DNA from: Acidocella aminolytica 101 = DSM 11237
GTDB taxonomy: Bacteria > Pseudomonadota > Alphaproteobacteria > Acetobacterales > Acetobacteraceae
Reading direction: 5' to 3'
DNA: 64,000 nucleotides
NCBI RefSeq assembly: GCF_900129125.1
Contig: NZ_FQVJ01000002.1
Coordinates: forward strand, 1-64,000
The notes beneath the pieces were generated by a model, which was not told where the DNA came from, searched no databases, and saw only the letters and a list, made by a program, of their open reading frames with translations. A program made the translations under genes and the position numbers. Below are positions 1 through 64,000 of this stretch, piece by piece (positions within the stretch are counted from its first letter, which is position 1; each line of letters opens with the position of its first letter).

Positions 1-1
1 T

Positions 2-615
2 CGTAGGCTGATGGTCACGCACAAGCGTGATCGGCCGCTGTTTGACAGTGTGACCATTAGGCTCAAATCAAAGGCAGTGACCGTCAAGACCGGTACGCTG
101 GTCGATGCTATGATCATTGCCTCCGCCGCCGAAGACGATGCACGCTGGGTCAAACACAAGGGAAAACCGAGCGTTCATGGCTTCAAGGCGTATGTTGGGG
201 CAGATGCCGATGCTGCATTGGTCGAGGAAGTGTCGGTCACATCTGCTAATATCAATGATGGCAGAGCAGGCCCCGAAGCGCTGCCCGACAATCCCGGCGA
301 GATATTTGCCGACAGCGCCTATCGCGGTAATCACTTCCGTGATGCTGTGCGTGCAAAGGGCGGCATACCGCGGATCGTCGTTACCGGCATTTGGGGGCGC
401 GATGAAAAGGAAACGCTGCGTAAGCTTAAAGAATGGAACCAACCGATCCATCGGGTGCGAGGCCGGATCGAGAAGGTATTCGGAACATGGAAGCGCTGCT
501 ATGGCCGCGCCGCATGCGATGGCGAGGTCTCGCCAAAGCCGCCGTCCAAGTCCACCTCACCGCCATCGCCTACAACCTCAAGCGTGCCATGAACATTCTC
601 GCGGCCCAAGTATGA
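2..615 (+). pseudogene. IS5-family transposase, 3' part, frameshifted
   Basis: This is the C-terminal two thirds of a DDE transposase of the IS5 group; the reading frame is open to the left window edge, so the N-terminus lies outside. Recognisable blocks are VKTGTLVDA, the catalytic D in FADSAYRG and the HRVRGRIEKVFGTWKRCYG block that carries the final acidic residue. Around base 506 one base seems to be missing: the first frame continues as RAACDGE, while the expected ending RRMRWRGLAKAAVQVHLTAI and LKRAMNIL resumes in another frame and stops at 613-615. The gene is therefore probably inactive, unless full-length protein is made by frameshifting. The family call is by recognition of motifs, not by a database hit. 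Confidence 0.85.
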
Positions 616-833
616 AAGCAGCCACCGCTCTGACCAGGGCGGTGGCGACATAGGCCAATCGCCACCGCAAAACAAAAAAACAATACGTTTCAGTGCCCTA
701 CAACAACCCGCGCACAGGTCTCATAAGAGATTATTGGTTATCGCTTTTCGAATAACAAATGGCCGGCTGGCTTATTGATAAAAAAACCCGGCAGATGATA
801 CCACCGGGACTCAAGTTGCGCTGAGGGGAAAGG
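616..833. other. Intergenic, likely IS right flank
   Basis: No gene seen in these 218 bases. GCCACCGC at 621-628 and GCGGTGGC at 639-646 form an 8-bp stem with a 10-base loop just after the transposase stop, and GCCACCGC occurs again at 661-668. The rest is AT-rich. The insertion-sequence end probably lies here, but I cannot place the terminal repeat because the left end is outside the window. Confidence 0.4.
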
Positions 834-2615
834 TTAGAACGCGTCATCCTCAAGGGCCATTAGCGATGCCTTGCCGGATTTGATGGTGAATAGCAGCGCG
901 CCCGCTTGCGGCAGGATACGCTCGGCAAAGAAGCGCGCGGTGGCAAGCTTGGCTTGGTAGAACTCATGGTCCGGGCCGGGTTGCATGGCTTTTTCCGCCG
1001 CGATCTTGGCGGTGCGCATCCACATGAAACCGAGCGCTACCAGACCGAACAGGCGCAGATAATCGGTGGCGGCGGCGCCAGCCTCCTCGGCATCCTTCAG
1101 CGCCTTTTCGGCGATGAAGCCGGTGGCGAGCTGCAGGGCGCCGAAGGCGCGGGCGAAGCCCTGGACCAGCTTGCCAATGGCTGGGTCGTTCTGGTTGGCC
1201 TCAATAAATTCCGCTACTGGATGGAAGAAGCGGCGGAGATTGCGGCCCATATTGGCGGGCATCTTGCGGCCCACAAGATCCAGAGCCTGGATGCCGTTGG
1301 TGCCTTCATAGATCATGGCGATGCGCGAATCACGCACCAGCTGCTCCATGCCGTGGTCGCGGATATAACCATGGCCGCCATAAGTCTGCACGGCGAGGTT
1401 CGCGCTCTCGAAGCCGAGATCCGTGAACAGTGCCTTCACCACCGGGGTAAGCACGGCGATGAACTCTTCCGCCTCAGCCTTTTCCTTCGGGTTCTCGCTC
1501 CGCTCTGCCACGTCCATGATGCCCGCGACCCAAACGCCGAGTGCGCGGCAGCCCTCGTTATACGCGCGCATAGTCATAAGATTGCGGCGGATATCGGGGT
1601 GAACGATGATCGGGTCCGCTGGTTTGTCCGGGTATTTGGCACCGGCCAGGGAGCGGCCTTGCTGGCGGTCCTTTGCGTAGGCGACGGCGCCTTGATAAGC
1701 GGCTTCGCCAATGCCCAAGCCTTGTGTGCCGACCGAGAGGCGTTCGGAATTCATCATCACGAACATTGCCTGCATACCTTTATGGGGTGTGCCGACGAGC
1801 CAGCCGGTGGCGTCATCAAAATTCATCTGGCAGGTGGCGGAGGCTTTGATGCCCATTTTGTGCTCGATGGCCGCACAGCTCACGCCGTTGCGTGCACCAG
1901 GTTTGCCGCTTTCGTCCGACAGGAATTTTGGCACTAGAAAGAGCGAGATGCCTTTAATGCCGGGCGGCGCGTCTGGCAGGCGAGCGAGTACGAGGTGTAT
2001 GATGTTCTCCGACATGTCGTGCTCACCGGCGGAGATGAAGATTTTGGAGCCGGTGAGTTTGTAGCTGCCATTCTCCTGCGGCACCGCCTTGGTGCGCAGC
2101 AGGCCGAGATCCGTGCCGCAATGCGGCTCGGTAAGGCACATGGTGCCCGACCATTCGCCAGAGACTAGCTTGGGTAGGTAAAAATCTTTCAGCTCATCGG
2201 ACCCGTGGCTTTTGAGGGCCAAATAGGCGCCGTGGGAGAGGCCGGGATAAAGACCGAAGGAGATGTTGCAGGCGCAGATCATCTCTTCTACCAGCTTCGC
2301 CACAGTTTCAGGCAGGCCCTGGCCGCCATATTGCGGGTCGGCGTTCAGGGCGCCCCAGCCAGCTTCGTTGAAAGCCTTATAGGCCTCCTTGAAGCCCTTT
2401 GGGGTACGGACGACGCCGTTCTCGTAATGGCAGCCCTCCTCATCGCCGGGGGCGTTGAGGGGCAGCAGCATCTCGGCGCAGAATTTGCCGGCTTCCTCCA
2501 GAACCGTGTCCAGAAGTTCGGGCGTGAACTCCTCGGTGCCGGGCAGCGGCTTGGCGGGGTGCAACTCGTGCAGAACAAAGCGCATGTCCCGCAGGGGCGC
2601 GGTATAGGTTTGCAT
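834..2615 (-). CDS. acyl-CoA dehydrogenase (long form, 593 aa)
   Basis: Flavoprotein that oxidises acyl-CoA to trans-2-enoyl-CoA, the first step of beta-oxidation. The order of domains is an N-terminal helical domain, a middle beta domain (MCLTEPHCGTDL near 159-170, and the KIFISAGEHD stretch near 191-200) and a C-terminal flavin domain with YEGTNGIQ at 436-443; E437 is the expected catalytic base. At 593 residues it belongs to the long acyl-CoA dehydrogenases with an extra C-terminal domain, the group that includes DmdC, so the natural substrate cannot be fixed from sequence. The start has a good AAGGAG site. It is the last gene of the MerR-thiolase-FadN operon, 12 bases after the previous stop, which supports a fatty-acid role. 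Confidence 0.93.
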   Translation of the reverse strand: MQTYTAPLRDMRFVLHELHPAKPLPGTEEFTPELLDTVLEEAGKFCAEMLLPLNAPGDEEGCHYENGVVRTPKGFKEAYKAFNEAGWGALNADPQYGGQGLPETVAKLVEEMICACNISFGLYPGLSHGAYLALKSHGSDELKDFYLPKLVSGEWSGTMCLTEPHCGTDLGLLRTKAVPQENGSYKLTGSKIFISAGEHDMSENIIHLVLARLPDAPPGIKGISLFLVPKFLSDESGKPGARNGVSCAAIEHKMGIKASATCQMNFDDATGWLVGTPHKGMQAMFVMMNSERLSVGTQGLGIGEAAYQGAVAYAKDRQQGRSLAGAKYPDKPADPIIVHPDIRRNLMTMRAYNEGCRALGVWVAGIMDVAERSENPKEKAEAEEFIAVLTPVVKALFTDLGFESANLAVQTYGGHGYIRDHGMEQLVRDSRIAMIYEGTNGIQALDLVGRKMPANMGRNLRRFFHPVAEFIEANQNDPAIGKLVQGFARAFGALQLATGFIAEKALKDAEEAGAAATDYLRLFGLVALGFMWMRTAKIAAEKAMQPGPDHEFYQAKLATARFFAERILPQAGALLFTIKSGKASLMALEDDAF

Positions 2616-2627
2616 GGCCTTTTCTCC

Positions 2628-4916
2628 TTAATTGCGAAGCGGCTTGCCGGTGGTGAGCATTGTTTCAATGCGCGCCAGGGTGCCGTCCTGTTTGATGAGC
2701 CGCGTAAAGGCGGCACGTTCGAGGTTCAGGATTTGTTGTTCCGTCGGGCGGTCGATGATATCAGCGTCTCCGCCGGAGAGTACGCGGCGAAGTTCCCCGG
2801 CCACGACCTCGTCATAAGGCGTGGCAAGGCCTTTCTTGCGGAAATCCTTAACCGCCATTGCAAAGCCCACGCTGCCATCCTCACCGGGAAGCTGATAGGT
2901 AGGGGCTTCGGGCGGGGCGTAGGACACGGCCAAAGCCAGAGCCTTGGCTTTGGCGTCCGTCAGCAGACGGTAGCGGTTCATGGTGATGCCATCTGATTCG
3001 CGCAGGAAGAGAAGTTCCTTGGCGTTGGCCGCCGATTTGCTGACCGTGGCGGTGCTGACCATCTCGAATACTTTTGATGCGGCGGGCATGGGGCCGCGCG
3101 GCATGGCCTTGTTGGCGGCCCAGCGGGCGAGCATTTCCGAGCAGCCTCCCCAGGCGGGAACCAGACCCACCCCGCATTCCACCAGCCCTATATAGGCTTC
3201 CGCATGGGCCTGAATGGCTGAAGAATGCAGGAGAATTTCGCAGCCGCCGCCAACCGCCATGCCAAACGGAGCGGCGACGCTGGGGAAGGGCGCGTATTTC
3301 AGCTTCTTGAAAATCTGCTGGCCGGAGGCGACGAGCTTTTCGATCTCGCTCCAGGCCGCGATGTTAGCGGCGAAGAGGGCGAGGCCGAGATTGGCGCCGA
3401 CGGAGAAATGTGAACCCTCGTTATAAATCACCAGCGCCTTGTGGTTTTGCGGTACGAAGTCGATGGCCTTGTCGAGGAGTTCAAGATTCTGCTGGTCCCA
3501 GCTGTTGCTCTTGGAAGTCAGCTCGAAGCAGAGCACGCCGTCTCCAATGTCCCACACGGCCGCCGAGGCGTTTTTAAGCAGCGGCTTGGCGGTGAGTTTT
3601 ATATCTTCCAGCATCAACACGCCTTCCGGGCGGGTGAGCTTGTGGTAGGCGCCGTCCGTGCCGAGATAGTCACGGTTGGCGCCCTCCTGACGGTAGAAGC
3701 TCTTGCCCTTGGCGGCGGTGAGCAGAGCGGGGACGGGGAAATTGTCCGCCGCTAGCTTCTCGGCCAGCCAGTCTGCGCCGATTTTGTCGATCAGCTCGAA
3801 CGGGCCGAATTTCCAGTTATAGCCAAGGCGCATTGCTTCATCGATGGCGTGCACATCTTCCGCCGCTTCCGGCACCAAGGAGATGGCGTAGGCCAGCGTC
3901 TGGCCCATGACGCGCCAAGCATAGGTGGATTGGGTGAGCAGCTTGCGCAAATCCCGCCCATCCGGTGCCTTGGCTTTTTGTGCTGGGCGGTAATCGGCGG
4001 TTGAAAGGTCGATGGCTTCGCGGCCCTTGGCCCCTTTGCGGTAGAACCCGCCTTTGCCTTTTCGGCCGATATACCCTTCCGCAATCATTTTTTTAATGAG
4101 CGGCAGGTCGCGGTTGGTAGCGTGAAAGGCATCGCCTTGCGGCAGGGTGGCGGCAAGGCTGGCGTTGATGTGGGGCATCAGATCCAGCCCTACGAGGTCG
4201 ATGAGCCCAAATACGCCGGTTTTGGGGATGCCGAAGGGGCGGCCTATGGTGGCGTCGGCTTCTTCAACCGTGAGGCCCGCATCCATGGCCTCGATCACGC
4301 CGGTCTGCAGCCAGAACACGCCGAGACGGTTGGCGATGAAGCCCGGGGAGTCCTTGGCTTTTACCACGCTCTTGCCGAGCATGAGGTCGGCGAAATTTGC
4401 CACCTTTGCGGCAAGATCTTGGTCGGTCTCCGGGCCTGTCACCAACTCCAGCAGGCGCATATAGCGCGGCGGATTAAAGAAATGGGTGATCAGGAAGTCG
4501 CGTCTGAAGCTTTCCGGCAGTCCCTCGGTAAGTTTGGCTAGCGGAATGGTGGAGGTGTTGGAGGACACCGCCGTGCCGGGGCGGCGTACGGCGTCGATTT
4601 CGCGGTAGAGGACCTGCTTGAGGTCCAGACGTTCGATGATGGCTTCCACCACCCAGTCGCAGGAGCCGAGCTGGGGAAGGTCGTCCTCGATATTGCCTGG
4701 CGTGACCAGCTTGGCCGCGCGTTTGGACATAAAGGGCGCGGGCTCGGTTTTGAGCATTTTGGCGATGGCGCCTTCGGCCAGCGCGTTGCGGCTGGGGGCG
4801 TCTGGCTTCACGATGTCCAGCAGCAATACTGGCACGCCCGCATTGGCGAATTGGGCGGCGATGGCCGCCCCCATGGTTCCGGCGCCGATAACGGCGGCTT
4901 TGCGGATGGTTTCCAT
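2628..4916 (-). CDS. 3-hydroxyacyl-CoA dehydrogenase/enoyl-CoA hydratase, FadN type
   Basis: Bifunctional beta-oxidation enzyme of 762 residues. The N-terminal NAD-binding domain has GAGTMG near residue 10, followed by SSNTST and ITHFFNPP with the catalytic histidine, then two C-terminal dehydrogenase domains. The crotonase part is at the C-terminus (AVGGGCEILLHS, then GLVECGVGLVPAWGG with a probable catalytic Glu). This dehydrogenase-first order matches FadN of Bacillus, not FadB/FadJ, where the hydratase comes first. A longer frame extends upstream to 4964, but the ATG at 4916 sits directly before the Rossmann motif and overlaps the thiolase stop as TGATG, so I use it. Substrate range is inferred from the family and the operon. 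Confidence 0.93.
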   Translation of the reverse strand: METIRKAAVIGAGTMGAAIAAQFANAGVPVLLLDIVKPDAPSRNALAEGAIAKMLKTEPAPFMSKRAAKLVTPGNIEDDLPQLGSCDWVVEAIIERLDLKQVLYREIDAVRRPGTAVSSNTSTIPLAKLTEGLPESFRRDFLITHFFNPPRYMRLLELVTGPETDQDLAAKVANFADLMLGKSVVKAKDSPGFIANRLGVFWLQTGVIEAMDAGLTVEEADATIGRPFGIPKTGVFGLIDLVGLDLMPHINASLAATLPQGDAFHATNRDLPLIKKMIAEGYIGRKGKGGFYRKGAKGREAIDLSTADYRPAQKAKAPDGRDLRKLLTQSTYAWRVMGQTLAYAISLVPEAAEDVHAIDEAMRLGYNWKFGPFELIDKIGADWLAEKLAADNFPVPALLTAAKGKSFYRQEGANRDYLGTDGAYHKLTRPEGVLMLEDIKLTAKPLLKNASAAVWDIGDGVLCFELTSKSNSWDQQNLELLDKAIDFVPQNHKALVIYNEGSHFSVGANLGLALFAANIAAWSEIEKLVASGQQIFKKLKYAPFPSVAAPFGMAVGGGCEILLHSSAIQAHAEAYIGLVECGVGLVPAWGGCSEMLARWAANKAMPRGPMPAASKVFEMVSTATVSKSAANAKELLFLRESDGITMNRYRLLTDAKAKALALAVSYAPPEAPTYQLPGEDGSVGFAMAVKDFRKKGLATPYDEVVAGELRRVLSGGDADIIDRPTEQQILNLERAAFTRLIKQDGTLARIETMLTTGKPLRN

Positions 4917-6052
4917 CACACACGCTCCAGAATGGTGGCGATGCCCTGACCGCCGCCGATGCATTGCGTGGCCAGCGCATAGCGCCCGCCGGTGCGAGCC
5001 AGCAGCGATGCTGCCTTGCCGGTGATGCGTGCCCCGGTGGCGCCGAGCGGATGGCCGAGCGCGATGGCGCCACCGTCTATATTCACCTTCGCCAAGTCCA
5101 GCCCTAGGTCACGGATGCAGGCGAGGGACTGGGAAGCAAAGGCCTCGTTAAGCTCGACCACGTCGATATCCGACACTGAGAGGTTTGCGCGGGCCAAGGC
5201 TTTTTTGGTGGCGGTGACGGGGCCAATGCCCATGATCTCCGGCGAGCAGCCCGCTGTGGCGGAGGCGACGATGCGAGCCAGCGGCTTGAGGCCGTGCTTT
5301 GCGGCGTAATCGGCGGAGCAGACCAGCACAGCGGAGGCGCCGTCCGTCAGCGGGGAGGATGTGCCGGCGGTGACGGAGCCGTCTGTGCTGAAGGCGGGTT
5401 TCAGCCCGGCCAGGCCGTCAGCAGTGGTTTCGGGGCGGGGGCAGCCATCCGCCTCAATCTGGCCAGCTTTGGTGGTTATGGGGATGATCTCGTCCTTGAA
5501 ATGTCCGGCCTTGATGGCGGCCGCGGCGCGGCGCTGGCTCTCCACGGCGAATGCCTCCTGTTCGGCACGGGAGATGTTCCATTTCGCCGCCACGTTCTCG
5601 GCGGTTTCGCCCATCCCCATATAGGCAGCGGGAATTTTGGCGTAGAGGGCGGGGTTGGGCAGCGGGTTGAAGCCCATCATCGGCACGCGGCTCATGCTCT
5701 CAACACCCGCGGCGATGAACGCCTCGCCCGCACCGGTGGCGATATGCCCGGCGGCGATGTGGATGGATTGCATGGAGGAGCCGCAGAAATGATTCACAGT
5801 ATAGCCGCCAACGGATTGCGGCAGACCAGCATGAAGGGCGACCAGCCGGGCGATATTCAGGCCCTGTTCGCCCTCGGGGAAGGCGCAACCGAGGATGACG
5901 GCTTCAAGGTCGGAAGGGGTAACGCCCGTGCGGGCGACGAGACCGGCGATGAGTTCAGCGGCAATATCGTCCGGGCGGGTGCGGGCAAGGGCGCCTTTGT
6001 TGGCGAGGGTGAAGGGGGAACGGGCATAGCCCGCGATAACGGCTTGGGTCAC
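4916..6052 (-). CDS. acetyl-CoA C-acyltransferase (3-ketoacyl-CoA thiolase)
   Basis: Thiolase that cleaves 3-ketoacyl-CoA with CoA to acetyl-CoA and a shortened acyl-CoA. From the chosen start it has 378 residues, slightly short but normal for the family. The catalytic set is present: C90 in NHFCGSS, H334 in GHPLGATG and C364 in QCIGGGQG. The frame is open up to 6163, but the extra N-terminus is low-complexity. The GTG at 6052 follows a GGGAGA ribosome site, gives the usual TQAVIAGYARSPF beginning and overlaps the MerR stop as GTGA. It is the second gene of the operon; with the FadN-type enzyme it forms the thiolase half of a beta-oxidation pair. It could also serve in branched-chain or acetoacetyl-CoA metabolism. 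Confidence 0.93.
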   Translation of the reverse strand: MTQAVIAGYARSPFTLANKGALARTRPDDIAAELIAGLVARTGVTPSDLEAVILGCAFPEGEQGLNIARLVALHAGLPQSVGGYTVNHFCGSSMQSIHIAAGHIATGAGEAFIAAGVESMSRVPMMGFNPLPNPALYAKIPAAYMGMGETAENVAAKWNISRAEQEAFAVESQRRAAAAIKAGHFKDEIIPITTKAGQIEADGCPRPETTADGLAGLKPAFSTDGSVTAGTSSPLTDGASAVLVCSADYAAKHGLKPLARIVASATAGCSPEIMGIGPVTATKKALARANLSVSDIDVVELNEAFASQSLACIRDLGLDLAKVNIDGGAIALGHPLGATGARITGKAASLLARTGGRYALATQCIGGGQGIATILERV

Positions 6053-6519
6053 GGTGATCTCCCGATCGGTTTGGCGGCGGCTTTTTTCGCCTGGCCGGTT
6101 TTGGGTTTGGTGTTCAGCGCTGGAGGGGACGGGTGGCCCATTTTCTCCAGCGCCTCCTCGCACTGCAGCTCAATGCTGCGGAGTTCGGTTAAGGTCTGTT
6201 CCAGGGCGTGGCGTTGTTCTTCCAGTTTGTGGATGCGGTTTTGTGCCGCTTTCAACAACGCCTTTGTTTGTTGCCCGTGGGAGGGGTCAATGTCGTAAAG
6301 CTCAAGGTACTCCTTGATCTCCTTGATTGAAAAACCCAGCCGTTTGCCACGCAGAATAAGGATCATACGCGCCCGGTCCCGTTGGGAATAGACGCGCGTT
6401 GTACCCGCGCGGCGCGGGGAGATAAGGCCCTGCGCTTCATAGAAGTGCAGGGTGCGCACAGTGATCCCTAGCTCGGCGCCGAGCTGTGTAACGGTATAGA
6501 GCTGGTCGTTGTGCGACAT
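6049..6519 (-). CDS. MerR-family transcriptional regulator, first gene of the beta-oxidation operon
   Basis: Small DNA-binding regulator of 156 residues. The N-terminal MerR helix-turn-helix is clear (TVTQLGAELGITVRTLHFYE near 9-28, then GLISPRRAGTTRVYS), followed by a long helix that would form the dimer coiled coil. The C-terminus is a short basic Lys/Ala-rich tail with no obvious metal-binding cysteines, so it is not a metal sensor. MerR proteins of this sort (for example LiuR) commonly sense acyl-CoA compounds and control acyl-CoA degradation genes. Here it is translationally coupled to the thiolase by GTGA, so auto-regulation of the whole operon is a reasonable inference. The ligand is not visible in the sequence. 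Confidence 0.88.
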   Translation of the reverse strand: MSHNDQLYTVTQLGAELGITVRTLHFYEAQGLISPRRAGTTRVYSQRDRARMILILRGKRLGFSIKEIKEYLELYDIDPSHGQQTKALLKAAQNRIHKLEEQRHALEQTLTELRSIELQCEEALEKMGHPSPPALNTKPKTGQAKKAAAKPIGRSP

Positions 6520-6557
6520 GGGAGACTCCTGTGAGGCTGGTCTTTTGGCTTACTATT

Positions 6558-6575
6558 AGGTCATTTTATTCACCT
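6558..6575 (-). promoter_or_regulatory. possible MerR operator upstream of the beta-oxidation operon
   Basis: AGGTCA at 6558-6563 and TCACCT at 6570-6575 form an imperfect inverted repeat (five of six positions pair) with a six-base AT-only centre, about 40 bases upstream of the merR start. The position fits a regulator that controls its own operon, but the arms are short and no convincing -35/-10 pair frames them. Treat as a candidate only. Confidence 0.3.
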
Positions 6576-6618
6576 TGTGCATTAGGATGGCGGCCCGACC
6601 ATTCACAATTTTCGTGAG

Positions 6619-7941
6619 TTAAAACTTCATGGTCATACCGGCGGTGATGGAATTGTCCGAGGCGCTGTAGTTGCCAATGAGGGTGCCGCTTGTGGTGGAG
6701 GCGGTGGAGTGAATGCTGCCGCCGGGCGTGAAGACGTGCCCGTAGGCAAGGTCAAAGCTTGTTGTCGGGGTGAGCTTATATTTGGCGCCGAACCCAAGGT
6801 CGTAATGGTTGGCGTCAGGCACGCGGGAGGTACGGTTGGAGTCCGTGACAGGAGACTGGTCGTACGCAAAGCCCGCTTGCAGCATGATCTTGTCGGTTAA
6901 CTGGTAGTTGGTGCCGATACCGGCGAACCACGTGTTGCGCCAGTTCTCGTTGATGACGGTGCTTGGGCTGCCGTTGGTGGGGGTAACGTGCAGGCTGTTG
7001 AACAGGGCCCAATGGGTCCATTGCAAGCTGCCCATAACCGCCCAGGCGGGGGTGATCTGGTGGTAAATGCCAATACCCACCGAGTCCGGCAGCGTGATGG
7101 AAGTGGTGGCGCTGCTGTTGCCCTCTGCTAGCAACGCGGCGGTGGAGGGGCTAAGGGCGGAGTAGATTGCGGGAACCGAGATGCTTTGCGTGCCGGAGAT
7201 GCTGTGGCGAATGCGCGAATGGTAGTCGATACCGATTCGGGTGACGTTGTTAAAGCGGTAGAGTGCACCGATATTGTAGCCGACACCGACATTGCTGCCG
7301 TGGACATCGGCAATTGGGTCCTGCCCGGTCAGGGCGCTAAGTGTGGGGATGTTCAGCGCCTGGGTAAGTCGGGCGTCGAAATACTCGACGACCGGGCCGC
7401 CGCCTACGGAGATATGGTTGTTAAATTTGTATGAAAGCGCGATGCCGAAATCCACCGCGGTAATGCTGGAAACAAGGCTCTGATAGCGACCGACGAAGTC
7501 ACCAGGGTAAGAGGTGCGCTCACCATAGGGGTTCGTGACGCTGAAGCCGAGACGCCAGTCCGGTGCCAGGGCGAAGACGCCAAAAAGCGCACCCGAGGCG
7601 GCTGGTGTAACGGCATTTCCACCTTGCGTACCGCTAACCGTTCCCCCCGTGAGTGGGTTGGTATTGTAGCCGGAAAACGTGGCGGACGGAGAGATATAGC
7701 TGATGTTACCCTCAACCTCATTCTGGTTGAGCAGTGCCATGCCGGCGGGGTTGGTCCAGGCCGTGCTGGCATCGTAAGCCTTGGCCTCGCCGCCGACAAA
7801 AGCATTGCCCAGCCAGTCGGCGGCGCCTTCGCGCAGGCCAAAGCCGGAGGCGTGAGCGCTTTGGGTAAAGGCAAATGCGCTCAATGCGCCGCAGGCTGTC
7901 GCCGCGAGAAGTTTAGCTTTTTGCGAAGCGGTCTTTTTCAT
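6619..7941 (-). CDS. fadL: FadL/OmpP1-type outer-membrane fatty-acid channel
   Basis: Outer-membrane beta-barrel that lets long-chain fatty acids or other hydrophobic compounds enter the cell. The N-terminus is a signal peptide with a Lys-rich start and a probable cut after A31 (SAHA|SGFGLREG). The mature start matches the FadL family hatch region (ASTAWTNPAGMALL near 59-72), and the chain ends in a phenylalanine (TAGMTMKF), as barrels inserted by the BAM machine do. Its 440 residues are normal. It lies upstream of and in the same direction as the MerR operon, and diverges from the fadD group, so it provides the uptake step for the surrounding pathway. Exact substrate is unknown. Confidence 0.92.
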   Translation of the reverse strand: MKKTASQKAKLLAATACGALSAFAFTQSAHASGFGLREGAADWLGNAFVGGEAKAYDASTAWTNPAGMALLNQNEVEGNISYISPSATFSGYNTNPLTGGTVSGTQGGNAVTPAASGALFGVFALAPDWRLGFSVTNPYGERTSYPGDFVGRYQSLVSSITAVDFGIALSYKFNNHISVGGGPVVEYFDARLTQALNIPTLSALTGQDPIADVHGSNVGVGYNIGALYRFNNVTRIGIDYHSRIRHSISGTQSISVPAIYSALSPSTAALLAEGNSSATTSITLPDSVGIGIYHQITPAWAVMGSLQWTHWALFNSLHVTPTNGSPSTVINENWRNTWFAGIGTNYQLTDKIMLQAGFAYDQSPVTDSNRTSRVPDANHYDLGFGAKYKLTPTTSFDLAYGHVFTPGGSIHSTASTTSGTLIGNYSASDNSITAGMTMKF

Positions 7942-8059
7942 GGTCGGGACGTCCTCCTGAGCTTGTATGTCACAGCCTGGGGGTTTTGGCTGATCTTTGT
8001 TGTTGAATAGAGTTGTTACCTGACGTATTGTGTATGGTAAATACCAAAAAGGGATGGAA

Positions 8060-8542
8060 ATGCAAGCATTCGCTTTTAAACGTCACATGAAAATTCTTTT
8101 GACTGCTATTGGTTTATCCTCCGTTTCCGGAATGGCGATGGCGCAAACGAGTCCGGCAGGGTGGTGGATGGACCAGACCGGCAAAGCGGGCATTTTGATT
8201 TCGCCATGCGGCGGCGATTTATGCGGAAAGATTGAATGGTTGAAAGTGCCTTTGGATGCGGCCGGGAAGCCTAAGACAGATATTCATAATAAAAATGCTG
8301 CCCTGCAAAATAGGCCGCTTTGTGGGCTGCCGATTCTGGGCCGTTTTGTGCCGGAAGGCGAGGGGCACTGGAAAGAGGGCTGGATTTATGATCCTGAAAA
8401 TGGAAAAACCTATAAATCGATTATGCATTTAGCCTCCGATGGCACGTTGCATGTGCGGGGGTATGTGGGTATTCCTTTGCTTGGGCGCTCGGAAGTGTGG
8501 ACGCGCCCGGCTGCGCCATTGACGCCTTGCACGGGAAGTTGA
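8060..8542 (+). CDS. secreted DUF2147 protein
   Basis: Small exported protein of about 160 residues. After a signal peptide (KILLTAIGLSSVSGMAMAQ, cut after AMAQ) the mature part is a DUF2147 domain: GWWMDQTGKAGILISPCGGDLCGKI with two close cysteines, then WKEGWIYDPENGKTYKS and a lipocalin-like beta pattern. The function of the family is not known. Starts at 8030, 8054, 8060 and 8087 are all in frame; 8060 has AAAAAGGG at a six-base distance and is chosen. The stop overlaps the fadD start as TGATG, so it is co-translated with the acyl-CoA ligase. A role in handling lipids or the envelope is only suggested by this coupling. Confidence 0.8.
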   Translation: MQAFAFKRHMKILLTAIGLSSVSGMAMAQTSPAGWWMDQTGKAGILISPCGGDLCGKIEWLKVPLDAAGKPKTDIHNKNAALQNRPLCGLPILGRFVPEGEGHWKEGWIYDPENGKTYKSIMHLASDGTLHVRGYVGIPLLGRSEVWTRPAAPLTPCTGS

Positions 8543-10185
8543 TGATGGATGCGCGGCAAAAAAGTGGAAGCGTGTCAACTCTGCCGGTGCATGAACTGTT
8601 AGCGGATGCGGTGGCCCGGTTTCCTGGCATTATGGCCATGGATTTCCTGGGTAAACGCACGAGCTATGCTGAGTTGGGCCGTTTGGTTGAGCGCGCGGCG
8701 GCGGGTTTTCAGCGGCTGGGGGTTGAAAAAGGCGCGCGCGTGGCGTTGTGCCTGCCCAACACACCGTATTATGTGATTTGTTATTACGGCATTCTGCGCG
8801 CGGGCGGCGTTGTGGTGAATCTGAGCCCGCTTTATGTTGAAAACGAAATACGGCATTTCCTGAAGGATAGCGGCGCGCGGATTGCGGTGACGTTAGATGT
8901 GAAGGAGTTGTACGATAAATTCGTGCCGATTGTGGCGGATGGCGCGCTTGACCATCTCATCGTGGGGTCGATGCTGGAGATTCTCGACCCTGTGAAGCGG
9001 GTGGGATTCTGGCTGACGCGGCGTAAGATCCTTGCGGTGGTCCCCGTTGATTCCAGATATGTTAGGTTCAGCGCGCTGGTGGCGCCAGGGGCATCGCCGC
9101 GTCCGGTGCCGTGCGAGGCTGTGAAGGATCTGGCGGTGCTGCAATATACAGGCGGTACGACGGGAATTCCGAAAGCTGCGATGTTGAGCCACGCTAATCT
9201 CACGGCGAATTGCGCGCAGGTGGTGAGGCGCTTGCCGGAGATTACGCCAGGGGGTGGCATGCTGACCCTGGTGCCGTTGTTTCATGTGTTCGCCATGACA
9301 GTGGCGATGAATCTCTCAGTCATGCTGGGGCTGGAGATGATTTTGCTGCCCCGCTACGACAAAACGTTGTTGCGGAAAACATTGGCGCGCACGAAGCCGC
9401 TTTTCTTTCCTGGTGTGCCGACCATTTATGCGAATATCAACGAAGCTGCTGCCAAGGAGATATGGGAGCTGTCCTCCATTCGGTATTGCGTTTCTGGCGC
9501 GGCGCCGCTGCCTGCTGAAATACGCACGCGGTTTGAGCAGATTACAGGTTGTCAGCTTGTGGAAGGCTATGGGCTTTCCGAGGCGTCGCCGGTGGTGGCA
9601 TGCAATTTATTCGGCGGCGTGCGCGATGGGTCTATTGGCCTTCCAGTGGATGATACCGTGGTGGAGATCCGCGCGCTGGATGAGCCATCGCGCATTGTGC
9701 CGCAGGGAGAGCTTGGCGAGGTTTGCGTGCGCGGCCCGCAAGTGATGCTGGGCTATTGGAACCGGCCGGATGAAACCGCGAAAGTGTTTGTGGACGGCGC
9801 GCTGCGGACCGGTGACGTCGGGTATCAGGATCAAGATGGCTATATTTTCCTGGTGGACCGGATCAAGGATCTGATTATTTCAGGCGGGTACAACGTTTAT
9901 CCACGTATGGTGGAGGAAGCGTTTTATAAGCATCCGGCGGTGCTGGAGGTGGTGGTGATCGGCATACCGGATGCCAAACGTGGGCAGGTGCCGAAAGCCT
10001 ATGTGAAACTGCATGAAGGTATGCAGATGACCGAGGAGGCGTTGCAGAGTTTCCTCGCGGATTATCTTTCTCCTGTTGAGCGGCCAAAGAAGATTGAATT
10101 TAGGGACGTGCTTCCGAAGACCGTTGTGGGCAAACTCTCGCGCAAGGAGCTGGTAGCGGAAGAACAGGCCAAGCAGGACACATGA
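8542..10185 (+). CDS. fadD: long-chain fatty-acid-CoA ligase (FadD-like)
   Basis: ATP-dependent ligase that activates free fatty acids to acyl-CoA through an acyl-adenylate. Its 547 residues carry the adenylate-forming signatures: the phosphate loop YTGGTTGIPKAAMLSH near 205-220, EGYGLSEASPV, the RTGDVGYQDQDGYIF block, and the hinge VDRIKDLIISGGYNVYP. Near the C-terminus GKLSRKEL supplies the catalytic lysine region. An upstream in-frame ATG at 8497 lies inside the DUF2147 gene; the ATG at 8542 overlaps that gene's stop and is preferred. The downstream thioesterase overlaps it by ATGA. Together with FadL it forms the uptake and activation part of fatty-acid use; medium-chain specificity is possible. 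Confidence 0.92.
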   Translation: MMDARQKSGSVSTLPVHELLADAVARFPGIMAMDFLGKRTSYAELGRLVERAAAGFQRLGVEKGARVALCLPNTPYYVICYYGILRAGGVVVNLSPLYVENEIRHFLKDSGARIAVTLDVKELYDKFVPIVADGALDHLIVGSMLEILDPVKRVGFWLTRRKILAVVPVDSRYVRFSALVAPGASPRPVPCEAVKDLAVLQYTGGTTGIPKAAMLSHANLTANCAQVVRRLPEITPGGGMLTLVPLFHVFAMTVAMNLSVMLGLEMILLPRYDKTLLRKTLARTKPLFFPGVPTIYANINEAAAKEIWELSSIRYCVSGAAPLPAEIRTRFEQITGCQLVEGYGLSEASPVVACNLFGGVRDGSIGLPVDDTVVEIRALDEPSRIVPQGELGEVCVRGPQVMLGYWNRPDETAKVFVDGALRTGDVGYQDQDGYIFLVDRIKDLIISGGYNVYPRMVEEAFYKHPAVLEVVVIGIPDAKRGQVPKAYVKLHEGMQMTEEALQSFLADYLSPVERPKKIEFRDVLPKTVVGKLSRKELVAEEQAKQDT

Positions 10186-10700
10186 ATCTGATCTTCCGGC
10201 TGTTGGCCGTTATTCTTGCCGCTTGGTGGCGGCCCCGGATGAGGATGAATGAGACGTCCGAACTGAGGTTCAGGGTTTGGCCGTTAGATTTGGACCTGAA
10301 CTTGCATTTAACCAATTCACGCTATCTGTCACTAATGGATCTGGGGCGCACGGATCTGATCCTGCGCTCTGGCGCGTGGAAGGAGATGCGGCGGCAAAGG
10401 CTGGGGGTGGTGCTGGCGGGGTCGGCGCTGCGGTTCCGCCGGCCTCTAGCGCCATTCGCGCGATTTACACTGGCGACAAAGTTGATCGGCTGCGATGAAC
10501 GCTGGCTTTATGTGATGCAGGTTGTTTCTGGTCCTGACGGTTTGGCCTGCACAGCGGTTATGCGCGCCGCCTTTGTGAAAAAAGGTAAGCTTGTACCGCC
10601 GGAGCCGGTTTTGCAGGCTGTATCACCCGGTTTCGGCAAAGAGGCGTTGCCCGCATGGGTAGCGGAATGGGCGGAGGTTGAGGCTGCTTTCGCAGAGTAA
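10182..10700 (+). CDS. acyl-CoA thioesterase, hot-dog fold (4HBT_2-like)
   Basis: Protein of 172 residues with a short hydrophobic N-terminus (LIFRLLAVILAAWW, perhaps a membrane anchor) followed by a single hot-dog domain. WPLDLDLNLHLTNSRYLSLMDLGR near residues 33-56 is the typical active-site helix segment of THEM6-like and 4-hydroxybenzoyl-CoA-thioesterase-like enzymes, where the D/N pair lies near the substrate thioester. It would hydrolyse acyl-CoA to free acid and CoA. The four-base ATGA overlap with fadD suggests that ligase and thioesterase are made in balance, perhaps to control the acyl-CoA pool. No direct indication of the preferred chain length. Confidence 0.82.
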   Translation: MNLIFRLLAVILAAWWRPRMRMNETSELRFRVWPLDLDLNLHLTNSRYLSLMDLGRTDLILRSGAWKEMRRQRLGVVLAGSALRFRRPLAPFARFTLATKLIGCDERWLYVMQVVSGPDGLACTAVMRAAFVKKGKLVPPEPVLQAVSPGFGKEALPAWVAEWAEVEAAFAE

Positions 10701-10745
10701 GGCTGTGTCAGCCGCATGGCTATCGGGATTGTACTGTATGGTTCA

Positions 10746-10777
10746 AGCCCCCTAGATTGCCCCCGTAATGGGGGGCT
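10746..10777 (+). terminator. GC-rich hairpin after the fadD-thioesterase pair
   Basis: AGCCCCC at 10746-10752 pairs with GGGGGCT at 10771-10777; a competing arm GCCCCC lies at 10759-10764 and can pair with the same G-run. There is no T-run after it, so it may be a weak terminator or a leader hairpin of the MFS gene that starts just downstream. Confidence 0.35.
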
Positions 10778-10785
10778 CTGGGTGT

Positions 10786-11967
10786 ATGACGGTGGGCGGT
10801 GGTGAGGTGGCGGGTAAAAATACGGCGCAGATTCTTTCAATCGTCGTGTTTAACGCCATTACCTACTTCCTCATTGGTCTGCCCTTAGCGGTATTTCCAG
10901 GATTGGTGCATTTCAAGTTGGGATACAGCGCGGCCCTCGCGGGGGCGGTGATCAGCCTGCAATATGCGGCGACTTTGCTGACGCGTTCGGTTGTCGGTCG
11001 GATCTCGGACATGCGCGGCGGCAAGGTCGTGGTGCTGGGCGGGCTAGTCTGCGCGTCTTTGAATGGCGCCTGCATCCTGGCGGCCACGTTTTTTCATGCG
11101 CCGTTGGCGGTGTTGGGATTCCTGCTGCTGAGTCGCCTGCTGCTTGGTTCCGCCGAAAGCGGAACGGGGACGGGGTGCATCACTTGGGGGATTGGCTGGG
11201 TTGGTGGGACGGCCACGGCGGAGGTGATCTCCTGGAACGGCGTGGCCTCTTATGGCGGGATTGCCGCTGGCGCCCCGGCGGGGGTGGCCTTGGTGCATTG
11301 GGGCGGGCTGCAGGCGCTGGCCGGGGTTGCGATTATTCTGCCGCTGCTGGGGCTGTCGGGCGCCATTTTCAAAAAGGCCGCGCCCCTCGTTACCGGGGCA
11401 AAGCGGATGAGCATGTTGAGCGTCGCCCGGCAGATTGTGCCTTACGGGCTCGCGCTGGCGGGGGGCTCGTTCGGGTTTGGGGTCATCGTGGCGTTCATGG
11501 CCCTCTATTATACGGCGCATGGCTGGCAAGGGGCCGCGTATGCGCTCACCAGCTTTGGCGGCTGTTTCGTGGCGGTGCGGATTCTTTTCGCGGACACTAT
11601 CGGGCGGTTTGGTGGGTTCCGGTCTGCGCTGGTCTCATTTACCGTTGAGGTTGTGGGGCTGTTGCTGCTGTGGTTGGCACCGGCGCCGCTGGTTGCCATG
11701 CTAGGTGCGTCTTTGGCTGGGCTGGGGTTTTCGCTGATTTTTCCGGCGCTGGCGGTGGAGGCGTTGCGGAGCGTGGCGGCGGGCAGCCGGGGGGCGGCGA
11801 TTGCGATTTATACCGTGTTTCTCGACGTGGCGCTGGGCATAACCGGCCCCTTGGCGGGGGTGGTTGGCGGTCATTTGGGGTATCCGGCGGTGTTTGTGGT
11901 AGGGGCGGCGGTTGTGCTGGGCGCGCTGGGACTCACATTGTATCTGCGCAAGGCAAGTGAAGGCTAA
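10786..11967 (+). CDS. major facilitator superfamily transporter (YhhS-like)
   Basis: Integral inner-membrane carrier of about 393 residues with some twelve hydrophobic segments. The first loop has GRISDMRGGK, the conserved G-x3-D-R/K-x-G-R/K motif between helices 2 and 3, and the second half repeats the fold. The sequence resembles the YhhS/UPF0226 group, which includes drug or sugar exporters, but the substrate is not known. An ATG at 10768 is also in frame; it falls in the hairpin region, so 10786 is preferred. It lies downstream of the fadD group on the same strand and its end overlaps the end of the opposing TetR gene by four bases. Confidence 0.82.
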   Translation: MTVGGGEVAGKNTAQILSIVVFNAITYFLIGLPLAVFPGLVHFKLGYSAALAGAVISLQYAATLLTRSVVGRISDMRGGKVVVLGGLVCASLNGACILAATFFHAPLAVLGFLLLSRLLLGSAESGTGTGCITWGIGWVGGTATAEVISWNGVASYGGIAAGAPAGVALVHWGGLQALAGVAIILPLLGLSGAIFKKAAPLVTGAKRMSMLSVARQIVPYGLALAGGSFGFGVIVAFMALYYTAHGWQGAAYALTSFGGCFVAVRILFADTIGRFGGFRSALVSFTVEVVGLLLLWLAPAPLVAMLGASLAGLGFSLIFPALAVEALRSVAAGSRGAAIAIYTVFLDVALGITGPLAGVVGGHLGYPAVFVVGAAVVLGALGLTLYLRKASEG

Positions 11968-12593
11968 GCCCGAGGCTCAATACCCCGGACGAGAATATCC
12001 ACGAGCCGTTTGGCGATTTCCTGAGGTGGTAGATCGCCTTCCGGATCATGCCAGCGTGTTGACCAGTTCAGCGCGCCGACGAAAGAAAAAGAGGTCAATT
12101 TTATGTCTGATACGTTGGCGGAGCCATCGTCCGATGCGTCTTGCATGAAACGGCGCAAAGCTAGGTCGATTTCGCGTTTCATGGCGCGGAATTGGGCGCG
12201 GCTTTCGGGGGCCAGTACTTCGTCGCCGGTGCGGATCACGCAGCGCCCGAAATCGTCCATGATAACTTCGCCGTAGCGGCAGAGAAAGATCTTCAGGCGG
12301 TCCAGCCCCGTGCCGGGCGCTGCTGAGGCTTCGTTGGCTGCCTCGTGCAGGCGTTTTAGTCCGATCCGCAGGCACTCGAACAGCACTTGTTCCTTGGCGC
12401 CGAGATAATGATAGATCAATGGTTTTGAGATGCCGAGGCTGGCAGCGACATCGTCCAGAGAGGTGGTGTGGTAGCCGCGCTGGTTGAACATGCGGACAGC
12501 CGCGCGAAGCACCGCATCACGTTTGGCCGCGCGTTCCTGCTCGCGCTCCGAGGCGTTGCGGAAGGGGGGCTGCGGTGTGGCGGTCTTATCCAT
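11964..12593 (-). CDS. TetR/AcrR-family regulator
   Basis: Repressor-type protein of about 209 residues. The N-terminal DNA-binding domain is typical: AAKRDAVLRAAVRMFNQRGY followed by TTSLDDVAASLGISKPLIYHYLGAKEQV. The C-terminal ligand domain contains YGEVIMDDFGRC and resembles regulators of acyl-CoA and fatty-acid genes (FadR/PsrA/AcrR-like) but names cannot be assigned. The frame is open to 12632; the ATG at 12593 (MDKTATPQPP) gives the usual length. It is divergent from the crotonase gene at 12674, leaving about 80 bases for shared control, so the enoyl-CoA hydratase genes are its likely targets. Confidence 0.88.
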   Translation of the reverse strand: MDKTATPQPPFRNASEREQERAAKRDAVLRAAVRMFNQRGYHTTSLDDVAASLGISKPLIYHYLGAKEQVLFECLRIGLKRLHEAANEASAAPGTGLDRLKIFLCRYGEVIMDDFGRCVIRTGDEVLAPESRAQFRAMKREIDLALRRFMQDASDDGSANVSDIKLTSFSFVGALNWSTRWHDPEGDLPPQEIAKRLVDILVRGIEPRA

Positions 12594-12673
12594 GAGGCTA
12601 TGATATTCGTCTTGACGCCGTAAATGAAGCATGAGAGCTACGCTTGAGTAAATAATTTACCGCAAGGTTGTCT

Positions 12674-13459
12674 ATGAGCGCCGATTCTCCTTTGCTTTTT
12701 ACCCGTGAGGGCGGTTTGGCCCGGCTGACCCTCAACCGCCCGGAGGCGGCGAATACATTGGACACGGCATTGTCCAGGGCGCTGTTTGAAGCCGCGATTG
12801 AATGTGATGAAAATGAGGCCATACGCGCTGTGCTGCTGACCGGCGCGGGGAAGCTGTTTTGCGGCGGAGGGGATATTAACGGCTTTGCCGCGGCGGGGGA
12901 GAATGTGTCCCGTCTGGCCAAGAATTTGACAACGATTTTGCATGGCGCTGTCTCGCGGTTCGCGCGGATGGGCAAGCCGTTGGTGGTGGCGGTGAATGGC
13001 CCGGCCGCGGGAGCGGGACTTGCCCTAGCAATGCTGGGGGATATCGTGATTGCGGCGCCCGATGCCCATTTCACCGTGGCTTATACGGCGATTGGCCTGA
13101 CGCCGGATCTGGGTACAAGCTGGCTGTTGCCGCGTTTGGTGGGAGTGCGCCGGGCGCAGGAGCTGGCATTGACCAACCGCCGTGTTCCGGCTCAGGAAGC
13201 GGCGGAAATCGGGCTGATTACCCGTGTGGCGGACAATGTGCTGGCGGAGGCTGAAATGGTGGCAAGCGCGCTGGCCGAGGGGCCGGTGGCGGCGTTGGGC
13301 GGCACGCGGGCCTTGCTGACGCGAAGCCAGACAACCGGACTGGAAGAACAGCTGGAATGGGAAGCTCGCTCCATAGCGGCAGCATTGCGCGGCGCGGAGG
13401 GGCGGGAAGGTGTTGTTGCATTCTTGAGCAAGCGTAAGCCTGATTTCCGTAAAGCGTGA
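12674..13459 (+). CDS. enoyl-CoA hydratase/isomerase family protein
   Basis: Crotonase-fold enzyme of 261 residues acting on an enoyl-CoA. The CoA-binding loop reads GAGKLFCGGGDI and the oxyanion-hole segment GPAAGAGLALAM. The two glutamates that define true hydratases are absent; at the second position there is LTPDLGTSW, with Asp, as in PaaG-type isomerases and some delta3,delta2-enoyl-CoA isomerases. I therefore favour an isomerase, or a ring-opening or double-bond-moving role. A TTG two codons upstream is possible, but the ATG at 12674 has CAAGG six bases before it. It is followed after 40 bases by a second crotonase gene that does have both glutamates. Confidence 0.87.
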   Translation: MSADSPLLFTREGGLARLTLNRPEAANTLDTALSRALFEAAIECDENEAIRAVLLTGAGKLFCGGGDINGFAAAGENVSRLAKNLTTILHGAVSRFARMGKPLVVAVNGPAAGAGLALAMLGDIVIAAPDAHFTVAYTAIGLTPDLGTSWLLPRLVGVRRAQELALTNRRVPAQEAAEIGLITRVADNVLAEAEMVASALAEGPVAALGGTRALLTRSQTTGLEEQLEWEARSIAAALRGAEGREGVVAFLSKRKPDFRKA

Positions 13460-13499
13460 TAGAACGCACGCGCCATTCACAATGAAGGGAGCCGAAGAC

Positions 13500-14276
13500 A
13501 TGGCCTATGAAACACTCCTCGTCGAACAGCATGAGGCGGTGACGCTTGTTACCCTCAACCGGCCAAAAGCGCTGAATGCGCTTAATTCCCAGGTTTTGGC
13601 TGAGTTGCAGATGGCCTTTGCCGCTTATGAGGCGGATGACAGCCAGGGCTGCTTGGTGCTGACCGGCTCTGAAAAGGCCTTTGCGGCAGGGGCTGACATT
13701 AAGGAAATGCAGCCGCAGAATTTTGCCGATATGTACGGGGTGGATAAGTTTTCCGGCTATGACGCGCTGAGTCGTTCAACCCGAAAACCCTGGATCGCCG
13801 CCGTAGCCGGCTACGCGCTTGGGGGAGGATGCGAACTGGCGATGATGGCGGATTATATTATCGCCGCTGAAACCGCGAAATTTGGTCAGCCGGAGGTTAC
13901 GCTTGGTATTGCGCCAGGCATGGGGGGCTCTCAGCGCCTGACCCGCGCCGTGGGCAAGGCTAAGGCGATGCAGATGTGCTTGACCGGACGGATGATGGGC
14001 GCCGAAGAGGCTGAACGTGCCAGCTTGGTTGCCCAGGTTGTGCTGGCGGGCAAGCTGCTGGAGGAGGCGCTGAACCAGGCCAGGACCATCGCTGGGCTGG
14101 GGCCGCTGGCGGTGAAAGCGAATAAGGAACTGGTGAACGCCGCTTTCGAGACCAGCCTTTCAGAAGGTGTGCATTTTGAGCGGCGAATCTTTTTCGGCCT
14201 TGCCTCCACGCAGGATAAGCAGGAAGGCATGACCGCCTTTATTGAAAAGCGTAAGGCGGGCTGGACAGGAAAGTAA
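13500..14276 (+). CDS. enoyl-CoA hydratase (crotonase)
   Basis: Short-chain enoyl-CoA hydratase of 258 residues that adds water to trans-2-enoyl-CoA. Both family glutamates are visible, one in GGGCELAMM and one in FGQPEVTLGIAPGMGG; the oxyanion loop is AFAAGADIKEM. It closely follows the usual PaaF/EchA pattern. An in-frame ATG at 13482 precedes an AAGGGAG ribosome site, so the ATG at 13500, nine bases after it, is the start. It probably forms a unit with the isomerase-like gene before it, under the divergent TetR regulator, and supplies the hydratase step for the acyl-CoA pathway of this region. Confidence 0.92.
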   Translation: MAYETLLVEQHEAVTLVTLNRPKALNALNSQVLAELQMAFAAYEADDSQGCLVLTGSEKAFAAGADIKEMQPQNFADMYGVDKFSGYDALSRSTRKPWIAAVAGYALGGGCELAMMADYIIAAETAKFGQPEVTLGIAPGMGGSQRLTRAVGKAKAMQMCLTGRMMGAEEAERASLVAQVVLAGKLLEEALNQARTIAGLGPLAVKANKELVNAAFETSLSEGVHFERRIFFGLASTQDKQEGMTAFIEKRKAGWTGK

Positions 14277-14353
14277 AAGTAAAGGCTTTTGGTGTGGTGA
14301 ATGCCCCTGTGCGGCTGCGGAGGGGGGGGGAGGACGCCATGCCGAAAGCTGAT

Positions 14354-14383
14354 AGGGTTCTGAAGGACATGGAGGAGAACCCT
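14354..14383 (+). promoter_or_regulatory. hairpin with the ribosome site of the 2-hydroxyacid dehydrogenase in its loop
   Basis: AGGGTTCT at 14354-14361 pairs perfectly with AGAACCCT at 14376-14383. The 14-base loop holds GGAGG at 14371-14375, the ribosome site for the ATG at 14386, which begins three bases after the stem. Such a structure could present or hide the ribosome site; function is unproven. Confidence 0.4.
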
Positions 14384-14385
14384 GG

Positions 14386-15324
14386 ATGCTGTTGATCACC
14401 CGAGATGTGATGCCGCAAGTGCTGGAACGTGCGAAGCGCGAGCATGAGGTGAGAGAGCTGCGCATGGAAGGCGCGTTTGACCCTCAAGCGCTGTTGATCA
14501 GCCTGGAGGGAGTTAATGCGATTCTGTGCAATAGTTCCGATATATTCAATGCCGCGCTCATCAACGCCTTGCCGCCCCAGATTAAGGTTATTGCGACATA
14601 TAGCGTGGGGCTGGAGCATATTGATCTGGCCGCCGCCAAGGCACGCGGGATTGAGATTCGTAACACGCCGGGCGTGCTGTCTGACGCCACGGCGGAATTG
14701 GCGTTGACGCTGATGTTGATGGCGGCACGGCGGGCCGGTGAAGGCGAGCGGTTGCTGCGTGCGCGTAAATGGCAGGGCATCAGCCCGACTTTTCATCTGG
14801 GCCGTGATGTGTTTGGCAAAACGCTGGGTATTTTCGGCATGGGGCGCATTGGGCAAAGCCTAGCCAGAATGGCGCGCGGGCTGAATATGACCATTCATTA
14901 TTACAACAGGAATCGCCTGCCGGCCGAGCAGGAGGAAGGTGCGATTTATCATGCGGATGATAAAAGCTTCCTGGAAGCGATTGATTTTCTGTCCATCAAC
15001 GCGCCAGGCGGGCCGAGCACTTATCATTGGTTGAATGAAGCGCGAATCGGGATGATGCGTCTCGGCAGCTTTGTGGTGAATACCGGGCGCGGTAGCACGG
15101 TGGATGACGAGGCGCTAATCGCGGCTTTGCGTTCCGGCCATATTGCTGCCGCGGGGCTGGATGTGTTCGAGAATGAGCCCGATATTCACCAAGGCTATTA
15201 CGAGCTGGAGAATGCCGTGCTGTTGCCGCATATCGGCAGCGCGACGGTAGAGACGCGCACAGCCATGGGGTTCTTGGCGCTGGATGGCTTGAATGAAGTT
15301 GTGGGCGTTGATCGGGATCAATGA
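14386..15324 (+). CDS. D-isomer-specific 2-hydroxyacid dehydrogenase (glyoxylate/hydroxypyruvate reductase-like)
   Basis: NAD(P)H-dependent dehydrogenase of 312 residues that interconverts 2-keto acids and D-2-hydroxy acids. The Rossmann motif GMGRIGQ lies near residues 146-152, preceded by the conserved YSVGLEHIDL. The catalytic triad is intact: Arg in NTGRGSTVDD, Glu in DVFENEPDI and His in LLPHIGSAT. After GMGRIGQ the strand ends in YNR, and the basic residues there are usual in NADPH-preferring glyoxylate/hydroxypyruvate reductases, so that substrate is the best guess. It stands about 110 bases after the crotonase pair; the ribosome site is strong (GGAGG) and lies in a hairpin loop. Confidence 0.88.
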   Translation: MLLITRDVMPQVLERAKREHEVRELRMEGAFDPQALLISLEGVNAILCNSSDIFNAALINALPPQIKVIATYSVGLEHIDLAAAKARGIEIRNTPGVLSDATAELALTLMLMAARRAGEGERLLRARKWQGISPTFHLGRDVFGKTLGIFGMGRIGQSLARMARGLNMTIHYYNRNRLPAEQEEGAIYHADDKSFLEAIDFLSINAPGGPSTYHWLNEARIGMMRLGSFVVNTGRGSTVDDEALIAALRSGHIAAAGLDVFENEPDIHQGYYELENAVLLPHIGSATVETRTAMGFLALDGLNEVVGVDRDQ

Positions 15325-15348
15325 AAGTCTAGTTGAAATCAGGCAGAT

Positions 15349-15374
15349 TTCCTTCCGGAGTAGAAAGGAAGGAA
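15349..15374 (+). promoter_or_regulatory. hairpin that could mask the ribosome site of the next gene
   Basis: TTCCTTCC at 15349-15356 can pair with GGAAGGAA at 15367-15374, part of the AAGGAAGG purine tract just ahead of the ATG at 15384. If folded, the ribosome site would be partly blocked. Only the sequence complementarity is seen. Confidence 0.35.
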
Positions 15375-15383
15375 GGCTGCATC

Positions 15384-15773
15384 ATGCCGGTCCACGTTAA
15401 ACCATTAATCGTTTTGGCTGACTCAGAGCATGCACGGTTTGTGCGGCCGGAGCGGGCAGATAACACGTTGCACTCCTTCTCGCAGGTGGATGCCGGGGTG
15501 GGGCACTTGGGTGAGACTAAAGACACTCACGCCAAGCCGTTTCGGGTGTTGCCAATCTGGGTGGCGACACAGCTCAACAAGAATGTGGAGAGTTATGATG
15601 AGCTTTATATTGCCGCCCCGTCTCGGACGCTGAATGAAGTCAGACTGCATCTTGGCAAACCGGCGCAAGCAAAGCTGAAAGAGGTTTTGGATAAGGATCT
15701 GAGCAAGGTGCCGGATCATGAATTATGGCCGCATATCCGCCACTGGGTGCGGCCGGTTCACCGGGCGCATTAA
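15384..15773 (+). CDS. host-attachment-family protein (PF10116-like)
   Basis: Protein of 129 residues of the family named after an Agrobacterium protein required for attachment to host cells. The start VHVKPLIVLADSEHARFVRP and the C-terminal part YIAAPSRTLNEVRLHLGKP, followed by LSKVPDHELWPHI, match the family pattern. The fold resembles the release-factor eRF1 domain 2/baeRF group, and there is no signal peptide, so a cytoplasmic role in translation or stress is as likely as attachment. The ATG at 15384 follows AAGGAAGG; a further in-frame ATG at 15333 lies upstream of it. It faces the holC gene with eight bases between the stops. Confidence 0.82.
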   Translation: MPVHVKPLIVLADSEHARFVRPERADNTLHSFSQVDAGVGHLGETKDTHAKPFRVLPIWVATQLNKNVESYDELYIAAPSRTLNEVRLHLGKPAQAKLKEVLDKDLSKVPDHELWPHIRHWVRPVHRAH

Positions 15774-15781
15774 AGGCGGGG

Positions 15782-16225
15782 TCAGCCTGCCTTGACCCAG
15801 CCGGTTTGCTCTTGCTTCCAATAAGTTAGATTGTGCCCTGCATCCTTGGCGGCGCGCCAGCGTTGGCGGGCCGCCAGAACATCTTGTTCGTTATTGCCGT
15901 CAAATAGGTCGAACACGCGGGTGTAGGCGCCGGGTTCCGCGTCCACGCCGCCGACGCGGAACAAAAAATGGGCGTTGGCGGGGTTTTCCGTGCCGGTGGT
16001 CAGGTAGATTGGCTGCCATTCAGGGTGGGGAAGTGCTAACGTGCCGTGAGGGAGCCAGTCAGGGGTTTGGCATTGCCAGAGTCCGTCATCGAGCATTTTC
16101 ATGAAATGCTCGTCAGGGCAGGCAATCACGGCTTTTTCACCTGCTGCCAGTGTGCGGCCCAACAAAGCGGGCAGGGCCGTCATTAGGTTGGTGCGGGTCA
16201 GGTGATAGAAGCCGATCTCGCTCAT
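15782..16225 (-). CDS. holC: DNA polymerase III subunit chi
   Basis: Accessory subunit of the replicative polymerase clamp loader, which links it to single-strand-binding protein. The 147-residue chain begins MSEIGFYHLT and has the typical run GEKAVIACPDEHFMKMLDDGLW near 29-50, followed by FLPHG-like DWLPHG and the late FDLFDGNNEQDVLAARQRW. The length is normal. It overlaps the end of the upstream mrp gene by ATGA. No holD is seen, as expected for alphaproteobacteria, where chi often acts without psi. Confidence 0.9.
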   Translation of the reverse strand: MSEIGFYHLTRTNLMTALPALLGRTLAAGEKAVIACPDEHFMKMLDDGLWQCQTPDWLPHGTLALPHPEWQPIYLTTGTENPANAHFLFRVGGVDAEPGAYTRVFDLFDGNNEQDVLAARQRWRAAKDAGHNLTYWKQEQTGWVKAG

Positions 16226-17232
16226 CCCAGATCCAGCGCCTTTGCCACGCTGGCAGCCACATGGAGGAAGCTGTTGGCCACAACACCGTTTTCATCCAGC
16301 GCCGCGACTGGCTGACCTGTATCCCCGGCTTGGCGGATGGCCAGTTCAAGCGGGATTTCCCCCAGGAAAGGCACGCCGATTTTCTTAGCCTCGGCCTGGG
16401 CGCCGCCATGGCCGAAAATTTCACTCCGGTGGCCGCAATTCGGGCAGCAGAAGAAAGACATATTCTCAACTACGCCCAGCACCTTCACACCTACCTGCTC
16501 GAACATCTGCACGCCGCGCCGGGCGTCCAAAAGTGCCAGATCCTGAGGGGTGGAGACGATGACCGCGCCAGAGGGCTTGGCCTTCTGTGCCAGGGTGAGC
16601 TGGGCGTCGCCGGTGCCGGGGGGCATGTCCACCACAAGAATATCCAGCGGCCCCCAATCCACCTGGCCTAGCATCTGGTTCAATGCGCCCATGACCATTG
16701 GGCCGCGCCAGATCATCGCTTTGTCTTCCGGCACCAGATAGCCGATGGACATGGATTTCACGCCATAGGCGTCCAGCGTCTGGATGCGCCCGTTCAGCAC
16801 GGAGGGTTTGGTGTGGAGGCCAAGCATTTTAGGCAAGGAGGGGCCGTAAATATCGGCGTCCAGCAGCCCGACCTTCAGGCCGCGCTGGGCCAGCGCCACG
16901 GCGAGGTTGACGGCCACGGTGGATTTACCGACCCCGCCTTTGCCGGAGGCTACGGCGATGATGTGTTTGACGTTAGGCAGCAAGGGCAGTTCAGCTTGCG
17001 GTTGGGGGGTGCTATTGGCGGCGTGGGCGGTGAGGATTACGATGGCGGATTTAACACCAGCTAGGGTTTTCAGCCGCGATTCAATGTCTCGCCGGAGGGG
17101 CTCTAGCCCGGCGGCTTCCTCCCGTGTTGCGCGAAGGCTTACTTGCACCAATCCTTCCTGAACATGCACGCCGTCTATGCGGTGGCCGATATTGAAGGGG
17201 GCGAGGGCGGTACGAATCTCAGCTTCAGTCAT
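16222..17232 (-). CDS. apbC: Mrp/ApbC-family iron-sulfur carrier ATPase
   Basis: P-loop ATPase of 336 residues that binds and transfers Fe-S clusters to apo-enzymes. An N-terminal MIP18/DUF59 domain (residues about 1-85) is followed by the deviant Walker A motif GKGGVGKST near 116-124 and DADIYGPSLPKMLG. The cluster-binding CPNCGH lies in the C-terminal half (FFCCPNCGH), followed by FGHGGA. The start MTEAEIRTAL is unambiguous for the family. It is translationally coupled to holC and diverges from the DegP-type protease. Succinate dehydrogenase and quinolinate synthase in this window are among the kinds of proteins that need such a carrier. Confidence 0.93.
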   Translation of the reverse strand: MTEAEIRTALAPFNIGHRIDGVHVQEGLVQVSLRATREEAAGLEPLRRDIESRLKTLAGVKSAIVILTAHAANSTPQPQAELPLLPNVKHIIAVASGKGGVGKSTVAVNLAVALAQRGLKVGLLDADIYGPSLPKMLGLHTKPSVLNGRIQTLDAYGVKSMSIGYLVPEDKAMIWRGPMVMGALNQMLGQVDWGPLDILVVDMPPGTGDAQLTLAQKAKPSGAVIVSTPQDLALLDARRGVQMFEQVGVKVLGVVENMSFFCCPNCGHRSEIFGHGGAQAEAKKIGVPFLGEIPLELAIRQAGDTGQPVAALDENGVVANSFLHVAASVAKALDLG

Positions 17233-17296
17233 AAGTCAAAGATAGAACGCCATGCCCCTCTTGCGAAGATCGTCCTGGCTCGTCACTGTTGGCTTC

Positions 17297-18700
17297 ATGA
17301 AGCTTTTGGCGCGCTCATTTTCTGTTCTGTTCCTGTTGGCTGCGGCGGTGGCGCACGCGGCGGATTTGCCGCCCGCGTTGGCGGACCTCGCGGCGAAGGT
17401 GGCGCCGGCGGTGGTCAGCATTGCCTCCATGGCGCCGGTGAATAAAAACTCCGCGCAGGATGATGGGAGTGATGACGGGAGCGGCGATGGCAGCGCCTAT
17501 CATCCGGCCTCCGATAAGCCTAGTGACACCGCGAGCACGGTAGTGCCGCCGCCCAAGACGATAGAGTCCCTGGGCTCTGGTTTTGTGTTCGACCCGGCCG
17601 GGTACATTCTCACCAATAATCATGTGGTGAATGGCGCCAGTAATATTACCGTGACGTTCCCGGATGGCACGGTTTATCCGGCGATTATCGCCGGGCGGGA
17701 CCGCGATGCCGACCTTGCCGTGCTGAAAATCAATGCCGGGCATAAGCTGCCTTTCGTGCCGTTTGGTGACTCAAACAAGATGCGGGTGGGTGATTGGGTG
17801 CTGGCCGTTGGGAACCCGTTCGGAATGCCGGGGACCAACACGGCAGGAATTGTCAGCGCGCTGCACCGGCAGATTGATGACACGAAATATGATGATTTCA
17901 TCCAGACCGATGCGGCCATCAATAAAGGCAACTCGGGTGGGCCTTTATTTAATCTGCAAGGGCAGGTGATTGGCGTGAATTCGGCCATCTATGCGCCTTC
18001 GGGCGCCTCTGACGGGATCGGGTTCTCGATTCCCTCCGCCATGGCGGAGCCGGTGGCCGAGGCGTTGGCCCATAGCGGTAAAATGGTCCGGGGATGGCTG
18101 GGCGTGGCAACCGAAGAGGTGACACCAAGTATTCAAGGGGTTCTAAAGCTTCAGAGCCCCAAGGGAGCCTTGGTGGGGGCGGTTTCCGCGAGGTCCCCGG
18201 CAAGCGGCAAGTTGCAGCCGGGGGATGTAATTACAGCCATGGGCGGGACGCCGATTGATAATCCGCGCGCGTTGTTTATCCGCACGGCGGAGTTTCAGAC
18301 CGGGCAGAGTGTGAAGGTTGATTTTGTACGCAATGGTGTAGCGGCGCATACGCAGCTGACCATAACCGCGTCGCCGCCCGCGCGGGACGAAAATATTGAG
18401 CAGACTCACGAGCCCAAACCCAAGCCGGTGACGCTTTCAGCTTATGGGCTGGGGCTGGCGGGTAACCCCGCGGAGAATGGTGTTTCCGTCACATCGGCCA
18501 CGGGGCCCGCGGCAAAGGCGGGGATTGTGGCGGGTAATATCATCCAGCAGGTGAATGGCGTTGTTGTGGCCACGGCGACGGATGTGCGTAAGCAGGTGGA
18601 TGCTTTGGGTGACGCGCCAGCGGTGTTTCTGATCAGCGGGCCAGCGCAGGGGGGCGGAAACCCCGGCCCGCGCTGGGTGGCGGTGAAGCCGAATAAATAA
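17297..18700 (+). CDS. DegP/HtrA-type periplasmic serine protease
   Basis: Secreted quality-control protease of about 467 residues. A signal peptide begins KLLARSFSVLFLLAAA and ends at AHA|ADLPP. A short acidic Gly/Ser/Asp-rich linker separates it from the trypsin-like domain, whose triad is H109 (NNHVV), D139 (DADLAVLK) and S213 (GNSGGPL). Two PDZ-like regions follow, one around GWLGVATEEV and one around GVSVTSATGPAAKAGIVAGN. Upstream in-frame ATG at 17252 would precede the basic signal region, so 17297 is preferred. It is probably sigma-E-like or stress regulated, but I see no clear promoter. It shares the upstream region with mrp on the other strand. Confidence 0.9.
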   Translation: MKLLARSFSVLFLLAAAVAHAADLPPALADLAAKVAPAVVSIASMAPVNKNSAQDDGSDDGSGDGSAYHPASDKPSDTASTVVPPPKTIESLGSGFVFDPAGYILTNNHVVNGASNITVTFPDGTVYPAIIAGRDRDADLAVLKINAGHKLPFVPFGDSNKMRVGDWVLAVGNPFGMPGTNTAGIVSALHRQIDDTKYDDFIQTDAAINKGNSGGPLFNLQGQVIGVNSAIYAPSGASDGIGFSIPSAMAEPVAEALAHSGKMVRGWLGVATEEVTPSIQGVLKLQSPKGALVGAVSARSPASGKLQPGDVITAMGGTPIDNPRALFIRTAEFQTGQSVKVDFVRNGVAAHTQLTITASPPARDENIEQTHEPKPKPVTLSAYGLGLAGNPAENGVSVTSATGPAAKAGIVAGNIIQQVNGVVVATATDVRKQVDALGDAPAVFLISGPAQGGGNPGPRWVAVKPNK

Positions 18701-18702
18701 AG

Positions 18703-18993
18703 CTATTGCGGCAGCCAGACGAAGGCACTGATGGCTTTGGCGAGGCTGAGGTCTTTGTCTGTCAGTCCGCCCGCGCTGTGGGTTGAAAGAGAGATGCTGA
18801 CCTTGTTGTAGGAGTTGGACCAGTCCGGGTGGTGGTCTAGCTTTTCAGCCAGCATGGCAACATGCGTCATGAAGGAAAATGCTTCTGAGAAGCTTTTGAA
18901 TGTGAACTCCTGACAGATCGATTTCTGGTCGCAGCTGAGATGCCATTTGGGCGGCAAATTCGTGAATGCCTCTGGGCCAAGGAGTTTCGGCAT
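18703..18993 (-). CDS. phhB: 4a-hydroxytetrahydrobiopterin dehydratase (pterin-4a-carbinolamine dehydratase)
   Basis: Small enzyme of 96 residues that recycles oxidised pterin by removing water from 4a-hydroxytetrahydropterin. The active-site segment [20 protein letters not shown] carries the two adjacent histidines, and the late GGLTDKD contains the conserved Asp. The frame is open to 19107, but the ATG at 18993 ([10 protein letters not shown]) has AGGATGAGG before it and gives the family length. There is no phenylalanine hydroxylase in the window; PCD proteins also occur without one, sometimes linked to molybdopterin cofactor use. The gene follows formyl-THF cyclo-ligase on the same strand with about 70 bases between. 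Confidence 0.9.
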
Positions 18994-19060
18994 GACCTCA
19001 TCCTTTCTTGGTTTTGGCATTTCATTTTGCGCGCTGGACGGGGAGGCGGCAAGTTTCAAA

Positions 19061-19633
19061 TCAGTTGTGTTGAATGAGGGTGATGCCATTTTCGGTGGCA
19101 ATGGCATTCAGGGGCAGGTCTGTGGGTTCAGTGGGGATGGCTTGAGTTTGTTGGGCGGCAAAGGCGCAGCCCAGACGGAAAGCGGCGGGCAGGGCAGCTA
19201 AGGTCCGGTCGTAATAGCCACCACCATAGCCAAGACGATGTCCGGTTGAATTGAACGCCAGGAGAGGGATCAAGAGAAAATCGGGTGTGAGGTGTGGGGC
19301 CTCTGGGTGCTGGGTGTTGTAGCGGCCGGGCAGCATTGGGGTGTGGGGCGTCCAGGCGCGGAAAATGAGCGCATGGCCGGGCGGTGGTGTTTCCGGCAAG
19401 GCGAGGCGGTGTCCGTGCTCATGCAGGGCGTTCAACAAGGGCAGGATATCAATTTCGCCGCGCATCGGCATGAAGCCGCCAACGGTTGCGTGGCGCGGCA
19501 CCAGGCCGGATTGCAGAACATGCATGGCCAGCCTGTGTCCCAGCGCGGGATTCTGACTTTTGCGTTTGGCCAGCATCTCTTTCCGTAAAGCTGCTTTTTG
19601 GTGTGCCAGTAGTTTTGTTTCAGCCTCATTCAT
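19061..19633 (-). CDS. 5-formyltetrahydrofolate cyclo-ligase
   Basis: ATP-dependent enzyme of 190 residues that converts 5-formyl-THF to 5,10-methenyl-THF and so keeps the folate pool in use. Family marks are the early basic helix ([11 protein letters not shown]), the [13 protein letters not shown] segment and the ATP-binding loop [16 protein letters not shown] near 132-147. Start and length are as in the family. It overlaps the preceding MotB-like gene by ATGA, so it is part of the run that begins with suhB or the OmpA-like gene. 6S RNA is often found next to this gene in bacteria; I looked in the flanks and could not see one. Confidence 0.9.
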
Positions 19634-20754
19634 GGGGTAGTCAGGCGGAATTCGATACGGCGGTTTTGCGCGTAGTCAGCCGCGGTATTGCCTGATGCGA
19701 TTGGATTGTTCGACCCCATGCCGGAGGCCATGAGCCGATTTTTGGGCACGCCATCGGCCAGCAGCAAATCCAGGACAGCCAGCGCGCGAGCCGTGGAAAG
19801 GTCGAAATTCGTCTTATAGGGACCGCCTTTGATGGGCTGGGCGTCAGCATAGCCGTCCACGGAGAGAACCCAGTTGACGTTGGAGGGGATTTTCGCGGCG
19901 ATTTTATTGATGGCCTTGGCCACCTGAGCGATTTCAGTCTTGCCGGCCGGGGTGATGGTGGCTTCATCAACAGGGAAAAGCACGTCGCTCTCGAACACGA
20001 AGCGGTCGCCGACCACGCGGATGTTTTTTTCGCCCTTCAGGCTTTCGGACAGGGTTTTGAAGAAAACGCTCTGATATTTCTGGAGTTCTTCGACCTTGCG
20101 GGCCAGGGCTTCGTTGAGTTGTTTGCCGAGATCGGCGATTCGCACCTTGTCTTGTTTATCCGCCGATTGGGCGGCGTCTAGCGCCACTTGTAAGGCGGCA
20201 AGCTGGGCGCGCAGGGCGGCCATTTGCTGATTGAGCAGGGCGATCTGCGCGGCATCCTGCTTGTTCAGCTTTTGGGCGTCGGAGAGTTTGGATTGTAGAT
20301 CGCTTCCGCCCACGGCCTGCATCTGGGCTTGTAATGTGGCGATGCGCCCTGTGGCTGCGGCAGCCTGGGCCTGGGTGTCGGATAGCTGGGCCTGGAGGGA
20401 TTTCTGCGAATCCTGCAGGCTGGAAATGGTGGCGGTGTCGGTGGAAAGCTGTTGGGTGAGGGTGGCATTGGCCGCCTGCGCAGAGGCAAGCTGCGCGTTT
20501 AACGCCGCCAGTTCCTGCGAGAGGGTGGCGTCTTTCGAGCTTTCCATGGAGAGGCTTTGGGTCAGCTCCGCGATTTGCTCCTTGAGCTGGGTGATTGTGT
20601 TGTCCGAGCCTTTCAGCGCGTAGGACAAAAACGCTTCAGCCAGCACAAATACGAGCAGGACGAAGATGGTGACCATGAGGAGGGTCGATAGCGCGTCCAC
20701 ATAACCCGGCCAGCCCTCCAGCCCGTTATTGCCATTGTTGCGCCGCCGGCTCAT
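19630..20754 (-). CDS. MotB-like/OmpA-domain peptidoglycan-binding protein with coiled coil
   Basis: Inner-membrane protein of 374 residues built like a stator B subunit. One membrane segment near residues 23-46 follows GYVDALSTLL, where D20 is at the place of the proton-carrying Asp of MotB. A long periplasmic Ala/Gln/Leu-rich coiled coil occupies about 50-225, much longer than in MotB. The C-terminal OmpA-like domain has SVDGYADAQPI, then NFDLSTARALAVLDLLL and QNRRIEFRL, the usual peptidoglycan contacts. It is coupled on both sides by ATGA: to the MotA/ExbB-like gene upstream and to the cyclo-ligase downstream. No flagellar gene is near, so an energised cell-wall-anchored complex other than the flagellum is inferred. 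Confidence 0.85.
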   Translation of the reverse strand: MSRRRNNGNNGLEGWPGYVDALSTLLMVTIFVLLVFVLAEAFLSYALKGSDNTITQLKEQIAELTQSLSMESSKDATLSQELAALNAQLASAQAANATLTQQLSTDTATISSLQDSQKSLQAQLSDTQAQAAAATGRIATLQAQMQAVGGSDLQSKLSDAQKLNKQDAAQIALLNQQMAALRAQLAALQVALDAAQSADKQDKVRIADLGKQLNEALARKVEELQKYQSVFFKTLSESLKGEKNIRVVGDRFVFESDVLFPVDEATITPAGKTEIAQVAKAINKIAAKIPSNVNWVLSVDGYADAQPIKGGPYKTNFDLSTARALAVLDLLLADGVPKNRLMASGMGSNNPIASGNTAADYAQNRRIEFRLTTP

Positions 20755-21893
20755 GATCGCGGTTCATCCAGCCGTGCCGAAAGGGTGCGGGTTAGAATTT
20801 TAAGGTCGTTGCGCAAGTCGCTCAGGCTTTGGGTACGGCCTTGCTCGCTCTCGGTCATAAAGCGGTTCAGCAGCAATTCAATGTTGCGCAGATGCGCGCG
20901 TGAAACATCATCCCCCTCATTCCGGGCGTCTGACAGCTTGCTCAAAAGCGGGGTCAAGGAGAGTTGGGCGCTGGCAACCTTTTCCATGAGTTGCTGTTGT
21001 AGGCGCAGCGTGTCACCGAGATCCGCCATGCGGTCGGCGAGTGTGCGCAGGGCGTTGTTGCTCTGGACGCGGCCTTCCTCGCCACGGGCGAGAACGCGCT
21101 GGAGCTGGTCCATGTTCTCGGCTGTTTGTTCCAAGAGGGCCTGAACATAGGCCGGCACGCTGGCCTCGCCATCGCCGACCAGCCCGCCAGAGCCGAGACG
21201 GGTGAGGGAGGCGAGCCATTCTTCGAGCTCGTTGAAAAAGCGGTTCATCGCCTGACCCGCCGTGAGGTCCAGAAAGCCAAGGACCAGAGCGCCGGAGAGG
21301 CCAAACATGGAGGCGGAAAACGCTGTGCCCATGCCTGCCAGCGGCTTAGCCAGCCCGGCTTTGAGTTGCGCGAACATGGCGTTCACATCCCCGCTGCCAG
21401 CGAGGTTCATGCCATTGATCACGTCAGCCACGGCGGAAACTGTGTGCAGTAGTCCCCAGAACGTGCCGAGCAGGCCAAGGAAGATCATCACGCCGGTAAT
21501 GTAGCGGGAGAGTTCGCGGGATTCGTCGAGCCGGGAGGACACGCCATCCAGGATGGTGCGCATGGACTGGCCGGAAAGGGTGATGCGGCGTTCGCCATCC
21601 GCTCGGCCGTGCAGCATACGGGCCATGGGCGCGAGCAGAGTGGGGGGCGTGGCTTCCACCAGTTTCTGGCGGTTGCGGCGAAAATCCTCCACCCAGGCTG
21701 ATTCGGGGTAGAGGCGCTGTACTTGGCGGATGTTCCAGAATACGCCAAATAGCTCGACCGCGAAAATGATCGAGTTGATGACCGGGTTGGCCATGAAGAA
21801 ATGAGCTAGAACAGGCGCGAGCGCCGCCGCGCCACCGTAGATCACCACACAGAACAGGATCATGCGTATGAGATAATTGGTTGGCTTGGTCAT
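20751..21893 (-). CDS. MotA/TolQ/ExbB-family proton channel subunit
   Basis: Membrane protein of 380 residues, probably partner of the MotB-like protein encoded just after it (ATGA overlap). Hydrophobic segments lie at about 10-30, 37-55, 131-155 and 184-212, a four-helix arrangement closer to MotA than to three-helix TolQ/ExbB. The last two contain GLLGTFWGLLHTVS and AGMGTAFSASMFGL, the small-residue and Thr/Ser-rich faces expected of the channel. A cytoplasmic loop of about 75 residues separates the pairs, and a charged helical tail of some 165 residues follows. The tail is unusual for ExbB and recalls ZorA-type subunits only in outline; no defence genes are nearby. Confidence 0.85.
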   Translation of the reverse strand: MTKPTNYLIRMILFCVVIYGGAAALAPVLAHFFMANPVINSIIFAVELFGVFWNIRQVQRLYPESAWVEDFRRNRQKLVEATPPTLLAPMARMLHGRADGERRITLSGQSMRTILDGVSSRLDESRELSRYITGVMIFLGLLGTFWGLLHTVSAVADVINGMNLAGSGDVNAMFAQLKAGLAKPLAGMGTAFSASMFGLSGALVLGFLDLTAGQAMNRFFNELEEWLASLTRLGSGGLVGDGEASVPAYVQALLEQTAENMDQLQRVLARGEEGRVQSNNALRTLADRMADLGDTLRLQQQLMEKVASAQLSLTPLLSKLSDARNEGDDVSRAHLRNIELLLNRFMTESEQGRTQSLSDLRNDLKILTRTLSARLDEPRS

Positions 21894-22495
21894 GGCTTCG
21901 CGCTGGCTCCGATCTGGGCTTCGTTATTGTCGGCTCCGGGGACGGTCCCGGCGGCGCGGGGAATGATGTTTTGGGCAGGCACGCCGCAGGCGATCAGTGC
22001 ATCGCGGATGGCGAAGGCCCGCGCCATGGAAAGCCGCATGGCGCTGGATGGGTCCGACGGGTCGGCAGGAGCGCGGGTGACGACGGGAACGCTGCGTTGA
22101 GAGGCGCAGAATGGCTTTAACGTATCTGCGGCGCTGGCGGGTAGGGTGGCGCTGCCGGGGCTAAACTGGATTCGGGCAAGGGTTGGAATAATGGGTTTTG
22201 GCGCTACGGGCTTGGGCGCCACGGGCACCATGGGAGGAACCTTGGGTGCTGGCACCGAAGGTGGTGCTGGAGGCGGCAGAGGCAGCGGCGCTGGCTTGGC
22301 CGGCTTTGTATGGTGGAAAGGCTTGGCAGGTGGCAGTTTAACGTGAGGCTTGGCCACGGCGGGCTGGACCGCAGGTGCGATCAGAGGCAAGCCCTGCAAT
22401 TGCCGCAGGGCTGCCGGATTGACCGTGACCTGGGCAAAGCCGCAGGCCGGAATAAGGGCGAGGAGGCCGGGAAGCCAGACTGAGGTTTTCACGCC
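21890..22495 (-). CDS. exported Pro-rich protein with degenerate OmpA-like domain
   Basis: Protein of about 201 residues, the first gene of the MotA/MotB-like unit (ATGA overlap with the MotA-like gene). A hydrophobic N-terminus ending PACGFAQ looks like a signal peptide. A Pro/Ala/Lys-rich linker of roughly 75 residues follows, then an OmpA-like domain with IQFSPGSATLPASAADTLKP and SMARAFAIRDALIACGVP. The Arg pair usually found near the end (NRRVE) is replaced by NNEAQI, so peptidoglycan binding may be weak or lost. The frame extends far upstream over suhB, but the GTG at 22495, 14 bases after the suhB stop, gives the signal peptide. The start is not certain, since no ATG fits. Confidence 0.65.
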   Translation of the reverse strand, partial: GVKTSVWLPGLLALIPACGFAQVTVNPAALRQLQGLPLIAPAVQPAVAKPHVKLPPAKPFHHTKPAKPAPLPLPPPAPPSVPAPKVPPMVPVAPKPVAPKPIIPTLARIQFSPGSATLPASAADTLKPFCASQRSVPVVTRAPADPSDPSSAMRLSMARAFAIRDALIACGVPAQNIIPRAAGTVPGADNNEAQIGASAKP

Positions 22496-22508
22496 TGGCA
22501 AACTAGCC

Positions 22509-23336
22509 TCAACCCCGCTTGGCCGCCAGACCGTCCTGAACCAGTTCAAGCAGCTTGGGGTGAAGATGCGGGTTGGCCGCGACCACCACATTGTCCACAT
22601 TGTCCTTGCCTTCACCATCGGTGGCATATCCGCCAGCTTCGCGGACGATGAGCATACCCGCCGCGATATCCCACGGTTTGATGCCCATTTCCCAATAGCC
22701 GTCATAACGCCCGGCCGCGACCCAGGCGAGGTCCAGGGCGGCGGAGCCGAAGCGGCGCACACCCGCCGTTGCGGGCATTAGCGCTCCCAGCGTGCGGGCG
22801 AAGGCAAGGCGGTTGCTCGAAGATGTGGCGGCGAAGGGGATGCCGGTGGCGAACAGTGCCGTGTGTAGCTCCCGCCGGGCTGAAACGCGCAGACGTTTGT
22901 CGTTCAAATAGGCGCCGACACCTTTCTCGGCCCAGAACAGCTCACCATTCACGGGACAATAGACCACGGCGGCGGCGATCTCGGTGGCGCCGTCCGGCAG
23001 ACGTTTCTCCAACGCGATGGAGATGGCCCAGTGCGGGATGCCGTGTAGGAAGTTGGTGGTGCCGTCGAGCGGGTCCACGATCCAGCGCCAGGACCATTTG
23101 TCGGAGCCGGAGGCGCCGCTTTCCTCCATCAGAAAGCCATAGCCCGGGCGGGCCTTTTCAAGCTCCTCACGCAGGGTGGCTTCGGCGCGCATATCCGCCT
23201 GGCTGACGAAATCCCCCGGGCCTTTGATAGAGACCTGTAGGTTTTCGACCTCCATGAAATCGCGCAGCAAGCGCTTGGCGGCCTTGTTGGCGGCGTTGTG
23301 CATGACCGTCATGTGCGCAGAGAGACGAGGCATCAT
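22509..23336 (-). CDS. suhB: inositol monophosphatase family protein (SuhB)
   Basis: Magnesium-dependent phosphatase of 275 residues acting on inositol-1-phosphate and similar substrates; SuhB also affects rRNA transcription in E. coli. The metal-binding motifs are EESG, DPLDGTTNF (near 88-96) and WDIAAGMLIVREAGG. Length is usual for SuhB. There are two adjacent ATG codons (ATGATG) at the start. It is separated from efp by about 100 bases with a hairpin, and it is followed after 13 bases by the OmpA-like gene, so it may head the five-gene run down to the pterin dehydratase. Confidence 0.9.
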   Translation of the reverse strand: MMPRLSAHMTVMHNAANKAAKRLLRDFMEVENLQVSIKGPGDFVSQADMRAEATLREELEKARPGYGFLMEESGASGSDKWSWRWIVDPLDGTTNFLHGIPHWAISIALEKRLPDGATEIAAAVVYCPVNGELFWAEKGVGAYLNDKRLRVSARRELHTALFATGIPFAATSSSNRLAFARTLGALMPATAGVRRFGSAALDLAWVAAGRYDGYWEMGIKPWDIAAGMLIVREAGGYATDGEGKDNVDNVVVAANPHLHPKLLELVQDGLAAKRG

Positions 23337-23371
23337 GATGAAAAGATCCTGAGAAATGAGGCTATAACTGC

Positions 23372-23405
23372 ATTCCGGGCGGCGGGTCGCCCCTCCGCCC
23401 GGAAT
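23372..23405 (-). terminator. hairpin after efp
   Basis: ATTCCGGGCGG at 23372-23382 is an exact inverted match to CCGCCCGGAAT at 23395-23405, an 11-bp stem with a 12-base loop lying between the efp stop and the suhB start. No T-run follows in either direction, so it may act as a terminator with Rho or as a processing site. Confidence 0.5.
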
Positions 23406-23439
23406 TGATCAGCAAAGAGGCGGATAGCCCCGGCGGAAA

Positions 23440-24006
23440 TTAGCCCTTGGCGCGCTCAACATAGGAGCCGTCCTCGGTGCGGACCACCACGCGCTCGCCA
23501 GCCTCAATAAAGGGCGGGACCAGCGTTTTCACACCGTTGGAGAGCTTGGCGGGCTTGTAAGAAGAGGAGGCGGTTTGCCCCTTCACGACCGGGTCGGCCT
23601 CGACAATTTCAAGCGTGACCTGCGGCGGCAGGGTGATGCCGACCGGGTCGCCTTCAACCAGCGCCAGCACGATGGGCATGTTGTCCTGCAGGAAGGGGGC
23701 GGACTCACCCAGGATGGAGACGGGCACCATGATCTGCTCGAAGGTCTCGGGGTCCATCAGCACGAGGTTCTCGCCATCCGTATAAGAATAGGTGTAGTCG
23801 CGGTCCTCTGTAGTCAGGCGCTCAACGGTGTCTGCGGTGCGCCAGCGTTCGTTGGTCTTGTTGCCGGTCTTCAGGTTACGCATTTCCACCTGGATGAAAG
23901 CGCCACCCTTGCCGGGGGTGATGATCTGCTGCTTCAGCACGGTCCAGCGCGCACCCTCGTGCTCAATAACCTGGCCAGCGCGGATAAGGTTTGCCTGCTG
24001 CTTCAT
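23440..24006 (-). CDS. efp: elongation factor P
   Basis: Translation factor of 188 residues that rescues ribosomes stalled at proline stretches. It has three beta domains; the first carries the modification loop TPGKGGAF with K33 at the place that is beta-lysylated or otherwise modified in many bacteria. The C-terminus EAGERVVVRTEDGSYVERAKG matches the family. The frame is open to 24129, but the ATG at 24006 (MKQQANLIRAGQV) gives the usual start. No EpmA, EpmB or EarP gene is present in this window. It appears to be transcribed alone. Confidence 0.93.
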   Translation of the reverse strand: MKQQANLIRAGQVIEHEGARWTVLKQQIITPGKGGAFIQVEMRNLKTGNKTNERWRTADTVERLTTEDRDYTYSYTDGENLVLMDPETFEQIMVPVSILGESAPFLQDNMPIVLALVEGDPVGITLPPQVTLEIVEADPVVKGQTASSSYKPAKLSNGVKTLVPPFIEAGERVVVRTEDGSYVERAKG

Positions 24007-24229
24007 AATACTGCCTTGCGGATTGAATACTGAATGATCGTAAGGCCGGGGCTTACGATGCCAAGAGGCTAGAGGCAAGCCGTTTTGGCCCCAGGCCCGG
24101 TTGCGCGGCCAGTTTGGTAAATGGCGCATTTATCTTTCAGGGGTAGGATTAACGGACCGTTCAGCATACGGTGGGTAATGTTTTCACAACCTATGGTCGA
24201 GTATATACCGCAAAATGGGGCACTTTCTT
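24007..24229. other. intergenic between efp and the autotransporter remnant
   Basis: About 220 bases that must hold the efp promoter. No open frame here looks like a protein. The stretch 24165-24235 is AT-richer than the surroundings; nothing else was recognised. Confidence 0.5.
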
Positions 24230-26150
24230 AGGATTGCCCGGATCAAGTCCCACACCAAATCTCCCGCGCACCATGTGTCTATTGCCGGAACCGCGCCGCT
24301 GCTGGCCTTGCCCAAGGCATTGTCTCTTGGGGGGCGGTTTTGGCACAGACGATTATAGATGCCACCCAGGCCAATGGTCTGGTGTTGGATGGGCTGGCTG
24401 GTCCGGTGGAGATAGTCAGGCGTGAGAGTTAGTTCCAGCGGTTCGGCGGCGGTGGGCGCCAGCTTGCAGGCGCAGTTGAGCAATGCCGGGCAGGTGGACG
24501 ATGTAACGGGTATTGGCGTCACGCTTGGGCAGGGGGGAGCGTTGCGAATAGCGGTGTGATCCAGGCTGGGACTTACGGCGTGCGCACCCACGGTGCGGCG
24601 GGGATGGTTGCGAATGCGGGCCAGATTATGGCGGGGGCTGACGGTGTCAGCCCCCGCCATAATCATGGTGGCACCGTCACGAATTCAGGGCCGCTTTTTG
24701 GTGCTCATCTGATGGGCGATTCCTCGATTACCAATAGCGGCACACTGGCGGGTGGAACAGATGGTGTGATCGATATTGGCCAGGGTGGCATGGTGGACAA
24801 TACCGGGGTTATCCATGGCGGGCAGACAGGGATTCAGTTTGCCTAAGGTGGGCGCCTGAATAATGAGGGCAGTATCTCCGGCGGTGTTAATGGCATGAAG
24901 CTTGGCGCGAAGAGTGTTCTGGTGAATGAGGCGGGAGGCGTTATCACCGGAGCTGATGCAGGTGTCGTGGCTGGATCGGGCGACGTGATTACCAATGATG
25001 GTATTATTACGGGGCTTACCGGGATTCAGGTCAATGGTGACGCCACGATTGATAATGCCGGCGCGATTACCGCAAGTGGAGACACTATCAGCCTGAATGG
25101 CGGTATTAGTACAGTCACACTCGATATAGGCACGCAGATTACGGGGGCGATTGCGGAGATTGAAACTGCCAGCCTTATTGACCTGACGGATCACGGAAGC
25201 CTCTCAGGGGATATTACGGGTTTGCAGGCTGTGCAGTAGAGCGTGCAGCAGGGGGCGATTTGGACCGTCAGCGGGAATTGGGCTGTGGGTCAGGTGGTGA
25301 GCGGGGACGTTGACCGCGGGGCTCGTGGGGACGCCGCCGACCATTACCGGCGATTATACGCAAACCTCCACGGGCATGTTGCGGGTGCTGGTGACACCGG
25401 CCGGCATGAAACATCTGATTGTCTTAGGCACCGCGCATCTGGCGGGGACGCTCTCTTATGTATAGCTGCCCGGTATATACGCCCGGGAAGCTATCAATTT
25501 CTGACCGCTGCGGGTGGGGGGAGTAGGGATTTTGCCACGGTGGAAACCAGCAAAGCCTCTCAGCATAGCCAGAATGTTTCCGCCGCTACGGTAAGCGCCG
25601 CGCAATCCGTGGCGGCGGAAGGGCCGGTTGCGGCTTTGACGATGTCAAAACAGCTTATTGTGGCGCCTGCCGATGAGACTTTGTTTGCCAATGCGGTCAG
25701 GCCACGGTGTTGGAAGGCGTGGCGCTGAGCCAGATATTGCTTGGCCATGCGGAGGGTGTAGAGATTCGACATCTATCTTTGGGCGGTTTGCCGGAGGCGG
25801 CGGCCAATCAGGTTTTGGCGGTGAGAACGCAGGCCATGACCGGAACATATGTGGCGCCTTATTTGCTTATGATCGCGGCGCGCCGTTTTCCGACCAGCGG
25901 CGGGTTTGTCATCACCCCGGCCATTATGCTGGGCATGACTGTGAATGCCACAAGTCCTGGGGCGGATCTTGCCCTGACAACGCAGGATGGAACAGGCTTT
26001 ACATTCATCCCCCGGCATTTGTCCCCGGTGAGCGGTCAGGCGGGGGGAGGGCTGGAGGTTGGGCGGGAGAAATGGCTGATTTCCGCGCATTACTCCGCGA
26101 TGCTGGCGGAGAATTGGCACGCACAGTCCATTCAAGCGAATTTTAAGATG
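24230..26150 (+). pseudogene. decayed autotransporter adhesin gene
   Basis: Remnant of a type V secreted surface protein. Pieces appear in different frames: a probable signal region (IAGTAPLLALPKAL), then LAQTIIDATQANGLVLDG ending at a stop near 24434. Next comes SNAGQVDDVTGIGVTLGQGG in a second frame, then a run of passenger repeats of N-x-G-x-I type (24556-25239) broken by TAA at 24844-24846 and TAG at 25237-25239. A piece resembling the pre-barrel linker (TGDYTQTSTGMLRVLV) is again shifted. The barrel end (GGLEVGREKWLISAHYSAML to NFKMTF) closes at about 26148, where a stop codon would be expected but is missing. At least four frameshifts and three stops make it non-functional. Confidence 0.8.
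24624..24664. repeat. perfect 19-bp inverted repeat inside the pseudogene
   Basis: The arm 24624-24642 (GATTATGGCGGGGG then CTGAC) and the arm 24646-24664 are exact reverse complements with only GGT between. The second arm encodes SPRHN, which does not fit the repeat pattern of the protein on either side, so it looks like a templated inversion or copied insertion and not an original coding sequence. Confidence 0.9.
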
Positions 26151-26255
26151 ACATTCTATCCAAGTTACGTCATTTGCCCCGTTGTGGCTAGTTTTGCCTT
26201 GCGGCGTGTTGGATGGGGTTGCAATCTCTGGCGCATGGATTTCTCGCCGCCTTAC

Positions 26256-27065
26256 ATGACGTCAAAAATGGAGGCGCATCAACGCGCTGCCGGGCAACTG
26301 GACATCGCTCTGGCGGATAAAGCGGGGCAAACCCGGTTGACGCGGTTTTACCAGCAGGGATGCCTGAAGGCACGGCGTGTGGGGCATGGAGACACGCCGG
26401 AACTGGTCGCCATGAATATCTCCGGCGGTATTGCAGGTGGGGATTCGATCAGCATGGCGTTTGAACTCGGAGAAAACGCGAAGGCTGTATTCACGACTCA
26501 GGCCGCGGAGCGGATTTACCGCTCCCTTGGGGATCCGGCTTACGTTTCAACAAAGTTGTTTGCAGCATCTGGCGCGTCTTTGGCTTATCTGCCGCAGGAA
26601 ACGATTTTGTTTGATGGCTTCAGCCTGGACAGATCGTTGGAGATTGATCTGTCGGAAGGAGCCACGTTCATTGGGGTGGAGAGCTTGGTGTTTGGCAGAC
26701 TGGCCATGGGGGAGGTAGTTCAGAGAGGCTTGTTGCGTGACAAGATCAATATCCGTTGCAATGGGCGGTTGATCTGGCGGGACGTTGCCACGGTTAAAGG
26801 ACATATATTTTCCTGCCTTAACCTGCCGGGGGTTGGCGGCGCGGCGCGGGTGGCGGCGAGCTTGTTTGCGGTAGGGCAAGGTTTCTCAGAGATGATGCCG
26901 CAATTGAGGCAGCGCCTTGAGGGGCATGTTGCCGGGGTCAGTAGCCATGGCGGTATTGTATTCGTTCGGCTGCTGGCTGAGGATACCATAACATTACGGC
27001 TTGCCGTTATGGCGGCCTTATCTACATTCGGCAGAAAAACACTGCCGCGTGTCTGGCTAAGTTAA
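26256..27065 (+). CDS. ureD: urease accessory protein UreD
   Basis: Chaperone that binds the urease apoprotein and, together with UreF and UreG, delivers nickel. The sequence has the family landmarks [48 protein letters not shown] and GRLAMGEV. The reading frame is continuous upstream into the autotransporter remnant, so the true start is uncertain: ATGs at 26235, 26256 and 26268 are in frame and none has a clear ribosome site. I use 26256, giving 269 residues. ureA follows after 11 bases. Nothing in the chain looks broken. Confidence 0.87.
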
Positions 27066-27076
27066 GGGGGGAGACC

Positions 27077-27379
27077 GTGAATCTTACACCACGCGAGAAA
27101 GATAAGCTGCTCGTGGCCATGGCCGCGATGGTCGCCCGCAAAAGGCTGGAGCGCGGCGTAAAGCTGAACTACCCGGAAGCCGTGGCACTGATTACGGATT
27201 TTGTGGTGGAAGGCGCGCGCGACGGACGGCGCGTGGCGGAGTTGATGGAAGCGGGCGCGCATGTGATTACGCGAGACCAAGTCATGGAGGGCGTTGCGGA
27301 AATGATTCACGACGTACAGGTAGAAGCCACTTTCCCGGATGGTACCAAGCTTGTCACTGTTCATGAGCCGATCAGATGA
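27077..27379 (+). CDS. ureA: urease subunit gamma
   Basis: Small structural subunit (100 residues) of nickel urease, which hydrolyses urea to ammonia and carbamate. Clear features are the start [22 protein letters not shown] and the end [14 protein letters not shown]. It starts with GTG at 27077 behind a GGGGGGAGA ribosome site, 11 bases after ureD, and overlaps ureB by ATGA. The subunit is intact and of normal length. Ammonia from urea would help an acid-living cell to buffer its cytoplasm. Confidence 0.96.
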
Positions 27380-27684
27380 TTCCAGGCGAGGTGCTGACCC
27401 CGGAGGGGGAGATTGAGCTGAATGCGGGCCTCGAAACAACCACTTTGATTGTTACGAGTACAGGAGACCGGCCGATTCAGGTAGGGAGTCATTATCATTT
27501 TTCTGAAACAAACGCGGCACTCTCGTTTGACCGTGAGGCGGCACAGGGCAAGAGGCTGGATATTGCGGCGGGAACAGCGATTCGGTTTGAGCCGGGGCAG
27601 AGCCGTGAGGTAACTTTGGTGCCTTATCGCGGTGCGCGTAGAGTCTATGGTTTCCGTGGCTTGACCATGGGGGAGATTGACTGA
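27376..27684 (+). CDS. ureB: urease subunit beta
   Basis: Second small urease subunit, 102 residues. It shows the family sequence [30 protein letters not shown] and [10 protein letters not shown]. The ATG overlaps the ureA stop (ATGA) and its own stop overlaps the ureC start (TGATG), so the three subunits are translated as a coupled set. Separate gamma and beta genes are the usual bacterial arrangement, unlike the fused form in Helicobacter. Confidence 0.96.
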
Positions 27685-29390
27685 TGGCCAAAATTTCTCG
27701 TGCAGCTTACGCGGATATGTTTGGCCCCACAGTGGGAGACCGTGTGCGCCTTGCTGATACTGAGCTTTTTGCTGAGGTTGAAAAAGACTTCACGATTTAT
27801 GGCGATGAAGTGAAGTTTGGCGGGGGCAAGGTGATTCGTGATGGCATGGGGCAGTCGCAGATTTGTAATGCCGATGGCGCGGCTGATACGGTTATCACCA
27901 ACGTGCTGATTATCGACCATTGGGGCATTGTGAAGGCCGATGTTGCGATTGTAGCCGGACGGATATCGAAAATCGGCAAGGCCGGAAACCCAGATGTGCA
28001 GCCGGGTGTTGATATTATCATCGGGCCAGGTACGGAGATTATCGCGGGTGAAGGCAAAATTCTGACGGCCGGCGGGATTGATGCACATATCCATTTTATC
28101 TGTCCGCAGCAGATTGAGGAAGCTTTAGCCGCCGGAATCACGACCATGCTGGGCGGCGGCACGGGACCCGCCACTGGAACCGCGGCGACGACGTGCACGC
28201 CAGGACCGTTTCATCTCGCGCGGATGTTGCAGGCCGCTGAGGCTTTTCCAATAAATCTTGCCTTTGCGGGCAAGGGAAATGCCAGCGAGCCCGCGGCGCT
28301 TGAGGAGATGGTGAGGGCGGGTGCATGTGCGTTAAAGCTTCATGAAGACTGGGGAACAACGCCAGCGGCGATTGATACCTGCCTGAATGTCGCGGACAGG
28401 TTCGATATACAGGTAATGATTCATAGCGATACGTTGAATGAAGGCGGGTTTGTTGAAAATACGATCGCCGCTTTCAAAGGCCGTACAATCCACGCTTTCC
28501 ATACTGAAGGGGCGGGTGGCGGTCATGCGCCGGATATCATACGGGTTGCGGGATTGCCGAATGTGTTGCCCAGCTCTACGAATCCCACGCGACCTTACAC
28601 AGTGAATACGCTCGATGAGCATCTCGACATGCTCATGGTTTGTCATCATCTTGACGGTTCGATTCCAGAAGATATTGCGTTTGCGGAATCGCGGATTCGT
28701 AAAGAGACAATCGCTGCCGAGGATATTTTGCAGGATCTCGGGGTGATTTCGATGATTTCCTCAGACAGCCAAGCGATGGGACGGGTTGGCGAGGTCATTA
28801 TACGTTGTTGGCAGACGGCGCATAAAATGAAACTCCAGCGTGGCTCTTTGGCGGGGAGCGGTTTGGCGGATAATGACCGGATTAAGCGTTACATTGCCAA
28901 ATACACAATCAACCCGGCGATTGCTCATGGTCTTTCAGCGCATGTTGGGTCTGTTGAGTGCGGGAAGCTAGCGGATCTTATTTTGTGGAGCCCTGCATTT
29001 TTTGGCGTAAAACCGGATTTGGTGATCAAGGGCGGCTCGATTGCCATGGCGCAGATGGGAGATCCTAACGGGTCTATCCCCACGCCGCAGCCGGTGCATT
29101 ATCGGCCAATGTTTGGAGCTTATGGGAAAGCGCTTGTTGAATCTTCCATTTTGTTTGTGTCCAAGGCGGCGCTGGAAGATCGGATTGATACGAAGTTAGG
29201 ACTAACGCGGCCTTTGGCTGCCGTTGAAAATGTTCGCGGCGGAATTGGCAAGAAATCGATGATCCATAATGACGCAACGCCGGTTATTGAGGTGGACCCG
29301 GAAACCTATGAGGTTCGCGTGGATGGTGAGTTGCTGGTTTGTCAGCCCGCTGAAACACTGCCGATGGCGCAGCGTTATTTTCTGTTCTGA
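27684..29390 (+). CDS. ureC: urease subunit alpha, catalytic
   Basis: Catalytic subunit of 568 residues. All nickel and active-site residues expected from Klebsiella urease are present: HIHFICPQQ (two nickel histidines), K218 in ALKLHED as the carbamylated lysine, the His in MIHSDTL, the His in [13 protein letters not shown]321 in VCHHLD as the general acid, and D361 in SSDSQAMG. The subunit is thus probably able to work if nickel is inserted. It is the last gene of a ureDABC cluster; the usual ureE, ureF and ureG do not follow, and the next gene is nrtR after 280 bases of AT-rich DNA. Confidence 0.97.
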
Positions 29391-29672
29391 GTGCGGGAAC
29401 CATTGAGCAGCGGATTAATCCGCCGCTCAATGGAGTGCTGGACTCAATTCGGCAGTTTGAGGAATTTCAAGAGAAAGTCAAGGATATAAAATCTTAGATA
29501 GAATTTTTAAATATGATTTTCAATTTTAAGTGGCTTGTGCTTTAAATTCTGCTTGAAACTAAAAGTCTGCCCCACCCAATGGGCCAGGAAATGATGAGGC
29601 GATCCTTGGTTATGTCGTGTTTTGGGTGCGATTAGCTTATACGCTCCGCGAGCATCGAGGGTTGTATTGTTC
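29391..29672. other. AT-rich gap after ureC with a long palindrome
   Basis: No gene found. 29401-29416 and 29417-29432 form a 16-bp near-perfect palindrome with one mismatch and no loop; it may be the ureC terminator, although no T-run follows. The remainder (29433-29640) is AT-rich. No trace of ureE, ureF or ureG could be read in any frame. The nrtR promoter must lie towards the end. Confidence 0.5.
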
Positions 29673-30557
29673 ATGGTTGACGGTGTTATTAAGACGGATT
29701 TGATCGCTGTTTTGGTTGCCGTAACAGCTGGGCAGCCGCGTGTTTTGACCATTGAAGAAGGTTCCGCTCTGCCTTCTGGCCCGCTGCAAACAGGGCATAG
29801 AAGCCTGCAATCTGGCCTGCGAGCATGGGTTGAGCAGCAAACCCACCATCCGTTGGGTTATGTCGAGCAGTTATATACATTCGCAGACCAGCAGCCGGGA
29901 GCCAGGCGGAGCATTTCCATTTCTTATCTCGGGTTGAGCCGCGAAGGTGCGGCGGAATATCCGGGCGCCGCGTGGCATGGTTGGTATGAGTACTTCCCGT
30001 GGGAAGATACACGCACTGATCGCCCTTGTCTGGCGCCTATAATGGAGGCGTTGGAAGGATGGGCTGGGGGAGCGCCTAGTAAACGGGCCAGGGTGGCCGG
30101 GCTATTAGGCAAGGACGGGCAAGGGTGGAATGAAGATCTTGTCTTGCCGAGATATGAGTTGCTTTGGGAAGCAGGGTTGGTGCCCGAGGCGCAGCGCAAA
30201 GAGCCAACAACGGAAGGGTGGTTGGCGCCAGGGCTAGAAATGACGCATGACCACCGCCGGATTCTGGCAACGGCGATCGCCCGTTTACGATCCAAGATTA
30301 AATACCGGCCTGTTGTGTTTGAGCTTTTGCCACGTGAGTTCACTCTGTTGGACCTACAGCAAACAATGGAGGCAATTGCGGGCAGGACTTTCCACAAGCC
30401 TAATTTCAGACGCTTTATCGAGCAGTCAGATCTCGTGGAGGAAACCGGGCGGCTTGCCTCAGGCTTGGCGGGGCGGCCAGCTAAGTTGTTCAGGTTCAGA
30501 CCCGCGGTTTTGGCCGAACGCAGCTTTACCGGGACCAAACTACCAATTGTAAAATAA
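29673..30557 (+). CDS. nrtR: NrtR, Nudix-related regulator of NAD synthesis
   Basis: Transcription repressor of 294 residues with an N-terminal Nudix-like domain and a C-terminal winged helix. The stretch GYVEQLYTFAD followed by ISISYLGL is a hallmark of NrtR proteins. The Nudix box, expected just before it, reads LPSGPLQTGHRSLQSGLRAWVEQQT and lacks the Glu residues that bind metal, so hydrolase activity is probably lost and ligand sensing retained; ADP-ribose is the ligand known for NrtR. The DNA-binding half includes FTLLDLQQTMEAIAGRTFHKPNFRR. An in-frame ATG at 29622 exists; 29673 gives the family start. It lies 80 bases before nadA, with two palindromes in the gap. Confidence 0.9.
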   Translation: MVDGVIKTDLIAVLVAVTAGQPRVLTIEEGSALPSGPLQTGHRSLQSGLRAWVEQQTHHPLGYVEQLYTFADQQPGARRSISISYLGLSREGAAEYPGAAWHGWYEYFPWEDTRTDRPCLAPIMEALEGWAGGAPSKRARVAGLLGKDGQGWNEDLVLPRYELLWEAGLVPEAQRKEPTTEGWLAPGLEMTHDHRRILATAIARLRSKIKYRPVVFELLPREFTLLDLQQTMEAIAGRTFHKPNFRRFIEQSDLVEETGRLASGLAGRPAKLFRFRPAVLAERSFTGTKLPIVK

Positions 30558-30570
30558 ATGACTTGATTCC

Positions 30571-30591
30571 TTATACTCTCTCTGAGTATAA
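30571..30591 (+). promoter_or_regulatory. NrtR operator candidate, site 1
   Basis: TTATACTC at 30571-30578 and GAGTATAA at 30584-30591 form a perfect 8-bp inverted repeat with a 5-base spacer (TCTCT). It lies in the nrtR-nadA gap and is repeated 33 bases downstream with the same arms. Assignment to NrtR is inferred from position. Confidence 0.8.
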
Positions 30592-30603
30592 AAACTGCTC
30601 AGA

Positions 30604-30624
30604 TTATACTCGTTTTGAGTATAA
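30604..30624 (+). promoter_or_regulatory. NrtR operator candidate, site 2
   Basis: Second copy of the palindrome: TTATACTC at 30604-30611 and GAGTATAA at 30617-30624, spacer GTTTT. Start-to-start distance to site 1 is 33 bases, about three helical turns, so two dimers would bind the same DNA face. It ends three bases before the nadA ribosome site (GGAG at 30627-30630), ideal for repression. Confidence 0.8.
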
Positions 30625-30637
30625 ATGGAGAATGCTT

Positions 30638-31600
30638 ATGCCGCTAGCTCAGCTTTTTGATCGCGTTTCCCGTGTTATTCCGCCGGCTGAGTGGGCGGTC
30701 ATGGAGGAGGATGCACGGATAATTCTTGAACTCAAGAAAAGCCGGAATGCGGTTATTCTTGCGCATAATTATCAAACGCCGGAAATTTTCCATGGCGTTG
30801 CGGACATTGTTGGGGACAGCTTGGCCCTGGCGCGTGAGGCGCAACATACCGATGCCGACGTGATTCTCTTGGCGGGCGTGCATTTCATGGCTGAGACAGC
30901 CAAGTTGATGAATCCTGACAAGGTTGTGCTGATACCTGATGCGGCGGCGGGGTGCTCGCTTGCTGAATCCATCACCTCTGAAGACGTCGCTTTGCTGCGC
31001 CAGAAATATCCTGACCGCCCGGTAGTGGCTTATGTGAATACCTCGGCGGCCGTGAAGGCCATGAGTGATGTCTGTTGTACGTCAGGCAATGCAAAGGTTG
31101 TTGTGGAATCTCTAGGGGTTCCTGAAGTGATAATGCTGCCGGATGAGTTCCTTGCGCAAAATGTCGCGGCGCAGACAGATGTCAAAATCATTGCCTGGAA
31201 AGGGCATTGCGAGGTTCATGAGCGGTTCACGCCGGATGATATCTTGTCGCTGCGACAGCAACATCCTGGTGTTGTGGTGCTGGCGCATCCTGAGTGCCCG
31301 CCCGAGGTTGTCGCGGTGTCTGATTTTTCTGGCTCCACGGCGGTTATGGCGAATTATGTGAAGGACCTTAAGCCTGCTCGTGTTGCGTTGATTACTGAAT
31401 GCTCGATGAGCGATAATGTCGCGCAATCCAACCCAGGGACAGAGTTTGTACGCCCCTGCAATCTTTGCCCGCATATGAAGCGGATTACTTTATCGAATAT
31501 CCGCAAAGCTCTCGAAGAAATGCAGACAAGCGTGGAGATTCCCGCCGAGTTGTTTGCGCCTGCGCGGCGTTCAGTTGAGAGGATGCTGGCCGTCAAATGA
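30638..31600 (+). CDS. nadA: quinolinate synthase
   Basis: [4Fe-4S] enzyme of 320 residues that condenses iminoaspartate with dihydroxyacetone phosphate to quinolinate. The cluster cysteines are in DVCCTSGNA, WKGHCEVH and RPCNLCPHMKR; substrate-binding AHNYQTPEI and HPECPPEV are also present. The frame is open from 30563, but this would run through the operators. The ATG at 30638 with GGAG seven bases before it is the start. First gene of nadABC; overlaps nadB by ATGA. The oxygen-sensitive cluster probably depends on carriers such as ApbC. Confidence 0.95.
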   Translation: MPLAQLFDRVSRVIPPAEWAVMEEDARIILELKKSRNAVILAHNYQTPEIFHGVADIVGDSLALAREAQHTDADVILLAGVHFMAETAKLMNPDKVVLIPDAAAGCSLAESITSEDVALLRQKYPDRPVVAYVNTSAAVKAMSDVCCTSGNAKVVVESLGVPEVIMLPDEFLAQNVAAQTDVKIIAWKGHCEVHERFTPDDILSLRQQHPGVVVLAHPECPPEVVAVSDFSGSTAVMANYVKDLKPARVALITECSMSDNVAQSNPGTEFVRPCNLCPHMKRITLSNIRKALEEMQTSVEIPAELFAPARRSVERMLAVK

Positions 31601-32997
31601 TCATTATCGGTGGTGGCGTCGCGGGATTGATGGCCGCTCTTGCTGCGGCGCCTCACCCTGTAACACTTGTGAATCCAACTACTCTTGGACCGGGCGCCGC
31701 GAGTTGGCTGTCACAAGGTGGCATTGCGGCAGCTGTGGGCGATGATGATGACGTATCCCTGCATATTAAAGACACGTTGGAGGCAGGCGCCGGGCTGTGT
31801 AACCCTGATGTTGTCGCGCGGATAATTTCCGCTGGCCCGGCCGTAATAGACACGCTTCTTGCTTATGGCGTGACGTTTGACCGTACCGGAAGCGGTGCTC
31901 GAGCTCTGGGACTGGAGGCAGCTCATTCACGTAGGCGTATTCTTCATGGTGGTGGTGATAGAACCGGGGCCACCATCATGAAAGCTCTAATTGAAAAAGT
32001 GCAGCGGTGTCCATCCATCAATATCATAAAGGCTTCTGCTGAGCGGATATTTGTTGATGATAACGGTGTTTCAGGAATTCAGATTCAGCGCGATGGCCAC
32101 AGGCTGAGTTTGAAGACTGACCGGGTTTTGCTTGCCACCGGGGGAATCGGTGGGCTTTTCCGGGATACGACCAATCCGCCTTCTGCCGTGGGGCAAGGGC
32201 TGATTCTTGCGATGGAAGCAGGCGCGGAATTTAAAGATTTGGAGTTTGTCCAGTTTCATCCGACGGCTCTTGCAGTTAAAGAGTCTTCTTTGCCCCTGGT
32301 GTCTGAGGCAGTGCGTGGCGAAGGAGCCAGACTGGTTGATGAGGCTGGAAACTACTTCATGAACGGCAAGGATCTGGCGCCCCGCGATGTTGTTGCGCGC
32401 CATGTGTTTCTGCATAGAGCGAATGGTCATCAGACGTTTTTGGATATCAGTGGTTTTTCAGAAAGGTTTTCAGATCGGTTTCCGTCAATCAGTGCCGCTT
32501 GCAATAACGCTGATATAGATTTGTCATCTCATCTTATACCGGTAAAGCCGGCAGCTCATTATCACATGGGTGGGGTTAAGGTTGATGAGATGGGGCGGAC
32601 GAACATAGACGGGCTTTTTGCGGCGGGAGAGGTGGCTTGCACGGGGCTGCATGGGGCAAATCGTTTGGCCAGCAACTCGTTGCTTGAGGCTGTTGTTTGC
32701 GGACAAGTTTCGGGACGCTTTATGGCGGCGCAGGGTGCAAGACGGACTGGTGCTTTGCAAGAGATTACGTTTCCGGCAAAAGCGGACGCAACGGAAGTCA
32801 GAGATATTATGTCGGATTACTGTGGTGTTTTGCGGTCTGGAAAAGCTCTGGAAATAGCGTCTGGTCTGCTGGAAGCATTGGCGATAAATAATCCTGCAGC
32901 TGCTTTGTCTCTTAAGATCGTTGAAGCTGCTCTGGAGAGAAAAGACTCTGTTGGTTCACATATGAGAGTTGAATTCTCGATGGAAAAGGCAGCCTAA
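31597..32997 (+). CDS. nadB: L-aspartate oxidase
   Basis: FAD enzyme of 466 residues that oxidises L-aspartate to iminoaspartate for nadA. It starts at once with the dinucleotide motif IIIGGGVAGLMAAL and has [49 protein letters not shown] and GANRLASNSLLEA. The length is shorter than the roughly 540 residues of the E. coli enzyme, chiefly at the C-terminus, where the usual SRG-x-H motif reads SVGSHMRVEF. Catalytic parts seem intact. ATGA overlap with nadA. The family shares its fold with SdhA, but the small size and context leave no doubt. Confidence 0.95.
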   Translation: MIIIGGGVAGLMAALAAAPHPVTLVNPTTLGPGAASWLSQGGIAAAVGDDDDVSLHIKDTLEAGAGLCNPDVVARIISAGPAVIDTLLAYGVTFDRTGSGARALGLEAAHSRRRILHGGGDRTGATIMKALIEKVQRCPSINIIKASAERIFVDDNGVSGIQIQRDGHRLSLKTDRVLLATGGIGGLFRDTTNPPSAVGQGLILAMEAGAEFKDLEFVQFHPTALAVKESSLPLVSEAVRGEGARLVDEAGNYFMNGKDLAPRDVVARHVFLHRANGHQTFLDISGFSERFSDRFPSISAACNNADIDLSSHLIPVKPAAHYHMGGVKVDEMGRTNIDGLFAAGEVACTGLHGANRLASNSLLEAVVCGQVSGRFMAAQGARRTGALQEITFPAKADATEVRDIMSDYCGVLRSGKALEIASGLLEALAINNPAAALSLKIVEAALERKDSVGSHMRVEFSMEKAA

Positions 32998-32998
32998 T

Positions 32999-33859
32999 AT
33001 GTCTAAAATTCCTTTGCCCGCCCTGCCGGATGTTATGATTGAGCCGGTCATTCGCATGGCTCTTCTTGAAGATTTGGGAAGGGCTGGGGATATTACCTCG
33101 GACTCAATTATTGGGCCGGACATTTGTACGCGCGTTGTTTTTTCTTCCAGAGAATATGGTGTGGTTTCTGGTTTAGATTTTGCGCGCCTAGCATTTTCTC
33201 TCATAGACCAGCGGGTTAAGTTTGAACCTGTGCTGACTGACGGTGAGGATGTCGAGCCAGGAACAGTGTTGGCGGAGGCATCTGGTTCAGCGCGGAGTAT
33301 TCTCACGGCCGAACGCGTGGCTTTGAATTTTTTAGGCCGTTTGTCGGGAATTGCCAGTTCAACCGCAACTATCGCAAAAGCAATCTCGCATACGAAGGCC
33401 AAAATTGCCTGTACACGTAAAACGACGCCGGGTTTACGCTTTGCTGAAAAATATGCGGTGCGGTCAGGCGGTGGAAGCAATCATCGGTTTGGCCTTGATG
33501 ACGCGATTCTGATTAAAGACAACCACATTGCGATTGCGGGTGGCGTTGGTGTGGCAATCTCGCGCGCCAAGAAAATGGCGGGACATCTGATTAAGATTGA
33601 AGTGGAAGTCGATAATCTGCACCAACTAAAAGAAGCGCTGGAATTTCAGCCTGATGCGGTGCTGCTTGATAATATGTCGCCGCAGATGCTTCGTGAGGCT
33701 GTGCGAATGATCGATGGCAGGCTGATAGCTGAAGCCTCAGGCCGGATTAACAAAGATACAGCACCTGCGATTGCAGAGGCTGGGGTTGATATAATTTCCG
33801 CGGGATGGCTGACTCATAGCTCAAAAGTCCTTGATATTGGACTTGATTTTGTCGAATAA
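32999..33859 (+). CDS. nadC: nicotinate-nucleotide pyrophosphorylase (quinolinate phosphoribosyltransferase)
   Basis: Enzyme of 286 residues that converts quinolinate and PRPP into nicotinate mononucleotide. Signature parts are ALLEDLGRAGDITSD, AERVALNFLGRLSGIAS, TRKTTPGLR, KYAVRSGGGSNHRFGL, LIKDNHIAI and EVEVDNLHQ. The upstream ATG at 32969 overlaps nadB too deeply; the ATG at 32999 lies two bases after the nadB stop and is chosen, though a ribosome site is not obvious, so coupling is likely. bioF follows after 26 bases. Confidence 0.95.
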   Translation: MSKIPLPALPDVMIEPVIRMALLEDLGRAGDITSDSIIGPDICTRVVFSSREYGVVSGLDFARLAFSLIDQRVKFEPVLTDGEDVEPGTVLAEASGSARSILTAERVALNFLGRLSGIASSTATIAKAISHTKAKIACTRKTTPGLRFAEKYAVRSGGGSNHRFGLDDAILIKDNHIAIAGGVGVAISRAKKMAGHLIKIEVEVDNLHQLKEALEFQPDAVLLDNMSPQMLREAVRMIDGRLIAEASGRINKDTAPAIAEAGVDIISAGWLTHSSKVLDIGLDFVE

Positions 33860-33885
33860 GTAATTTAAGCTAAAGGTTTGGTATT

Positions 33886-35055
33886 ATGCCAGATCATGAG
33901 TGGTTTTGGGAAAATGCTGTTGCCGGTTTGAAGGCGCAAGGACGCTTTCGGCGTTTACGCCTTTCAGAGCGCTTGGAAGGGGCTCGTATAAGGTTTGATG
34001 GTGGGCCTGAGCTTATTGATTTTTCTTCAAACGACTATCTCGGCCTGTCCCACCATCCGGCCCTTATAAAGGGTGCTCAGGACTATGCTGAGCGTTTTGG
34101 GGCTGGCGCTGGGGCTTCCCGGCTGCTGTCTGGAAATCTGCTGCCGACTGAAAAGATTGAGCGGAAATTAGCCGTTGGGAAGCGTATGGAGGCTGCACTT
34201 GTGTTTGCTACCGGAGCCCAGGCTAATCTTACGTTGTTGCCGGCTATTTTGGATGCGCGTATGCTTGGGGCTGAGCCTTTGGTTTATGCGGACCGGCTTA
34301 ATCATGCCAGTTTAATTCAAGGTTGCATTGGAGCGGGTGTCAGGCAGATACGTTTCCGCCATAACGATCTCAATCATCTTGAGGAACTTCTTAAACGTGA
34401 TGAAGGCCTTTCTCGGCCTCGCTTTATTATCACAGAGTCCGTTTTTAGTATGGATGGTGACGGGCCAGATTTAAAAAAGCTCTCTGAAGTAGCCAAAAAA
34501 TACAATGCTTTTCTCTATATTGACGAAGCGCATGCAACTGGTGTTTTAGGGGAAAGCGGCTTTGGGCTGGCTTGTGGTTTGAAAAATGCGCTTGTCATGG
34601 GCACTTTTAGCAAAGGGTTGGGTGGGTTTGGCGCTTATGCGGTTTGTTCGGATAAGCTAAGAAAATATCTAATCAATCGGTGTGGTGGTTTGATATACAC
34701 CACGTTTCTGCCTCCGGCGGTTTTGGGGACGATGAATGCAGCGCTGGATCTTATTCCTTTTATGGACAAGCAGCGGGCCTATCTAGCGGATTTAGGAAGT
34801 TTTCTGAGGCTGCGTCTTAACGCGGCGGGGTTGGATACCGGGGCGTCAACAACACAGATTGTGCCGCTGGTTTTGGGCAAGGAAGAGGCGGTTTTATCTT
34901 TGTCGGCACGGTTGGAGGTGGAGGGTTTCTGCGCTGTTGCCATTCGTCCGCCAACGGTTCCGGCGGGAACAAGCCGCCTTCGGTTGGCTTTGTCTGTTTT
35001 GCATAAAAAGGAAGATGTTGCCGCGTTGGCAGAAGCTATTATTGGTAATGTTTGA
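33886..35055 (+). CDS. bioF: 8-amino-7-oxononanoate synthase
   Basis: PLP enzyme of 389 residues that joins pimeloyl-ACP and alanine in biotin synthesis. DFSSNDYLGLSHHP, GAGASRLLSGN, YIDEAHATGVLGESG and the PLP lysine in GTFSKGLGGFGAY identify the alpha-oxoamine synthase family; the neighbouring bioC supports BioF over KBL or ALAS. It lies 26 bases after nadC on the same strand without an evident terminator, so it is probably carried on the NAD transcript. The stop overlaps the bioC start as TGATG. No bioA, bioB or bioD is in the window. Confidence 0.93.
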   Translation: MPDHEWFWENAVAGLKAQGRFRRLRLSERLEGARIRFDGGPELIDFSSNDYLGLSHHPALIKGAQDYAERFGAGAGASRLLSGNLLPTEKIERKLAVGKRMEAALVFATGAQANLTLLPAILDARMLGAEPLVYADRLNHASLIQGCIGAGVRQIRFRHNDLNHLEELLKRDEGLSRPRFIITESVFSMDGDGPDLKKLSEVAKKYNAFLYIDEAHATGVLGESGFGLACGLKNALVMGTFSKGLGGFGAYAVCSDKLRKYLINRCGGLIYTTFLPPAVLGTMNAALDLIPFMDKQRAYLADLGSFLRLRLNAAGLDTGASTTQIVPLVLGKEEAVLSLSARLEVEGFCAVAIRPPTVPAGTSRLRLALSVLHKKEDVAALAEAIIGNV

Positions 35056-35783
35056 TGAGTGCTGTTGAGAAAAGCTTTTCTTCTGCGGCTGTTAACTATG
35101 ATAAGGCTGCGCGTGTTCAGCCTATAGTTGCTGATGTTTTAGTTAAAAAATTAAACGGTTTGCCTTCACGAATTTTGGAAGTTGGCTGCGGAACAGGTGG
35201 GCTCAGTGTGCATCTGGTAAAAAAATTTCAAGGGTCTGAGATTGTTTTGTCTGACATTTCAATCGAGATGTTGAGCGTTTGTCGTCATCGTATTGGGGGA
35301 CGGGCTGAGTTTCGACAGATGGATGGGGAGTTCCCGGATCGAAGTCTGGGGAGGTTTGATCTTATTGTGTCCAGCCTATGCATGCAATGGTTTGGCGATT
35401 TGTCGGCGGCTGTTGGGCGATTGGTTGAGATGTTACGCCCAGGTGGTAGGCTGGTTTTTTCAACTCTTGGAAAGCGAAATTTCAAAGAATGGAAGATTCT
35501 ATCAGAGCAGTTTGGTTTTTGTTCTGGTTTGCATCATTATCCTGATCCAGATCATTTCCCTTGGCCTTCTGGAGGGCAGGGGGAGTTTGAGGAGATGTTT
35601 TTAAAAGAGCGCCACGCTAGTGGCGCGGCGTTTCTGAAGTCATTGAAGCTGATTGGAGCGGCAACGCCGCGTGCTGACTACAAACCGATAACTTCATCCG
35701 TTATGAAAAATCTATTGAAGGTCACGGAAAACGGATTTTCCGTGACCTATCATGTTCTCTATGGTGATTTTAGGGTTGATTAG
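35055..35783 (+). CDS. bioC: malonyl-ACP O-methyltransferase BioC
   Basis: SAM-dependent methyltransferase of 242 residues that caps malonyl-ACP so that the fatty-acid enzymes can build the pimeloyl chain of biotin. It has KSFSSAAVNYDKAARVQ at the start (typical of BioC), the SAM loop ILEVGCGTGGLS, and VSSLCMQWFGD followed by LRPGGRLVFSTLG. The partner esterase (BioH, BioG or similar) is not in the window. A TTG at 35052 is also possible, but ATG at 35055 directly overlaps the bioF stop. The local base composition is AT-rich compared with the flanks (23 G/C of 60 in 35041-35100). The stop overlaps that of the opposing gene. Confidence 0.9.
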   Translation: MSAVEKSFSSAAVNYDKAARVQPIVADVLVKKLNGLPSRILEVGCGTGGLSVHLVKKFQGSEIVLSDISIEMLSVCRHRIGGRAEFRQMDGEFPDRSLGRFDLIVSSLCMQWFGDLSAAVGRLVEMLRPGGRLVFSTLGKRNFKEWKILSEQFGFCSGLHHYPDPDHFPWPSGGQGEFEEMFLKERHASGAAFLKSLKLIGAATPRADYKPITSSVMKNLLKVTENGFSVTYHVLYGDFRVD

Positions 35784-36811
35784 CGGCCTTCAAATCCAGT
35801 GAGAACATTTACGGCATTTATGCCAATTTCCGCGACTGCGTAGCCGCCTTCCATAACAAAGAGCGTTGGCTTGCCGAGGGTTTTGACTTTCTCTCCCATG
35901 GCTGAAAAATGCTCATGTTCCAGCTTGAATTGCGAAATAGGGTCTTTTTTGTAGGTGTCCACACCAAGGGAAACAACGACAATGTCGGGGCTAAATTTTA
36001 TGATCCGTTTTAGGCCTACATCTAATGCCGCTGACCATTTATCCCAGGTTGTTCCCCAGGGAAGGGGGAAATTGAGGTTGTAACCTTCGCCTTTTCCAAG
36101 GCCAAATTCATCTGCGAATCCAAGCATATAAGGAAATTCTTGATCAGGATCGCCATGCAAGGAGATAAAGAGAACATCGTCTCTGTTGTAGAAAATGTCT
36201 TGTGTGCCGTTGCCGTGGTGGTAGTCGACATCGAGAATGGCAATACGCTTCGCGCCGTCGTCGAGAAGTTTTTGTGTTGCGATAGCGGCGTTGTTTAAAA
36301 AGCAATAGCCACCAAACTGACTCGTTGAGGCATGATGCCCTGGCGGACGGCAAAGAGAAAAGACGGCGGATTCGCCTTCATTTATCAATTTTGCGCCGGT
36401 TAAAGCGACATCTGCAGAGGATTTGATGGCTTGCCAGCTTGTGGCTGTTATAGGCGTTCCGCAATCAAAGCTGTAAAAGCCTAGTTTACCGTCTATTTCC
36501 CTTGGGACGCGGTCTGTTCTCATGCCGCGTGCTGGCCAGGTATAGGGGTAGGCGGCGCCGCTGCGGTCGCTGGCCAGCCATTCAGCATGGGCGGTTTTCA
36601 GGCAATCCACCATGCCGGGTGTGTGTATGCGGGTAATTTGTTCCAGGGAGAAAGCTTCAGGCGGCAAGACCGGTCCAAGCTTAACGTCTTCAACCCTATC
36701 CAGAATAAGCTGCGCCCGCTCTGGTTTCTCAAAGGCTTCGCTAAATTCGCCTAAGATTAACTCGCCGGGGCTACGATGCAATTCATGGTCGGGGGAGAAG
36801 ATTGTTTTCAT
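35780..36811 (-). CDS. histone-deacetylase-family amidohydrolase (acetylpolyamine amidohydrolase-like)
   Basis: Zinc deacetylase of 343 residues. RPPGHHAS carries the catalytic His pair, DVDYHHGNGTQ the zinc-binding Asp and His, and SLGVDTYKKDP the second zinc Asp; the C-terminal EGGYAV is also conserved. The loop after residue 85 (YPYTWPARGMRTDR) is typical of bacterial acetylpolyamine amidohydrolases and related class II enzymes, so polyamine or acetyl-lysine substrates are likely. It faces the bioC gene with overlapping stop codons and is apparently a single-gene unit. No histone-like role is implied. Confidence 0.88.
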   Translation of the reverse strand: MKTIFSPDHELHRSPGELILGEFSEAFEKPERAQLILDRVEDVKLGPVLPPEAFSLEQITRIHTPGMVDCLKTAHAEWLASDRSGAAYPYTWPARGMRTDRVPREIDGKLGFYSFDCGTPITATSWQAIKSSADVALTGAKLINEGESAVFSLCRPPGHHASTSQFGGYCFLNNAAIATQKLLDDGAKRIAILDVDYHHGNGTQDIFYNRDDVLFISLHGDPDQEFPYMLGFADEFGLGKGEGYNLNFPLPWGTTWDKWSAALDVGLKRIIKFSPDIVVVSLGVDTYKKDPISQFKLEHEHFSAMGEKVKTLGKPTLFVMEGGYAVAEIGINAVNVLTGFEGR

Positions 36812-36880
36812 TGGGCTAGCCTAATCCGCCTTTCTGAAACGCGGCAAGGAGAAAAGTGATGTTGGGACAGTTCGTTTGAT

Positions 36881-37921
36881 TCAAAAAATATGAGTTTTTG
36901 AGGAAAAAAAATACGAGGCGATGACTGCTTCTGTAACTTCATCGAGCGACGCCGGATTCCAGTTCGGGCGGCGGTCTTTATCAATAACCGCGGCGCGGAT
37001 ACCTTCGTAAAACTCGTCACTACGGAGGACCTGTTCGCAAGCGTCGTATTCGCGTTGCAGGCAAGTTTTCAAAGTGTCCGAAGTTTTGGCTTGGCGTAAA
37101 AGCCTAAGAGCAACCTGCATACCGGTTGGTGATTTTTGCTTCAATGTTTCCAGCGTTTGTTGTGCAAAGGAAGTTCCGGATTTTTCTAATGCTGAGACGA
37201 TTTGTTTTGCGTCATTGAAGTGGAAGCATTCATCAATTTCTTCCTTATGTTGTGCAAGGGGCGCGGCCAGCGGCTGGGCAAATTTTCGGGCAAGGCTATG
37301 CATATCTTCTGGCGAGGCGGTGCGGGGCAGGGTGGTTAGCTCTTCCCGCAAAGCGGGGAGGTGAGTACTTTCAATGAAATAATCCGCTAGGCCGCTGAAA
37401 ATTGCATCCGCGCCGTCTATGATTTGCCCCGTTAGAGCTAGGTAGGTGCCAACCTCACCGGGGCCGTGCGAGAGCATCCATGATGCGCCAATGTCCGGGA
37501 AAAACCCGATGCCGGTTTCGGGCATGGCGAGCTTGGTGGTTTCAGTCACAATCCGCACGGAGCCATGAGACGATATACCAACTCCGCCCCCCATGGTGAT
37601 GCCGTTCATGAAGGCAATATAGGGCTTCGGAAATTTGGCTATTTGGGCATTCAGCCGGTACTCATCCCTGAAAAACGCCATGCCGAATTCTGGTCCAGAA
37701 GCGCGGTGCTCATAGAGTGCGCGGATATCGCCCCCTGCGCAGAGGCCGCGTTTACCGGCTCCCGTTACCAATACGGCGGCGATTTCAGAAGCGTTGGCGA
37801 ATTGGTCAAGGGCTTTGGCTATGTTGTGCACCATTTCCGGGGTCAGTGCATTGATAGTCATTGGCCGGTTGAGGTGGATATGGCCTATCGCACCTTCCGT
37901 CGTGACCACGATTTCGGACAT
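36881..37921 (-). CDS. 3-hydroxyisobutyryl-CoA hydrolase-like crotonase
   Basis: Crotonase-superfamily thioesterase of 346 residues, longer than hydratases. The HIBCH signature ETGIGFFPDIGASW is present, with the Glu and the Asp eight residues apart as in the human enzyme, and the oxyanion loop is LCAGGDIRALYEH; MGGGVGISSHGS follows. It would release 3-hydroxyisobutyrate from its CoA ester in valine breakdown. The C-terminal extension (DEFYEGIRAAVIDKDRRPNW) is diagnostic for this group over simple hydratases. The frame is open to 38044, but ATG at 37921 follows CAGGAGAAGG. Divergent from the AEC transporter; other valine pathway genes are not in the window. Confidence 0.9.
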   Translation of the reverse strand: MSEIVVTTEGAIGHIHLNRPMTINALTPEMVHNIAKALDQFANASEIAAVLVTGAGKRGLCAGGDIRALYEHRASGPEFGMAFFRDEYRLNAQIAKFPKPYIAFMNGITMGGGVGISSHGSVRIVTETTKLAMPETGIGFFPDIGASWMLSHGPGEVGTYLALTGQIIDGADAIFSGLADYFIESTHLPALREELTTLPRTASPEDMHSLARKFAQPLAAPLAQHKEEIDECFHFNDAKQIVSALEKSGTSFAQQTLETLKQKSPTGMQVALRLLRQAKTSDTLKTCLQREYDACEQVLRSDEFYEGIRAAVIDKDRRPNWNPASLDEVTEAVIASYFFSSKTHIF

Positions 37922-38035
37922 AACCTTCTCCTGTTGTCGCTCTTGATCAATATTGCGAGTAAAATCATCCTGCGGGGCAGGAGTAAACGCAAGCGCGGTC
38001 TTGCTGTTTGATGCCCAATCTGAAATTAGGACAGC

Positions 38036-38989
38036 ATGTATCACGTTATAGCCTCGGTGTTCCCAGTTTTCGGGCTGATTTTTCTGGGCTATATTGTGGC
38101 CCGACGGGGGATTCTGGGCATTGCGGCTACGGATAGCCTGAATAAATACGTAGTTTGGCTGGCCTTGCCGGCTCTACTGTTTCAGGCAATGGCGCAGATT
38201 AGCTGGGTTCAGGTGGATCATCCTGGCTATGTGGGGGCGTTCACCATAGGGGCGCTGAGTACGTTCTGCCTCTCATTTGTACTTGGTGGTGGGAAGCGCC
38301 CTGCCGCGCATAGGTTGGCAGACAGGAGCATTGATGGCCTGAATGCTTCATATTCGAACACCGGCTATATGGGGATACCTCTTTGCATTGCGGCATTCGG
38401 GCAGGGGAGCCTGGTGCCGTCCATTATCGCCACAATTATTATTGCGTGCGTTTTATTCGCCGGGGCGATTGTTCTTATCGAGTTTGATTTGCAGGAACTG
38501 CCGAGCTGGCATGCTACAATCGGCAAGGTGCTACTCTCCCTGTTGCGGAACCCGCTGATTCTATCACCGCTTCTTGGTGTGATGGTGGCCTTGCTGAAGG
38601 GCGAAACGGGCTTCGTTTTGCCTGCCCCCGTTTTTCATCTGACGAAATTATTAGGGGCATCGGCTAGTCCTTGCGCGCTGGTGACGATTGGGTTGTTTTT
38701 GGCGCAATCCAGCGGGGTGGCGCTTGAGTCGAGTGTGCTGTTACGGCTGGTTGGGCTCAAGCTTATTGTTGAGCCTACGATTACGTTTCTATTAGCTTAT
38801 AAGCTCTGGGCCATGCCGGCTCTTTGGGCGAAAACAGCTGTGATTATGGCAGCTCTGCCAACGGGGACGGGCCCTTTTATGCTGGCGAAGCTTTATGATC
38901 GTGAGGCGGCGGTTACTTCGCGGGCCATTTTGGTTTCGACTGTGCTGTCTTTGGCCACGGTGTCGCTTTTAATTGCCTGGCTGGGCTGA
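38036..38989 (+). CDS. AEC-family (auxin efflux carrier-like) transporter
   Basis: Inner-membrane transporter of 317 residues with about ten hydrophobic segments, two five-helix halves as in the bile-acid/auxin carrier fold. ASYSNTGYMGIPL in helix 4 is the typical signature, and the second half has ALPTGTGPFMLAKLYD. Bacterial members move malate, malonate or other small carboxylates; the substrate here is not known. Start is clear. It overlaps the 3' end of the opposing regulator gene by about 20 bases. Confidence 0.87.
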   Translation: MYHVIASVFPVFGLIFLGYIVARRGILGIAATDSLNKYVVWLALPALLFQAMAQISWVQVDHPGYVGAFTIGALSTFCLSFVLGGGKRPAAHRLADRSIDGLNASYSNTGYMGIPLCIAAFGQGSLVPSIIATIIIACVLFAGAIVLIEFDLQELPSWHATIGKVLLSLLRNPLILSPLLGVMVALLKGETGFVLPAPVFHLTKLLGASASPCALVTIGLFLAQSSGVALESSVLLRLVGLKLIVEPTITFLLAYKLWAMPALWAKTAVIMAALPTGTGPFMLAKLYDREAAVTSRAILVSTVLSLATVSLLIAWLG

Positions 38990-39754
38990 GGTGTGGAGCA
39001 TGATCAGGCGGTGACGCTCCTGGCCTTCATATAGAAAATTAAGCTGGGTGTAGCGCAGAACGCCTTTTTCGGGGTGTTGAAAGCTGCGCTCCCCCCCCTT
39101 TTTGGCCTGGACGTCGCGGGCGTTCCAGAGCGCCAGAAACTCCCTGCTTTCCTGGCGTAACTGGTCCAGAAGATGCAGTTGATTCGGGTTGTTTTGGGTG
39201 TGGCCGGTTTCAGCCCGAAACTCCGCAACCAATCTGCGGGCACTTTGCTCCCAATCACAGATGAAGGTTCTTGCGGCAGGGATCAGAAACACAAATCGTA
39301 GGAGGTTGGGCTCGCGGCTTTCGTGCCAGGGCGTGAAAAGGCTGATGGCAGGTTGGTTCCAGCCGCGGGCGGTGAAGCTGGAATCAAGCAAATAGGCGGG
39401 CGTTTGGATTGCTGAAAGGGACTTTAGAACAATCTCCGGCACTGGTGCAGGGATGGGGGGCGGTGGTGGGCTTTCCGGGTCATGCCGCTGGCCTAGCTCA
39501 AAGAGATAGGCGCGCTCGGCTAGGGTAAGGTCCAGTCCGTCAGCCAGGAGAGCCAAGGTCCGGGCGGTGAGGGAGATATCACGGCCTTGTTCGAGCCATG
39601 TATATAATGTGGCACTGAGGCCGCAGCGTGATGCGGCTTCCTCACGCCGCAACCCGGGCGTGCGGCGCCGTCCGGCGGTTTCCACGGGCGGCATGGCTTC
39701 ACGTTTGGCCCGGATAAAGGCGCCGAGTTCGCGTCTTGCTGGTGAAGGCGTCAT
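38969..39754 (-). CDS. XRE-type regulator with MmyB-like ligand domain
   Basis: Regulator of 261 residues. The N-terminal helix-turn-helix includes RRTPGLRREEAASRCGLSATLYTWLEQGRDI, the standard opening of the MmyB/MltR family. A Pro-rich linker (PPPPPIPAPVPE) leads into the MmyB-like domain, a PAS-like ligand pocket with NQPAISLF, FLIPAAR and NFLYEGQERHRLI motifs that in relatives binds a fatty acid. The frame runs up to 39907, but ATG at 39754 gives the usual N-terminus. It diverges from the methyltransferase gene, with TATACCAG repeats in the 81-base gap, and is expected to repress or activate it. Confidence 0.87.
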   Translation of the reverse strand: MTPSPARRELGAFIRAKREAMPPVETAGRRRTPGLRREEAASRCGLSATLYTWLEQGRDISLTARTLALLADGLDLTLAERAYLFELGQRHDPESPPPPPIPAPVPEIVLKSLSAIQTPAYLLDSSFTARGWNQPAISLFTPWHESREPNLLRFVFLIPAARTFICDWEQSARRLVAEFRAETGHTQNNPNQLHLLDQLRQESREFLALWNARDVQAKKGGERSFQHPEKGVLRYTQLNFLYEGQERHRLIMLHTSAQPGN

Positions 39755-39763
39755 GGTTGAATT

Positions 39764-39794
39764 TATACCAGTATATTTTTGCTTCTTATACCAG
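39764..39794. promoter_or_regulatory. TATACCAG operator repeats between regulator and methyltransferase
   Basis: TATACCAG occurs twice in the same orientation, at 39764-39771 and 39787-39794, 23 bases apart. The first is also a palindrome, TATAC-CA-GTATA (39764-39775). These sit in the middle of the divergent gap and are the likely binding sites of the MmyB-type regulator. Confidence 0.6.
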
Positions 39795-39835
39795 CTTAAT
39801 TCACCAAATAGATGTGGGGTGAAAGGGGATAGCAA

Positions 39836-40594
39836 ATGAATCAACGGAATTTTACCGCTGACCATTATGGCGTCAGGACGGAAGCTTATGTGCAAAGCCA
39901 GGTTCATGCCGCAGGGGAAGATCTGGATGAGATGGAAGCGATGTTACGCGCGTTAAAGCCGGAGCGCGTTCTGGATTTAGGGTGCGGTGGTGGGCATGTC
40001 AGTTATCGGGCTGCCAAATATGCCCGCAACGTCGTTGCATGCGATATTACGCACGGCATGTTGGAGGCCGTTGCCAAGGAAGCGGCTACCAAAGGGCTGG
40101 AGAATATCGAGACAAAGCAAGCCGCCGCTGAGGATCTGCCGTTTGAAGCGGGATACTTCGACGTGGTTTTGTGCCGCTTTACGGCTCATCATTGGTCGGA
40201 TTTTCTGGCCGGGTTAAAGCAGGCGCGCAGGGTTATCGAGCCTGGGGGAACGGCCTTGTTTATTGACACGCTTGCGCCTGTGCAGCGCGTGCTGGACACG
40301 CATTTGCAGGCCATGGAGGTTTTGCGTGACCCGTCACATGTGCGCAATTACAGCGTTGTGGAGTGGTGCTGCGCATTGGCTGAAGCCGGGTTTTCCATGA
40401 GAAACTGCACTGTTCGGCGTTTGCGGATGGAGTTTAAAAGCTGGACACACCGCACTAGGACGCCGGAGGTGACAGTGGCGGCTATCCGACAGCTTCAGAA
40501 CAGTGCGCCTGAGAGCGTGCGGGATTATTTCATGATTTCAGACGATGGCAGTTTTGAACTGGAGGTGGCTTCAATGCAGGTACAAGCCATTTGA
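39836..40594 (+). CDS. class I SAM-dependent methyltransferase
   Basis: Small-molecule methyltransferase of 252 residues. The SAM loop is VLDLGCGGGHVS near residues 46-57, followed by an acidic ACDITHGML and PFEAGYFDVVLCRFTAHHW, a pattern typical of UbiE-like and YcgJ-like enzymes. The acceptor is not identifiable; menaquinone or ubiquinone synthesis is unlikely because motifs of UbiE are incomplete. It has an AAAGGGG ribosome site. It is divergent from the MmyB-type regulator and probably its target. The stop lies four bases from the opposing pqiC stop. Confidence 0.87.
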   Translation: MNQRNFTADHYGVRTEAYVQSQVHAAGEDLDEMEAMLRALKPERVLDLGCGGGHVSYRAAKYARNVVACDITHGMLEAVAKEAATKGLENIETKQAAAEDLPFEAGYFDVVLCRFTAHHWSDFLAGLKQARRVIEPGGTALFIDTLAPVQRVLDTHLQAMEVLRDPSHVRNYSVVEWCCALAEAGFSMRNCTVRRLRMEFKSWTHRTRTPEVTVAAIRQLQNSAPESVRDYFMISDDGSFELEVASMQVQAI

Positions 40595-40597
40595 ATC

Positions 40598-41155
40598 TTA
40601 GCTCAGCATGGTTGCGAGCTGGTCCGACATTTGTCCCCAAAGTTTGCTCATAGCGGCGGTTATTGTCTCTGCTGTCTTGCCGCCGGCCGTGCTGGCGTTG
40701 AAGTTTTGCAGTTGCCAGTTCTGACTGGTGGTTGGGCGGCAGGCGAGTTGTGCGGTGAGCGTGATGGTGCCGGATGCGTCGGGGGCGAAGGTCAATACCT
40801 GAACTTCAACAATTTTATCGGGCGCCGCGCCAATCGCGCCGCCATCCGACAGGATGGTGTCGCGGGGCAAACGCTGCGTCAGGTTCCGCACCAGTGTTGT
40901 TTGGAGCATGGCGGATAAGGGCGCGGCCCATGAATCGTTGGTAAACGTGTTGGCCGCATAAGCTATGCCCGGCTTTGGTACGCCGGACTGGTTAAGTGCG
41001 CTTGGCAGACCAATACTGCGGACGCCAACCCGTATGCCTGTTCCACCGCGAACAGGACCGGTTTCAGCCGCGATTTGCCAGCTATAAACCGGGGCCGACG
41101 TGCAGCCGGACAACAACGCCGCACAGGACGATACAAGGATAAGGCGCCGCTTCAT
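40598..41155 (-). CDS. pqiC: PqiC-type outer-membrane lipoprotein
   Basis: Lipoprotein of 185 residues of the ABC-transport auxiliary family, partner of the MCE protein PqiB. The signal ends in the lipobox LLSGCTS with the acylated Cys at 18. The mature domain (IRVGVRSIGLP, then TLVRNLTQRLP and DKIVEVQVLTFAPD) corresponds to the PqiC fold. It is the last of the pqiABC genes and overlaps pqiB by ATGA. The complex is thought to form a lipid path between membranes. No aspartate after Cys, so outer-membrane sorting is expected. Confidence 0.85.
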   Translation of the reverse strand: MKRRLILVSSCAALLSGCTSAPVYSWQIAAETGPVRGGTGIRVGVRSIGLPSALNQSGVPKPGIAYAANTFTNDSWAAPLSAMLQTTLVRNLTQRLPRDTILSDGGAIGAAPDKIVEVQVLTFAPDASGTITLTAQLACRPTTSQNWQLQNFNASTAGGKTAETITAAMSKLWGQMSDQLATMLS

Positions 41156-42747
41156 CGGCCGCTCCTGCCAAAAATCAGAGATTGCGGGTGTTGATTAAGA
41201 TATGTCGTCAAGGCCTGCAGCGATAGCAGGGTGGAGTTTGTTTGGCTCAGAATTTGTTGCAGGCTTCTCTGGAAGTTTGAATCCTGGCCGAAACCCCGAT
41301 CCAGAGTTTGCAAAGTTGTGTCGGCTGTTTGCAGCGTAGTGGTCAGCTGTTTGATCAGTAGTTGGGTTTGCGGTCCGCCCAGTGCGCCGTTGGCGGTTAG
41401 CAACAGCTTGTTCAGGTTTTTGCCGAGCTCCTGGAACGGAAGCTTGTTGATCTTTGCTGTGATCTCGGCCGCGTTCGCAAGTGTTTCATCAAGGCCGCTC
41501 TTTTGGAAGGGCAAGATGATGACTTTGCCTTGCTGCACCACCTTCGCAGGTAAGGCTTTAGGCACCACAACGAGGTTAATCTCTTTTTGCCCGGTGACGT
41601 AATTGGCGGTTCCAATTTCCACGCGCATGCCATTATTCACGAATTTCTGGAAAAGGCTGACAGCGTCGGGGACATTCCAGGCTTTATCGAGGTTCAGAAT
41701 ACGCTGCGGCTGAAGCTGCATACTGATCTTGATTTTGGCTGTGCCCTGTTTGGGGTCCACCATGAGGTCCACGCCGGTTACGTCGCCAACTTCGATGCCC
41801 ATTGCGGTTACTGGCGCGCCTGGCGTCAACCCGCTGACATTTGTGGTCACGTATGAGACGGCTTGAATTTGCGTGTCGAAGGCGGCGGATTCCGCTTGTT
41901 GTTGCGAAGCGTAGAGACGAAAATGGGCGCCGTCCGGGCTGGCGGCTTCGTTGCGTGCGGAGGGCGGCAGGCTGAATGTGATGCCGCCGGCAAACAAAGC
42001 CTGGATTGATTGCAGTTGAAGTTGTAACACCCCACCCTTGATGCCGAAGGCAATGCCGGAGGAGTTCCAGAACCGGCTGCCGTTACGTACGAGATTGTCG
42101 AACGGGGCGCGAATGAAGATGCTGATCTTGATCGGGCCGAGGCCACTGCCGATGTCATAGCCGAGTACCTCACCAACCGCGACGTCACGGTAAAAGATGG
42201 GGGAGCCGGATGAAATCGACCCAAGCTTGTATGCGGTGAGCGTGTAGGTGCGGCCGGGTTCGTCTGAGCGAACGCCAGGCGGTTGTTCTAGGCCCGTGAA
42301 GTGACTTTCGTAATGACCGCCCGGTTTTCCGGGATCAACCGTTATGTAGGCGCCGGAGACGATTGTTTCAAAGCCAGAGAAATCTGAGAAATTCAGCCGG
42401 GGCCGGACCACCCAGAAACGCGCGTTGGAATTGAGGAACCTTCTGCCAACATCGTTCATCCGAACCTTGACAATGACATGGCTGTTATCTTTGGCGAGAT
42501 CGATGCTCTCAACTGTTCCTAAGGCGACGGCTTTATATTTTAGTTGGGTCTGGCCCGCTTGCAGCCCGTCCGCGTTGGTGAAGACCAGCGTGAGTAAGGG
42601 GCCGCGTTCCATGATTGTCCGGTAGCCGAGATAGCCCGCGATAATTGCGGCCAGGATTGGCACCAGCCAGACAATTTGAAATCGTTGGCGGCGGAGCTTG
42701 GCCTGCGGCGGCGGTATGGGGTTTCCCGGGGCGGGTGATTCGGTCAT
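41152..42747 (-). CDS. pqiB: PqiB, MCE-domain intermembrane lipid transport protein
   Basis: Protein of 531 residues with an N-terminal membrane helix (VWLVPILAAIIAGYLGYRTI) and three MCE domains (near 45-135, 160-225 and 290-395). Each contains the usual G-L-x-x-G/Q pattern, for example ADGLQAGQTQLKY and VSGLTPGAPVTAMGIEVGDV. A helical region at the C-terminus would form the tube through the periplasm. The size agrees with E. coli PqiB (546 residues). Overlaps by ATGA with both pqiA and pqiC. Confidence 0.92.
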   Translation of the reverse strand: MTESPAPGNPIPPPQAKLRRQRFQIVWLVPILAAIIAGYLGYRTIMERGPLLTLVFTNADGLQAGQTQLKYKAVALGTVESIDLAKDNSHVIVKVRMNDVGRRFLNSNARFWVVRPRLNFSDFSGFETIVSGAYITVDPGKPGGHYESHFTGLEQPPGVRSDEPGRTYTLTAYKLGSISSGSPIFYRDVAVGEVLGYDIGSGLGPIKISIFIRAPFDNLVRNGSRFWNSSGIAFGIKGGVLQLQLQSIQALFAGGITFSLPPSARNEAASPDGAHFRLYASQQQAESAAFDTQIQAVSYVTTNVSGLTPGAPVTAMGIEVGDVTGVDLMVDPKQGTAKIKISMQLQPQRILNLDKAWNVPDAVSLFQKFVNNGMRVEIGTANYVTGQKEINLVVVPKALPAKVVQQGKVIILPFQKSGLDETLANAAEITAKINKLPFQELGKNLNKLLLTANGALGGPQTQLLIKQLTTTLQTADTTLQTLDRGFGQDSNFQRSLQQILSQTNSTLLSLQALTTYLNQHPQSLIFGRSGR

Positions 42748-43988
42748 GCCTCGGGCTCCTTATTGTGGTCCCACATCAAACGGGGATCAAATGCATTAAC
42801 TGCAAAAATGGTGAGAACAACAACCGCTGCAAAGCAAAGGGAACCCGTGTTCGCGGACACATTCGCGAACCGGCCAAAATGCACGAGCGCGACGAGGATG
42901 GACACCATGAAAATGTCGATCATTGACCAGCGTCCAATGAAGTCGATGATCCGATAGGTTACGGTCCGGCCATTCAGCAAGCGCTTGCTGCCGCGCTGGG
43001 CGCTGACTAGCATATAGGCCATGCCAGCCAGCTTGAGCAGCGGGATGGTGATGCTGGCAAAGAACACCAGAAGTGCCAGCGGCCAGAGCCCGACATCAGC
43101 CAGCTCAACAATTCCACCCATGATTGTGTAGGATTGGGTTTGCGCCAAGCTTGTCAGATTCATAAAAGGATAAATATTCGCCGGAATATAGAGGCAGGCG
43201 GCGGCGATGGTGAACGCCCAGGCACGCGAGAAGCTGGCGGGCTTGCGTGGTTGCAGGGGAGCGTCGCAACGCCGGCAGAAGCGTTGATTTTCCGCCGGAT
43301 TGATTGAACCGCAGGTCTTGCATCCCACGGCTTTATCCGGGTCCAGGGATGTCGGGGTATAATTGCGCTTTCCAAGGCGGCGCCAGACCATTTCCTGATC
43401 GAGGCTGGCATCGACCGAGGCCAGGGCGATCATCAAGCAAATTAAGGCATAAAGCGCGGTATCGAGATGGACGCTGAACATGCCCGTCAGCCGCGTATAG
43501 GCGACCATGAAGCCCAGTAAATAAACGTCGATCATGGCCCAGGGGGAGAGGGGGGCGTACCAGCGAAAGAGGGCGCGTAAAGGCCGCCGTGGAAATTTCA
43601 TCTCAAGGCCGAGCAGGGTGGCGGCGACGATGCCGAGCTTGATGCCGGGCAGGATCATGGTCACGGCAAAAACTAGAGCGCCCACAGACCCCCAGCCCGC
43701 ATTTATGAGCTGCACGGGGCCGGTTTCCAGCCGCGCCATCGCAAAGCGGCCAAAGGCCGTAACCTCAATAAATGGTGCGAGGAGTGCGAAGATATAAAAA
43801 AGTGCCCCCGCCAGCGCGCAAGCGAGGGGGAACTGAAGATGTGCCCGGCGCATGTGCCACAGCGCGTAGCCGCAGCGTGGACACTCGGCAACCAAGCCAG
43901 GCTGATGCTGTGGCAGTTGGCTGAACAGCCCGCAATGCGGACATTCACGCCACTCCACGCCTGACAGGGCCTGGGTAGAGTGAGACAT
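42744..43988 (-). CDS. pqiA: PqiA, integral membrane partner of PqiB
   Basis: Membrane protein of 414 residues with two repeats, each a zinc-ribbon-like segment and a four-helix bundle. The first ribbon is ECPHCGLF with ECPRCGYA and the second GCKTCGSI with FCRRCDAPL. After each ribbon come helices such as FPLACALAGALFYIFALLAPF and AFTIAAACLYIPANIYPFMNL. PqiA is induced by superoxide generators in E. coli and is needed for envelope lipid balance. It heads the pqiABC operon here; no SoxS-type site could be recognised upstream. Confidence 0.93.
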   Translation of the reverse strand: MSHSTQALSGVEWRECPHCGLFSQLPQHQPGLVAECPRCGYALWHMRRAHLQFPLACALAGALFYIFALLAPFIEVTAFGRFAMARLETGPVQLINAGWGSVGALVFAVTMILPGIKLGIVAATLLGLEMKFPRRPLRALFRWYAPLSPWAMIDVYLLGFMVAYTRLTGMFSVHLDTALYALICLMIALASVDASLDQEMVWRRLGKRNYTPTSLDPDKAVGCKTCGSINPAENQRFCRRCDAPLQPRKPASFSRAWAFTIAAACLYIPANIYPFMNLTSLAQTQSYTIMGGIVELADVGLWPLALLVFFASITIPLLKLAGMAYMLVSAQRGSKRLLNGRTVTYRIIDFIGRWSMIDIFMVSILVALVHFGRFANVSANTGSLCFAAVVVLTIFAVNAFDPRLMWDHNKEPEA

Positions 43989-44067
43989 TAACGTGCCGGA
44001 TGCTTCTGGTTCATCATCGAAAATTTGGCCTCGGCGTGTCTTTAGATCAAGCTGTTCCGGTGTATTG

Positions 44068-45552
44068 TTACAAACCCAGGTCCAGCTGCGCGGTTTTTGT
44101 GGCGCTGTTTGCTTTCACATCCGCTTTACCGTCTGCAAAGCGGAGCTGTAGCGAGGCGCCGGGTTTAACCGCGGCGACTGAGGTCACGGGCGTACCTCTG
44201 GTCGTTGTGACCAGGGCAAATCCGCGCGCCAGCACGCGTTCGTAAGACGCGCTCTCCAGCCGGGCCGTGGCGTTGTAGAGCCGGATGGAGGACTCTTTTA
44301 AGCGGGCGGGCAAAGGAGCGTGCAACCGGTGAGCGGCCAGTATCAGGGCGGATTGGCGTTTCTGGATTTCACCTGTCGGCAGGGGCAGGCGGTGGCTGGT
44401 CGAATCCAGTCGCCTTTGAGCGACTCGCAGCAAATTGGGCAGGGCGATAGTCAGCCGGTGGCCCAGCAGATCGACCTGGCCTTTTAGCCCGACCAGAATT
44501 TCACGCGGGTGCCGCAATGTCAGCCGGTCCAGCCGGGCCCGGCGGTTGGACATATAGTTCGGCAGGGCCAGGGCGTGACGTTCGGTTCTATCATCCAGCC
44601 GCTGGCGGGCGGTGTTCAGCATAGTGGGCAGGTCTGGCAGCTTGGCGGCGGTCCGTTCCAGCGATGCGGCGGCCTGGGTTGTATGCCGTGCCATTGCCCC
44701 TTCCAGCCGGGCGGCTCGTTGGGCCAGATCAGCCAGCAATTCCAGTCGGGCGGGCACGGCCATTTCAGCGGCGGCTGTGGGGGTGGGAGCGCGCCGGTCC
44801 GAGGCGAAGTCGATCAGCGTTGTATCGGTTTCGTGCCCAACGGCGGAGATTAGTGGGATGCGGCTGGAGGCGGCGGCGCGCACCACAATCTCTTCGTTGA
44901 AGGCCATGAGGTCTTCTAGGCTGCCGCCTCCACGGGCGACGATCAGCACCTCGGGCTGGGGAAACGTGCTGGGTAGACTGTTGAAGCCGGTAATTGCGGC
45001 GGCGATTTTTTCGGGCGCGCCGTCGCCCTGCACAGGCACCGGCCATAATAGAATAAGCCGGGGGAAGCGCCGGGCGATAGTGGTTTTAATGTCTTGCAGC
45101 ACGGCCCCCTGCGCGGAGGTGACCACACCGATGACGCGCGGCAACAAAGGCAGCGTGCGGCGGCGGGCAAACAGCCCCTCAGACTGGAGCTTCGCCTTCA
45201 GCGCCTCGATTCGCGCCAGAAGCGCGCCGGCGCCGGCATATTCCAGCTTTTCGACAATAAGCTGGTATTCAGAGCGTTCAGGGTAGGAGGTAATTCGCCC
45301 GGTGGCGATGACTTCGAGCCCGTTTTCGGCCTTCAGCCCAACGCGCGAGACTACCCCTTTCCAGATAATGCCGCGAATTTTGGCGCTTTCATCTTTCAGA
45401 GCAAAATATTGATGGCCTGAAGCGTAGGCCTTGAATTCCGTAATCTCGCCGCGCACCCTGACCCTGCCAAAAGAGCCCTCAAGCGTGCGCTTCACCGCGC
45501 CTGCGAGTTCAGAGACTGTAAATTCAGGGGTATTGGTCGGGGTTTCACTCAT
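44068..45552 (-). CDS. xseA: exodeoxyribonuclease VII large subunit
   Basis: Catalytic subunit of 494 residues of the single-strand DNA nuclease used in mismatch repair and recombination. An OB-fold at the N-terminus (FTVSELAGAVKRTLEGSFGRVRVRG split by EITEFK, to residue about 100) is followed by the nuclease domain with VTSAQGAVLQD, ARGGGSLEDLMAFN and SAVGHETDTTLIDFASDRRAPTP in consecutive pieces. A long coiled coil and the C-terminal domain end with VLARGFALVTT. Length is slightly more than E. coli (456). xseB is not adjacent. Divergent from purD by 49 bases. Confidence 0.95.
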   Translation of the reverse strand: MSETPTNTPEFTVSELAGAVKRTLEGSFGRVRVRGEITEFKAYASGHQYFALKDESAKIRGIIWKGVVSRVGLKAENGLEVIATGRITSYPERSEYQLIVEKLEYAGAGALLARIEALKAKLQSEGLFARRRTLPLLPRVIGVVTSAQGAVLQDIKTTIARRFPRLILLWPVPVQGDGAPEKIAAAITGFNSLPSTFPQPEVLIVARGGGSLEDLMAFNEEIVVRAAASSRIPLISAVGHETDTTLIDFASDRRAPTPTAAAEMAVPARLELLADLAQRAARLEGAMARHTTQAAASLERTAAKLPDLPTMLNTARQRLDDRTERHALALPNYMSNRRARLDRLTLRHPREILVGLKGQVDLLGHRLTIALPNLLRVAQRRLDSTSHRLPLPTGEIQKRQSALILAAHRLHAPLPARLKESSIRLYNATARLESASYERVLARGFALVTTTRGTPVTSVAAVKPGASLQLRFADGKADVKANSATKTAQLDLGL

Positions 45553-45601
45553 GGGCGCAGGTTATGATACAGCGCGCGCCGGTAACAGAGGGGTTGAAGA
45601 C

Positions 45602-46873
45602 ATGCGGGTATTGATTATCGGTTCAGGCGGACGGGAACACGCGCTGGCCTGGGCGATTGCCAAGAGCCCGCTGCTGACAAAATTATTTGTCGCCCCCGGC
45701 AATCCGGGTACCGCGCAACTGGCTGAGAGCGTCGCCCTGCGGACCTCGGATATCCCCAGTATCGTGAAATTCGCGCAGGAGCAGAAAATCGATTTGGTGG
45801 TGCCTGGGCCGGAAGCGCCGCTTGTGGCGGGGATTGCGGATGCACTCGCGGCGGCGGGGATTGCCTGCTTTGGCCCCTCGGCGGCGGCGGCGCAGCTTGA
45901 GGGTAGCAAGATTTTTACCAAGGAGATTGCTGACGCGGCGGGTATCCCCACCGCGCGCTGGGAAAAATTTACTGATGCCAATGCCGCCCATGCTTATCTT
46001 GAGGAAGTGGGCGCGCCGATTGTGATTAAGGCCGATGGCCTAGCGGCGGGTAAGGGCGTGGTTGTGGCAGCGACACTGGATGAAGCCCATGACGCCGTGA
46101 CCGCTATCATGGAGGACAAGGTCCACGGCGCTGCAGGGACGTCGGTTGTGATTGAGCAGTGCCTGGTGGGTGAAGAGATTTCCATTTTTGCCCTATGCGA
46201 TGGCGAGGAGGCGCTATTCTTTGGCGCGGCGGCGGATCACAAGCGGGTTGGTGAAGGGGATACTGGCCCCAATACCGGTGGCATGGGCGCGATTTTCAAT
46301 CCTCCCTGGGCTACGGACGAGACGATTCGCCGTAGTATGGAAGAGATTGTCCGGCCCGCTTTGAAAGAGATGGTCCGGCGCGGTACGCCGTTCCGGGGCT
46401 TTCTGTTTGCCGGGCTGATGGTGGAAGCTGATGGGCCGATGCTGATTGAGTTCAACGTCAGGTTTGGTGATCCTGAATGTGAGACGGTGCTGCCGATGCT
46501 CGAATCAGACCTTCTGGCTACGCTGAAAGCTGCCGCTGAGGGCAGGTTGTCGGACGCGCAGGCGGTTTGGAAGCAAGGTGGTTCAGCGACGGTGGTGATG
46601 TGCGCTAAGGGTTATCCGGGGGCTTATGCCACGGGCAGCGAAATCCATGGGTTAGAAGAAGCCGGGCAGGTGCCTGGGGCAACCATTTTCCATGCGGGCA
46701 CAATGGCTGAGCAGGGTGGCATTTTGGCGAATGGCGGGCGTGTTCTGGCCGTGAACGCGGTGGGGGCGGACCTGAAGGAAGCACTCTCCCGGGCTTATCA
46801 GGCGATTGACCAGTTGGATTGGGAGGATGGCTTTTGCCGCCGCGATATCGGGCGGCGCGCGCTGCTGGGCTAA
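45602..46873 (+). CDS. purD: phosphoribosylamine-glycine ligase
   Basis: ATP-grasp enzyme of 423 residues that makes glycinamide ribonucleotide in purine synthesis. The start MRVLIIGSGGREHALAW is diagnostic, followed by APGNPGTAQ, GPEAPLVAGIAD and ATP-grasp segments KADGLAAGKGVVVA and NVRFGDPECETVLP. The frame is open to 45431, inside the divergent xseA, so the ATG at 45602 behind GAGGGG is used. Expected to be controlled with other pur genes, but no PurR box is seen. The stop overlaps the opposing MFS gene. Confidence 0.96.
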   Translation: MRVLIIGSGGREHALAWAIAKSPLLTKLFVAPGNPGTAQLAESVALRTSDIPSIVKFAQEQKIDLVVPGPEAPLVAGIADALAAAGIACFGPSAAAAQLEGSKIFTKEIADAAGIPTARWEKFTDANAAHAYLEEVGAPIVIKADGLAAGKGVVVAATLDEAHDAVTAIMEDKVHGAAGTSVVIEQCLVGEEISIFALCDGEEALFFGAAADHKRVGEGDTGPNTGGMGAIFNPPWATDETIRRSMEEIVRPALKEMVRRGTPFRGFLFAGLMVEADGPMLIEFNVRFGDPECETVLPMLESDLLATLKAAAEGRLSDAQAVWKQGGSATVVMCAKGYPGAYATGSEIHGLEEAGQVPGATIFHAGTMAEQGGILANGGRVLAVNAVGADLKEALSRAYQAIDQLDWEDGFCRRDIGRRALLG

Positions 46874-48012
46874 CCGGTTCCGGCCGGGCGTGGGGTAGAG
46901 CGGATGAGCAGAATGGCAAACGTGCTCGCCAATGCTGCCCCAGCCAAGCCAAAGGCAAAGCCCCTGGGGCCAAGCAAAGACATGCAAAGTCCTAAGGCGG
47001 GCGGTCCGGCAATGCCGCCTAGCGTATAAATAACCATTGAAAGCGACATGGCGCTGGCTAGCCCAAGTCCTGTATGGCGTGAGGCCAAACGCACAATGCC
47101 CAGCGTGAACACCCCACCCTGAGCCAAGCCCCATACAATCAGCCAGGGCCAAGGCTCTGTTTTCAGCCCGAAGACCAGCCCCAGAGGCAGTACAATCATG
47201 GCGCAGGCGCTGATATTGCGGAGCCGCGTTACGTCCATGTGGTCCGCTAAGCTGCCGATCACCAGGGCGCCAGCCGCTACGCCGGACTGCACCACAACAA
47301 CCAATAATGCCGAGAGATGCACGGACAGCCCGCGCGACAAGCCGAAGAGCGGCAGAAGTGAGAGATTGCAGGCCTCGGTGAGGCCCACGACGAAAATGCC
47401 GATAAAGGCGGCTTTCTCGTGCAGCAGAATATCGCGCTGCCGGGCGGGGTTGGTGCCTGGAGCCGTGGCATGAGGGGCCTCCTTTCCGGCAATCCCCAGC
47501 GTGATGGCGGCGCAGGCCGTGACCGCGGCCCCCGCTAGGAACGGCGTGCTGCCGGAGCTACCGGACAGCGCCAGAATACCGGGCCCAACGGCCATGGAGC
47601 CGCTAAGGATCAGTTCGTAAAGCCCTGTCAGCCGGCCGCGTAGATGGGCTGGGAAGCTGCCATTCATCCAGGTGTCCATCCCGGCCCAGCGCAATGACAA
47701 AGCAGCGCCCATGACAAGGCAGAGCAGGCTCCAGAGGCGGACATCCCGGGTCATCGCGAAGCACATAAACACCAAAGTGCAGGCGCTCATGCCAATAAGG
47801 ATCATGCGCTTCAGCCCAACCCGCCGGATAATGGCCGGAATAAAGCTGGACATGGCCAATAGCCCTACCCAGGGCAGGCCGGAGATGACGCCGACCCAGA
47901 AATCACCCACTCCTTCACCGCGCAAAGACACCGAAAGCAGCGGCAGGAACATCCAGAACGCGCCGGACCCGAAAAAGGCTGAAGCGATAACGATGCTGAG
48001 GCGGATGAGCAT
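46870..48012 (-). CDS. MFS transporter (YcaD/UMF2-like)
   Basis: Inner-membrane carrier of 380 residues with about twelve hydrophobic segments. Helices begin SIVIASAFFGSGAFWMFLPLL; WMNGSFPAHLRGRLTGLYE is similar to the YcaD-like, UMF2-type carriers with a conserved R-G-R loop. The substrate is unknown. It follows the ABC exporter gene by four bases on the same strand, so the two are probably co-transcribed and may serve the same compound or simply share a transcript. The stop overlaps that of purD. Confidence 0.83.
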   Translation of the reverse strand: MLIRLSIVIASAFFGSGAFWMFLPLLSVSLRGEGVGDFWVGVISGLPWVGLLAMSSFIPAIIRRVGLKRMILIGMSACTLVFMCFAMTRDVRLWSLLCLVMGAALSLRWAGMDTWMNGSFPAHLRGRLTGLYELILSGSMAVGPGILALSGSSGSTPFLAGAAVTACAAITLGIAGKEAPHATAPGTNPARQRDILLHEKAAFIGIFVVGLTEACNLSLLPLFGLSRGLSVHLSALLVVVVQSGVAAGALVIGSLADHMDVTRLRNISACAMIVLPLGLVFGLKTEPWPWLIVWGLAQGGVFTLGIVRLASRHTGLGLASAMSLSMVIYTLGGIAGPPALGLCMSLLGPRGFAFGLAGAALASTFAILLIRSTPRPAGTG

Positions 48013-48016
48013 GGGA

Positions 48017-49756
48017 TCAGGCCGCCAAGGCTTGCGCCCTGACTAGGCGGGCGAAGGCGCCGTCTTTTGCCAGAAGGTCCTCGTGCGTGCCGGTCTCCAC
48101 GGCCTGACCATCAGACATTACGACGATCTTATCAGCGTCACGCACGGTTGAAAGCCGGTGCGCGACGACGATTGTGGTCCTGCCTTCGCGCAGCCGCGCC
48201 AGGGCTGCCTGCACGAGCGCTTCGCTTTCCGTGTCCAGCGCACTGGTGGCTTCATCCAGCAGCAAAATCCGAGGGTTCCGAAGGATCGCGCGGGCGATGG
48301 CTACGCGCTGGCGTTGCCCGCCGGAGAGGCGTTGGCCGTTCACGCCCACGCGGGTACCGAAGCCCTCCGGCATGTCCTTGATGAAATTACAGGCCGCGGC
48401 TTCAGCGGCGGCGGCGATCTCGGCGTCTGTCGCATTTGGGCGGCCGAGGCGGATATTGGCGCTGATCGTGTCGTCAAACAGCAGCGCTTCCTGCCCGACA
48501 TAGGCAATGGCGCCGCGCAGAGAGGTCAGCGTCACGTTCTCAATATCCGTGCCATCGATGCGGATGTGACCGGCATCGGGGTCATAGAGCCTTGGGATCA
48601 GCGCAAGGGCAGTGGATTTGCCTGCGCCGGAGCTGCCGACCAGGGCAAGCATCTTGCCCGGCGCGGCACGAAAGTTAAGGTTTTTAAGGCCGGGACGTCC
48701 GTCAGGATAAGCAAAAGCAACCTGCGCGAACTCCACCTCACCCGGCCCTGGAGGTAGAGCTGTGGCGCCGGGGGCGTCGGCAATGGCGGGCGGTTCATCG
48801 ATGACATGAAAAACGCGTACAAGCCCGGCCAGCCCTTCTTGTATGGCGGCATTCATGGTGCCGAGGGCGCGCAATGGGCGGGCGGCGATGAGCAGGGCCG
48901 AGACAAACCCCATGAAATTGCCAACGCCAGCACCGCCCGTGGCATTGCGCCAACCTTCCAGCCCGATAACGCCCGCCACCGCGACACCGGCCAAAACCTC
49001 CAGCATCGGGTCCAGTCTTGCGCGGACGCGGGTCATGCGGAGCAAGGCGTTATATAGCTCGGTAAAGTTTGTCTCGGCACGGGTCCGTTCGTGGGCTTCC
49101 AGGCTGTAGGCGCGGACCGTGCGGGCCTGGGAGAAGCTTTCATTCAGCATCGCGGCGGCTTCGCCCATCCGCTCTTGCATACCGCCAGAAGCACGGCGCA
49201 TGCGTTTGCCGATTTTTTGAACCGGGATAACGGCGATCGGATAAACCAGGGCCGCGATCAGGCTTAGCTTCCAGTCGATGGTGATCATCGTGACAATGAG
49301 GCCAATAACAGTGGCGGCGTCCGCCACGGCGTTCACGGCGCGGGTCATGGCTTCACGGATAACCGTGGCATCCGTTGTGAAGCGGGCAGCGAGCTGAGCC
49401 GGGGCCTCGCGTTCCACGCGCGAGAGTGAGGCCATGGTCAGGTGCCCAAACATGGCCAGCTGCAACCGCCGGATGACACGCAACACCATGTCTTGCGTTA
49501 GCACGGCCTGGAAATACATGGACAGGCCTTTGACCGTGGTCACGGCAAGCACCAGCACGGGCACTTGGTAGAGAATCCGAGGGTCTTTGCGGGCAAACAT
49601 GGTGAAGGCCCAGTCAATGAGGACCGGGTAAAGCGCTGTTGCGCCCGACATAATTAATGTGGCGACAACGATGAGCGCAATCCGCCACTTATAATGGCGA
49701 ACATGGTCATGCCAGAGGCGCTTGATGAGGGCAGGCGTGGAAGCGGTTTGAGTCAT
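48017..49756 (-). CDS. MsbA-like ABC exporter (fused membrane and ATPase domains)
   Basis: Half-transporter of about 579 residues that works as a homodimer. Six membrane helices occupy residues 25-310. The ATPase domain has Walker A GSSGAGKST, Q-loop AYVGQEALLF, signature LSGGQRQRVAIARAIL, Walker B ILLLDEATSALD and switch His in VAHRLSTV. Similarity to MsbA lipid A flippases and to general multidrug exporters is about equal; the LPS gene hldD nearby is slight support for a lipid A role, but no lpxK or waaA lies next to it. The ATG at 49756 (MTQTAS) is preferred to 49774. Confidence 0.88.
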   Translation of the reverse strand: MTQTASTPALIKRLWHDHVRHYKWRIALIVVATLIMSGATALYPVLIDWAFTMFARKDPRILYQVPVLVLAVTTVKGLSMYFQAVLTQDMVLRVIRRLQLAMFGHLTMASLSRVEREAPAQLAARFTTDATVIREAMTRAVNAVADAATVIGLIVTMITIDWKLSLIAALVYPIAVIPVQKIGKRMRRASGGMQERMGEAAAMLNESFSQARTVRAYSLEAHERTRAETNFTELYNALLRMTRVRARLDPMLEVLAGVAVAGVIGLEGWRNATGGAGVGNFMGFVSALLIAARPLRALGTMNAAIQEGLAGLVRVFHVIDEPPAIADAPGATALPPGPGEVEFAQVAFAYPDGRPGLKNLNFRAAPGKMLALVGSSGAGKSTALALIPRLYDPDAGHIRIDGTDIENVTLTSLRGAIAYVGQEALLFDDTISANIRLGRPNATDAEIAAAAEAAACNFIKDMPEGFGTRVGVNGQRLSGGQRQRVAIARAILRNPRILLLDEATSALDTESEALVQAALARLREGRTTIVVAHRLSTVRDADKIVVMSDGQAVETGTHEDLLAKDGAFARLVRAQALAA

Positions 49757-49812
49757 GCCAGCGTGGTTAAGCACAGTTTGGGGCCAAGCAAAAATGCGCT
49801 ACAGGCGCTGCC

Positions 49813-50484
49813 ATGGATACGATTTACAAAGGTGACCTTTCCACCCCACGCGGGCGGCGGAACGCATGGGTTGATGCGTTGTTTGTGGATCACGCCATTT
49901 TGCGGTTTTTCTGGACGAATTTTGCGCCTGTGGTGCCGGGAGTTCTGTACCGTTCCAACCACCCCACGCCGGGCAATCTCAGGCGGTTTACGGGTAAGGT
50001 GGGGCTGAAATCGCTCATAAATCTGCGTGGGCAGGCCAAGAATGGCTCCGATGCGCTCTCGCGCGATGAGGCGCGGCGGTTGGGGTTGGATTTTTACGAT
50101 ATGGCTTTTGAATCCCGTGGCGCGCCGCATAAGGACAGAATTCTGCGGCTGGCCGGGATTTTTGAGCATATGAAGGCGCCCGCCTTGATCCATTGCAAGT
50201 CCGGCGCGGACAGGGCCGGTCTTGTGGCGGGGCTTTACGTTCTGATCAGCGGTGGCAGCGCGGCGGAGGCCATGAACCAGCTCTCTCTGCGGTTTGGTCA
50301 TATAAAACATTCAAAAACAGGTGTTTTAGATGCGTTCTTCAAGCTGTATCAGCAGACGGGAGAAGGCCGTAAGCCGTTTCTGGACTGGGTCCGGGAGGAT
50401 TATGATGAAGCGGAGCTGCGCGCGGCGTTTCATGCTGGGCGGGTGGCCGAGTTTATTAATGGCAAGCTGCTGAGGCGCGAGTAA
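49813..50484 (+). CDS. dual-specificity/tyrosine phosphatase family protein
   Basis: Cytosolic phosphatase of 223 residues with the CX5R loop HCKSGADR (C128 and R134), which in this family removes phosphate from tyrosine or from phosphoinositide-like lipids. Upstream, PGVLYRSNHPTPGNL and SLINLRGQAKNG are typical of the bacterial DSP-like group, where the LR motif holds the acid loop. No signal peptide. A C-terminal helix extension is present. It stands alone on the plus strand, divergent from the ABC exporter; the substrate cannot be said. Confidence 0.85.
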   Translation: MDTIYKGDLSTPRGRRNAWVDALFVDHAILRFFWTNFAPVVPGVLYRSNHPTPGNLRRFTGKVGLKSLINLRGQAKNGSDALSRDEARRLGLDFYDMAFESRGAPHKDRILRLAGIFEHMKAPALIHCKSGADRAGLVAGLYVLISGGSAAEAMNQLSLRFGHIKHSKTGVLDAFFKLYQQTGEGRKPFLDWVREDYDEAELRAAFHAGRVAEFINGKLLRRE

Positions 50485-50493
50485 GCCGCTCGG

Positions 50494-51378
50494 TTATTTC
50501 TTGGCAGCCTCGGTTTTTTTGGCTTTCTTCAGAATTTCATTCTGTACGACACTCTGAATCCCGCCAGCTGCCTGCTGCGCGGCTGCCGTGCCGACATCGC
50601 CCCAGTAAGGTGACATATCGGAAGGTGTTAAGTCATGAATTTGGGTGACCTGACCGACGATTCGGTTATTGCGGTCACGCACGACCCAGTCCAGTTCGAC
50701 CGTAACCTGACCTTTTGGGGCGGGCGTGGTTTTAACCTTGCCGGTGACTGTGAAATCCGCTTCCTGAGCGGTTTTGGCCAGCTCTAAATTGGGGCTGGGC
50801 AAGGACCGGGCGAGGTCCGTTGGCAAGGAGGTGTCACCGTCTCCCGGTGCTCCTATGACCGTGCCGATAAAGATGCGAGGCGTGCGGTTTTCAAGCGATT
50901 GCGGGTTGCTCTGTTGAATTTCCGCGTTGATCTTGGTCATCAGCTTGGAAAGGGCAGGGGCATCAGCTTTGGCCGCATTGAGTAATGCAGTTGGGTCTCC
51001 AGTCTCCCAGCCTTGCGCCGGGATCGGCAAGCCGGTTTGTTTGCCGTAGGATTTTCCGTCTGGGCCGATCACGTCGTAAACAGGTGTGACCATATCACCG
51101 GCTGATTTGGCAGTGATTTGCAGATGCCAGTTATCTTTTTGAATTGGCCCGGCAACACTGGGAACATCATAGGCAGCAAGTTCGCTTGCCAGGTCATGGG
51201 CGTATAAACCTGCTGTTTTGTCCGCCAGATGCGTTCCTGCGGGAGGTGGTACCATTAGCACGGGGGCGGGTGGCATGGCCAGCTTGGCGGCCACGGGGCC
51301 CGGGTTGCCGTAAAAAGGCTGGGGCAGTGTGCCACAACCTGAAAGCAGCAAGGCGATAAGGAGAGGGGTGCGTTTCAT
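50494..51378 (-). CDS. lipoprotein of unknown function
   Basis: Exported lipoprotein of 294 residues; the signal peptide ends in the lipobox LLSGCGT. I do not recognise a named family. The mature part has LYAHDLASELAAYDVPSV (a SH3-free alpha/beta look), WHLQITAKSAGDMVTPVYDV and VELDWVVRDRNNRIVGQVTQ, which suggests a beta-sheet-rich domain. It ends with a Lys/Ala-rich helix. Two starts are in frame; the ATG at 51378 overlaps the pgeF stop by ATGA and is used. As the last gene of the hldD-lgt-midA-pgeF run, right after Lgt, it is probably itself an Lgt client. Confidence 0.78.
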   Translation of the reverse strand: MKRTPLLIALLLSGCGTLPQPFYGNPGPVAAKLAMPPAPVLMVPPPAGTHLADKTAGLYAHDLASELAAYDVPSVAGPIQKDNWHLQITAKSAGDMVTPVYDVIGPDGKSYGKQTGLPIPAQGWETGDPTALLNAAKADAPALSKLMTKINAEIQQSNPQSLENRTPRIFIGTVIGAPGDGDTSLPTDLARSLPSPNLELAKTAQEADFTVTGKVKTTPAPKGQVTVELDWVVRDRNNRIVGQVTQIHDLTPSDMSPYWGDVGTAAAQQAAGGIQSVVQNEILKKAKKTEAAKK

Positions 51379-52112
51379 GAACATATGATGGAAATCTGAT
51401 GTCCTGTGGCAGCTTCCTGGCGCAAGGTTTTGCGGCGATATGAGAAAAAGAGGGCTTCGTCAGCGCAGGTGTCGTGCGGCAGAATCTCAGCGGTGATTCC
51501 GGCCCGCGTGAGCCGCGCGGCGCAGTAGCCGGGCAGATCGAACCAAAAATGGCCAAGCTTTCCATTCGTGAAAAATGCCGCGCTGGAGGTGGCTTCCGCA
51601 ATAAGCGCGGCGCGCATTTCATGCCCAACTTCATAGCTAGGCTGATGGATACAAGGGCCGATGGTGGCCTGGATGTTTTGCGCACCCATAGCCTGCAACG
51701 CTTGCGCTGTTGCCTCCAGCACGCCAGCAAGCGCCCCCCGCCACCCAGCATGGGCGGCACCGACGGCTCCGTTATCGCCAAGAAAGAGCACCGGCGCGCA
51801 ATCCGCCGTGATGATGCCCAGGGCCAAGCCGGGCTGTTGGGTCACCAGCGCGTCTCCTTGTGGTCCGGCACCTTCTGCCCATCGGGTGGTAACGGTCACG
51901 ACATGCGGGCCGTGTATTTGCTTCACCCCCAGTAACGCGTCTCTCGGCATTCCCATAGCGGAGGCCGCCCGTGCCCGGTTTTCCTGCACCAGAGACGGTT
52001 CGTCAGACGAAAAGCCGCAATTCAGGCTGTCATAGACCCCTGAGGAGACGCCTCCCAGGCGGGTGAAAAAGCCATGCCTGACGGGCAGATGGGATGCGAT
52101 GAAGCGGGTCAT
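51375..52112 (-). CDS. pgeF: PgeF/YfiH laccase-domain protein
   Basis: Protein of 245 residues of the multicopper-oxidase-like YfiH family. E. coli PgeF corrects peptidoglycan by removing mis-inserted UDP-MurNAc-L-Ser; other members act as purine nucleoside phosphorylases. VGAAHAGWRGALAGVLE with the metal His, ADCAPVLFLGD with Cys and the GPCIHQPSYEVG with His are the active-site parts. The ATGA overlaps on both sides place it in a coupled run with midA, as is usual in alphaproteobacteria. Confidence 0.93.
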   Translation of the reverse strand: MTRFIASHLPVRHGFFTRLGGVSSGVYDSLNCGFSSDEPSLVQENRARAASAMGMPRDALLGVKQIHGPHVVTVTTRWAEGAGPQGDALVTQQPGLALGIITADCAPVLFLGDNGAVGAAHAGWRGALAGVLEATAQALQAMGAQNIQATIGPCIHQPSYEVGHEMRAALIAEATSSAAFFTNGKLGHFWFDLPGYCAARLTRAGITAEILPHDTCADEALFFSYRRKTLRQEAATGHQISIICS

Positions 52113-53044
52113 TCAAATCCTGGCAAGGGTGGCAGACCAGGCGGGCAAACAGCCAGCACCTTGAACAGGCTGCCCATTGCTTCCGGCGCCGTCAAGCGTT
52201 GAACGGACAGGCGGAGGTCCATGGCCTTCTCGGGATGGCGCTGGGCTAGACGGTCGCTGCGTTGGTAGAGGCCCAAAGCTGTCAGAAAATGATTCTGCTT
52301 TATCGGCCCTTGGGCGTGAACGGCCCGTTTTAAAGCGGCGAAGTCAACATGCGCTGTCAGATCCGCCTCGCCGGGGGCGGTCAGTGGGTCGGCGTAAGCG
52401 CAGTTGCGGATGGCCTGCACGCTTTCCCCGGCGGCGCTTTCAGAGGGACCGTAATCAATGAACAGACCAATGGCGCCGCGTGCTGAGAGAGTGCGGACAA
52501 ACGCCAAAGCCGCTTCGTTAACCTCTCGTACGCTGCCGACAGGATCGTCAGGCAGATTATAGTCGGCGGGTAATTCCACATAGGCGCCATGCTCGACATA
52601 ACGCTCCATCCACCCCGATTCGCGGCGGATAAATTGGCGGACGGGTAAAGTGTCCAGAAACTCGTTTGCCAGCAGAATCATCGGGCCGCTGGGGATGCTG
52701 GCCAAATTATCGTGCCATTGGGCGTACGGGACGCGTGATGCTTGTTCAGCTCGCAAGGCAGGGGAGGTCTCGATGAAATGGACCTTCCGCGTCGGCCAGA
52801 CGCGAAGGGCGTCTTCCATCAATAAACCGCGCCCTGGCCCGGCCTCAGCCAGGATAATATCTTCCGGCGCGCCTGCCATTTGCCAGACGATCTTAGCCCA
52901 GGCGCCCAGCAGTTCACCGAAAACCTGGGTGATTTCAGGAGATGTTATGAAATCCTGCCCAAATTTCCGGTTTGCGTAATAAGCCGCATTGGCGCGGGCC
53001 ATGAAATGGTCGAAGCGTTCAGCTGACACGCCTGCGCCTTGCAT
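52109..53044 (-). CDS. MidA/NDUFAF7-family SAM-dependent methyltransferase
   Basis: Class I methyltransferase of 311 residues (PF02636-like). Mitochondrial relatives methylate an Arg of complex I subunit NDUFS2. Marks are FITSPEITQVFGELLGAW, the SAM loop LAEAGPGRGLLMEDAL, LLANEFLDTLPV and FIDYGPSE. The N-terminus is shorter than in most members and the start is unclear: the ATG at 53044 overlaps lgt by 26 bases without a ribosome site, while a GTG at 53029 has AAGG seven bases before it. Gene order lgt-midA-pgeF is the common one. Confidence 0.9.
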   Translation of the reverse strand: MQGAGVSAERFDHFMARANAAYYANRKFGQDFITSPEITQVFGELLGAWAKIVWQMAGAPEDIILAEAGPGRGLLMEDALRVWPTRKVHFIETSPALRAEQASRVPYAQWHDNLASIPSGPMILLANEFLDTLPVRQFIRRESGWMERYVEHGAYVELPADYNLPDDPVGSVREVNEAALAFVRTLSARGAIGLFIDYGPSESAAGESVQAIRNCAYADPLTAPGEADLTAHVDFAALKRAVHAQGPIKQNHFLTALGLYQRSDRLAQRHPEKAMDLRLSVQRLTAPEAMGSLFKVLAVCPPGLPPLPGFE

Positions 53045-53822
53045 AGAGAATCAGCGCAAAACCGGCGATGACCATGGGAATTGACAAGAGCTGGCCCATG
53101 GTGGTGCCGAATGGCAAAAAACCCAGGAACGGGTCAGGTTCGCGGAAACACTCGCCGGTAATGCGTGCGACGCCATAGCCCAGAACAAAAATGCCAGAGA
53201 GCATGCCAGGGCGGCTGCGAATGGCAGTTGAGCGGGCGCATAGCAACATGACGCAGAGCAGTACGATCCCCTCCAGGGAGGCTTCTATCAGCTCTGAGGG
53301 GTAACGCGGCAGCTGATAAGGGTCACCCGGATACACCATGGCGAGGGGAAAGCCCGCCGGGGCTGGGCGGCCCCATAATTCGCCATTGATGAAATTGGCG
53401 CACCGGCCCAGGAACAGCCCGATTGGAACCGCTACGGAAATACGGTCAGCGAAGCGGAGCGGGTTGAGCCTATGCTTCCAGCAGAATGCCAAAATTGCGA
53501 CGGTAACACCTAGAAAACCGCCGTGAAAGCTCATCCCGCCATCCCATACGCGCGGGATTGCGAGGGGATGGGTAAAAAAATAGACCGGCTGGTAAAATAG
53601 CACATAGCCTGTGCGTCCACCCAGAATAACGCCCAGAACGGCCCAAGTCAGAAAATCATCAACCTGCTCACCAGTCGCGGCCACGGGAGGGCGCGAGACC
53701 ATGTACCGGACTAAACGCCAACCGATGAGCAGCCCGGTTATGTAGGCCAGCGCATAATAATGGATGAATACCGGGCCGATATAAAAGCCCTTTGGAAAGA
53801 CCGGGAGAATGATAGGATTCAT
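53019..53822 (-). CDS. lgt: prolipoprotein diacylglyceryl transferase
   Basis: Inner-membrane enzyme of 267 residues that transfers diacylglycerol to the Cys of prolipoproteins. The seven-helix pattern is visible; GGRTGYVLFYQP, DGGMSFHGGFLG with the essential His and GRCANFINGELWGRP with the essential Arg identify it. The C-terminus TGECFREPDPFLGFLPFG is also conserved. It overlaps hldD by ATGA and midA by 26 bases. The window holds at least two likely substrates: PqiC and the lipoprotein at the end of the same operon. Confidence 0.96.
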   Translation of the reverse strand: MNPIILPVFPKGFYIGPVFIHYYALAYITGLLIGWRLVRYMVSRPPVAATGEQVDDFLTWAVLGVILGGRTGYVLFYQPVYFFTHPLAIPRVWDGGMSFHGGFLGVTVAILAFCWKHRLNPLRFADRISVAVPIGLFLGRCANFINGELWGRPAPAGFPLAMVYPGDPYQLPRYPSELIEASLEGIVLLCVMLLCARSTAIRSRPGMLSGIFVLGYGVARITGECFREPDPFLGFLPFGTTMGQLLSIPMVIAGFALILYARRRRVS

Positions 53823-54802
53823 CTGTAAGGGTCCAGCTGGCGCAGATGATTTTTGATATAAGTGGTCACACCTTCCTCCAGCGTCAGGAAGTCGTGGTTA
53901 AAGCCGAGCGCGCGGAGCCGCGCCATAGGGGCTTGTGTAAAAGATTGATACTGCCCCCGGAGGGCCGTGGGCATTTCAACGAATTCAATACGTTCTGGCA
54001 GTCCGTTGGCAGTGCATACGGCGCGCGCCAGATCCGCATAAGAGCGTGCTGTGCCGGTGCCGAGATTGAAGATGCCTGCCAGATTCCGGGCGGAGAGTAG
54101 AAATTTTAGGGCAGCGGTGACGTCGTCTATATATATGAAGTCGCGCTTCTGCTGACCGTCGGGCAGGCCGGGCTGGTCGGATTTGAAAAGACGCGCCGGA
54201 CCGCCAGCCATGACCTCGTCATGTTTGACCTTCACGACCGAGATCATCTTGCCTTTATGGTATTCATTCGGCCCAAAGACGTTGAAAAACTTTACGCCAG
54301 CCCAGTTTGGCGGCGCGTTCTGGTGTTCCGTGGCTTGACGCGTGGCCCAGAGGTCAAAAGCATGTTTGCTCCAGCCATAAAGATTAAGAGGCTGGAGTTT
54401 CAGCAATGCGGACAAGGCGTAATCGTCGTCAAAGCCAGAGCCGCCATTGCCGTAAGTGGAAGCGGAGGAGGCGTAGATGAACCGGACCTGATGTTTGGCG
54501 CACCAGTTCCAGAGCATTTGGCTAAGCGTCACGTTGGTCCGCCAGACAAGATCCGCGTCGCGGGCCGTTGTTTCAGAAATTGCGCCCAGGTGAATAATGG
54601 CGGATAGAGGCGGAGAACTGGCGAGCCATGTCTCCAGGTCCTCGGGTGCAATGACCATAAAGGGCGGGTGATGGTACAAATTCCGCCATTTCTGCCCTTC
54701 CTGGCCAAGCCAGTCAGCAATAATGACCTCTCGCCCTTCAGCTGCGAGCGCAGCATGGAGATTGGAGCCGATGAAACCGGAGCCGCCCGTGACCAATATC
54801 AT
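53819..54802 (-). CDS. hldD: ADP-L-glycero-D-manno-heptose 6-epimerase
   Basis: NADP-dependent short-chain epimerase of 327 residues that makes the heptose donor for the inner core of lipopolysaccharide. GGSGFIGSN begins at residue 6; catalytic YGWSK (Y-x-x-x-K) follows, and FFNVFGPNEYHKGKMISVV and QKRDFIYIDDV are typical of HldD/RfaD. The frame is open to 54904, but the ATG at 54802 places the Rossmann motif correctly. It heads a coupled run with lgt, midA, pgeF and a lipoprotein, and diverges from ubiK. Confidence 0.94.
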   Translation of the reverse strand: MILVTGGSGFIGSNLHAALAAEGREVIIADWLGQEGQKWRNLYHHPPFMVIAPEDLETWLASSPPLSAIIHLGAISETTARDADLVWRTNVTLSQMLWNWCAKHQVRFIYASSASTYGNGGSGFDDDYALSALLKLQPLNLYGWSKHAFDLWATRQATEHQNAPPNWAGVKFFNVFGPNEYHKGKMISVVKVKHDEVMAGGPARLFKSDQPGLPDGQQKRDFIYIDDVTAALKFLLSARNLAGIFNLGTGTARSYADLARAVCTANGLPERIEFVEMPTALRGQYQSFTQAPMARLRALGFNHDFLTLEEGVTTYIKNHLRQLDPYR

Positions 54803-54848
54803 GGGTGGCGTTATATGGAGAAGCAGTCGAACAGAGAAGGCCTGCCAG

Positions 54849-55115
54849 ATGACTGAACGTCCGAAATTTTTTGATGACATTGCCGGGGTTGCGGGGGGCG
54901 CCATTTCAGCCTTGGCTGGACTAAAGGACGAGGTTTCGTCCTTGGTGAAGGCGCGCGTGGAAGAAGCCGTGCGGCGATTGGATTTGGTGTCTCGGGAAGA
55001 GTTTGACGCGATGGCTGAACTGGCCCGTCGCGCTCGGGAACAGGCCGAGGCGCTGGAACGGCGTGTGGAAGCACTTGAAAAAGTCCAGACCCAGCAAGGC
55101 GGTGAAAAAGCGTAA
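54849..55115 (+). CDS. ubiK: UbiK-type accessory factor of ubiquinone synthesis
   Basis: Short protein of 88 residues of the YqiC/UbiK (BMFP) family. RPKFFDDIAGVAGGAISAL is the membrane-touching amphipathic helix, and residues 40-82 form a trimeric coiled coil with the REEFDAMAELARRAREQAEALERRV pattern, split in heptads. UbiK supports the aerobic ubiquinone-making complex in E. coli. An upstream in-frame ATG at 54723 lies in hldD; the ATG at 54849 follows AGAGAAGG. No other ubi genes are near. Confidence 0.9.
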   Translation: MTERPKFFDDIAGVAGGAISALAGLKDEVSSLVKARVEEAVRRLDLVSREEFDAMAELARRAREQAEALERRVEALEKVQTQQGGEKA

Positions 55116-55300
55116 AATTAAGCCGGTGGTAACCGGGGGCTTCTAACTTTGTGACGGATCAGCCCTAACGCAGCATGTGCAATGGGAAAGAGCCTTTGTC
55201 GAACTTATTGCGATAAAAGCTCTTTTTAGCGCCGATAGAAAGGTTGTTCTTGACGCAAGGTTAATCGACGCTCAACTTTGGCGGCCGGTGGGAGTTTGGT
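55116..55300. other. intergenic after ubiK
   Basis: About 185 bases. Part of a weak competing frame (55177-55605) starts here; nothing convincing is seen. Presumably holds the promoter of the small membrane protein and the methyltransferase. Confidence 0.4.
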
Positions 55301-55564
55301 ATGAGATACCAAGGTTTAACTTATATCGCGCCGTGTATGACGTTTTTTTCACTGGGACGTTCGGCACTGGGCGTTTTGACACTGGGGATGCAGATATCTC
55401 TGTTTTTCTGGCCGATGGCGGCCGGTTGGGCGCGAAAAGCGCGGGAGCAGGAAAGCGCCCAGAAAACGCTCGAGACATTGTTCGAGAGATACCGGCCTAT
55501 GGAGGACGTTGTGGATGGGATAGCCCCTTCCGCCAGAGCCAAGACGTCTTGGCAGCTAGCGTGA
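55301..55564 (+). CDS. small membrane protein of unknown function
   Basis: An 87-residue frame between ubiK and a methyltransferase. Residues 13-42 (MTFFSLGRSALGVLTLGMQI then SLFFWPMAAG) look like one long hydrophobic segment, followed by a charged helix (RKAREQESAQKTLETLFERY). A GGGAG ribosome site lies seven bases before the ATG. A competing 142-residue frame (55177-55605) covers the same DNA but reads as low-complexity Arg/Gly-rich sequence and overlaps the next gene, so I prefer this one. I do not recognise a family; size and layout recall phasin-like or small envelope proteins. Confidence 0.55.
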   Translation: MRYQGLTYIAPCMTFFSLGRSALGVLTLGMQISLFFWPMAAGWARKAREQESAQKTLETLFERYRPMEDVVDGIAPSARAKTSWQLA

Positions 55565-55580
55565 GACGCTCGGCGTTTTT

Positions 55581-56228
55581 ATGGACAAAGAACAATTTAT
55601 TATAACGCAGACCGCTGTAGGGCGTTCTTTATTAGTAACTGAAATCAGGCTGTATTTGGCTTCTGAACTGACGCCGCTATGGCTGGCGACAGAAGATTAT
55701 CTGGGCCGGCATAACGTGGCTCCGCCATACTGGGCCTTTGCTTGGCCGGGATCAGAGGCGTTGGCGCGCTATATCACGGATAATCCGTCCTTGGTCCGGG
55801 GAAAGCGCGTGCTGGACTTTGCCGCGGGCTGTGGCTTGGCGGGCATTGCGGCGGCGCGCGCGGGGGCGGCGTTTGTGGAAGCAGCGGAAATTGATCCGCT
55901 GGCGACTGAAGCCATCAGACTGAATGCTGAATTGAATGGTGTGTCACTTTCGGTAACAGAAGGGGACGTTGTTGGGCGGAAAGGTGGATGGGATGTAATT
56001 TTCGCGGGGGACATATGTTATGAACAGAAGATGGCCGGGCTGATTGTTCCGTGGCTCCAACAGCAGTCGGAATGCAGTATAGTTCTTTTGGCGGACCCAG
56101 GCCGCAAATACAGACCTGACCTGTCAGAACAGGAAATAGGGCAATACATCGTCCCTACGAGCTTGGAGCTAGAAGACACAAAACAAAGGCAAGTAGGGTT
56201 ATACGCAATTTCTAACCGAAGCGTTTGA
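55581..56228 (+). CDS. ETF-beta lysine methyltransferase-like protein
   Basis: SAM-dependent methyltransferase of 215 residues of the METTL20/ETFBKMT-like group. PPYWAFAWPGSEALARYI followed by KRVLDFAAGCGLAGIAAAR and AAEIDPLATEAIRLNAELNG is the classical pattern; IFAGDICYEQKM replaces the DxxY motif of seven-beta-strand lysine methyltransferases. Bacterial members (for example in Agrobacterium) methylate the electron-transfer flavoprotein beta subunit, which takes electrons from acyl-CoA dehydrogenase. With the beta-oxidation genes and sdh in this window the assignment makes sense, but no ETF genes are in view. Confidence 0.82.
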   Translation: MDKEQFIITQTAVGRSLLVTEIRLYLASELTPLWLATEDYLGRHNVAPPYWAFAWPGSEALARYITDNPSLVRGKRVLDFAAGCGLAGIAAARAGAAFVEAAEIDPLATEAIRLNAELNGVSLSVTEGDVVGRKGGWDVIFAGDICYEQKMAGLIVPWLQQQSECSIVLLADPGRKYRPDLSEQEIGQYIVPTSLELEDTKQRQVGLYAISNRSV

Positions 56229-56254
56229 GCAGGGCAGAGTTTCATTCCGAATCG

Positions 56255-56283
56255 TTGACCGGCTCATCCGCGCGGACTAAGCA
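56255..56283 (+). promoter_or_regulatory. candidate sigma-70 promoter of sdhCDAB
   Basis: TTGACC at 56255-56260 and TAAGCA at 56278-56283 with a 17-base spacer, in the gap before sdhC. The -10 is weak, so this is only a plausible match. Confidence 0.35.
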
Positions 56284-56326
56284 CCTGCAACATAATGGCT
56301 GAAATGACCTGACAGAAAGGTTTCCT

Positions 56327-56758
56327 ATGAAGGATGTCCGCGAGGCCCTGATGATAGGGCATAATTCCGAGGGCAAGCTTGTCCGCCGGCCGCTTTCCCC
56401 GCATTTGCAGGTCTATAAACCTCAAATTTCTTCCGCAACTTCGATTTTTCACCGCATCACGGGCGTTGCTCTGAGCGTGGGAACAATCCTGATGACGTTG
56501 TGGCTGATTTGCGCGGCGTCCGGGGATGCGGCTTTCTCCGTGATTCAGGCGTTTTTCGCCTCCTGGATTGGGATGCTGATCCTGTTCGGGTTCACGATCG
56601 CCCTGTTTTATCATTTTTGCAACGGCATCAGGCACTTGGCTTGGGATGCGGGCAAGGGATTTGAGCTTCCCGACATGCACCGCAGCGGCAAGCTGGTTTT
56701 CGCGGCGACGATCGTTCTGACCGTCGCTTTCTGGGTCATTGCTCTTCTGGTGTGGTGA
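56327..56758 (+). CDS. sdhC: succinate dehydrogenase cytochrome b556 subunit
   Basis: Membrane anchor of complex II, 143 residues, with three helices (near 49-71, 75-100, 122-142). RPLSPHLQVYKPQISSATSI is the usual start and SIFHRITGV holds residues near the quinone site; the heme-binding His is in FYHFCNGIRHLAWD. An AAAGG ribosome site precedes the start. First gene of sdhCDAB; its stop is six bases before the sdhD ATG. Confidence 0.94.
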   Translation: MKDVREALMIGHNSEGKLVRRPLSPHLQVYKPQISSATSIFHRITGVALSVGTILMTLWLICAASGDAAFSVIQAFFASWIGMLILFGFTIALFYHFCNGIRHLAWDAGKGFELPDMHRSGKLVFAATIVLTVAFWVIALLVW

Positions 56759-56763
56759 GAGAC

Positions 56764-57171
56764 ATGAGCACGCAAGATAAAGATCTCTCGATTAAAATTC
56801 GCCGCAGCGCGCTTGGCCGTGCACGTGGTTTGGGGTCTGCGAAATCCGGGTCCGCCCATTGGTGGGCTGAGCGGATGACTGCCGCGGCTTTGCTGCCGCT
56901 GTCGCTCTATTTCGTGGTTTCAGTCATTATTCTGCTTGGCGCAGACCAAGCGCATATGGCAGCTTATATGGCTGAGCCCTGGAACAGCGCGCTGTTCCTC
57001 GCGCTGATCGCCATCATGTTCTACCACCTTTCCATGGGGTTGCAGGTGGTTATCGAGGATTATGTGCCGGATGAAGCCAAGCGCCTGATCACGTTGCTGG
57101 TGATTAAAGGCGTGATTATCTTCCTGGCGCTGGCATCTGCCGTCTCCGTCCTCAAACTCGCTTTCTCCTGA
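56764..57171 (+). CDS. sdhD: succinate dehydrogenase hydrophobic membrane anchor subunit
   Basis: Second membrane anchor, 135 residues, with three helices. GSAKSGSAHWWAERMTA gives the family N-terminal region, and FYHLSMGLQVVIEDYV contains the heme-ligating His and the conserved D-Y pair near the quinone pocket. A GTG at 56752 is also in frame and overlaps sdhC; the ATG at 56764 is preferred for its GAGAG site. sdhA follows after 12 bases. Confidence 0.93.
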   Translation: MSTQDKDLSIKIRRSALGRARGLGSAKSGSAHWWAERMTAAALLPLSLYFVVSVIILLGADQAHMAAYMAEPWNSALFLALIAIMFYHLSMGLQVVIEDYVPDEAKRLITLLVIKGVIIFLALASAVSVLKLAFS

Positions 57172-57183
57172 ACGAGGGGTCCA

Positions 57184-58995
57184 ATGAACGCGATCTCCAA
57201 GCCCTCTAACGGGGCCTATAATATTATCGACCATACCTACGATGTGGTTGTGGTTGGTGCGGGTGGCTCCGGCCTGCGCGCTACGCTAGGTATGGTGGCA
57301 TCCGGGCTGAAGACGGCCTGCATCACCAAGGTGTTCCCTACACGCTCCCACACAGTGGCGGCGCAGGGCGGCATCGGCGCTTCGCTCGGTAATATGGGCG
57401 AGGATAACTGGCGCTGGCATATGTACGACACCGTGAAGGGGTCTGACTGGCTGGGTGACCAGGACGCCATCGAATATATGTGCCGCGAGGCGGTTCCAGC
57501 GATTTATGAGCTGGAACATTTCGGTGTGCCTTTCTCCCGTACGGAAGACGGCAAGATCTATCAGCGCCCCTTCGGCGGCCACATGAAAGAATACGGTAAG
57601 GAACCGGCCCAGCGCGCCTGCGCTGCCGCAGACCGTACTGGCCATGCTATTCTGCACACGCTGTACCAGCAGTGCCTGAAGCACGACGCTGAGTTCTTCG
57701 TGGAATACTTTGCCCTCGACCTGATCATGGACGAGGAAGGTGTCTGCCGTGGCGTGATGGCCTGGTGCCTGGAAGATGGCACGATCCATCGCTTCCGCGG
57801 GCAGATGGTGGTGTTGGCCACCGGCGGTTATGGCCGCGCCTATCTCTCCTGCACCTCCGCCCATACCTGCACAGGTGATGGTGGCGGCATGGTGATCCGT
57901 GCCGGCCTGCCTGTTCAGGATATGGAGTTTGTGCAGTTCCACCCGACCGGTATTTTCCCCGCTGGTTGCCTCATTACCGAGGGGGCGCGCGGTGAGGGTG
58001 GTTATCTGACCAACTCCGAGGGCGAGCGCTTCATGGAGCGTTATGCGCCGACGGCGAAGGATCTGGCCTCCCGTGACGTGGTCTCCCGCTCGATGACTAT
58101 CGAGATCAATGAAGGCCGTGGCGTTGGGGCGAATAAGGATCACATCCTGCTGCATCTGGAGCATCTGGGTGCGGATATTCTGCATGAGCGTCTGCCGGGC
58201 ATTTCCGAGACCGCGCGCGTGTTCGCGGGGGTGGATGTGACCAAGGAGCCGATCCCTGTTCTGCCGACCGTGCATTATAACATGGGCGGTATTCCGACCA
58301 ACTATAAGGCTGAGGTGCTGCGCCCAACGGCTGAGAACCCGGATGCGGTGGTGCCCGGCCTGATGGCTGTCGGTGAGGCGGCCTGCGTTTCAGTGCATGG
58401 CGCCAACCGTCTTGGTACCAACTCGCTGCTCGACCTCGTGGTGTTTGGTCGTGCGGCCGCGCATCGCGCGGCTGAGGTGGTAAAACCGGGCGCGACGCAG
58501 GCGCCGTTGCCCGCAGGGGCCGGTGAAGCATCGCTTGGGCGGTTTGACGCGACCCGTCACGCCAAGGGCGGCACCAAAGTGGCCGAATTGCGCGACCAGT
58601 TGCAGCGCACCATGCAGAGCCATGCGGCTGTGTTCCGTAACTCCAAATCTCTCACCGAAGGTGTGCAGAAGATGGAGAAGATCTGGGGTGGGTTGAAGGA
58701 CATTAACGTGACCGACCAGTCCCTGATCTGGAATTCCGATCTCATGGAAGCGTTGGAACTACAGAATCTCATGGGGAATGCCGTTGCCACCATGGTTGGC
58801 GCGGAAGCCCGTAAGGAAAGCCGCGGTGCCCAGGCGCATGACGACTATCCTGACCGTGACGACCATGAATGGATGAAGCACACGGTTGCTACTGTGGCCG
58901 AAAATGGCGAGGTGAATCTGAGCTATCGTCCGGTGAAGATGCAGACCCTCACCAACGAGGTCTCTGTGTTCCCGCCCAAGAAGCGCGTTTACTAA
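57184..58995 (+). CDS. sdhA: succinate dehydrogenase flavoprotein subunit
   Basis: Catalytic subunit of complex II, 603 residues. The FAD motif [16 protein letters not shown] is followed by the covalent-FAD His in [16 protein letters not shown]. Substrate-binding parts are [25 protein letters not shown], the His/Arg in HYNMGGIPT and [15 protein letters not shown]. The codon use is strongly biased to C/G-ending codons, as expected of a highly expressed gene. It links the TCA cycle to the respiratory chain at the inner membrane. Confidence 0.97.
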
Positions 58996-59011
58996 GGAAG
59001 GAGGCTGAACA

Positions 59012-59794
59012 ATGGCTGAATTTTCACTTCCTGCGAATTCCAAGATTGGCGAGGGCAAGACCTATAAGGCCGAGGCTGGCGCCAAGCGTGTGAAGTCGTT
59101 CAAGGTTTATCGCTGGAACCCGGATGATGGGAAGAATCCGGTGATGGATACGTATGAGATCGATCTCGATAAATGCGGGCCGATGGTTCTCGATGCGATC
59201 ATCAAGATCAAGAATGAGATCGACAGCTCGCTGACCTTCCGCCGCTCCTGCCGTGAGGGCATTTGCGGTTCCTGTGCGATGAATATTGATGGCACCAATA
59301 CGCTGGCGTGCCTCAAGCCCATCGCGGAGGTGAAGGGCGATGTGAAGATCAACCCGCTGCCGCACATGCCGGTGGTGAAGGATCTGGTACCTGATCTCTC
59401 CCAGCCTTATGCCCAACTGCGCTCCATCGAGCCGTGGATGCAGTCCGAAACCGTAGCGCCGCCTGACGGTGAGCGCCTGCAGTCCAAGGAAGAGCGTGCG
59501 GAGTTGGATGGTCTGTGGGAGTGCATTCTGTGCTTCTGCTGTTCCACATCTTGCCCAAGCTATTGGTGGAATGGCGACCGCTATCTTGGCCCAGCCGTGC
59601 TGTTGCAGGCTTATCGCTGGATTGCAGATTCCCGCGACGAAGCCACTGGCAAGCGTCTGGATGCGTTGGAGGACCCCTTCAAGCTCTATCGCTGCCATAC
59701 GATCATGAACTGCACCCAGACCTGTCCCAAGGGCCTGAACCCCGCCAAGGCGATTGGTAAGGTGAAGCAGTTGATGCTGGAACGTCAGGGCTAA
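59012..59794 (+). CDS. sdhB: succinate dehydrogenase iron-sulfur subunit
   Basis: Iron-sulfur protein of 260 residues passing electrons from FAD to quinone. Cluster ligands: [2Fe-2S] in CREGICGSC with the later C in NTLAC; [4Fe-4S] in [12 protein letters not shown]; [3Fe-4S] in [14 protein letters not shown]. The start has AAGGAGG at an ideal distance. It closes the sdhCDAB operon and is followed by a strong terminator. Confidence 0.97.
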
Positions 59795-59811
59795 GCTAGA
59801 TCAATGGTATG

Positions 59812-59840
59812 AAAAAGGCCCGGTTCGCCGGGCCTTTTTT
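59812..59840 (+). terminator. Rho-independent terminator of sdhCDAB
   Basis: AAAAAGGCCCGG pairs with CCGGGCCTTTTTT around a TTCG tetraloop, 17 bases after the sdhB stop. Stem, stable loop and T-run are all present; the A-run on the 5' side makes it usable on the other strand as well. Confidence 0.95.
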
Positions 59841-59850
59841 GTGCAGTGCG

Positions 59851-59900
59851 TGATCGAATTTATCGATCAGCAATTTAAATAAAATCAATTTCCTTGATCG
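59851..59900 (+). promoter_or_regulatory. possible OxyR binding region upstream of ahpC
   Basis: TGATCG at 59851-59856 is an inverted match to CGATCA at 59864-59869 (7-base spacer), and TGATCG occurs again at 59895-59900, 44 bases from the first. The sequence in between is AT-rich. This could be the multi-part site of OxyR, whose gene closes the same operon, but it does not match the E. coli consensus and promoter elements are unclear. Confidence 0.4.
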
Positions 59901-59957
59901 CCATAATGTGGCTAACTAAGCTCGTTGCGGCGCAACATACTTAAGAGGAGTTCGTTA

Positions 59958-60521
59958 ATGTCTCTCATCAACACCGAAGTGAAGCCCTTCACCGCGCAAG
60001 CCTATCATGGCGGCAAGTTCGTCACCGTGACCGAGGCTGACCTCAAGGGGAAGTGGTCTGTGGTGTTTTTCTACCCGGCTGATTTCACCTTTGTCTGCCC
60101 GACGGAGCTGGAAGATCTGGCCGACAATTATGTTGAGTTCAAAAATCTCGGGGTTGAGATTTTCTCTGTTTCCACTGACACGCATTTCTGTCACAAGGCT
60201 TGGCACGACACCTCCGATGCGATCAACAAGATCGATTATGTGATGGTGGGCGACCCGAACCAGGCGATTTCGCGCAATTTTGAAGTGCTGATCGAGGAAG
60301 CCGGTCTGGCTGATCGTGGCACCTTCGTGATCGACCCGGAAGGCAAGATCCAGATCGTTGAGATCACCGCTGGCGGCATTGGCCGTGATGCCAAGGAACT
60401 GCTGCGCAAGGTGAAGGCTGCCCAGTATGTGGCCGCGCACCCGGGCGAAGTCTGCCCCGCCAAGTGGCAGGAAGGTGAGAAGACGCTTGCGCCGTCTCTG
60501 GACCTCGTAGGCAAGATCTAA
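59958..60521 (+). CDS. ahpC: alkyl hydroperoxide reductase subunit C (peroxiredoxin)
   Basis: Typical two-Cys peroxiredoxin of 187 residues that reduces hydrogen peroxide and organic peroxides. The peroxidatic C47 is in [13 protein letters not shown] and the resolving C166 in [24 protein letters not shown] and [10 protein letters not shown] are also typical of AhpC of the E. coli type. The frame is open to 59925, but the ATG at 59958 with AGAGGAG is the family start. It is reduced by AhpF, coded downstream. Codon use suggests high expression. Confidence 0.97.
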
Positions 60522-60532
60522 GACTTTTTTCG

Positions 60533-60556
60533 CTTCCGCCAGTCCTCTGGCGGAAG
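60533..60556 (+). terminator. hairpin between ahpC and ahpF, possible attenuator
   Basis: CTTCCGCCAG at 60533-60542 and CTGGCGGAAG at 60547-60556 make a perfect 10-bp stem with a TCCT loop, 11 bases after the ahpC stop. The tail is TATCCCCTTATTTT, a weak T-run, so part of the transcripts may end here and give more AhpC than AhpF. Confidence 0.65.
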
Positions 60557-60642
60557 TATCCCCTTATTTTATCAAGCGCCTACCTGGCCTCGTGCATGAT
60601 TCCTGGCAGGCAGCGCTTTATTTTGAAAAAAATGGAGCTCTT

Positions 60643-62220
60643 ATGTTGGACGACAGCCTGAAAGGCCAGTTGAATACCTATCTTGCCCGCATGGCGGAGC
60701 CGATTGAACTGGTGGCTTCTTTGGATGCCGGTTCGTTGTCGAAGGAAATGCAGGGGCTTTTGGAAGATATCGCGGCCCAAAGTGATAAGATTACCCTGAA
60801 GTTGGATGGCGCGGATAAACGCGTGCCCTCCTTCGAGATCCGCAAGGTGGGGGCTACCCGTGGCGTGCGTTTCGCCGGGCTGCCAATGGGGCATGAATTT
60901 ACTTCCTTGGTGCTGGCGCTGTTGCAGACTGGCGGCTACCCGCCGAAAGTCGCCCCGGAGATTATCGCTCAGATAAAAGAACTGAATGGCGAGTTCCATT
61001 TCGTCACCTATTTCTCACAGTCATGCCAGAACTGCCCGGATGTTGTACAGGCGTTGAATCTGCTGGCGGTTTTGAACCCTGGCATCACCCATGTCGCCGT
61101 TGATGGCTCGGCTTTCCAGGATGAGGTGAAGAAGGAGAAAGTGATGGCGGTGCCAACGGTGCTGCTGAATGGCGAGCCATTCGGTCAGGGGCGGATGGAG
61201 ATTGAGCAAATCCTGTCTAAGATCGACACCGGCGCGGTTGCCCGTGAGGCTGAGAAACTGTCAGCCAAGGAAGCTTTTGACGTGCTGGTGGTTGGCGCTG
61301 GCCCCGCGGGTGCGGCGGCGGCGATTTATGCTGCGCGCAAGGGGATTCGTACTGGTATGGTGGCTGAACGCTTTGGCGGGCAGGTGCTGGACACAATGGC
61401 CATCGAGAATTTTATTTCCGTCGCCCATACCGAGGGCCCCAAGCTGGGCGCGGCGCTGGAACAGCATACCCGGGAATATGATGTGGATATCATGAAGGGG
61501 CAGAAAGCGTCCGCCATTGTGCCCCCGGCTTATAAAGGCGGTTTGTATGAGGTGAAGCTGGCCGATGGCGGATCTTTGAAGTCTAAATCGCTGGTGCTTT
61601 CGCCCGGCGCCCGTTGGCGCACCATGAATGTGCCGGGTGAGGAGGAGTATCGGAATAAGGGGGTGGCTTATTGCCCGCATTGCGACGGCCCGCTGTTTAA
61701 GGGCAAGCGCGTGGCGGTGATTGGTGGCGGTAACTCTGGCGTTGAGGCGGCGATCGACCTTGCGGGCGTGGTGTCTCATGTCACGCTGATTGAGTTTGAT
61801 AGCCAGTTGCGTGCTGATGCGGTGCTGCAGGCCAAGCTCAGGAGCTTGCCGAATGCTAGCGTTATCGTGTCCGCGAAAACCACGGAAGTGCATGGCGATG
61901 GTGAGAAGGTCACGGGGCTCTCTTATGAGGACCGCAAAAACGATGAGATCCATAAAGTGCCGATGGATGGCGTGTTCGTCCAGATCGGTCTGGTGCCGAA
62001 CACGGAATGGCTGAAGGGCGCCGTGGCTCTGACCCAGCGTGGTGAAATTGAAATTGACGTGCGCGGTGAAACATCCTTGCCGGGTGTGTTTGCGGCCGGT
62101 GACGCGACCACGGTGCCGTATAAGCAGATCATCATCGCGGCGGGTGAGGGGGCCAAGGCGGCGCTCTCCTCGTTTGACTATCTTATTCGCCTGCAGCCTG
62201 CAGACGCGCAGGCCGCGTAA
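60643..62220 (+). CDS. ahpF: alkyl hydroperoxide reductase subunit F
   Basis: NADH-dependent flavoprotein of 525 residues that reduces AhpC. The N-terminal double thioredoxin-like domain (1-200) has the C128/C131 pair in QSCQNCPD. The C-terminal part is thioredoxin-reductase-like: [19 protein letters not shown], the redox pair C344/C347 in [18 protein letters not shown] for NADH and [17 protein letters not shown]. The in-frame ATG at 60592 is rejected because 60643 has GGAG and gives the family start. oxyR follows after nine bases. Confidence 0.96.
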
Positions 62221-62229
62221 GGGAACGCC

Positions 62230-63156
62230 ATGGCCTATTTGCCAACGCCTCAACAGCTTCGCTATTTGGTTATGCTGGCTGAGACGGGGCATTTTGGCCG
62301 GGCTGCGTCGGCCTGCGCTGTTTCGCAATCGACGCTTTCCGCTGGTATTCTGGCGCTTGAAAGAGCTCTGGATGCACAGATTCTAGATCGTGCCGCAGCA
62401 AAGCATCCGGTTTTCACGCCTCTGGGGTTGGAACTGGTTGCGAAGGCGCGGTCGGCTTTGTCGGCTTTGTCGGATGTGGCAGAAACAGCCGATGCGGCGC
62501 GGGCCCCAATGTCCGGGCCGTTAAGACTGGGGATTATTCCGACGATCGGGCCGTTTTTGCTGCCGCGCCTGATGCCTGCGTTGCGTGAACGCTATAAGGC
62601 CTTGCGGTTGTTCTTGAGAGAAGACCAGACAGAGCGGCTTTTGGATCAGCTTGATGCCGGGCAGTTGGATATTTTAATTCTTGCGCATCCTTGCGCTTGC
62701 GGTGAAGCGGAAGTGCTGAATGTGGCAAGAGATGATTTTCTTGTCGCGTTGCCGCCAGGGCATGTGTTGGCCAGTCGGGAGGCTATTCCTTTAGCGGATT
62801 TGGCGTCCGAACAGTTTTTGCTTTTGGAGGACGGTCATTGTCTTCGCGATCAGGTTTTGTCCGTTTGCGGCACGTCCTTAGCGCGGGAAAGAGAACAGCG
62901 TTTCGCGGCCACGTCTTTGCATACCCTTATTCAGATGGTCGCTGGCGGGCTGGGGGTAACGCTTGTCCCGAGATTGGCTGTTGATGCCGGTTTGGCAGCC
63001 GGTACTGATGTTGAGATACGCCGCCTGGAAGGCGCGGAAGGCTGGCGCAGCTTAGGCTTGGCCTGGAGGGCTGGAAGCCCGAGAAGCGGAGAATATAGAA
63101 CGTTGGCACCTTTGGTGGCAGAGGCATGCAGCCAAAACGGAATAGGCCCGGATTGA
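62230..63156 (+). CDS. oxyR: OxyR, peroxide-sensing LysR-type regulator
   Basis: Regulator of 308 residues. The LysR helix-turn-helix is at 6-65 (LRYLVMLAETGHFGRAASAC, then VSQSTLSAGI). The sensor domain contains the pair C204 and C213 in GHCLRDQVLSVC with the same spacing as Cys199 and Cys208 of E. coli OxyR, which form the disulfide on oxidation. GGLGVTLVPRLAVD near the C-terminus is usual. Lying as the third gene of ahpC-ahpF-oxyR (AAGGGAA ribosome site) suggests that the regulator is made from its own target operon. The stop codon lies in a terminator loop. Confidence 0.93.
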   Translation: MAYLPTPQQLRYLVMLAETGHFGRAASACAVSQSTLSAGILALERALDAQILDRAAAKHPVFTPLGLELVAKARSALSALSDVAETADAARAPMSGPLRLGIIPTIGPFLLPRLMPALRERYKALRLFLREDQTERLLDQLDAGQLDILILAHPCACGEAEVLNVARDDFLVALPPGHVLASREAIPLADLASEQFLLLEDGHCLRDQVLSVCGTSLAREREQRFAATSLHTLIQMVAGGLGVTLVPRLAVDAGLAAGTDVEIRRLEGAEGWRSLGLAWRAGSPRSGEYRTLAPLVAEACSQNGIGPD

Positions 63157-63177
63157 TGCATCCGGGCCTATTCCGTT
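63136..63177. terminator. bidirectional terminator over the oxyR stop codon
   Basis: An 18-bp stem (63136-63153 with 63160-63177) encloses a six-base loop that contains the oxyR stop TGA. The stem is perfect and GC-rich in the middle (AGGCCCGG). It sits between two convergent transcription units, so it should stop both. No strong T-run follows. Confidence 0.85.
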
Positions 63178-63197
63178 GGTCTTAGGATCGAGAGTTT

Positions 63198-63443
63198 TTA
63201 TTCCGGCTGATCCCGGAAATAGGCTTCCACAGTTCCTTTCAGCTTGACCGTCAGCGGCTTGCCTTTACGGTCAACGGCTTTGCCAGCTGCAACCCGAACC
63301 CAGCCTTCGGAAACGCAATATTCCTCGACATTGTTCTTTTCCGTGCCATTGAAACGGATGCCAATGCCGCGTTCCAGCAGAGGTTCATCAAAGAACTTGC
63401 TGGCGGGGTCAATGGAGAGGCGATCGGGCGGCGTGTCGGTCAT
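63198..63443 (-). CDS. DUF3297 family protein
   Basis: Small cytosolic protein of 81 residues. Family marks are DTPPDRLSIDPASKFFDE near the start, GIGIRFNGTEK, VEEYCVSEGWVRVAAGKAVDR and PLTVKLKGTVEAYFR. The family is widespread in Proteobacteria and its function is not known. The start overlaps the stop of the D,D-carboxypeptidase gene by ATGA, so the two are co-translated, an arrangement worth noting as a hint to a cell-envelope link. Confidence 0.9.
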   Translation of the reverse strand: MTDTPPDRLSIDPASKFFDEPLLERGIGIRFNGTEKNNVEEYCVSEGWVRVAAGKAVDRKGKPLTVKLKGTVEAYFRDQPE

Positions 63444-64000
63444 AGCATTTTCCGCAATTTGTTCTTGAGTTTGGTAAAGAAGGTCGCGCGGGGCGAGTCA
63501 GCCAGAGCGATGACAGGCACTGTCGCCAGCGTCTTGCCTTTTGCGCTGTAGGTTACGGTACCCAGAACCTCGCCCTTGGTCACGCCGGGAGTGAGGTCGG
63601 CCGTGTAGGTTATGTTGTGCGTGATTGCTTTCTCAGCGTCGACGGGCAGGGTAACGGTCACATCCTTGCTGACCCCAACGGGCACTTCGCCGCTATTCAG
63701 AGCGTCGCTTTTCAAGGTGTCGATCTGCTGGCCAGCGGTGGTGATTTGCGCGTCAGTAAAGAAGCGCTGTCCATAATCCAGTAGGCTTTCAATCGCGGCG
63801 GTACTTGCCGGCCAGGTTGGTCCGCCGGTGACAACGGCAATCAGACGCATATTGCCACGCAAGGCGGTTGCGTCGATGCAATGGCCGCTTTCGTCAGTCA
63901 GGCCGGTTTTAAGCCCGTCAACAGTGGGGTCCTTGAACAGAACAGGGTTCCAACTGCGCTGGGTGATTTTGTCATAAGTATAGGTTTTCAGCTTCGAGAT
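63440..64000 (-). CDS. D-alanyl-D-alanine carboxypeptidase (PBP5/6-like), C-terminal part
   Basis: Partial gene; the 5' end lies beyond the right edge. The visible 186 residues include the KTG active-site motif in DGLKTGLTDESGHC, the following ALRGNMRLIAVV strand, and the C-terminal beta domain (VTVTLPVDAEKAI, GEVLGTVTYSAKGK). The end FFTKLKNKLRKML is an amphipathic basic helix that anchors such enzymes to the inner membrane. The SxxK and SxN motifs must be outside. It trims the last D-Ala of peptidoglycan side chains. Confidence 0.93.
   Translation of the reverse strand: MSKLKTYTYDKITQRSWNPVLFKDPTVDGLKTGLTDESGHCIDATALRGNMRLIAVVTGGPTWPASTAAIESLLDYGQRFFTDAQITTAGQQIDTLKSDALNSGEVPVGVSKDVTVTLPVDAEKAITHNITYTADLTPGVTKGEVLGTVTYSAKGKTLATVPVIALADSPRATFFTKLKNKLRKML

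Follow-up and report, generated by a model that had tools for sequence, protein, structure and literature searches.

Repressors of NAD genes include NadQ (PMC12421817), a regulator of the COG4111 family that is introduced as novel in PMC5343134, where its winged helix is described as homologous to that of NrtR and the nadABC genes are given as its core target. The same account presents a NadQ consensus from alpha- and betaproteobacteria, ttATRCTCannntGAGYATaa, calls the N-terminal domain of NadQ unlike that of NrtR, and leaves the effector undetermined. By the title of their paper, Minazzato et al. (2022) characterize NadQ as Nudix-like and ATP-responsive, and the entry titles of the A. tumefaciens NadQ crystal structures (PDB 7q91-7q94) name ATP, NAD, and DNA as ligands.

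Two related systems are relevant for comparison. NrtR, the ADP-ribose-responsive Nudix-related regulator, is described as repressing NAD genes at palindromes, and an N-terminal NUDIX domain (PF00293 or COG1051) is reported to be invariant among NrtR homologues (PMC6800001). AraR of Bacteroides, a sugar regulator of the NrtR family, is described as a regulator of arabinose utilization (PMC4666351); it was crystallized with L-arabinose, in contrast to the regulator considered here, whose context is NAD synthesis.

Here, we analyze a pair of palindromes in the window, a 64,000-nucleotide stretch of DNA from Acidocella aminolytica. The locus most likely belongs to the already known NadQ-nadABC regulon and represents an ordinary gene-control site, opening no long-standing question. 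It resembles the described NadQ regulon (PMC5343134; A. tumefaciens PDB 7q91-7q94) in having an orthologous regulator, the same motif, nadQ beside nadABC, and nadABC as the target. The evidence requires no difference between the two; the relatives examined show no counterpart of the weak candidate site that precedes nadQ in the window.

Organization of the locus

The order of elements in the window is nadQ-O1-O2-nadA-nadB-nadC, where O1 and O2 are the two palindromes:

29673..30557, plus strand: nadQ, encoding a COG4111/NadQ-family repressor of NAD biosynthesis with an N-terminal Nudix-like domain and a C-terminal NrtR-type winged helix.
30571..30591, no strand assigned: probable operator O1, TTATACTC-TCTCT-GAGTATAA, a NadQ-type palindrome that matches the published NadQ consensus at 16/16 arm positions.
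30604..30624, no strand assigned: probable operator O2, TTATACTC-GTTTT-GAGTATAA, a NadQ-type palindrome, likewise with 16/16 arm positions of that consensus.
30638..31600, plus strand: nadA, quinolinate synthase (PF02445, 1.5e-110; NF006878, 354 bits, cut-off 294).
31597..32997, plus strand: nadB, L-aspartate oxidase (NF005701, 583.6 bits, cut-off 528).
32999..33859, plus strand: nadC, nicotinate-nucleotide diphosphorylase (carboxylating) (TIGR00078, 314.4 bits, cut-off 198.4).

The nadB ATG overlaps the nadA stop codon, and nadB and nadC are one base apart. The list of open reading frames also contains an alternative nadA frame, with a TTG start at 30563, that spans both palindromes. The ATG at 30638 is preferred as the nadA start.

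The regulator encoded upstream of the palindromes is an orthologue of NadQ. It aligns with Agrobacterium (A. tumefaciens) NadQ over its whole length, both in the comparison with PDB sequences and in the comparison of folds, it belongs to COG4111/NadQ, and it is the sole match to PF21906 in the whole genome. Its fold is Nudix-like despite the lack of any match to the NUDIX Pfam domain (PF00293) at E up to 0.001, in agreement with the Nudix-like label that the title of Minazzato et al. (2022) gives to NadQ.

The palindrome pair

Both O1 and O2 have exact 8-bp arms that fit the published NadQ consensus, and they are separated by 33 bp from start to start. As for the lower-case letters of the consensus spacer, the t is found at O1 and O2, and the a at neither. 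When the window was searched with up to three mismatches, 2 palindrome matches were obtained versus 0.04 expected, and this number was reached in 0/100 dinucleotide shuffles of the window. The sequence and the shuffle counts thus confirm the part of the original prediction that placed two exact-armed palindromes 33 bp apart between the regulator gene and nadA; its description of the distance as three helical turns is near enough, since 33 bp corresponds to 3.14 turns at 10.5 bp/turn. In the whole genome of 3,964,820 bases, O1 and O2 are the only exact copies of the palindrome. Allowing up to three mismatches adds two more matches, each with three, whereas the pattern read backwards, used as a control, yields 5 per strand. 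The combination of two perfect arms with a 33-bp spacing is a version peculiar to the Acidocella aminolytica genome.

O2 ends at 30624 and is followed by two bases and then by GGAG at 30627-30630, ahead of the nadA ATG at 30638. O2 lies in the inferred nadA leader, immediately 5' of the ribosome site.

Distribution of the motif and NadQ

Sites in other genomes were scored at a threshold of at least 13/16 arm positions and at least 10/12 core positions. Of 141 relatives that were confirmed, the 80 best supplied loci for this comparison; 74 of these loci have a site, compared with 0/80 in a reversed-sequence control. The nad neighbour of nadQ in these 80 loci is nadA in 72 and nadC in one. The motif before nadA in nadQ-bearing relatives, on which the original prediction had staked itself, is borne out: where nadQ adjoins a nad gene, the site is present in 73/73 loci, as opposed to 1/7 of the others. 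Neither a site nor a nad gene is present in the stretch examined of L010, L012, L025, L035, L048, and L053. In Pseudogemmobacter humi (L083:3408-3428), a site is found directly after nadQ, with nadA, nadB, and nadC not found in the stretch examined, which suggests another target gene in this organism. Translation of the NadQ match region of one metagenome contig (L008:2501-3475) meets a single stop codon in the frame of the match.

The association is also seen within the family of the window. NadQ was detected in 34/80 sampled genomes of this family, and loci were obtained from 30 of the 34. In these 30 family loci, the window included, the site is present in 20/20 with a nad neighbour and in 0/10 without; the reversed control gave one match in the 30, in L097. 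The relatives set and the family set share some loci, and L098 repeats L008. In the genomes of the ten family loci without a nad neighbour, where NadQ is thus unlinked, exactly one strict motif is located elsewhere in 8, in 8/8 cases directly before nadA, and none in the other 2. At the level of the class (144 genomes), 29/39 NadQ-positive versus 4/105 NadQ-negative genomes carry the strict motif (Fisher p 8e-18, uncorrected for relatedness), and the pattern read backwards was found in 2/144. The 39 NadQ-positive genomes include one partial hit (G056), and ten of the 39 do not have the strict motif. Four genomes (G027, G040, G057, and G090) have the strict motif and no NadQ match, perhaps by chance or as sites for a different regulator. 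These exceptions, like the two unlinked-NadQ genomes with no strict motif, speak against the NadQ reading. The motif is thus linked to both NadQ and nadA across genomes, and the results from relatives favour the reading of the palindromes as operators.

Position relative to the nadA promoter

A promoter for nadA can be read from the sequence around O1:

30563..30592, plus strand: inferred nadA promoter, with a -35-like TTGATT at 30563-30568, an 18-bp spacer, and a -10-like TATAAA at 30587-30592.

O1 occupies the spacer of this putative promoter and overlaps its -10 element, and the usual distance from -10 to +1 puts the start of O2 at about +6. For counts of TTGA and -10 elements in other loci, a weaker O1 was admitted from 12/16 (16 of 78 two-site loci), and L098 was dropped as a repeat of L008. 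The feature that returns from locus to locus is the tie to this promoter: a TTGA starts at most 16 bp upstream of O1 in 74/78 two-site loci and upstream of O2 in 6/78, with about 2.5 expected; near the site of single-site loci, it is found in just 4/14. Among the five closest relatives, only L007 has TTGA before O1; L005, L006, L096, and L097 are without it, and three of these (L005, L006, and L096) read TTGC. The best -10 match reaches 3/6 in 48/75 loci, and a generic scan of 29380-30720 for sigma-70 promoters and terminators found none. Given these poor -10 boxes and the empty scan, the placement of the promoter is soft.

Alternative explanations

In the original prediction, the neighbouring gene was nrtR and the palindromes were NrtR operators, with the DNA being released when ADP-ribose binds. 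NrtR does have its C-terminal winged helix and overall fold in common with the window regulator, and the palindromes do have the appearance of operators through which the regulator from the adjacent gene controls nadABC. However, that regulator is NadQ. In contrast to its end-to-end match with NadQ, its sequence similarity to NrtR is confined to residues 189-282, and it differs from NrtR in lacking the NUDIX Pfam match and in scoring far under the cut-off of the curated NCBIfam NrtR equivalog model NF050029 (57.5 bits versus 400, with the hit limited to residues 204-293 in the 311-aa frame). Moreover, the motif at O1 and O2 is the published NadQ consensus, unlike the two NrtR motifs, from Mycobacterium and Streptococcus, that are described in PMC6800001; judging by titles, the effectors differ as well. 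Tests against Pfam and NCBIfam models, PDB sequences, and known folds led to the rejection of an NrtR identity for the regulator, and true NrtR operators are very improbable. The release step is likewise unsupported: it was borrowed from NrtR, whereas NadQ is reported in a title as ATP-responsive. This settles the annotation: nadQ should replace nrtR as the gene name, with ATP/NAD in place of ADP-ribose as the expected signal. The original prediction read the pattern accurately and came close on function, but took its regulator and signal from a sister family. Where a DNA-binding domain is common to two regulator families, a correct motif call can bring the wrong effector with it. Even less credible is a role at the RNA level, in which the palindromes would form hairpins within the nadA leader and, for example, mask the ribosome site. 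Each palindrome on its own folds into a 7-pair hairpin (-7.3 kcal/mol for O1 and -6.7 kcal/mol for O2) far below shuffles, and GGAG comes just after O2, but such folding is expected of any DNA palindrome, and O2 folded in its context is unexceptional (z -1.66, with 15/200 shuffles equally good). O1, for its part, lies inside the inferred promoter, upstream of the transcription start. In many relatives the arms no longer pair fully (e.g., ATATGCTC...GAGAATAT) yet stay near the consensus, and the motif follows the presence of NadQ across genomes. An RNA-hairpin role was dismissed as the main function after the folding test.

A further proposal, which would add to the NadQ reading rather than replace it, is that the 33-bp spacing lets two dimers bind cooperatively on one DNA face, with phasing being essential. 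The near-integral number of turns in the window speaks for this, as does the prevalence of similar spacings elsewhere. Sites are less than 120 bp apart in 69/118 loci (window included), which comprise 64 distinct pairs; the commonest spacing among these is 34 bp (28 pairs), followed by 28 bp (12 pairs), and the remainder fall within 23 to 90 bp. The two modes, however, differ by 0.57 turn, and no helical phase is evident among the 17 distinct spacings (Rayleigh p about 0.30). Taking the 64 pairs together gives an R of 0.44, a value that indicates phasing only if the pairs are independent; since 28 of them are a single 34-bp arrangement, it mirrors many near-identical pairs and is read as shared descent, not as a rule. 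In addition, 14/92 site-bearing loci have one site only, even at a relaxed threshold. The same-face spacing of the original prediction is thus not conserved, and a fixed three-turn phasing as a rule is unsupported in the 64 distinct pairs; we consider essential cooperative phasing unlikely.

Model for NadQ control of nadABC

Very probably, the palindromes are a NadQ operator pair, at which a dimer on each palindrome would exclude polymerase and shut down nadABC, with the nucleotide state setting the affinity. NadQ would be supplied by the gene directly upstream, presumably with one dimer per palindrome, O1 being placed between -35 and -10 and O2 probably just beyond the expected transcription start. 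With O1 and O2 at these positions in the promoter, bound NadQ would block RNA polymerase and thereby silence nadABC. ATP and/or NAD in the Nudix-like domain would tune the affinity of NadQ for DNA, provided that the window protein acts like its Agrobacterium orthologue. Repression and a nucleotide response are both reported for the NadQ family, and by analogy the window protein is expected to behave in the same way.

The geometry of other loci bears on how the two operators may be arranged. The distance from the TTGA start to O2 is 38-41 bp in 64/75 loci (41 in the window), and in the same 64 loci O1 begins 5, 8, or 10 bp after the TTGA start. With the TTGA-O2 distance held to this narrow range in most loci and O1 at one of several offsets, the 34- and 28-bp spacings can be seen as two ways to hold O2 near the transcription start. 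NadQ control may therefore follow a promoter-anchored two-operator plan, to which a weak third site before nadQ would here add autoregulation or a ~0.95-kb loop, a scheme that we regard as tentative and rather doubtful. Against a two-operator plan, rhizobia dominate the sample, with 45/75 loci sharing the 5/34 arrangement, and the TTGA-O2 distance is 65-100 bp in 8/75 loci. The candidate third site is as follows:

29637..29657, no strand assigned: possible weaker site O3, TTATACGC-TCCGC-GAGCATCG, with 13/16 arm positions; its end is 16 bp upstream of the nadQ ATG.

O3 ranks third among the matches in the window, behind O1 and O2, but it is one of 12 one-mismatch core matches genome-wide. In the 80 relatives, nothing above 11/16 was found up to 300 bp before nadQ, and an O3-like site was not seen before nadQ in a same-genus genome (G210). 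O3 could be a weak candidate for autoregulation of nadQ. With up to two mismatches, the core pattern ATRCTC-N5-GAGYAT has 283 matches per strand in the whole genome (G000) versus 109 for the backwards pattern, 2.6 times as many, an excess that may stem from biased base composition or include additional weak sites. One of the one-mismatch matches (L087) falls within a long open reading frame at 2691-1336 on the minus strand, and the nadE stretch (L092, 3774 bases) contains no match above 10/16.

Neighbouring genes

Directly 3' of nadC, positions 33886-35783 hold bioF-like and bioC-like genes, both of which score under their model cut-offs (TIGR00858, 400.2 bits, cut-off 426.45; TIGR02072, 155 bits, cut-off 184.95). 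As they lie right behind nadC, these biotin genes may belong to the NadQ-controlled transcript. bioF- and bioC-like genes were not found in the 4.3 kb downstream of nadC in the same-genus genome. On the minus strand, a gene for a histone-deacetylase-domain protein (35780-36811; PF00850, 1.6e-70) overlaps the end of the bioC-like gene with its own end by 4 bp. On the other side of the locus, the genes for the gamma, beta, and alpha subunits of urease (27077-29390) lie directly upstream of nadQ.
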